In this document: positions 1 to 27,593 of the stretch, one piece after another | Position numbering within the stretch: position 1 is the stretch's first letter | How the letters are laid out: each line of letters starts with the position of its first letter | Origin: a virus | IMG/VR virus record: IMGVR_UViG_3300034356_002131 | Location: 1 to 27,593 of that record | DNA length: 27,593 nucleotides | Strand: one strand, 5' to 3' | The notes under the pieces: model-generated | Seen by the model: the letters and a program-made list of their open reading frames with translations, nothing else | The model's database searches: none | What the model was told of the DNA's origin: nothing | Translations under genes and position numbers: made by a program

Positions 1-3000
1 ACTATTATTGGCTGTGTCTGAAATATATAACCAGTTTTTGTCTCCGGATATTGCTAACGCACTACCCCAATTTGTTACACCCGCAGGTGCTTCAATTGCA
101 GTTTGTAATAGTTGTAATTCATCTACTGCAGTAGTAATAATCAATTGATAAATGTTTATTTTTCTATCAGCGGTAGTTGCTCCTGTTGGCTGTGATATAA
201 CAAATATATCATCACTATAAGCAATAGTTGCACCAAATGATGCACTTCCAGTTAATGTTTGTGTTAATTGATATACTTGAAATAATTCATTAAACACATA
301 ACGATATACAATACCAGCATCTGCATCGCTTATTAAATATCCTAGACCATCAGTATATGCAACTGCATTACCAAATGATTGTGACCCTGCTTTAGTTAAC
401 TCAGAAGCATAACTATAATTAATATCTTTGCGATATACAGCCCAACTACCATCATTGTTAGTGTCTACCCATACTTTATTTTTTACAAATTCATTATTCA
501 ATAATGGTAAATTAATAATATCACTTGGATTATCAACACGCTGTGATTGAAACTTAAAACCAATACCTTGTCCTGTAATAGAAGTAATAGACGGATCTAA
601 CGTAACATTAACTAAAATACTATGTGGATCAACTATGGTATTAGCAACATAATAACCATTCAATGAATCATTAAAATTCACAACTGCAAACGGTTGATAT
701 TTTGATAAGTTATGGGGAGTATTGAATACTATAGTAACTGTACCATTTAAATTGTTTTTCGCAAATATCACTTGACCCAAACTTATAGGAGTCATTACAT
801 CCCAAGTACCTTGGTAGTTAGCTAACCAAACATACTGTCCTACATATAAGTTTGATATAGGAATTACTTCTCCGCTAGGTGCAGTGCTAGTTGATAAGTT
901 AGAATAATAATATGCCGCAATTCGCATATCATTAAAATTAGCATAACCTGCATCAGGGAATAATTGTGTAGGTGTATCAATTGGTAATAACGGAAGTACG
1001 TTTGTATTAGTTATTGGGCGTCCATAATTATACAAGCTATACAACGGTACTTCTTGCTGTACTCCGTCTGTATACACTCCGTTTGTTAGTCCAACAATAC
1101 TTGGATTACCGGTTAATAATGTTTCATTTAGTTTAAAGTCAACAAAATTACTGTTCAGTACGCCCCCAAATTCACCTGACTTGATAGCCCAGTTTTCATA
1201 GATATCATAATCAATACCACCTTGAGGTAAACTAGCACCCTTAAAGGCGCTGGCTGCATTCAATGTACCTTTATTCTTAATAAAGTTTTTGTAAACATTA
1301 ATCTGTGTAATGTCGGTTAAGTCAGCAAGAGCCAAATAATCACGTGGACGATAACCAATCAAACTGAAACTTAATAAGTCAGCATCATTTTCTAAGTTAG
1401 TTTTGTTTACATCATAATACAATGTACTTTCGTATGAACGGGTACTTGTATTTGGTAACAAACCTTTTTGTATTTCGTTATAATCTGTTTGTTTCCAATC
1501 ACGTTCATCAAATAGTTCTTTTGCTTGAATAATTTTAATAGCAATCCAGTATTTGTTTTTGTATTTGACAATAGATCCGGTAGTATACTTGACTTCTTTA
1601 CTCCATTCAAGTATATTATCTTGATTAAGAATAAAGCCCTGAGCATCTATTGTACCATTCCATTCAGCGGTTTTTGTTCCACGCAAGATAATACGGTTTT
1701 GACGTAGACCGGTAACTAGATTATAAATCACATCCCCAAATAATGTAATATTATCAAATACAATACCGTGTTCAAAATTACTAATATTGAATTGACCGTA
1801 TGCAACAGTATCACCTTGATTTAACGGCTGTGCTGTGAATAAGGTACCATCACGAACAATGCTCAAATCAACACTTTGTATTGGATATAAATTTTGATTC
1901 AATACAAAATTTTGTTGTTGCAGTGTTAATGGCTGTACAATATAACTATCTTTGTTAATAGATATTAGGTCGGCAGCTGGATTTATATTAACTATACTAC
2001 CAGTTTCCCATCCAGATTGAGCCCAATACAAATATTCAGCAACCATTTGTCTCCAGCTCACTTTTAATCCAGATTCTATTTGATCAAATAATACACCTTG
2101 ACTTGCTAAATATCTACCATAACTTTCTAAGAATTGTGCTACTTCTTGCACACTATAAAATTCTGTACCATATGCAATCAATGTAGGTGTGGTATAGTAA
2201 TCTTTAGCTACTTGTACACTCAAACCTTGAACCGATACTCTATCATAACTACCGTTGATTTTTGGTAATAACACATTAAAATATGCATTGGTTTGGCTAT
2301 TGCCATATACCTTATAATAACCGTTATCTGTTAGTTGAATCACTACTCCGCTATATACAATACGGTCAAACGGTTGGTTATCATATAGTAATACTTGGTA
2401 ACTCTCATCCGGGATCAATAAACTACTGTTGTTACTATTAGCTGTTGATTTTTCAACATAAAATTTCAATAAAGTTTTATCGCTAAACCCTGCAAGACGA
2501 TATACTAATCGTACATCTAAATTCTTTAATAAAGTAGTAATGTTAGTAGTTGCATCTACCCCTACTTGTTTTTCAAAGTCAACAATCCAATTGATATAGC
2601 TGGTCTTAGCAATACCACTTCCGTATATTTGAATGTCACTTAATACTAAATGGCTTCTATCATTAACTAGATATTGATTAAATTCTTCATTGTATTTGTA
2701 ATTGTCTACGTCAACACCCAAGTTAAAGAACTCGGCTGGTTTAGTTAGTGCTAATATACGCATCAGGTCAAAAGGCCAACTACTGCTTCTACGATACGAG
2801 AACTCAGCCGGACCCACATCGCCAACTTTCCAATCACGATTAAATGAGGTGTTGCTATAGTTACCTACTATAGCATTAAACGGTGATACTAAATTGCCTG
2901 CACTATCTACTGGTAATACTTCTAATAATTCTGGTCTAATTGCTTTTGGTATTACAACTGGGTTACCGTCATTCCAATCAATACCCTGTGATAGGTCGCC

Positions 3001-6000
3001 CCACAATACTAAGTTATCACTTGTATACGGTGCGGCACCATATCGGCTTGTCCACCAACTAGGCATATTTTTGTAGTCAATCATTTCCCAAGGACTAGTA
3101 TTTGGATTACTAGTGTCATAGAAGTATTCATATATACCTCTCCAATAACCTTGCGGGATAACACTGCCATTTATCTTATTACCAGATTGATTGTAGTTAT
3201 ATGTATATTGATTAGTAGAATTGTAAAATTGTTTTTTATAATTAATTCTATTTTGACCAACCCAATTTAAGAAACTACTAGAGTAAATTTCTAATATTTC
3301 ATCATAGCTATAATCAGTGTCTCGGAAGAAGCCAGGTAATACTTCATATGCCTGTATTGGTATGGTATTACTTAGTTTTAAGTTATTATATATACGAGTT
3401 TCAAACTCTAATAAAACCTGATCTCTAAAATCAACTAAACTACCATTTATGTAGTCGCCGTATAATTTAGTATATGATCCGTCGTGTCCTACAATAAAAT
3501 ATGTAGGTTGATTGTAATTACTATCTAATGTAACTGATGGAATTGTTGCTGGGTATAATCCTAACTTAGTCGGCGTATTTGGAACATAGCTACCATATGT
3601 TTGATTATATTCTTTAATAGTAATTTGATCACCGGCTACCAAATCCGTTGTAATTGTTAATGACGGAGTGTCAGTACTCACCGTATAATCGGTGTTACGT
3701 ATTAATTGTGTTACTATTCCGGATGAGTTGGTTAAATAAACCAAAACACTATTATAGTTTGCGGTCGCAAAATTGTATATTTGACTTAAAGGATATATAC
3801 TGGTATCTAATGCATTTGCAAAACTGTATGAGTTGATAATGTATGCCGCTTTACTTGGCAACATATCACTCCAAAAGAATGAATTACTATCTGTTTTAGA
3901 TGCAGAAATTTTATCTAATGCATCATCTAACATTGTTGACGCAGGTGTTGCAAAATTGTAATCAGTAGAATTAACCGTATCTACTAACAATGTTTTAAAG
4001 GTAACATATTCTCTACTATTAAACAATAATGCATTAAATAAATTGTGATTTTGTTTACGCAAGAATGTGCCAGGTAATACTAAACTTGCACTATTTTGTA
4101 TAATAGCGTTACCATATGGCACTACATTGCCTAAATCACGATAGTTATTAGAACCAAATATTGTACCTGTTGTGTTTGGATTATTGTAGAAAATACTTTG
4201 ATATTGTCCTCTAATATCACCAACATTGACTACTGTAATATCTCCATTTAATGGATTGTTATTTAGATTAGTTGGTATTTGATAATATGCAGTTGGACTA
4301 ACTTGATCACTCAATAATAAAATTTCAACAACGGTGTCTTCCAATGGATTGGGTACACTAAATTCAACAATAGTTTGATTAGAAGTAATTGTTACTGTAT
4401 AATCACTTGCAGACTGTATACTATTATTAAGATATAGTTGTATAGTAGGCCATATACTATTGTCGTCTGCTAATTTTGCAATGTCGCAAGTATAAGTTGT
4501 AGTTGGATTATTAGCATAATAATTAAATTCAAATATCTGATATTGCACACTAGGTGCAACTGCTGTTTGCCAACCCAATTGTCTTGTGTAAGAAGTCAAG
4601 TCATTATAATTATAAACATAACCAGTATTAACTTTTTGTGTTTTTGGAGTTGTTCCGCTTACATAATCAAATGTATCTAAGTTTAAAGATACGTTAAAGG
4701 TAATGTCTCCTACATTGTCTACCGCACTATATAGTAACGGGAAGCCTAAGACTACATCGTCAATACCAACACCTATACCATATGCAAATAACTTATTACC
4801 TGCAAATGATGTTCCTACATATACCTCTCTGTTACCAAAACTTATATTATTTTCATCAAATATATCAAATAACGGTGGCTGATTTAATGTAGTTTTTTGT
4901 TGACCTAATATCCAATCTAAACCATCAAAGTAAAAATCTTTACCTTGGTAGTTATAACCTCTAAATGTAAAAGTTTGTTCAGCAGGCAATACTAATCCAT
5001 CTGATGCTTCTGTTAAAGTTATTATTGGATTAGAACCTACTGAGATAGAACTAAATCTAGCAATATATATTTTATTTTTTACATTATCACGTGTGTCGGC
5101 AGCAAATACAATTCTTGCACCATCAAATATTGCGTATTCGTCATTCTGTTCATCGTTTGCAATTAATGATATTTCTTCTGTAGTGGTTCCGATAATTGTT
5201 GTTGATCCTACCCAAGTTACTGTCAGTGTAGTTGTACCACTAGCAGTAGAAATATCTGTAATTTGAGTTGTGGGAGGTAATTGACTAGGTCCATCTATAA
5301 CTAAATCAGCAACATATTGACCAATTTGAAAAGAACCAGTAATATCAGTTGTAGGAATATCAATAGTAGTAGAGGTACCGGTCACTCCGGTAATTTCGAC
5401 AGTATATGCTGTATAAACTTCTACGTCCGGATAATATACTTCTTGGCTAGCTACTTGCGTAAATGCATCGGGTGTTCTAAAGTCAATAAAGTCAATTGGT
5501 GCTTTGCCCACAATGCCTGAATTGAATAATTTTAAATTAGGATAAAATTCAATAATAGGACGTTTAGCTTTATTGGATGCCGTAGCATATATGGTTATTG
5601 AATCTGGATTATTATTATAAGTGGCAGTGGCAGTAATCACATCAATGTGGAACCAGCGATTACTTCTTGACCATGCGTTTTCATCTATGCTATTTCTAGC
5701 AATAGTAATATAATCAGGTGTCACCGGTACATATAAATTGCTATCATAGTTACCCACATCATACGGTAAAGTATCGTATGGTATATAAGATCCTGCAGTA
5801 AAAGGTTCTGGTGCAATTAAATCAGCAACCTGAACTAATTGGATTGCCGACCCTACACCTTCAACATAATATTGAACATTTTCATAACTTGTTGGATATA
5901 TATCACCCGAGAAAATTACTTTTAATCCGTTTGTAAATACAACACCGTTCGGTGATGTATAGTTAGCTTTGCCAATCACATCTGTTAATATATTAATGGT

Positions 6001-7293
6001 GTTAGTTGTGTTGCTGGCAATAAGCTTAATTTGACCAACTTTGTTACTAGACGTACCATCTTGATAGTATAGTGTATCTAATAATGAACTTAAATATGGT
6101 ATTAGTTCTATTGTGTCGGTGGTGTTTAAATAGAAACTTCTGCCAATCCACTCAGTACCATAATTTACAGTAATTTTTTCTTCAACTGGTATAGTGCCAG
6201 TATTAACTAATCTAATAACTGGATTTGTTGGATCACCTTCATACGTTATTGTATAAAAAGTAGAAAATACATCAGTATAGTATCCACCTTCATAATTATT
6301 AAAATCTACGCTAGAACCAGGTGGGGTATACGAGGATCCTCCGTCTTCATCATATGTTGTAGTATCATAGAATTTTGAAATAAAGCCTTGTTCATTCGCA
6401 ACCCCGGTATCATAAAACATTACAGTAAGACCTTCTAATGAGGTGATACCATCAATACCATTAGTTAGACTACTAACCAATACTCCATTAACATCATCAT
6501 ATGGGAGTGTTGACACTACATCAACACGATTATTGCCAGGGAAAATATATTCATCTTGTGCATTTTTAAATGGTACAGTAAATGTCACTACACCAACTTC
6601 AGTACCATTATTATCTACTCCTAATACTTCACGTGTTTGAATGTTAGGTTGTGTTGGGTCAAATCCAGTTACCCCAGGAGCACCTTGAATCCAAAATTGA
6701 CTATCTTGGTTTACTGAAAAACGATAAGTACCGCCACGTAGTAAAGTTAACGTTGGATTAACTGAACCTTGAGATGCGCCGTCAGCAACTACAAGATACC
6801 CATTAGATAAGCTAGTGATAGTGTAGTCAGTTGCATTGAAAACAGTTTCAGTACTAATTGTAACTGGGGCTGGGCCTTCAGCTAACCAATAGTATTGGTT
6901 AAAATTAATAATCTTATCTAAATTAGTAAAACTATCCCAAGAATAAAACTGACTAGTAAATAGTCTGTTGTTATCATTTGTTACTGCACCTTCTAATTTT
7001 AACCCATCTATAATGCCAGGATAGCTAAGAAAATCTTGTGCTACATTTGTGTCTTTTTTAAGAAACGTGACTCCAGGATCAAGTTGATAGTCCGTACGTG
7101 TTTTATTAGGTTCTATTACATACTTGTCTTTAGCATTAACCCCATATCCAAATTTACTACCTACATAACCTTCAATTTTTTTTGTATTTGGTTGCGCTAC
7201 CAATTGATCCAAAGTAGCATTTAAAAATTGACTATTAGTTGTTGTTTTAAATATTTCAGGTAGAAAATTTAATGTTCTTATTCTTGTTGCCAT
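1..7293 (-). CDS. Giant virion structural (baseplate/tail) protein, C-terminus cut off by window edge
   Basis: This frame stays open from an ATG at 7293 to base 1, giving at least 2431 residues; the stop lies outside the window. The protein begins MATRIRTLNFLPEIF, and an SD-like AGAGAG lies 5 bases before the ATG. It follows gp6 directly, the place of gp7 in T4 (1032 residues), so it may be the functional gp7 counterpart; that is inference. Residues about 175-250 contain LLRGGTYRFSVN, FWIQGAPG and GVDNNGTEVGVVTFTVP, resembling a cupredoxin-like beta-sandwich motif seen in marine phage tail proteins. Around residues 1490-1530 there is a Trp/Arg motif (FSYRRSSSWPFDLMRILALTKP). From about residue 2285 onward, repeated units of the type SFGNAVAY...YLISD, SFGATIAYSDD and WGSALAISGDKNWLYISD look like FG-GAP beta-propeller blades. 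Identification as a structural protein is firm; the exact baseplate role is not. Confidence 0.85.
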   Translation of the reverse strand, partial: MATRIRTLNFLPEIFKTTTNSQFLNATLDQLVAQPNTKKIEGYVGSKFGYGVNAKDKYVIEPNKTRTDYQLDPGVTFLKKDTNVAQDFLSYPGIIDGLKLEGAVTNDNNRLFTSQFYSWDSFTNLDKIINFNQYYWLAEGPAPVTISTETVFNATDYTITSLSNGYLVVADGASQGSVNPTLTLLRGGTYRFSVNQDSQFWIQGAPGVTGFDPTQPNIQTREVLGVDNNGTEVGVVTFTVPFKNAQDEYIFPGNNRVDVVSTLPYDDVNGVLVSSLTNGIDGITSLEGLTVMFYDTGVANEQGFISKFYDTTTYDEDGGSSYTPPGSSVDFNNYEGGYYTDVFSTFYTITYEGDPTNPVIRLVNTGTIPVEEKITVNYGTEWIGRSFYLNTTDTIELIPYLSSLLDTLYYQDGTSSNKVGQIKLIASNTTNTINILTDVIGKANYTSPNGVVFTNGLKVIFSGDIYPTSYENVQYYVEGVGSAIQLVQVADLIAPEPFTAGSYIPYDTLPYDVGNYDSNLYVPVTPDYITIARNSIDENAWSRSNRWFHIDVITATATYNNNPDSITIYATASNKAKRPIIEFYPNLKLFNSGIVGKAPIDFIDFRTPDAFTQVASQEVYYPDVEVYTAYTVEITGVTGTSTTIDIPTTDITGSFQIGQYVADLVIDGPSQLPPTTQITDISTASGTTTLTVTWVGSTTIIGTTTEEISLIANDEQNDEYAIFDGARIVFAADTRDNVKNKIYIARFSSISVGSNPIITLTEASDGLVLPAEQTFTFRGYNYQGKDFYFDGLDWILGQQKTTLNQPPLFDIFDENNISFGNREVYVGTSFAGNKLFAYGIGVGIDDVVLGFPLLYSAVDNVGDITFNVSLNLDTFDYVSGTTPKTQKVNTGYVYNYNDLTSYTRQLGWQTAVAPSVQYQIFEFNYYANNPTTTYTCDIAKLADDNSIWPTIQLYLNNSIQSASDYTVTITSNQTIVEFSVPNPLEDTVVEILLLSDQVSPTAYYQIPTNLNNNPLNGDITVVNVGDIRGQYQSIFYNNPNTTGTIFGSNNYRDLGNVVPYGNAIIQNSASLVLPGTFLRKQNHNLFNALLFNSREYVTFKTLLVDTVNSTDYNFATPASTMLDDALDKISASKTDSNSFFWSDMLPSKAAYIINSYSFANALDTSIYPLSQIYNFATANYNSVLVYLTNSSGIVTQLIRNTDYTVSTDTPSLTITTDLVAGDQITIKEYNQTYGSYVPNTPTKLGLYPATIPSVTLDSNYNQPTYFIVGHDGSYTKLYGDYINGSLVDFRDQVLLEFETRIYNNLKLSNTIPIQAYEVLPGFFRDTDYSYDEILEIYSSSFLNWVGQNRINYKKQFYNSTNQYTYNYNQSGNKINGSVIPQGYWRGIYEYFYDTSNPNTSPWEMIDYKNMPSWWTSRYGAAPYTSDNLVLWGDLSQGIDWNDGNPVVIPKAIRPELLEVLPVDSAGNLVSPFNAIVGNYSNTSFNRDWKVGDVGPAEFSYRRSSSWPFDLMRILALTKPAEFFNLGVDVDNYKYNEEFNQYLVNDRSHLVLSDIQIYGSGIAKTSYINWIVDFEKQVGVDATTNITTLLKNLDVRLVYRLAGFSDKTLLKFYVEKSTANSNNSSLLIPDESYQVLLYDNQPFDRIVYSGVVIQLTDNGYYKVYGNSQTNAYFNVLLPKINGSYDRVSVQGLSVQVAKDYYTTPTLIAYGTEFYSVQEVAQFLESYGRYLASQGVLFDQIESGLKVSWRQMVAEYLYWAQSGWETGSIVNINPAADLISINKDSYIVQPLTLQQQNFVLNQNLYPIQSVDLSIVRDGTLFTAQPLNQGDTVAYGQFNISNFEHGIVFDNITLFGDVIYNLVTGLRQNRIILRGTKTAEWNGTIDAQGFILNQDNILEWSKEVKYTTGSIVKYKNKYWIAIKIIQAKELFDERDWKQTDYNEIQKGLLPNTSTRSYESTLYYDVNKTNLENDADLLSFSLIGYRPRDYLALADLTDITQINVYKNFIKNKGTLNAASAFKGASLPQGGIDYDIYENWAIKSGEFGGVLNSNFVDFKLNETLLTGNPSIVGLTNGVYTDGVQQEVPLYSLYNYGRPITNTNVLPLLPIDTPTQLFPDAGYANFNDMRIAAYYYSNLSTSTAPSGEVIPISNLYVGQYVWLANYQGTWDVMTPISLGQVIFAKNNLNGTVTIVFNTPHNLSKYQPFAVVNFNDSLNGYYVANTIVDPHSILVNVTLDPSITSITGQGIGFKFQSQRVDNPSDIINLPLLNNEFVKNKVWVDTNNDGSWAVYRKDINYSYASELTKAGSQSFGNAVAYTDGLGYLISDADAGIVYRYVFNELFQVYQLTQTLTGSASFGATIAYSDDIFVISQPTGATTADRKINIYQLIITTAVDELQLLQTAIEAPAGVTNWGSALAISGDKNWLYISDTANNS

Positions 7294-7316
7294 CGTTTCT
7301 CTCTATGGTTATATTA

Positions 7317-7324
7317 TACTTATG
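7317..7324 (-). promoter_or_regulatory. Weak late-promoter-like box before the giant structural gene
   Basis: On the minus strand the octamer is CATAAGTA, 6 of 8 matches to the T4 late box TATAAATA. It overlaps the TAA stop codon of gp6 and lies 23 bases upstream of the ATG at 7293. It is weaker than the boxes before gp6, gp25 and gp5, and this gene may simply be read through from gp6. Confidence 0.3.
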
Positions 7325-10300
7325 CTATTTGTAATTCTGCAGGAGTAAGCGCGGCAATAACTACTACGTCATTTGCTGTTGCACCGTTAGCAAATATTTC
7401 ATACGGGGCAGCCTTAATTTCATACAAGTCACCAAAATTCATTGTAGGGTCGTTAGGTACTAGCACAGCAGAACTTATTAACTCACCTACTTGCGAATGC
7501 AAGTACGCACTCAATTCGCTGAAGTAGAAAGTATCTCCAAATGTCCAAAAATTAATATTGAAATAATCGTTCATTGCAGAAAGAACTGCACTTCGAATTT
7601 CACTATCACTTGCATTAGTAGAAGATGATTTAATAACTTTAACTGTGGCTCTTAATGCTGTTGGAGCTTTAGGTCCAAACAATGGCAAGAACACAACACT
7701 ATTTAAAATTATACTATCACTTAACATCTTATAATCATTTAATGTTCCGTATGCTTGTTGCAATTCATTAATAGTAGGACGATCTGGTTCAATTACTGTG
7801 TTAGTAGTATCTTGAATCCAATTCTGATATGCAGTATAATATGCCTGTGTAACTAGATACAAATCAATAATGTTTGTAGTTGCAGGGTCAATACGTGTTG
7901 TATTATTACTATTATGACGATATTGAAACTGCAACCCTTGACGACCTGATTTCATACTATATTGAGGTTGTTCAATAACTAGGTAATACGGAGTGTTAAT
8001 CGTTTGGTCTTGTATAGTTGTGTAGAATAAATTATCAGTATATGCATAGAATAATTGACCCTGAGGATATTCATACTTAACTATTTCAATTTGAGTTTTA
8101 TTTGCATATTGATAAACAACCTCACCTGATGCTATTAATTGATAGCGTGATAAATTAACAGCATCTTGTATTAATTCAAAGAAAGTATATATACCAATAT
8201 TTGTGTTACCATTGACATATCCAGTAACTTCAGTAAAGAAATCTGGGTTACTAACAATAGTTCTATCATTAACATCAATGCTAGCTACTTCTACTTCAAA
8301 GTCATTTACATAGCCATCACTCTCTATTGTCTGTCCAATAATACTTACTGGCACTGCATTTGTTAATGGATAGTTACTACCGGGCTGTGTGTTGGTAGTT
8401 AATACTTTTACAAAATCTTGTAATACTTTACCTGTAACAGGGTCATATACCAACTTACCACTTTCGTATGTAAATCTAGTGTCGGCAACACTACCAAAAT
8501 AATATGCTAAAGAACGATATGCTACACTATAACGGTTATTACCTACACTTTGTAAATTTACAAAATAGTTACTAGCATTATATGCACCAATACTCCAACG
8601 ATCTTGCGCTACTGTTAGACTGTTATTGAATATCAAACTAAAGCTTTGATTTAATTCCATTCTAACAATACATTCCTGTAACACTAAATTAGGCAATGAA
8701 TTGTCGAATGCAGGAATTATTGTAGATACAATTGCGCCCTGCGGCACATACCCATTTAATGTTATCGGACCGGTACCATTACTAAAAGCACCCTCACCGT
8801 TATTATATCCGTCACCCACTACATTTAACACAGTAGTCCAAATGTATGTGGCATCTGATGGGCTTGCAATGCCGGCTACTAAGCGATTGTTATTATTAAA
8901 ATAATAACCACTCGGGGCGATAAACTTAATCATTGCACCTTTAGTTACATATTTCATATTATATGATGAATACGTTCCTACAGAAACAGGTACATTAGCA
9001 CTTCCATTTATATTATAAAAATATCCAGTTAAACTATTAGTGTCAACTGTTTCTTCTTGCCAATATACTGTGTTATCACCCGATGCGGCATTGACACTGT
9101 AACGTGTATAATTTTGAATGTAATACTGTCTTGCTCGATTGTCTGCTAGCAATGAAGCCAATGTATCTGTCAAGAAAGTAATAATATCACCAGAACTATT
9201 AATAGTTAATAACTCATTGCCATTAGTGCTATCTTGGTACATACCACCATCACTTGCAAATGAATTGGTACTGGAGTATTTTCCGGTAGGATCTAACAGG
9301 TCTAAGTTTTTTGATACACCAACAGAACTACGGTTAATAGCTTTGCTTTTAATAATAGAACTGTATAATGTATATGGGAAATTGTTGTAATCTTCACCAT
9401 TAACCATTCTATTCTGTGTGTAGTAGCGAGTAGGGGCACGTTGTTTAATGTTTGCTAATGTTTCTCTTGCCTGTGCGTTTGACACTGGTGTCTGTAATTC
9501 TAATCCTAATGTAAGTGTTTCTGTTCGTCCTACTCTACTAATATAACTTATTGAAACTGATAGATTCTGCATTTCAGTTGGATCAATCGTATATGTCAAT
9601 GCATTACCTGCACGTACATATGCTCTAAATGTTCCAACTGGAATTTCGGAAAATACTCCATCACCAAAAGTATAACTAACTTGGTCATTAAATCTGCTAG
9701 CTACAGCAAATATTCTACGAATACTACTTTCAGTTTGAAGGTAAGCATCCGCATATACATTTTCTACTTTATTCCATAATGTCCTAGTAGTTGTATTACT
9801 ATTATCGGTACTCAACTGATATAGCCAAGTATCGGTGTTGTTGATACCTTGAATATCAACATCAACTACTTGATTACTAATCTGTTGTGCTAAATTAAAA
9901 TCGTAAGTCTGTAGATTTCCTTGTTTAAAATAAAAGAAGAAACCTGTATTTGGACTACCGTAACCTAATTTATCGTTACGATATAGCATATTAAAACGTC
10001 CGCTAGGAGCAGGAGGAATTTCATATACATAATCTTCATCTAAACTAGTTACACTAACTAATTCAAAATTCATTGTAGTGTTATCTACTGTAGCACTAAA
10101 CGGTATAATTGGCAAACTAGTAGATGGAATATTAATAGCATATTCATCAGTCTTAATACCTAAAATTTGTGAGGTATTTCCTGGACGACCAACACGTTGA
10201 CTATTAACTAGTGTTGCATTTATTACTGTATTAAATTGCTCTAGCCAATTAATATTTGCAGGGTCATTCCATAATACTGTTTGATTACTTAAATTAAATC

Positions 10301-10700
10301 CATTTAAGTCAGTAATATTTTCACTTGTTTGAATACTTACTACTTTGATATAGCCCTGACCTGCTAAATTACGTTTAGGAGTATAGCTAACCAAGTTTGC
10401 TAGTTTAACAACACTATCTCTACGTTCCGCAGTATCAATAAAGTTTTCACGTGCGTTTAAGTCGCTACGGAAAGCTAAACCCTGACCCATAAAAGCCATA
10501 ACGTCTAATAACGCTATAAACTCTGATGATTCAATATAATCATTGAATGTTTCCGGATAGTAAACTCTTAGATAATCTATGAAACTTTTGCGTAGTGTTT
10601 CATAGTCATATGAACGGAAATCGGCTTCACGGAAGGTTTGATAAATTGCCTTCCAATCGTTAACGCCGAATAGTGCTGATTGTCGTGAACTTGTAGCCAT
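7320..10700 (-). CDS. gp6: Baseplate wedge subunit gp6
   Basis: The 1126-residue product is a baseplate wedge protein. In T4, gp6 dimers form the continuous inner ring that joins neighbouring wedges and drives the hexagon-to-star change. The N-terminus (ALFGVNDWKAIYQTFREADF, then a LRKSFIDYLRVYYPE and IALLDVMAFMGQGLAFRSDLNARENFIDTA stretch, and SYTPKRNLAGQGYIKV) is typical of the family in T4-like marine phages. It is about 470 residues longer than T4 gp6 (660). The additional length is beta-rich and Asn/Tyr/Thr-rich in the middle. The C-terminal part (ALRATVKVIKSS through SSAVLVPNDPTMNFGDLYEIKAAPYEIFANG) resembles the gpJ-like end of baseplate proteins. The ATG at 10700 has a weak purine-rich RBS (AGAG), with a late box 20 bases upstream. 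gp25 lies immediately upstream, the order known in related phages. Confidence 0.93.
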   Translation of the reverse strand: MATSSRQSALFGVNDWKAIYQTFREADFRSYDYETLRKSFIDYLRVYYPETFNDYIESSEFIALLDVMAFMGQGLAFRSDLNARENFIDTAERRDSVVKLANLVSYTPKRNLAGQGYIKVVSIQTSENITDLNGFNLSNQTVLWNDPANINWLEQFNTVINATLVNSQRVGRPGNTSQILGIKTDEYAINIPSTSLPIIPFSATVDNTTMNFELVSVTSLDEDYVYEIPPAPSGRFNMLYRNDKLGYGSPNTGFFFYFKQGNLQTYDFNLAQQISNQVVDVDIQGINNTDTWLYQLSTDNSNTTTRTLWNKVENVYADAYLQTESSIRRIFAVASRFNDQVSYTFGDGVFSEIPVGTFRAYVRAGNALTYTIDPTEMQNLSVSISYISRVGRTETLTLGLELQTPVSNAQARETLANIKQRAPTRYYTQNRMVNGEDYNNFPYTLYSSIIKSKAINRSSVGVSKNLDLLDPTGKYSSTNSFASDGGMYQDSTNGNELLTINSSGDIITFLTDTLASLLADNRARQYYIQNYTRYSVNAASGDNTVYWQEETVDTNSLTGYFYNINGSANVPVSVGTYSSYNMKYVTKGAMIKFIAPSGYYFNNNNRLVAGIASPSDATYIWTTVLNVVGDGYNNGEGAFSNGTGPITLNGYVPQGAIVSTIIPAFDNSLPNLVLQECIVRMELNQSFSLIFNNSLTVAQDRWSIGAYNASNYFVNLQSVGNNRYSVAYRSLAYYFGSVADTRFTYESGKLVYDPVTGKVLQDFVKVLTTNTQPGSNYPLTNAVPVSIIGQTIESDGYVNDFEVEVASIDVNDRTIVSNPDFFTEVTGYVNGNTNIGIYTFFELIQDAVNLSRYQLIASGEVVYQYANKTQIEIVKYEYPQGQLFYAYTDNLFYTTIQDQTINTPYYLVIEQPQYSMKSGRQGLQFQYRHNSNNTTRIDPATTNIIDLYLVTQAYYTAYQNWIQDTTNTVIEPDRPTINELQQAYGTLNDYKMLSDSIILNSVVFLPLFGPKAPTALRATVKVIKSSSTNASDSEIRSAVLSAMNDYFNINFWTFGDTFYFSELSAYLHSQVGELISSAVLVPNDPTMNFGDLYEIKAAPYEIFANGATANDVVVIAALTPAELQIA

Positions 10701-10719
10701 AATGGTATTCTCTTTTAAG

Positions 10720-10727
10720 TATTTATC
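10720..10727 (-). promoter_or_regulatory. Late promoter -10 box for gp6
   Basis: On the minus strand this reads GATAAATA followed by CTT, 7 of 8 to the T4 late consensus TATAAATA. It lies 19 bases before the gp6 ATG, in the 56-base gap after gp25. This is the kind of site recognised by a gp55-type sigma factor, whose gene is in this window. Confidence 0.65.
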
Positions 10728-10756
10728 TTAAATGAAAACCACACTTTTGGAAGATA

Positions 10757-11206
10757 TTATTGAATAACTGCAGTACTTGTACTATTATTGAAGAAAACGC
10801 TTAATGCTTGTGCATTATTGAATGGGGTAACCGCTATTTCCATTTCAATTAATATGCCATTTTCTTGTGGGTAAGCACTAACGGTATTGACTATCAATCT
10901 CGGATCTTGATTTGCAACTCGTCTAAGTTCTGTTTCTAATTTGTTCTGTACATCAAACGTATTTGGTTCAAAAACAAAACTCCAAAGAGTAGTTCCGTAA
11001 CCCGGATTCCCAACTTTTTGTCCCTGTTGAATATTCAATGCATTAATGAAATCTTGTATAACCAACTGCTCGTCCACTAGCTTAAACTTTTTGCCAGGAA
11101 TCACTGGTTGTACCATAGAACCTACTCCACCAGCAATACCAGCTGGTAAATTAGTAGAACGGGGCTTGTTAGAGTTAATAGTACTGAAACCAATGTATGA
11201 TGGCAT
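10757..11206 (-). CDS. gp25: Baseplate wedge subunit gp25
   Basis: The 149-residue protein belongs to the gp25/GpW lysozyme-like baseplate family. It sits in the inner wedge core and helps nucleate the sheath. The family core is visible from about residue 42 to 135: LVDEQLVIQDFINALNI, then GNPGYGTTLWSFVFEPN (the conserved FEP motif at about 79-81), LETELRRVANQDPR and a terminal beta-strand pair (GILIEMEIAV). Despite the family name, no lytic role is expected. The length is near that of T4 gp25 (132 residues) plus a Pro/Gly-rich N-terminal leader of about 40 residues. The ATG at 11206 is preceded by AGGA with a 6-base spacer. Gene 5 ends 20 bases upstream and gp6 follows 56 bases downstream. 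Confidence 0.95.
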   Translation of the reverse strand: MPSYIGFSTINSNKPRSTNLPAGIAGGVGSMVQPVIPGKKFKLVDEQLVIQDFINALNIQQGQKVGNPGYGTTLWSFVFEPNTFDVQNKLETELRRVANQDPRLIVNTVSAYPQENGILIEMEIAVTPFNNAQALSVFFNNSTSTAVIQ

Positions 11207-11222
11207 ATTTTATCCTATAACG

Positions 11223-11230
11223 TATTTATG
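11223..11230 (-). promoter_or_regulatory. Late promoter -10 box for gp25, overlapping the gene 5 stop
   Basis: CATAAATA on the minus strand matches 7 of 8 positions of the T4 late box. The TAA inside it (11226-11228) is the stop codon of gene 5. It lies 17 bases before the gp25 ATG. Confidence 0.6.
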
Positions 11231-14200
11231 CTATGCTGTTTCGCTCGTTTAGCAGTTCATATCCTTTTTTCTGAATTGCTAATAATTGTGACCTGTATTG
11301 TTGTGTTGTTTCGTATATTGCCCTGACTGACGGGTCACCTGCAGGTAAGTTATTATTTGCATTTTCATATGTTTCGGCAGACGCATTATATTGTGCTCTA
11401 ACCGTTTTAGCTTCCTCGTTTAAAGCCTCTAATTTTGCATCAATTTCTTTATACTTTTCTTTTTTTGTATCAAGCGTAGACAGTCCAGCTTTATATGCAT
11501 CTTCACTAACACCTGCAAAGTTTGGTTCCGGTATTCTAGAATCTCCAAGTATGTCTCTTGTCTGTGCGGTATCACGGGTATTTGTATTAATAGCTACTGT
11601 AGGTAGCTTTAATGAGTTTCCTCCTGACCCAGAATTTGGAAAAGAACTAACTAATGCTTGTAATTGTGATGCTACCCCTGTTGGCAATCCTTCAAAGGCT
11701 AAGTTAGATAATGTTTTCTTACCACTTTTTAAATCATCTAACCCTTTTGTTAATGCTCCTACTGCTCCTGTGGCTGCTGACAATGCACCAGATGATGCTA
11801 GAGGATTAATTGATGCTATATTAGATATACCATTTGTAATTGCGCTTGCTTGGCCGGCTAAAGCTGTGATGGCTGCTACCCCTGGTGCATTATTAACGGC
11901 ACCGAAGGCATTGTTAACTACAGAAGCAACTACACCAGCACCACCGGGTAATGCTCCCAATCCAGTAGATAGGTTTGCTGTTATACCTGTTGCCGTTTTT
12001 AATAATCCGCTGGCTGCCCCTGTTACTGCACCTAATGCACCTGTTAATCCACTAGTTACTGAACCTAACGCACCTGTTATTCCTCCAGTAACAGCACCTA
12101 ACACACCTGCTATCCCACCGGTTGATGGAGCCTGTGCGGCCGCTTGTGCTTTTTCTGTTATATCTTTAATATTTTGAGGTACTCCGGCTTGTAATGTAGG
12201 GAATGCTCCGGTGATGGCTGCAAATGCACTGCCTGCTACACCTTTAGCACTGTCTAATAATCCTGCTATTCCACCTATAGCTCCTTTAGCCATTCCACCT
12301 AATGCACCTGCAATACTACTTAAACCACCTGTTACGGTACTTGCTAAGTTACCAGCAAAATTACCTGCTGATACTAAACTGCTAGCTGACCCTAATACAC
12401 TATTCAATGCACCTGTTGCCGCACCTACTACATTTGCCACTGCACCATTAACTGCTCCGGTTACTGCACTGGCTGCATTGCTAACTAAGTTTACTGTATT
12501 TTGTACTCCTACGGTAGATGCTGCCATTACTAAACCGGCAATTACCGTGCCTGATTCTTTTCCGGTAATTAATCCACTAGTGGTTAATGCTTTTTGTGCT
12601 ATTTTTAATCCAACAACCGCTCCGGCAACTTGTGCCACTGGATTGTTTATATAAGAATTTAAATTTGTAATACCATCTTTACCCGTAAACATATTAGGAG
12701 TTAATACTTGCTGTACTGTTTTACCACTTTGTACTAAACTGTTGGCATATGCAGCCGTACCTGGTTTAATAATCTGGTTAACTTCCATTTGATTAAAAGT
12801 TTGTGCCATACCACCTACTACACCGACCGGACCCGATGCTGTTTCTACTACTCCTGCACCTAATTTAACTGCGGCGGCTGCCGGTCCTGTTGCGGCTAAG
12901 GTAGATAATTGACCAACCATTGTGCCTGTTGTATTTTTGTCTAATGCCGCACTAATTGCTGATGATGGTGGTACAGTAGATGCTACAGCAACACTTACTG
13001 GATTAGTTGGTGCTCCTGCACTAGCATTTGCTGCCGCAACTGCAGATGACGGTGCTGCCGGCAATGCCGTACCTGCATTGTTATCAACTTTAACATCAAC
13101 ACCTTGATTTGCGCTAGCCCACGGTGCGTGAGCAGGTGCTCTACTTACAATACTTAATAATTTACCCGGTGCGGCCGCCCATCCCTTAGTAGCATCATTC
13201 AATGTGTCAGTATGTGCTGTTAAAGGTAATGGTTTAACTTCTTGTGGTACCAAACTTGATGAACCTGTATTCAAGTTAATCTTACTACCATTAATGTATG
13301 TGACTGAATCGCTATAAAACGATGCGTCTGCACCGCTAGCAAAACTCATTTTTCCATCAACTTTAGTTGTGTATTTACCAGAGGCATATAAACTAAAATC
13401 TGTTCCAACTTTCTGTGTTGTTTCTTTTTCACTAATTACTGCAATTGTATCTGCATTTATATTCAATGCTTTACCGGCGTTAATATTAATATTGTTATCG
13501 GCGTGTAAATTTAAATCACCCTGAGTTCTTACATTAACAGAGTTAGTAGAGTACATATCAATAGTACCTTCTTTACCTAACTCAATATAACTTTGTCCAT
13601 TTGCGTGAATGATAAACAATGTTTGACCGTCATCGCTCATTAATATTTGATGGCCTAAAGTACTACGTATTCTTACTAATTGGTCTTTACCTAGAATATC
13701 ACCATCATCCATTACTAGAGTATGGCCTCCCCTACGTGCAACAACATTTAGTCCGGTTGGTTTATCACTAGAGGCGGCTGTTGCAATAGATTCATCTGTA
13801 TAGCCACCTTCATATATGGGTCTACCGGGTGTGCTTACTCCCCAACCAACACGGCTTGGACTTTCACGTTGTGCAGATGACCCGATTACACCTCTAATTG
13901 GATCTCTAATCAATCCTTGTTGCGCTAATATACTAGCGGCATAACTATGTACAGGTTTGGCATCTGTTAAGTATTTGCTACTATTAACAATACCTTCATT
14001 ATTTGAATTTATATTGACTACAGGTAATCTTACTGCCCCACCTAATCGTGCCGCCTCACCGGCGTTAGGTACAATATTATCACTACCTCCAATAGCAGGA
14101 ACCATATGCAACGAGTCTGCTGGAGGTATAGCTCCTATATAAAATCCATAATTGGGATCACCGTTAATAAACAAACAAACTACTACTGTACCAATATCAG

Positions 14201-14504
14201 GTGGACTATTCCACATACCATAGCTATTTGGATTTTTAGTATATTCTCCAAATCCAGTATTGTTACCAGTAGGAGTAGTTGCACCAAAGAAAGGTGATAG
14301 ATAGTTAACAGTAACCCAACTTGAGTTGTTGTCCGGATTTTTTCCACCAAGCTCTTTTAAATATACCTCTAACCGTCCGGAACGTGTTGGGTCAATATTA
14401 TTTTTAACAACACCTAGTAGAGGGGTGCTACGTATAATACCTCCGCCGGCTGTAGGCAGTGTTGATTTAGTTACACCTCTTGGTTTAAATCCGTCTATTG
14501 ACAT
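11226..14504 (-). CDS. gp5: Baseplate hub/spike protein gp5-like, lacking the lysozyme domain
   Basis: The 1092-residue protein is the central spike-type hub component. An OB-fold domain covers about residues 25-165 (LGVVKNNIDPTRSGRLEVYL, SWVTVNYLSPFFG, WNSPPDIGTVVVCLFINGDPNYGFYIG). A triple-stranded beta-helix follows at about 255-415 (GGHTLVMDDG, HQILMSDDGQTLFI, ININAGKALNINADT, YINGSKINLNTGSS), as in gp5C and VgrG. The roughly 85 residues between them are too few for the T4-type lysozyme domain (about 165 residues), and no lysozyme motif is visible. About residues 465-915 form an Ala/Gly/Val-rich, low-complexity stretch with many GA and AVTGA repeats. About residues 1008-1092 are a charged predicted coiled coil (KEKYKEIDAKLEALNEEAKTV). 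The start at 14504 has AGAG 7-8 bases upstream and a perfect late box about 50 bases upstream. Confidence 0.9.
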   Translation of the reverse strand: MSIDGFKPRGVTKSTLPTAGGGIIRSTPLLGVVKNNIDPTRSGRLEVYLKELGGKNPDNNSSWVTVNYLSPFFGATTPTGNNTGFGEYTKNPNSYGMWNSPPDIGTVVVCLFINGDPNYGFYIGAIPPADSLHMVPAIGGSDNIVPNAGEAARLGGAVRLPVVNINSNNEGIVNSSKYLTDAKPVHSYAASILAQQGLIRDPIRGVIGSSAQRESPSRVGWGVSTPGRPIYEGGYTDESIATAASSDKPTGLNVVARRGGHTLVMDDGDILGKDQLVRIRSTLGHQILMSDDGQTLFIIHANGQSYIELGKEGTIDMYSTNSVNVRTQGDLNLHADNNININAGKALNINADTIAVISEKETTQKVGTDFSLYASGKYTTKVDGKMSFASGADASFYSDSVTYINGSKINLNTGSSSLVPQEVKPLPLTAHTDTLNDATKGWAAAPGKLLSIVSRAPAHAPWASANQGVDVKVDNNAGTALPAAPSSAVAAANASAGAPTNPVSVAVASTVPPSSAISAALDKNTTGTMVGQLSTLAATGPAAAAVKLGAGVVETASGPVGVVGGMAQTFNQMEVNQIIKPGTAAYANSLVQSGKTVQQVLTPNMFTGKDGITNLNSYINNPVAQVAGAVVGLKIAQKALTTSGLITGKESGTVIAGLVMAASTVGVQNTVNLVSNAASAVTGAVNGAVANVVGAATGALNSVLGSASSLVSAGNFAGNLASTVTGGLSSIAGALGGMAKGAIGGIAGLLDSAKGVAGSAFAAITGAFPTLQAGVPQNIKDITEKAQAAAQAPSTGGIAGVLGAVTGGITGALGSVTSGLTGALGAVTGAASGLLKTATGITANLSTGLGALPGGAGVVASVVNNAFGAVNNAPGVAAITALAGQASAITNGISNIASINPLASSGALSAATGAVGALTKGLDDLKSGKKTLSNLAFEGLPTGVASQLQALVSSFPNSGSGGNSLKLPTVAINTNTRDTAQTRDILGDSRIPEPNFAGVSEDAYKAGLSTLDTKKEKYKEIDAKLEALNEEAKTVRAQYNASAETYENANNNLPAGDPSVRAIYETTQQYRSQLLAIQKKGYELLNERNSIA

Positions 14505-14520
14505 ATAGTTTCTCTAGTTA

Positions 14521-17082
14521 TTATGGACCCAAGCCTATGCTTAAGTCTCTATTATTTATAGGAGCAATACCCGGTGGTTCTTCTTCTTCTCTACCACCCT
14601 GTGCTGACGGAGTTACATTAGTTGTACCAGTACTAGCATCATCATCTGCTACATTTTTCACAACAAATTGTCCACCATTAATCTGTGCCCCGGCTGAGCT
14701 ATTGGTTGCTTCTCCACCAAGCCCAGGAGGTGCAGATACGTTGTTGCTACCTCCCGTAGGGGATGTTATTGAATTCATCGGCGGGTCACTTCTGTTCAAT
14801 GCTATTTGATTTTCCGCTTGTTGTGACGCAATATTAGGATCCAATCCTGCCAATTCATCCGGTAATAATCCAGTTACTCCGTCAGTAGAGCCATTGGCAT
14901 TAGTTGTAGCAGTTGTCCCTGCTTGTGAGGTAGATTGTCTAACATCTGAACTATTCAGTGCATCTCTTGTATTATTTTCTCTAGTTGCCCCTGCTTTTTG
15001 ATCGTCTTGTTCCGCTCCTGGGAATGTGTAAATTCTACCCTTAAGTTGTTGTGTAAATTTACCACGACTAAAATCACTATCTACACTAATAAGCAAGTAG
15101 TGTATACCTTTTACATTTTTTACACTTTTTGGATATTTCCAAAATAATAACGATTCGTTAATACTCATTAATCCATCTTCGTTTTTATAATCAACACCTT
15201 CTTTAAAATTTATTTGTATAAAAACTTGACCACCGTTAGCATTAATAGTGAACCCATCTGGACCATAAAACTGACTATACACTTGATTCAATGATCCGGA
15301 CGAATCACTCATCAAATAATCCGGATCACCCATAATACTTACTTTTGCTTCTGCAAAACCTTTTGGATCAAATAAACTAGTTAGATATGAGTTCTGTGGG
15401 CCCAATCCAACATCGGGGGCACCTTGTCTAGGTTGATTATCGTGTCGGTCTGTAACCTGTGACACATCTATTTCACCACCATGTGAAGCAGGATCATTAG
15501 ACGGATCCAATGCAACCATGTAATATGCATTGTTTAATACCTGTTCATAGCTTATTACTTCTGTGTTTTTACCGGTGAACCAATAATCATAAATTTTATG
15601 TGGACCATAATAATTTGAAGTTTTATGTATATATGGGCTTATTGCAGCCGGTGTTTCATATGGTTGAATTACATATGTTATTTTATATGCAAAATCATTT
15701 CGCTTGGTATCCCATTCTAAACACTCAACTCTAGAACTTAAATTATACCATTTAATTCTTGCTGGATTTTTCTCTTGCTTTTCAGCATCACTACCGGTAT
15801 TACTATCCAAACTAGTGTCTTTAAGTATTTTCATTGCATCAGACAAATATGTACTTTGTTTAATAATATCACTGATTGCCTGTAAAATACTAGTATCATT
15901 AGAAAAAGTAATTGTTCTTTTGGTAAAGTCCGGATTTCTACTTTTTAATGCAGTAGATTCATTTGATTCTGCTGTGGTTGTTGCATTTCCCATTGGCAAC
16001 CGTGAAGGGTCAATACTAGCTACATCAACCAATCTAGCAGTCTTGATCGAGTCTGCATTTCCAATATATTCAACATAATATTCGTTTGGTCTACTAATTT
16101 CTTGTTTATCATATCTATCTTGTTCGTTTTGATTCAACACTTTCATCAAACTTTTTATCCCAGGACCTCTGCCATTTAATGCTTCTTCCACTGACGAGGC
16201 CACAATATTTTGACCATTACTTATTCTGCCACGTTTAACACCATATGCGGTGTCTGGCGCAAGTGAGTTTGCTTCAATTTTATATGTTGATATTTTTCCA
16301 TCAAGCGTAAATTTCATGTTAGTAATAACACAATCATAAAATCTTTCAAATACTCCACTAGATATGTTTGGTTGTTTAGTGTCAATAATGCCACTATCTT
16401 TTGCCGATAGCAAATTGCCATTGATATCATATCCTTGAAATCTTATACCTAAAATATAAAACTGTTTTAATTCATTTGATACCTGAGTATAATTTTTTAT
16501 TCTACTACGTTGTTGTAGGGCTGATGATGCTTGCCGTAATTTAGATATAAAAGAAAATCCATATGGTTCATATATATTGAACGATAGTTTTGTTGTGTTA
16601 GATTCTGTTGTTGTATCCGGTCCTTGTATGGCATTTTTTATTTTTAAATCATCTATGTAGAAATCTAACTCAAAACCCGGTGCACGTTTATTACCGGTAG
16701 GACTGTTAATGCCACCACTTTGTGCTATTAAAAATGCACCGCCGGTATCTTGATTAGCCAAGACATTAATATTTTTTCTACCCGAATCCGTAAATGCACC
16801 GTATGCATCGGGAGTTATCATATATAAACTGATTTGATATGTATAGCTTGCAAAATTACCTAAGGGATTATAAGTGCGTTTACCCGGTCTAGTTCCTACT
16901 ACTCCCCCTACACCTGTACTTGGTTTTGGTCTGTCTGCTGTTATGGTTATTGTGCCTAATTCGGTTGGTGTACTAGAATCAGGCGGAGGTGTAGTGTTCG
17001 CTATTTCGGCCGCGGCAGTCTGTTTATTATAACTGTTATCATCATCAGGAGGACCGGTTAGAACATTACCTTCTACTGACAT
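14521..17082 (-). CDS. Structural protein, probable baseplate hub (gp27-like role)
   Basis: The 853-residue protein lies between gp53 and gp5. Its ATG (17080-17082) follows the gp53 TAA directly, with AGGA 6 bases upstream, so the genes are probably translationally coupled. N- and C-terminal tails of about 60 and 160 residues are Pro/Gly/Ser/Thr/Asn-rich and probably disordered. The core (about 75-690) is mixed alpha/beta, with segments such as YTYQISLYMITPDAYGAF, FELDFYIDDLKIKNAI, SFNIYEPYGFSFI, ECLEWDTKRNDFAYKITYVIQPYETP and YYGPHKIYDYWFTGKNTEV. I do not recognise a named T4 homologue by sequence. Being next to gp5 and having this size suggest the hub trimer that holds gp5 (gp27 in T4, 391 residues), but that is inference from context. 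A virion structural role is well supported. Confidence 0.72.
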   Translation of the reverse strand: MSVEGNVLTGPPDDDNSYNKQTAAAEIANTTPPPDSSTPTELGTITITADRPKPSTGVGGVVGTRPGKRTYNPLGNFASYTYQISLYMITPDAYGAFTDSGRKNINVLANQDTGGAFLIAQSGGINSPTGNKRAPGFELDFYIDDLKIKNAIQGPDTTTESNTTKLSFNIYEPYGFSFISKLRQASSALQQRSRIKNYTQVSNELKQFYILGIRFQGYDINGNLLSAKDSGIIDTKQPNISSGVFERFYDCVITNMKFTLDGKISTYKIEANSLAPDTAYGVKRGRISNGQNIVASSVEEALNGRGPGIKSLMKVLNQNEQDRYDKQEISRPNEYYVEYIGNADSIKTARLVDVASIDPSRLPMGNATTTAESNESTALKSRNPDFTKRTITFSNDTSILQAISDIIKQSTYLSDAMKILKDTSLDSNTGSDAEKQEKNPARIKWYNLSSRVECLEWDTKRNDFAYKITYVIQPYETPAAISPYIHKTSNYYGPHKIYDYWFTGKNTEVISYEQVLNNAYYMVALDPSNDPASHGGEIDVSQVTDRHDNQPRQGAPDVGLGPQNSYLTSLFDPKGFAEAKVSIMGDPDYLMSDSSGSLNQVYSQFYGPDGFTINANGGQVFIQINFKEGVDYKNEDGLMSINESLLFWKYPKSVKNVKGIHYLLISVDSDFSRGKFTQQLKGRIYTFPGAEQDDQKAGATRENNTRDALNSSDVRQSTSQAGTTATTNANGSTDGVTGLLPDELAGLDPNIASQQAENQIALNRSDPPMNSITSPTGGSNNVSAPPGLGGEATNSSAGAQINGGQFVVKNVADDDASTGTTNVTPSAQGGREEEEPPGIAPINNRDLSIGLGP
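14553..14560 (-). promoter_or_regulatory. Late promoter -10 box for gp5 (exact T4 consensus)
   Basis: The minus strand reads TATAAATA, identical to the T4 late box. It lies inside the last codons of the upstream 853-residue structural gene and 48 bases before the gp5 ATG, so gp5 and the genes after it can have their own late transcript. Confidence 0.7.
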
Positions 17083-17394
17083 TTATAATCCTAACAATTG
17101 TTTTAATAAATTTGATTTAGGCAAATATATACCTACACCTGTTACAAAATCAAAATATGGATCTTTTAATCTATTTGAATTTCTTGCGGCAAATACCCAC
17201 CATAATCTGCTATCAGCATATAAGTCATATGCTAATAAGTCAGGGCGATATTCATATACCATAGTGATTTCCCAATAGATATCAGATGGTTGTTTAACAA
17301 TAGGTCTATCTATCATTACATCTAAAAACTTACCATTAACTACATCAGTGTTGTAATATGGACTTGTTGCTGGATAAAGTGTATTGTTTGCCAT
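17083..17394 (-). CDS. gp53: Baseplate wedge subunit gp53
   Basis: This 103-residue wedge protein matches the gp53 family (NTLYPATSPYYNTDV, PSDIYWEITMVYEYRPDLLAYDLY, SRLWWVFAARNSNRLKDPYFDF, GVGIYLP). In T4, gp53 (196 residues) joins wedges at the inner baseplate; here only the conserved LysM-like core is present. The ATG at 17394 is chosen over an in-frame TTG at 17400 because GGAGG lies 9 bases before it. The A of the upstream gene's TAA is also the A of this ATG (TAATG), a classic translational coupling. The 853-residue gene starts immediately after its stop, so these three genes act as one tight translational unit. Confidence 0.93.
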   Translation of the reverse strand: MANNTLYPATSPYYNTDVVNGKFLDVMIDRPIVKQPSDIYWEITMVYEYRPDLLAYDLYADSRLWWVFAARNSNRLKDPYFDFVTGVGIYLPKSNLLKQLLGL

Positions 17395-18680
17395 TACCAA
17401 ATTCCTCCGCCATCTCGTTTACTGCCTTGAAGCAATGTACCAGTAGCATATTCTCTTAAACTAAACTTAGTGCTTATATCATTTCTTGTAACAATCGGAT
17501 TAGCTGTCAATGTTATTTGCATTTTAGTAGGTACATATGTTGGTTGTGTATTTGTCGCCTTAGTGAACCTAGGTGCTGCCGCTCCTCCGCCTGCTACTAG
17601 TCCATTTGCACCTAATCTACGACAAGATACTCCATTATCTACTAACCCTGGTTCTTCTTGGTATTGATACATAGCGGCATCAACCCCCGGTTGTAATGTT
17701 GGACTACCTGCACGTATATAGTCCACATCATTGGGTAGGCTATAATTAAAATTAGTTATAACTAAAGGATGCTTGTCAAACTGAAATTCTCCTAATCCAG
17801 AAAGATAACACAATGGCGGGGGTACTCCGGGTCCGGGCTGTTGGTCTTTACCATAAAACATTTTAGTGACACTACGGAAGAAATGTATTACTGCTAATAA
17901 ATAATTTGCTTCAAATGAATCTTGTGCGGTAAAGTCACACGTGATTGTTAATTGGTCTACACTACTATTCTTATATTGAAATAGTTTGTAATTGCTGTGT
18001 ACTAGATCCGATGGTTCATAGTGTGCGGCATAGTTAACAGATATACTTGGTGTGTATGGGAATACTACACCGTCAGTCTTTTGTAAATATCCTAATATGC
18101 CAGGATTCTCTGCTTTATATAAGTAACCGGCATCAGGGGCTAAACTTAGTCGTACACGCCAATCACCTTTTGTTTTTGCATTTTCTGCATCTTGTGTAAT
18201 CTGTCTGGCTCTAGCGTTCTCAACTGACCCTTGCAGACCTTGCATTCCACCATATGCACCTATTATATCTTGTTCTGTGCGTGGTAGGATTTCACCATTT
18301 AATGCTTCAGCTTCCAGTCTAGCTTTTTCAATTGCATCGTCTACATTAATAGTTGCCGGTGCAGGATTCTGTATTGTTTCACTACCCAGATTAGTATTTG
18401 GATCTGTATTTGGATCAACAGTTAATTGTCCACGTGACAGTTGTTCGGTATCGTTACCTACATTAGTATTTGGATCATTAGCGGCTACTGTTAAATTAGA
18501 TAGTTGTGATTGTAAACTAGCCAAAGAAGTCTGTGCAAAAAACAAACTTCTTTCTAAATTAGCAATTACTGCAGGGTCTGGATTAGGTGACCCTGCAGCC
18601 TGATCCAATTGAAGTTCTAATGATGCTACTTGAGCCGTTGCTAAAGCAATATCGGCTTCTAATTGAGCTTGTGATGCCAT
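17394..18680 (-). CDS. Baseplate tail-tube cap/initiator protein, gp48/gp54-like
   Basis: The 428-residue protein opens the minus-strand structural operon. Residues 1-65 are Ala/Leu/Gln-rich with heptad-like spacing and look coiled coil. Residues about 65-145 contain Asp/Asn/Pro/Thr repeats (DPNTN twice, DPNTDPNTNLG) and are probably a flexible linker. The conserved part starts near residue 155: WRVRLSLAPDAGYLYKAE, then GVVFPYTPSISVNYAAHYEP, KNSSVDQLTITCDFTAQDSFEANYLLAVIHFFRSVTKMFYGKDQ, PPPLCYLSGLGEFQFDKHPLVITNF, and the end KMQITLTANPIVTRNDISTKFSLREYA. This is the module annotated as tube cap in T4-like cyanophages; T4 gp48 and gp54 both cap the baseplate and start the tube, and I cannot tell which one this represents. 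The RBS (AAGGA) is about 13 bases from the ATG, somewhat far. Confidence 0.82.
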   Translation of the reverse strand: MASQAQLEADIALATAQVASLELQLDQAAGSPNPDPAVIANLERSLFFAQTSLASLQSQLSNLTVAANDPNTNVGNDTEQLSRGQLTVDPNTDPNTNLGSETIQNPAPATINVDDAIEKARLEAEALNGEILPRTEQDIIGAYGGMQGLQGSVENARARQITQDAENAKTKGDWRVRLSLAPDAGYLYKAENPGILGYLQKTDGVVFPYTPSISVNYAAHYEPSDLVHSNYKLFQYKNSSVDQLTITCDFTAQDSFEANYLLAVIHFFRSVTKMFYGKDQQPGPGVPPPLCYLSGLGEFQFDKHPLVITNFNYSLPNDVDYIRAGSPTLQPGVDAAMYQYQEEPGLVDNGVSCRRLGANGLVAGGGAAAPRFTKATNTQPTYVPTKMQITLTANPIVTRNDISTKFSLREYATGTLLQGSKRDGGGIW

Positions 18681-18702
18681 AATATGTTGTTATCCTTACT
18701 TA

Positions 18703-18710
18703 TATTTATC
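18703..18710 (-). promoter_or_regulatory. Late promoter -10 box for the baseplate operon
   Basis: GATAAATA on the minus strand, 22 bases before the tube-cap ATG, matches 7 of 8 of the T4 late box. It directly abuts a plus-strand GCTAAATA (18711-18718), so the two boxes form a back-to-back inverted pair in the divergent gap. Confidence 0.6.
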
Positions 18711-18718
18711 GCTAAATA
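18711..18718 (+). promoter_or_regulatory. Possible late-type box facing gp55
   Basis: GCTAAATA on the plus strand is one base different from the ACTAAATA that precedes the tape-measure-like gene. It could give late transcription of gene 55 itself. It is a relaxed match (6 of 8 to the T4 consensus) and lies 87 bases before the gp55 start, so this is tentative. Confidence 0.3.
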
Positions 18719-18753
18719 AAAGTGCTAATTTTACCCTTTTCACTAAAAAATTG

Positions 18754-18782
18754 TTGCTTTTCTGCAACTATTGTGTTACACT
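18754..18782 (+). promoter_or_regulatory. Possible sigma70-type promoter for gp55
   Basis: TTGCTT (18754-18759) and TACACT (18777-18782) are separated by 17 bases, with an extended -10 TG at 18774-18775. The predicted start would be near 18789, about 17 bases before the gp55 ATG. The spacer contains a perfect 5-bp hairpin (GTTGC/GCAAC, 18753-18767). An early or middle promoter is needed here because gp55 must be made before late transcription, but the -35 match is poor. Confidence 0.4.
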
Positions 18783-18805
18783 ACATCAAACATACTAAGG
18801 AAACT

Positions 18806-19717
18806 ATGTCACTACTCCCGGCTCCGCGTAAACCTGTCAACTATTTAAATAATAAAGACATTCTAAAAGAGATACACGAAAGTAAAAACGCATACTGCCA
18901 CTTTACAAAACCAGAATATCATCGCTATGACTTCATTGTAGATATGCCCCAAGCTCCAATTGAAGACAGTCTGGCATATGCTTTTAAACCCGAAACCATT
19001 CAGCAAGCAAAAGAAACACGTGCATTACGATTAAGTTTGGAAGCAGGAACAAAAGATTCAGTTTTACCCGATTCAATAGAATTAACAGATTTAGTATTTC
19101 GTATAATGACTTGGGATCATGTTCCAGTCGCACCAAAACAACCCCGCAAAACAGTTAAAAAGAAAACAGCAAAGGATATATTTGAGTTTGAAGAACCAAA
19201 CCCAGATGAGATTTTTGCTGACCTAGAAGATAATACTACCAAAGCTGAAGTAGATGATATGGTTCACGTTAAAGTAAACTTTCCACCATTCCAACATTAT
19301 AAAATTGACAGCAACAACACATTCTATTGTGTGGGTAAAAGTCATTGGGAAGGTACTTTAGAAATAGGTAACTTCAATAAAGATCATGGCACTATTACTA
19401 ATAAACTCGCCCGTATGTATATTATGATGTGCGAAAAATATGCAATGAAATATAATTGGCGTGGATATACGTACAATGACGAAATGCGTAACTCAGCTAT
19501 CCTTCAACTAACATATGTTGGCTTACGATTCAATGAAGCTAAGTCTGCTAACCCATTCGCTTACTATACGGCTGCTATAACAAATAGTTTTTGCCGTGTA
19601 TTGAATACAGAAAAACGTAATCAAAACATACGTGATGATATCTTAGAAATTAACGGTCTTAACCCAAGTTGGAGCCGTCAAGGTTCCGGGTCAAGTAGTA
19701 CAGTTTACGAAGAATAA
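18806..19717 (+). CDS. gp55: RNA polymerase sigma factor for late transcription, gp55
   Basis: The 303-residue protein is the phage sigma factor that directs host RNA polymerase to late promoters. The gp55 signature fills about residues 196-292: TNKLARMYIMMCEKYAMKYNWRGYTYNDEMRNSAILQLTYVGLRFNEAKSANPFAYYTAAITNSFCRVLNTEKR, ending in RNQNIRDDILEINGLNPSWSRQ; this is the region-2-like core. T4 gp55 has 185 residues. The extension here is N-terminal: residues 11-50 (NYLNNKDILKEIHESKNAYC) form a conserved-looking motif, and about 105-150 is a Lys/Glu/Asp-rich linker. The ATG at 18806 is chosen over an in-frame GTG at 18722 because AAGGA precedes it by 4 bases. The C-terminus is Ser/Gly-rich. It is the first gene of the plus-strand 55-47-46-nuclease block. 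Confidence 0.92.
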   Translation: MSLLPAPRKPVNYLNNKDILKEIHESKNAYCHFTKPEYHRYDFIVDMPQAPIEDSLAYAFKPETIQQAKETRALRLSLEAGTKDSVLPDSIELTDLVFRIMTWDHVPVAPKQPRKTVKKKTAKDIFEFEEPNPDEIFADLEDNTTKAEVDDMVHVKVNFPPFQHYKIDSNNTFYCVGKSHWEGTLEIGNFNKDHGTITNKLARMYIMMCEKYAMKYNWRGYTYNDEMRNSAILQLTYVGLRFNEAKSANPFAYYTAAITNSFCRVLNTEKRNQNIRDDILEINGLNPSWSRQGSGSSSTVYEE

Positions 19718-19737
19718 TTTGTCCAATGGCATTGCGT

Positions 19738-19760
19738 TGCAGTGCCACTTCCTTTATAAT
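19738..19760 (+). promoter_or_regulatory. Possible promoter immediately before gp47
   Basis: A perfect -10 hexamer TATAAT (19755-19760) lies 17 bases after a TTGCGT (19732-19737, just left of the interval given). The gap between the hexamer and the gp47 ATG is only 6 bases, so transcription from it would start at or within a base or two of the start codon. No Shine-Dalgarno sequence precedes that ATG. Confidence 0.4.
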
Positions 19761-19766
19761 CAACAT

Positions 19767-20780
19767 ATGAGTAATCTTTTCAAAAAAGCCGCTGTGTTCA
19801 CTGACATTCATTTTGGTTTGAAGTCAAACAGCTTACAACATAATCAAGACTGTGCCAATTTTGTAGATTGGTTTATCACTAAAGCTAAAGCTGAAGGATG
19901 TGAAACCTGTTTCTTCTTAGGTGATTATAATCATCATAGGGCAAGTATTAACATTCATACGCTACAATTTGGATTACAAGCATTAGAAAAACTAAGTGTA
20001 GCCTTTGATAGAGTTTTCTTTATCCCAGGTAATCACGATTTATATTATCGTGATCGCCGAGATATTCATAGTGTTGAGTGGGCTAAACATCTACCCAATC
20101 TTACAATCGTTAATAACTTCTTTAATGAAGGTGATGTAACTATTGCGCCATGGCTTGTCCAAGATGATTATAAAAAGATTCAAAAATTAAGTGGCAAATA
20201 TATGTTTGGTCATTTTGAATTACCGTACTTCCATATGAACGCTATGGTAGAAATGCCCGATCACGGTGAGATTAGTGAAGACCATATGATTGGTTTTGAT
20301 AAAGTATTCAGTGGTCATTTTCATAAACGTCAAGCACGAAAGAATATTTGGTATATGGGAAATGCCTTCCCACATAACTATGCAGACGCAGGAGATGATG
20401 CTCGTGGTATGATGGTGCTAGAGTGGGGAAGTGAACCACAATTTTTTAGTTGGCCACGACAACCGCTATACCGTGTATATAAACTTAGTGAAGTATTAGA
20501 AAACCCTGAGGGCTTGCTATTGATTGACAGCCATGTTAGAGTACATCTTGACATTGATATTAGTTATGAAGAAGCTAACTTCATTAGAGAAACATTAATC
20601 CCAGAACATAAACTAAGAGAGATGGCGTTGATACCAATGAAAATGGAACAAACAGAAATCGCAGGTTCAGATGGATTACGGTTTGAATCAGTTGACCAAA
20701 TCGTCATCGACCAAATTAACTCTATTGAATCAAATACTTTTGACAAAAAATTATTGTTGGACATTTATAATAACCTATGA
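19767..20780 (+). CDS. gp47: Recombination endonuclease subunit gp47 (Mre11/SbcD-like)
   Basis: The 337-residue metallophosphoesterase is the nuclease half of the gp46/gp47 complex that resects DNA ends for recombination-dependent replication; T4 gp47 has 339 residues. All phosphoesterase motifs are present: DIH at 13-15, GDYNHH at 52-57, GNHD at 88-91, GHFE at 148-151 and SGHFHKR at 182-188, which together bind two metal ions. The ATG at 19767 is preferred over an in-frame TTG at 19719 because it begins just before the family's first beta strand (KKAAVFTDIHFG) and gives the usual length. The stop overlaps the start of gp46 (ATGA). There is no evident RBS, and a TATAAT lies just upstream, so a leaderless mRNA is possible. 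Confidence 0.95.
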   Translation: MSNLFKKAAVFTDIHFGLKSNSLQHNQDCANFVDWFITKAKAEGCETCFFLGDYNHHRASINIHTLQFGLQALEKLSVAFDRVFFIPGNHDLYYRDRRDIHSVEWAKHLPNLTIVNNFFNEGDVTIAPWLVQDDYKKIQKLSGKYMFGHFELPYFHMNAMVEMPDHGEISEDHMIGFDKVFSGHFHKRQARKNIWYMGNAFPHNYADAGDDARGMMVLEWGSEPQFFSWPRQPLYRVYKLSEVLENPEGLLLIDSHVRVHLDIDISYEEANFIRETLIPEHKLREMALIPMKMEQTEIAGSDGLRFESVDQIVIDQINSIESNTFDKKLLLDIYNNL

Positions 20781-22852
20781 GCATTACCCTTAAGAATATT
20801 ACCCTTCGCAATTTCCTTTCAATCGGACAAGTAACACAAGCCGTTAGTTTTGATAGACAAGATTTAACACTTATTCTAGGTGAAAATCTAGACTTAGGCG
20901 GTGACGGTGCTCGTAATGGTACAGGCAAGACCTCCCTCTTGCAAGGGCTATCTTATGCCTTATTTGGTGTTCCGATCAACAGCATTCGTAAAGATAATTT
21001 AGTTAACCGTACAAATGGTAAAGCTATGATGGTTACACTAGAGTTTAATGTAGACGGGGTTGAATATAAGATTGAACGTGGTCGTAAACCAAACATTCTT
21101 AAGTTCTACGTAAACAATGATTTACAAAAGAACACAGACGATGCACAGGGTGAAAATAAAGAAACACAGCAAGCTATTGAACGGGTGATTTATATGAGTG
21201 CCGATATGTTTAAACACATCGTTGCGTTGAATACATATAGTGAACCATTTTTAGCACTAAAAACAAATGACCAACGTGCTATTATTGAACAACTACTTGG
21301 TATTACTTTGCTTAGTGAAAAGGCTGAGGTCATTAAGAATATGATCCGTGATAGCAAGGATGGTATTCAAGCTGAAGAATATCGTGTTAAAGGTATTGAA
21401 GAAGCCAACAAACGTGTGGCTGAACAAATTGAAAGCTTAAAGCGTAGACAAAAATTGTGGCAAGCAAAGCACAACGAAGATTTAGCTAAATTAGTTACTG
21501 ATTATGATGACTTATCAAAGATTGATATTGATGTTGAGTTGTTCACACACAAAGAGTTGGTTGTTTGGAATAAACAAAAAGAACAACAAGATAATTATAA
21601 TGCATTAATTGCTCGTTCTACTGCTTGGCAACAAAAACATGATACAGATGTTTCAATAGCACATAAAGCTTACTTACTTAAAAATGAGTATGATATTGAT
21701 ACTGAAATTAAATTATGGAATGATTTAAAAAAATGGCTTCACGATGAGGCTGACCAAAAATCTATAGCAACCATAATTGATACTTTAACCAAAAGTATTA
21801 CAAAAGAAAAAAAATTAATTGATAAATTGGTTCGGGAAGTTAAAGAACTTGAGGATCATAAGTGTTATGCTTGTGGTCAAGACTTCCATGATGATAAGCA
21901 TTTAGAGGTCACATTAGAAAAGACTACTCTACTTGAGAACGCACGTGCTGAATTAGTTGAGCTTGAAAGTAAATTGTCAATCAATCAATCATTAGTTACT
22001 GAATTAGGACCTAAGCCTATTCCTTCATATAAAACTGAAGCAGAAGCTATTCGTCATAGCGGTGATGTGTCTAACTTAAAGAAAGTTTGGGAAGATAAGA
22101 AACAAGAATCTAATCCATTTAGCGAACAACTAAGTGAATTGACTCCGTTGGTGTTAGGGTCTCAACCTGTCACTCATTATGATACAGAAGCCGAAGCAAT
22201 TGAACATCGTTCTACCGTTAACAGTTTATTGAATCAAATTACAAACAAAAGTAATGAATCAGACCCATATGCTGAACAAGTAGTTGAAATGGAAAGCAAC
22301 GCATTACAGGCTATTGATTTTGATAATATTAACAAATTAACACGTACAATGGAACACCAAAAGTTCTTATTAGATTTGTTAGTTAGCAAAGATAGTTTTG
22401 TTCGTAAGAAGATTATTGACCAGAACTTAAGTTACTTGAATCAAAGATTGACACATTACTTAGATAAAATTGGTTTACCTCATCAGGTTATCTTCCAGAA
22501 TGACTTACAGGTTGAGATTACCGAGCTCGGTCGTGAGCTTGACTTTGACAATCTAAGTCGAGGTGAGCGTAATCGTTTAATTCTTGGCTTAAGTTTTGCG
22601 TTTAGAGATGTATGGGAATCGTTGTATCGCCCGATCAATACATTGTTTATTGATGAGTTGATTGATAGTGGTCTTGACACGATGGGTGTTGAGAACAGTA
22701 TTGCGATTCTTAAAGATATGAGCCGACGCAGACAGAAAAGTATTTGGCTTGTGAGTCACCGTGAAGAATTAGCAGGGCGGGTACCTAGTGTTCTTAAGGT
22801 GATTAAAGAGAATGGATTTACTTCATACTCTACCGCAGTCGATACAGAATAA
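20777..22852 (+). CDS. gp46: Recombination endonuclease subunit gp46 (Rad50/SbcC-like ATPase)
   Basis: The 691-residue SMC-like ATPase partners gp47. The N-terminal half-domain carries Walker A at about 35-53 (GEN, a Gly-rich insert, then ARNGTGKTS). Long coiled coils at about 185-360 and 372-545 flank the zinc hook CYAC (Cys 363 and 366). The C-terminal half has the ABC signature LSRGE (593-597), Walker B TLFIDE (622-627), D-loop SGLD (631-634) and the switch His in VSHRE (661). It is about 130 residues longer than T4 gp46 (560). Part of the extra length is an internal duplication C-terminal to the hook: residues 413-455 and 464-505 share the pattern YxTEAEAIxH...(N/D)P(F/Y)(S/A)EQ. The ATG overlaps the gp47 stop by 4 bases. 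Confidence 0.96.
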   Translation: MSITLKNITLRNFLSIGQVTQAVSFDRQDLTLILGENLDLGGDGARNGTGKTSLLQGLSYALFGVPINSIRKDNLVNRTNGKAMMVTLEFNVDGVEYKIERGRKPNILKFYVNNDLQKNTDDAQGENKETQQAIERVIYMSADMFKHIVALNTYSEPFLALKTNDQRAIIEQLLGITLLSEKAEVIKNMIRDSKDGIQAEEYRVKGIEEANKRVAEQIESLKRRQKLWQAKHNEDLAKLVTDYDDLSKIDIDVELFTHKELVVWNKQKEQQDNYNALIARSTAWQQKHDTDVSIAHKAYLLKNEYDIDTEIKLWNDLKKWLHDEADQKSIATIIDTLTKSITKEKKLIDKLVREVKELEDHKCYACGQDFHDDKHLEVTLEKTTLLENARAELVELESKLSINQSLVTELGPKPIPSYKTEAEAIRHSGDVSNLKKVWEDKKQESNPFSEQLSELTPLVLGSQPVTHYDTEAEAIEHRSTVNSLLNQITNKSNESDPYAEQVVEMESNALQAIDFDNINKLTRTMEHQKFLLDLLVSKDSFVRKKIIDQNLSYLNQRLTHYLDKIGLPHQVIFQNDLQVEITELGRELDFDNLSRGERNRLILGLSFAFRDVWESLYRPINTLFIDELIDSGLDTMGVENSIAILKDMSRRRQKSIWLVSHREELAGRVPSVLKVIKENGFTSYSTAVDTE

Positions 22853-22886
22853 TTTCAAAGAGACACAGAGACAGATAAGTATTAAC

Positions 22887-23441
22887 ATGACTTCACCACA
22901 AAAAGCAAAAGGATCTGGTTTCGAACGAGAGGTAGCAAAATTCCTCTCAGTATTATATGGCGAGAGCTTTATAAGAGCACCTGGTTCCGGAGCTTACATT
23001 GGTGGTAAAAATCAACACAGAACAACAGTATTACACGAAGGTCAAGTACGTTCTTTTAAGGGCGACATTGTTCCCGGTCAAAGTTTTAGTAAAATGAACA
23101 TTGAATGTAAGTTCTATGCAGATTTTCCTTTTCACTTACTACTTTCAGGCGACTGTAAAGTAATAAATACATGGATTGAACAATTAATGGATGTTGCCGA
23201 AGAGGGTGATGTAAATTTATTGTTTATGAAGTTTAATAGAAAAGGTCGTTATGTTGCCGTGCAATGCGGCTCAACTTGGATAACAGACAATTTTGTCTAT
23301 TATTCGTCAAGCAAGTTTGGCGATTGGTTAATCGTTGAATTTGATGACTTTTTCAAACACAACAGTACATTATTAAAAACCTATTCAGGTACACCAGACA
23401 CCACGTCAAACCCAGCTGTTATTAATATCCCAACAACTTAA
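22887..23441 (+). CDS. PD-(D/E)XK nuclease, archaeal Hjc-type Holliday junction resolvase-like
   Basis: The 184-residue protein carries the Hjc-like pattern: GSGFEREVAKFLS (Glu 13), FIRAPGSGA (28-36), GDIV (Asp 60) and IECK (Glu 73, Lys 75). These are the expected metal and catalytic residues of the PD-(D/E)XK fold. Hjc enzymes cut four-way junctions, and its place just after 47 and 46 fits junction resolution or end processing, the job of unrelated gp49 (endonuclease VII) in T4. A different PD-(D/E)XK specificity is possible. The ATG at 22887 is preferred because it sits 7 codons before the family core. An in-frame ATG at 22812 would overlap gp46 by 41 bases and add 25 residues with no homology-like features. 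No strong RBS is seen for either start. The C-terminal 25 residues are Thr/Ser/Pro-rich. Confidence 0.8.
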   Translation: MTSPQKAKGSGFEREVAKFLSVLYGESFIRAPGSGAYIGGKNQHRTTVLHEGQVRSFKGDIVPGQSFSKMNIECKFYADFPFHLLLSGDCKVINTWIEQLMDVAEEGDVNLLFMKFNRKGRYVAVQCGSTWITDNFVYYSSSKFGDWLIVEFDDFFKHNSTLLKTYSGTPDTTSNPAVINIPTT

Positions 23442-23459
23442 TTAAAATAAAAATCTGTT

Positions 23460-23943
23460 GTCTGAGTTTGTCAGACCTCCTTGAAGATGCGGTTAAACGC
23501 TGATGGATCTGGAGTAAGCATAGTTAGTGATAACTATGGAATACCGAGAGGGCAATCGACAAAGCGAACCCTCAACAAGCTCACCCTTACTTTATCTTTG
23601 CGGGGTGAGAAGTGCGTTGCTGAAGAATCAATTGAAAGACCATTGATAGCTTCACTACAGTCCCATAACTTTACAGAGCAACCGGTAGCGTTTAGTAGCA
23701 ACAAATAGCTAATTAGACGGGGAAAAGATAACAAAGGATGACGGGCATGGCAAATACCCTTAACCATTGGTAGTGCTGAATAGCACTACCATGGCTTCAA
23801 AGCGGCAATATAATCCTTATATTATAAAGAGTAAAAAACAATAATTAACCGTAAAGATTAAGAACGAACGAAGTGAGTTCTTAGATGAACGAAGTTCATC
23901 TTTACAAAGATATCCCGATGTGATAAATGAACAGTTACGGGAT
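23460..23943 (+). ncRNA. Large structured RNA with a group I intron-like core
   Basis: This region between two convergent genes has no convincing gene but many perfect stems. A group I-type core can be drawn. P3 is CGGTTAA/TTAACCG (23490-23496 with 23845-23851). P4 is ACGCT/AGCGT (23497-23501 with 23687-23691). P6 is TTAG/CTAA (23692-23695 with 23709-23712), stacked directly after P4. P7 is C, bulged G, GGGA (23718-23723) with TCCCG (23913-23917), forming a pseudoknot with P3. P8 is TAAAG/CTTTA (23852-23856 with 23900-23904), enclosing two hairpins. J8/7 is AAAGATA (23906-23912). Other stems are 23460-23476, 23519-23538 (GTGA tetraloop), 23548-23573, 23580-23609, 23621-23654, 23769-23790 (9 bp) and 23807-23823. 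The order and the P7 bulge fit group I ribozymes, and hairpins between P7 and P3 fit subgroup IA. P5, P1 and both splice sites are unresolved. Confidence 0.55.
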
Positions 23944-23946
23944 TAG

Positions 23947-24123
23947 TTAGAAGAATGGTAGCCCTGATTTCTTAGTTGTTTCTAAATTACTATTAATCAA
24001 TTCACTTAGGTGCTTACGTTCATCCAAAGACATATTTAAAATATCTTCATAGGATATTCCACCTCTCATGTACCAAGATAAAGTTAATGCATTTTTCTTT
24101 ATCTCAGAACATTCTTTTTCCAT
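23947..24123 (-). CDS. Small conserved phage protein after gp26 (gp51-position hub gene)
   Basis: A 58-codon frame lies directly downstream of gp26. The product has a charged N-terminus (MEKECSEIKKN), the striking core LTLSWYMRGGISYEDILNMSLDERKHLSELI and the end TTKKSGLPFF, a pattern I associate with small conserved proteins next to gp26 in T4-like marine phages. In T4, gp26 is followed by gene 51, a catalyst of hub assembly, so a hub-assembly role is plausible from position only; sequence homology to T4 gp51 is not shown. The frame is open further upstream to about 24176 with family-like residues (LYLKPEEIQKLIDD) but no ATG, GTG or TTG. A CTG at 24165, just after AAGG, is a possible longer start. 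The ATG used here has only a weak RBS. Confidence 0.7.
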   Translation of the reverse strand: MEKECSEIKKNALTLSWYMRGGISYEDILNMSLDERKHLSELINSNLETTKKSGLPFF

Positions 24124-24170
24124 ATCATCTATCAGCTTCTGTATCTCTTCAGGCTTTAAGTACAGAAGCC

Positions 24171-25001
24171 TTAACCGAAAAAATCAGACACATTTAATGT
24201 GAAGCTCTTTTCATATTCGTGTTGGCAATGGATACATTTGATTTTCAATGGTTTCAACTCAGCATCTTCTTTGATTTTTTCATGGTATTCTTTAATAGAG
24301 TTATATGCAATCTTGTCACAATTTTCTAAGAAATCCAAAATAAACTCAATGTTATCTACTATGGCTGATGGAGTTTTGATATACTCAATAGTACTAGCCA
24401 AAACTTTCATAGTCACATTAGTTATCATACTAAGTGCTTCTTTTGTTTTGTTTGCACGTTCAACTGGATCTTGTAGTGATTCAATGTTTGCAAACATTTT
24501 TTGCAATTCAAATTGACTTAAGTTGACCTGATTCATTTCTTTGTATGTTAATGGTTTGAATTTAATATAAAGATCGTTGACTAGTAACTCATCATTGTAA
24601 TTGCCGGATTTAAGTGAGGATAGAATACCAACTAAGTTTACATTATATTTGGATTCTTCTTGGCAAGCTGGACAGCCGGTTTCAATCTCCATGTCATTAC
24701 CATTGGATGCACTACGAATAGCAATCAATACAGCGTCCATATCAATACTATTAATTTTCCAAGGTTCTTTAATATCCGGAATACAGCTTTTTATTAGTTC
24801 AACTACGGCTGACCCATTAAACAATGCGTCTGGTGTTTTTGATGTGATATCGTCAATAGCTGTCATAGGATAAACGGGTAGTTCACCTGTTTCAGTTTGG
24901 TTAATAACTCCGGGTTCATAGAATTTTCCCTTGCTGGGCAGGGTAATATAAATGGCTGGTCTACGAAAATACTGTTTTAATGGGTTGTGTTCTAAAGTCA
25001 T
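24171..25001 (-). CDS. gp26: Baseplate hub subunit gp26-like (T4 baseplate hub family)
   Basis: The 276-residue protein matches the T4 baseplate-hub gp26 type of T4-like marine phages: LKQYFRRPAIYITLPSKGKFY, YPMTAIDDITSKTPDALFNG, VVELIKSCIPDIKEPW and IDMDAVLIAIRSASNGNDMEI. Two CxxC pairs (Cys 110 and 113 in CPAC; Cys 256 and 259 in CIHC) probably bind one zinc ion across the sequence, joining the N- and C-terminal parts. The region between is helical with a conserved FKPLTYKEMNQV. T4 gp26 has 208 residues. The ATG at 25001 follows AGGA by 6 bases. The stop lies 47 bases before the ATG of the small downstream gene. A late box faces it at 25051-25058. Confidence 0.83.
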   Translation of the reverse strand: MTLEHNPLKQYFRRPAIYITLPSKGKFYEPGVINQTETGELPVYPMTAIDDITSKTPDALFNGSAVVELIKSCIPDIKEPWKINSIDMDAVLIAIRSASNGNDMEIETGCPACQEESKYNVNLVGILSSLKSGNYNDELLVNDLYIKFKPLTYKEMNQVNLSQFELQKMFANIESLQDPVERANKTKEALSMITNVTMKVLASTIEYIKTPSAIVDNIEFILDFLENCDKIAYNSIKEYHEKIKEDAELKPLKIKCIHCQHEYEKSFTLNVSDFFG

Positions 25002-25032
25002 AAATTATCCTAAAAGATGGCGTTTGCCTAAT

Positions 25033-25040
25033 ACTAAATA
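25033..25040 (+). promoter_or_regulatory. Late promoter box for the tape-measure-like gene
   Basis: ACTAAATA followed by CAATTG resembles the late boxes elsewhere in the window (6 of 8 to TATAAATA). It lies 27 bases before the ATG at 25068. It forms an inverted pair with the minus-strand box at 25051-25058. Confidence 0.5.
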
Positions 25041-25050
25041 CAATTGAAAC

Positions 25051-25058
25051 TATTTAGT
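25051..25058 (-). promoter_or_regulatory. Late promoter box for gp26
   Basis: On the minus strand this is ACTAAATA, identical to the plus-strand box at 25033-25040. It lies 49 bases before the gp26 ATG. The two boxes face each other, so both predicted start points fall near 25045-25046. Confidence 0.5.
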
Positions 25059-25067
25059 GGGTAAAAC

Positions 25068-27593
25068 ATGGCTGATAATAATATTGATCCAGAATTGATT
25101 AGAGAATTAAGCGAAAAATACGAGTCTATGCGTGATGCTATGGCCAGTATGATTCCGGCATTGGTATTAAGTACTGCTTCTATTAATCAAATGCTAGCAG
25201 CCTCAAAAGGGCTGGCTGTCAGTGAAAAAGAGGGCAAAGAAGTAGTAGATGCATTGATTGAAAGTTTTAAAAACACAGCAAAAGCCGCAGATACCGAGAC
25301 TAAAGAAAAAAACAATTCGACCAAACAATGGAGAAATTTAGAAACTAGTTTAAACAATGCAGGAGCAACCTTAAAGGCTTTTGGATCTTCATTAATTAAT
25401 ACTACTAATTCAATGTCCAAATACCAGTCGACCGTTAGTGCTGGTGCTAAAGGTATAACAGATTTAGTTGGATCATTTTTACCCCCTAATGCTTCTATTA
25501 AAATAAAGCTTTTATTTAAGGGTTTTACTGCAGTAATTGATGTATTAAGTTTCTTTGTAGGTAACGTATTCAAGCAAAATGATGCGATGATTAAGTCCTA
25601 CGATAGCTTAAGCGAAGTAGGTGCAACAAGCGCATTAACTACCAATGACATTAGAAAATTAGGGCAGAATGCTGGTTATACATCCGAAAATTTAGACAAA
25701 TTTACTGACATTACTAAAGATTTAGGATCTAATTTAATAGCTATGGGAGGTTCAGCTAGTAAAGGTGTTGTTCAATTTTCAAAACTTGCTACAGTAACAC
25801 AAGCACAACGTGATGGTTTTAACAATTTAGGTATTAGCCAAGAGCAATATACAAAGTTACAAGCTACTTATATCAGGCAGCAGACTGCTGCCGGTATGAT
25901 AATAACTAAATCAACTGAAGGACAACGTAAAGAAGCAAACAAATACATTGATTCGTTAGTTGAATTGGCCGCATTAACTGGAATTTCTGTTCAAAAACAA
26001 CAAGAAGCGTTAGACATAGCTAATGCGGATGAGAACTTTAATCAGTATAAAGCCAATCAAAGTATGAAACGAGAAGCTTTATTAGAACAAGCGGCTAACG
26101 AACAAGATCAAACTCGTAAAAAACAACTCACCGCTCAAGCTGATGCTATTAAAGCTACAATTGACCAAAAAGATGCGTATGCAAAAGTTGCAGTAAGTAC
26201 CATGAGTGCTGCCAATGCAGCCGCAGTTTTGCAAAGTATTTCAACTGACGGTGCAACTGTTTATACTGAATCTAATGCTAAATTATTAATGGCAGGTATT
26301 GATGTTGCTAAACACAATAGAGAAATGAATGCCGGTAGAAGTCAGGAAGTAGAATTATTAGAAGGTCAAGTTAAGGCTACTAGACGATTTAGTAAAATGT
26401 TTGGTAATGCCGCTAGTGCATTTGGAGAAAGCAGTAAAGAACTTCAAAAAGATTTTGGCGTTGATAATAAGATGCGTGAAACTGCCGCACAGTTTGATAA
26501 ACTAAAAACTGAAGAAGGTAAAAAACAATTCTTAGCACAACGAAAATTAAATGCTGACGAAATTGCAGCCAAAAAAGCCGGATTAGGTCCTAAAGACGCT
26601 GCCAAAGACGCACAGAATGCACAGCTTGCAACTGAATTAGCATTTAGGAAAGGGCTAGATGAATTAACAGCAATAATAAGCGGACCTGTTACCGGTGGAT
26701 TTACCTTGTTAATGAAAGCCACAATGTCGCTTGGTAAAACTTTTGCCAACTTATCACATATGTTTGGTGGACCTGATATACGACATTTATTTAAAACTCC
26801 AGAAGAACTTAAAAAAGATGTAGAAGATTTAACTAAACAAGCCAGTAAGTTAGAATCAGCATTAGCCAAAGAAGTAAGTTTAAGAGAAGCTAAAATTAAA
26901 AATGATGAAGAATCAAACAAAAAAGATAAAGAATATCAAGAAGCAAAAAACAAATTAAATGATATAGCAAAAAATAGACCAACTGCAAGTTCATCAGCAA
27001 AAGATATAGAGTCTTGGCAAACTCAACGGGTTGAACAAGATAAACTAGTTAAAAAGTTAGAAGCAGAACGTTCTGTTCTAATTAATAAAGGTTACCAAAT
27101 GAAACGTGAGCTAGAATCACGAGGAATGGGACCCGGAGCAGGCACTGCATATGCTGACAAAATTCGCGGAGATCTAGAAAAGACACGTGCCGAATTAGAA
27201 CAAGCTAAGAAATATGCAACTGATGCAGGTGCGGCTATAGCACCACCTGCGACTACCAGTGCACCAACACCACCTGCGACTGGTGCCCCAACACCGGCCG
27301 CGCCAACCGGACCCAAAACAGTAAAAGAGTTAGAACGTGATCAAGCTAGGGCTACTGCATCCAATAATTTGGGAACAAAAGTTGCCGGACGTGAAGATGA
27401 TATACTTAAGAAAATAAATCTAAAAGGTGGTCAAGGTGGTCAAGCGGTTCAAGGTGGAAAAGCTGACGCAAAATTATTAGATATTGCTGAAAAAATTAAT
27501 GAAATCTTACCCGAAGGAACATTTACAGCACTAAATGATAAATTCCATCAGACTAGGAAAGACGAGAACGGAAACTTAATACCTAGTAAACAC
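25068..27593 (+). CDS. Tail tape-measure-like protein, C-terminus cut off by window edge
   Basis: An ATG at 25068 opens a frame that remains open to the window end (842 residues seen). The product is mostly helical and rich in Lys, Glu, Ala and Gln, with long coiled-coil stretches (about 305-365 and 580-700). One clear hydrophobic segment lies at about 150-168 (FKGFTAVIDVLSFFVGNVF) and there are further apolar helices near 540-560. An Ala/Pro/Thr-rich linker lies at about 720-750 and a GGQGG stretch near 785. These are the usual traits of tail-length tape-measure proteins, and the gene shares a promoter region with hub gene 26. T4's own ruler is gp29 (590 residues); this protein does not look like it in sequence. 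The role is inferred from composition, length and place. An SD-like GTGGG precedes the ATG by 6 bases. Confidence 0.65.
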   Translation, partial: MADNNIDPELIRELSEKYESMRDAMASMIPALVLSTASINQMLAASKGLAVSEKEGKEVVDALIESFKNTAKAADTETKEKNNSTKQWRNLETSLNNAGATLKAFGSSLINTTNSMSKYQSTVSAGAKGITDLVGSFLPPNASIKIKLLFKGFTAVIDVLSFFVGNVFKQNDAMIKSYDSLSEVGATSALTTNDIRKLGQNAGYTSENLDKFTDITKDLGSNLIAMGGSASKGVVQFSKLATVTQAQRDGFNNLGISQEQYTKLQATYIRQQTAAGMIITKSTEGQRKEANKYIDSLVELAALTGISVQKQQEALDIANADENFNQYKANQSMKREALLEQAANEQDQTRKKQLTAQADAIKATIDQKDAYAKVAVSTMSAANAAAVLQSISTDGATVYTESNAKLLMAGIDVAKHNREMNAGRSQEVELLEGQVKATRRFSKMFGNAASAFGESSKELQKDFGVDNKMRETAAQFDKLKTEEGKKQFLAQRKLNADEIAAKKAGLGPKDAAKDAQNAQLATELAFRKGLDELTAIISGPVTGGFTLLMKATMSLGKTFANLSHMFGGPDIRHLFKTPEELKKDVEDLTKQASKLESALAKEVSLREAKIKNDEESNKKDKEYQEAKNKLNDIAKNRPTASSSAKDIESWQTQRVEQDKLVKKLEAERSVLINKGYQMKRELESRGMGPGAGTAYADKIRGDLEKTRAELEQAKKYATDAGAAIAPPATTSAPTPPATGAPTPAAPTGPKTVKELERDQARATASNNLGTKVAGREDDILKKINLKGGQGGQAVQGGKADAKLLDIAEKINEILPEGTFTALNDKFHQTRKDENGNLIPSKH

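Follow-up and report, generated by a model that had tools for sequence, protein, structure and literature searches.

Between a gp26-like gene and a divergent, tape-measure-like gene of a T4-like phage, the 8-mer ACTAAATA occurs once on each strand, and the two copies point toward each other across 10 bp. The locus belongs to a virus record of 27.6 kb, all of which was analysed (the window). It raises the question of what such a facing pair is: two late promoters, a single palindromic element, or a switch between two neighbouring genes. An earlier note on this DNA described the copies as face-to-face late promoter boxes that would admit one polymerase at a time and could set the ratio of hub and tape-measure transcripts. 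The reading favoured here, and held to be likely from the sequence comparisons below, is a compact two-way late promoter: two opposed gp55-type boxes that would start the tape-measure-like gene at about 25046 and gp26 at about 25045.

Position and probable late-promoter identity of the boxes

The pair lies in the 66-bp gap between the ORF at 24171-25001 (minus strand) and the ORF that runs from 25068 onward (plus strand) (Table 1). Its 8-mer arms form a perfect inverted repeat and are the only two exact copies of ACTAAATA in the whole window (shuffle mean 3.4). Among 1000 dinucleotide shuffles of the window, 2 held an exact facing pair with a gap of 0-30; among 20,000 shuffles restricted to the 66-bp intergenic sequence, 1 did. 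The looser facing pair, [AC]TAAATA, appeared in about 222 of the 1000 window shuffles, so its occurrence at some place in the window is nothing unusual; within the shuffled intergenic sequence it appeared 26 times in 20,000. The facing boxes reported in the earlier note, 10 bases apart at 25033-25058, are thus confirmed at these exact coordinates, being rare in shuffles and conserved in relatives. Its predicted starts near 25045-25046 are likewise reproduced when the box is counted as -13 to -6, following the available text of PMC1524935, which gives 25046 on the plus strand and 25045 on the minus strand.

Table 1. Features of the locus and of the late sigma factor gene, in window coordinates
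Feature	Position	Strand	Remarks
Late sigma factor, gp55-like	18722..19717	+	PHROG 12791 'sigma factor for late transcription', E 1.4e-70, residues 37-320; also PHROG 234
Predicted -1 extension of gp26, 76 codons	23950..24177	-	Stop 23947-23949; weak PHROG 18291 match, E 1.5e-5
gp26-like gene	24171..25001	-	Family annotated 'baseplate hub': PHROG 150, E 3.9e-15; PF12322, E 9.1e-16
In-frame -1 slippery heptamer T_TTT_TTC	24177..24183	-	Four codons before the gp26 stop
Late-promoter box ACTAAATA	25033..25040	+	Points right, to the tape-measure-like gene; predicted start ~25046; leader ~22 nt
Spacer between the boxes	25041..25050	.	Contains both predicted starts; poorly conserved
Late-promoter box ACTAAATA (inverted copy)	25051..25058	-	Points left, to gp26; predicted start ~25045; leader ~44 nt
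Tape-measure-like gene	25068..27593	+	Truncated at the window edge; the near-identical contig L001 has it at 1413 aa

T4 late promoters carry TATAAATA at -13 to -6, and the late consensus of Aeromonas phage Aeh1 is given in the available part of the same article as CTAAATA from -12 (PMC1524935). Both window boxes match this documented Aeh1 variant of the 8-bp late box. In the sections available, a review describes late promoters as simple 8-bp boxes with no conserved -35 element (PMC2988020), and the report on the jumbo phage CBB, a relative, predicts ATAAATA before structural genes at 35 sites and lists a gp55-like factor, with no gp33 or gp45 homologue detected (PMC5259590). The window encodes its own gp55-like factor, and like boxes precede four more structural-type minus-strand genes (10720-10726, 11223-11229, 14553-14560 and 18703-18709). 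A scan of 24900-25200 for a sigma-70-type promoter pair found none, a result to be read against shuffles that average only 1.7 and against other elements that could escape the scan. The identity, position and conservation of the two boxes, together with the gp55 gene in the window, give good support to the proposal of two gp55-type late promoters, of which one serves gp26 and the other the tape-measure-like gene.

Late boxes also stand back-to-back at 18703-18718, where TATTTATCGCTAAATA separates a virion-structural gene (17394-18680, minus strand) from the gp55 gene on the plus strand; the arrangement suggests that gp55 may itself be under a late promoter. The same 16-mer is found in records G001, G003 and G005. 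As listed, the gp55 ORF opens with a GTG only 3 nt past the box, ahead of about 18724, where transcription is predicted to start. The true gp55 start is probably downstream of this GTG, because the family match begins at residue 37.

Conservation of the pair among relatives

Loci of gp26 were gathered from viral contigs and named phages (202 loci, many of them one contig met in several scans) and clustered at 90% gp26 identity into 104 clusters. The viral-contig scans supplied the best 80 of 83 relatives and the best 80 of 591, so all counts refer to best matches only. Left out were the window itself (L018), a locus whose match starts inside gp26 (L123), and pieces of T4 and BF (L032-L043). 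Hub proteins of the relatives are 24-60% identical to that of the window in a 19-row alignment. Five IMG/VR contigs are 100% identical to it in gp26, and the nearest named relatives by this protein are jumbo phages, e.g. Agrobacterium phage Atu_ph07 (31% identity).

Among the matches listed, the script scored 89 of the 104 clusters as facing, 6 as back-to-back and 1 as far apart, and it found a single exact box in 7 and no exact box in 1; inspection changed this to 94 facing, 5 back-to-back and 5 with a single exact box. Five clusters were relabelled by hand as facing, either because the script had taken a nearer back-to-back pair (L058, L210) or because the gp26 start was misplaced (L128, L131, L190). 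The cluster scored as far apart (L023) was counted as back-to-back, and three with a degenerate box at the hub-box place (L013, L126, L127) were counted as single, together with L015 (Atu_ph07) and L031 (Vibrio phage 2.275.O). In the latter phage the upstream gene is not divergent and the hub box alone is present. The facing order is not indispensable, since five clusters, those of 121Q, Phosso, XacN1, RAS14 and SCTP-2, carry their boxes back-to-back. On a quick gp26 tree, which is rough and has some long branches, the three layout states need 8 changes against a shuffled mean of 9.9.

A facing TAAATA/TATTTA pair occurs within 130 nt before the hub match in 91 of the 104 cluster representatives among the matches listed, against a shuffled mean of 0.6 and maximum of 3 (200 rounds, the same 104 representatives), the relatives in this comparison being non-independent samples. 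At the level of sequence, this conservation is the strongest evidence that the facing pair is real. Genome-wide enrichment of facing TAAATA pairs is absent from PA5oct (12 against 13 in the reversed control) and from RaK2 (2 against 14). Of the places with a facing pair, 2 of 5 fall in divergent gaps in T4, 2 of 2 in RaK2 and 2 of 2 in BF, the three genomes whose neighbourhoods were checked. BF (L033:1909-1970 = BF 210409-210468) and RaK2 (L221:1132-1193 = RaK2 116132-116191) each have a further facing late pair, placed between a small minus-strand gene and a virion structural protein gene; like facing pairs stand at comparable places in CBB and Munch.

What has been retained is the two boxes rather than the figure they form. 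The core start-to-start distance ranges from 11 to 36 and is most often 14 to 16 across clusters among the matches listed. Over 317 pairs of equal spacing, mean pairwise identity is 90% in the two boxes and 46% in the spacer. Among the listed matches scored as facing by the script, arm identity extends over 8 bases in 31 of 89 clusters and over 7 bases in 52 of 89, and the bases at -12 differ between the two boxes in 37 of 89. The -12 combinations there (27 C/C, 25 A/A, 26 A/C and 9 C/A) are mildly associated, which is what common descent, or a dyad constraint of some kind, would produce. The earlier note had asked for the same 26-base dyad in related phages and named its absence there as a refutation, an outcome that did not occur: facing boxes are indeed present in 94 of the 104 clusters, but the exact dyad, with its fixed spacing and identical arms, is not conserved.

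Because the boxes are conserved, the spacer is much less so and the arms often differ, two late promoters fit better than an RNA hairpin or an operator; judged from the alignments, the pattern is that expected when a single sigma factor reads both boxes, and not that of a palindrome retained as such. In favour of a hairpin, acting as leader structure or terminator, the plus strand at 25020-25070 folds better than shuffles (z -2.78, with 1 of 200 shuffles as good), although the minus strand is unremarkable (z -0.88). The predicted starts, however, lie between the arms, so each transcript would contain one arm only; fully identical arms are kept in the minority of clusters given above; and the window yielded neither a terminator-like site nor an Rfam match at gathering score. 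This reading is very improbable, and the same low probability attaches to a palindromic operator for a dimeric regulator. The perfect inverted repeat formed by the window's arms is what such an operator would look like, but in relatives the arm spacing varies over the whole range of 11 to 36, mismatches between the arms are frequent at -12 and -13, and the identical type of box stands singly before other genes. Both were rejected as main readings on the ground that spacing and arm identity are not kept, a rejection against which the plus-strand z value of -2.78 counts.

The genes on either side

The left-hand gene ends in the window with the codons GAT TTT TTC GGT TAA, which hold an in-frame -1 slippery heptamer. 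A slippery site with an open -1 extension of 70-80 codons is found in 103 of the 103 evaluable clusters among the matches listed, as TTTTTTC in 101 and TTTTTTT in 2; the sequence of the 104th (L085) ends before the gp26 stop. The codon ahead of the two phenylalanines encodes eight different residues and always ends in T. In 87 extensions of equal length, the third positions of the -1 frame vary most (entropy 1.00, 0.68, 1.51), the pattern of a translated protein; in all 87, stops occur in each of the two other frames. Folding downstream of the slippery site is mildly better than in mononucleotide shuffles (mean z -1.45, 35 sampled). Aeromonas phage ZPAH1 has the slippery site and the extension; cyanophage P-SSM4 has the slippery site, and its annotated gp51 falls inside the -1 extension.

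In tail-assembly chaperones of the lambda G/GT type, the short form carries close to its end a -1 slippery heptamer that leads into an open -1 extension; the gene adjoins the tape-measure gene, and frameshifting and tape-measure binding are defining features. The gp26-like gene resembles this type in its heptamer near the end of the short form and its open extension; it adjoins a tape-measure-like gene, which here runs divergently and does not follow it in one operon. Since the heptamer and open extension recur in all evaluable clusters, the 'hub' gene looks like a tail-assembly chaperone of this type, and gp26 is probably its short form. The name 'hub', used in the earlier note, is therefore probably wrong, the frameshift evidence pointing to a chaperone.

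T4 gp26 and gp51 have no such slippery site. Both match PHROG 150, and they are 20% identical to each other (E 1.7e-6 in a two-sequence comparison); the C-terminal part of T4 gp51 has a further match, to PHROG 634, which P-SSM4 gp51 shares. In our reading, short and long forms would be made by frameshifting in most of the group and by two genes (gp26 and gp51) in T4. The available text of one article lists T4 gp26 and gp51 as hub assembly chaperones (PMC3004832), and that of another gives cyanophage gp51 as only about 20% of the usual length (PMC3037559). If the frameshift is true, the short cyanophage gp51 is explained as the -1 extension of gp26 and not as a short gene. The word 'frameshift' is absent from the available portions of the literature checked for it, including these two articles.

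Beyond the extension, about 500 bp without a clear gene (23442-23946) separate it from a resolvase-like gene and contain inverted-repeat-like stretches. A search of 23400-24300 against Rfam returned two weak matches far below the family cut-offs, which were taken as chance.

The right-hand gene is less easily named. Neither the window's plus-strand protein nor the full-length protein of L001 gave a family match. The homologue by position in L006 matches tape-measure families (E 5.2e-6 and 9.8e-5) and also an endolysin family, that of XaC1 matches a tape-measure family (E 0.002), and the RaK2 protein carries an annotation of tape-measure similarity, yet its PHROG is labelled head and packaging. 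With these homologues, tape measure, the name given in the earlier note, is plausible and the best guess for this neighbour, though unproven for the protein encoded in the window.

Occupancy of the pair and comparison with known systems

With both boxes in use, the right-pointing one would start the tape-measure-like gene and the left-pointing one gp26. Each box would lie at about +5 to +13 of the opposite promoter, within its first transcribed stretch, so two polymerases would be unable to occupy both boxes together; polymerase size and geometry alike would allow one polymerase at a time at the adjacent predicted starts. Transcripts of the window would depart in opposite directions without overlap, and with the distances found in relatives the predicted starts range from diverging, 6 nt apart, to overlapping by 19 nt. 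The layout would co-express two tail-assembly genes, the tape-measure-like protein and what the frameshift evidence makes a probable assembly chaperone.

It would also make a short gap suffice for two promoters and two ribosome sites. In named phages the gap measures 53-70 bp with facing boxes (n=9) against 93-154 bp with back-to-back boxes (n=5), which suggests that facing boxes let these elements share a short gap. Some metagenomic loci have facing boxes in gaps of about 105-112 bp (start codons by heuristic), so inheritance matters too; XacN1 and RAS14 have another protein, of about 260 aa, as their divergent neighbour. Since the metagenomic loci and the XacN1/RAS14 neighbour go against it, compaction alone was kept only as a partial explanation of the facing order.

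Whether mutual exclusion goes further and sets the ratio of gp26 to tape-measure transcripts, as the earlier note suggested, is doubtful. Adjacent predicted starts lead one to expect exclusive occupancy, the facing order is retained in most clusters among the matches listed (94 of 104), and at five bidirectional promoters of E. coli strong activation one way represses the other; at basal activity, these same five showed no competition in the part of the source available (PMC12825309). The spacing, moreover, spans 11-36, and five clusters manage with back-to-back boxes. The choice of direction might, speculatively, fall to the orientation of the sliding clamp, because T4 late activation is polar relative to the nicked strand, according to the available text of the review (PMC2988020). 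Such a chooser is improbable; it would apply to any divergent late pair, and in CBB no gp45 or gp33 homologue is detected in the portion of the report available (PMC5259590). A joint reading, in which the pair is a one-polymerase switch whose direction is set by clamp orientation and hence replication polarity, and which is conserved for coupling the synthesis of the tape-measure protein and the frameshifted chaperone, is improbable, distinctly more so than ratio setting by itself. The two-way late promoter favoured here carries no claim of ratio setting.

The closest known system is T4 26/51, which has a homologous left gene (gp26, PHROG 150), divergent late units and both promoters in a 50-bp gap. 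Its divergent late promoters were reportedly the subject of a 1989 paper in Virology by Scarlato and others. The 26 and 51 boxes are annotated as overlapping TATA boxes (GenBank M77695); unlike those of the window, they are back-to-back and overlapping (TATTTATAAATA, 116450-116461), and the right-hand gene is 51, not a tape measure. In the 47-bp divergent gap of T4 4/53 the late boxes also stand face-to-face (core 77351-77369), but between other genes, and the divergent inh/segE gap of T4 has facing late boxes too. With these two examples in T4, the facing geometry is not new to T4-like phages. A literature search for face-to-face promoters in phages, with most older T4 papers outside its scope, gave no match.

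More distant is the likeness to the bacterial bidirectional promoters described by Warman, Grainger and colleagues, in which one short sequence serves two opposed starts and steric exclusion, deduced here from geometry, would apply. In the available text they have one shared -10 element, with starts either side of it or within it, mostly 18 bp apart (PMC12825309), whereas the window has two separate boxes 10 bp apart, adjacent predicted starts between them and no -35 in the sigma-70-type scan. Aeh1 late promoters share the CTAAATA from -12 but are single, the part of the article available describing no divergent pair (PMC1524935). Taken together, these comparisons present overlapping two-way late promoters beside gene 26 as a lasting feature of T4-like phages, uncultured ones included. 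They also offer a natural series, with core distances of 11 to 36 and boxes facing or back-to-back, for how opposed polymerases share a promoter that apparently has no -35 element and, in T4, is driven by a sliding clamp.
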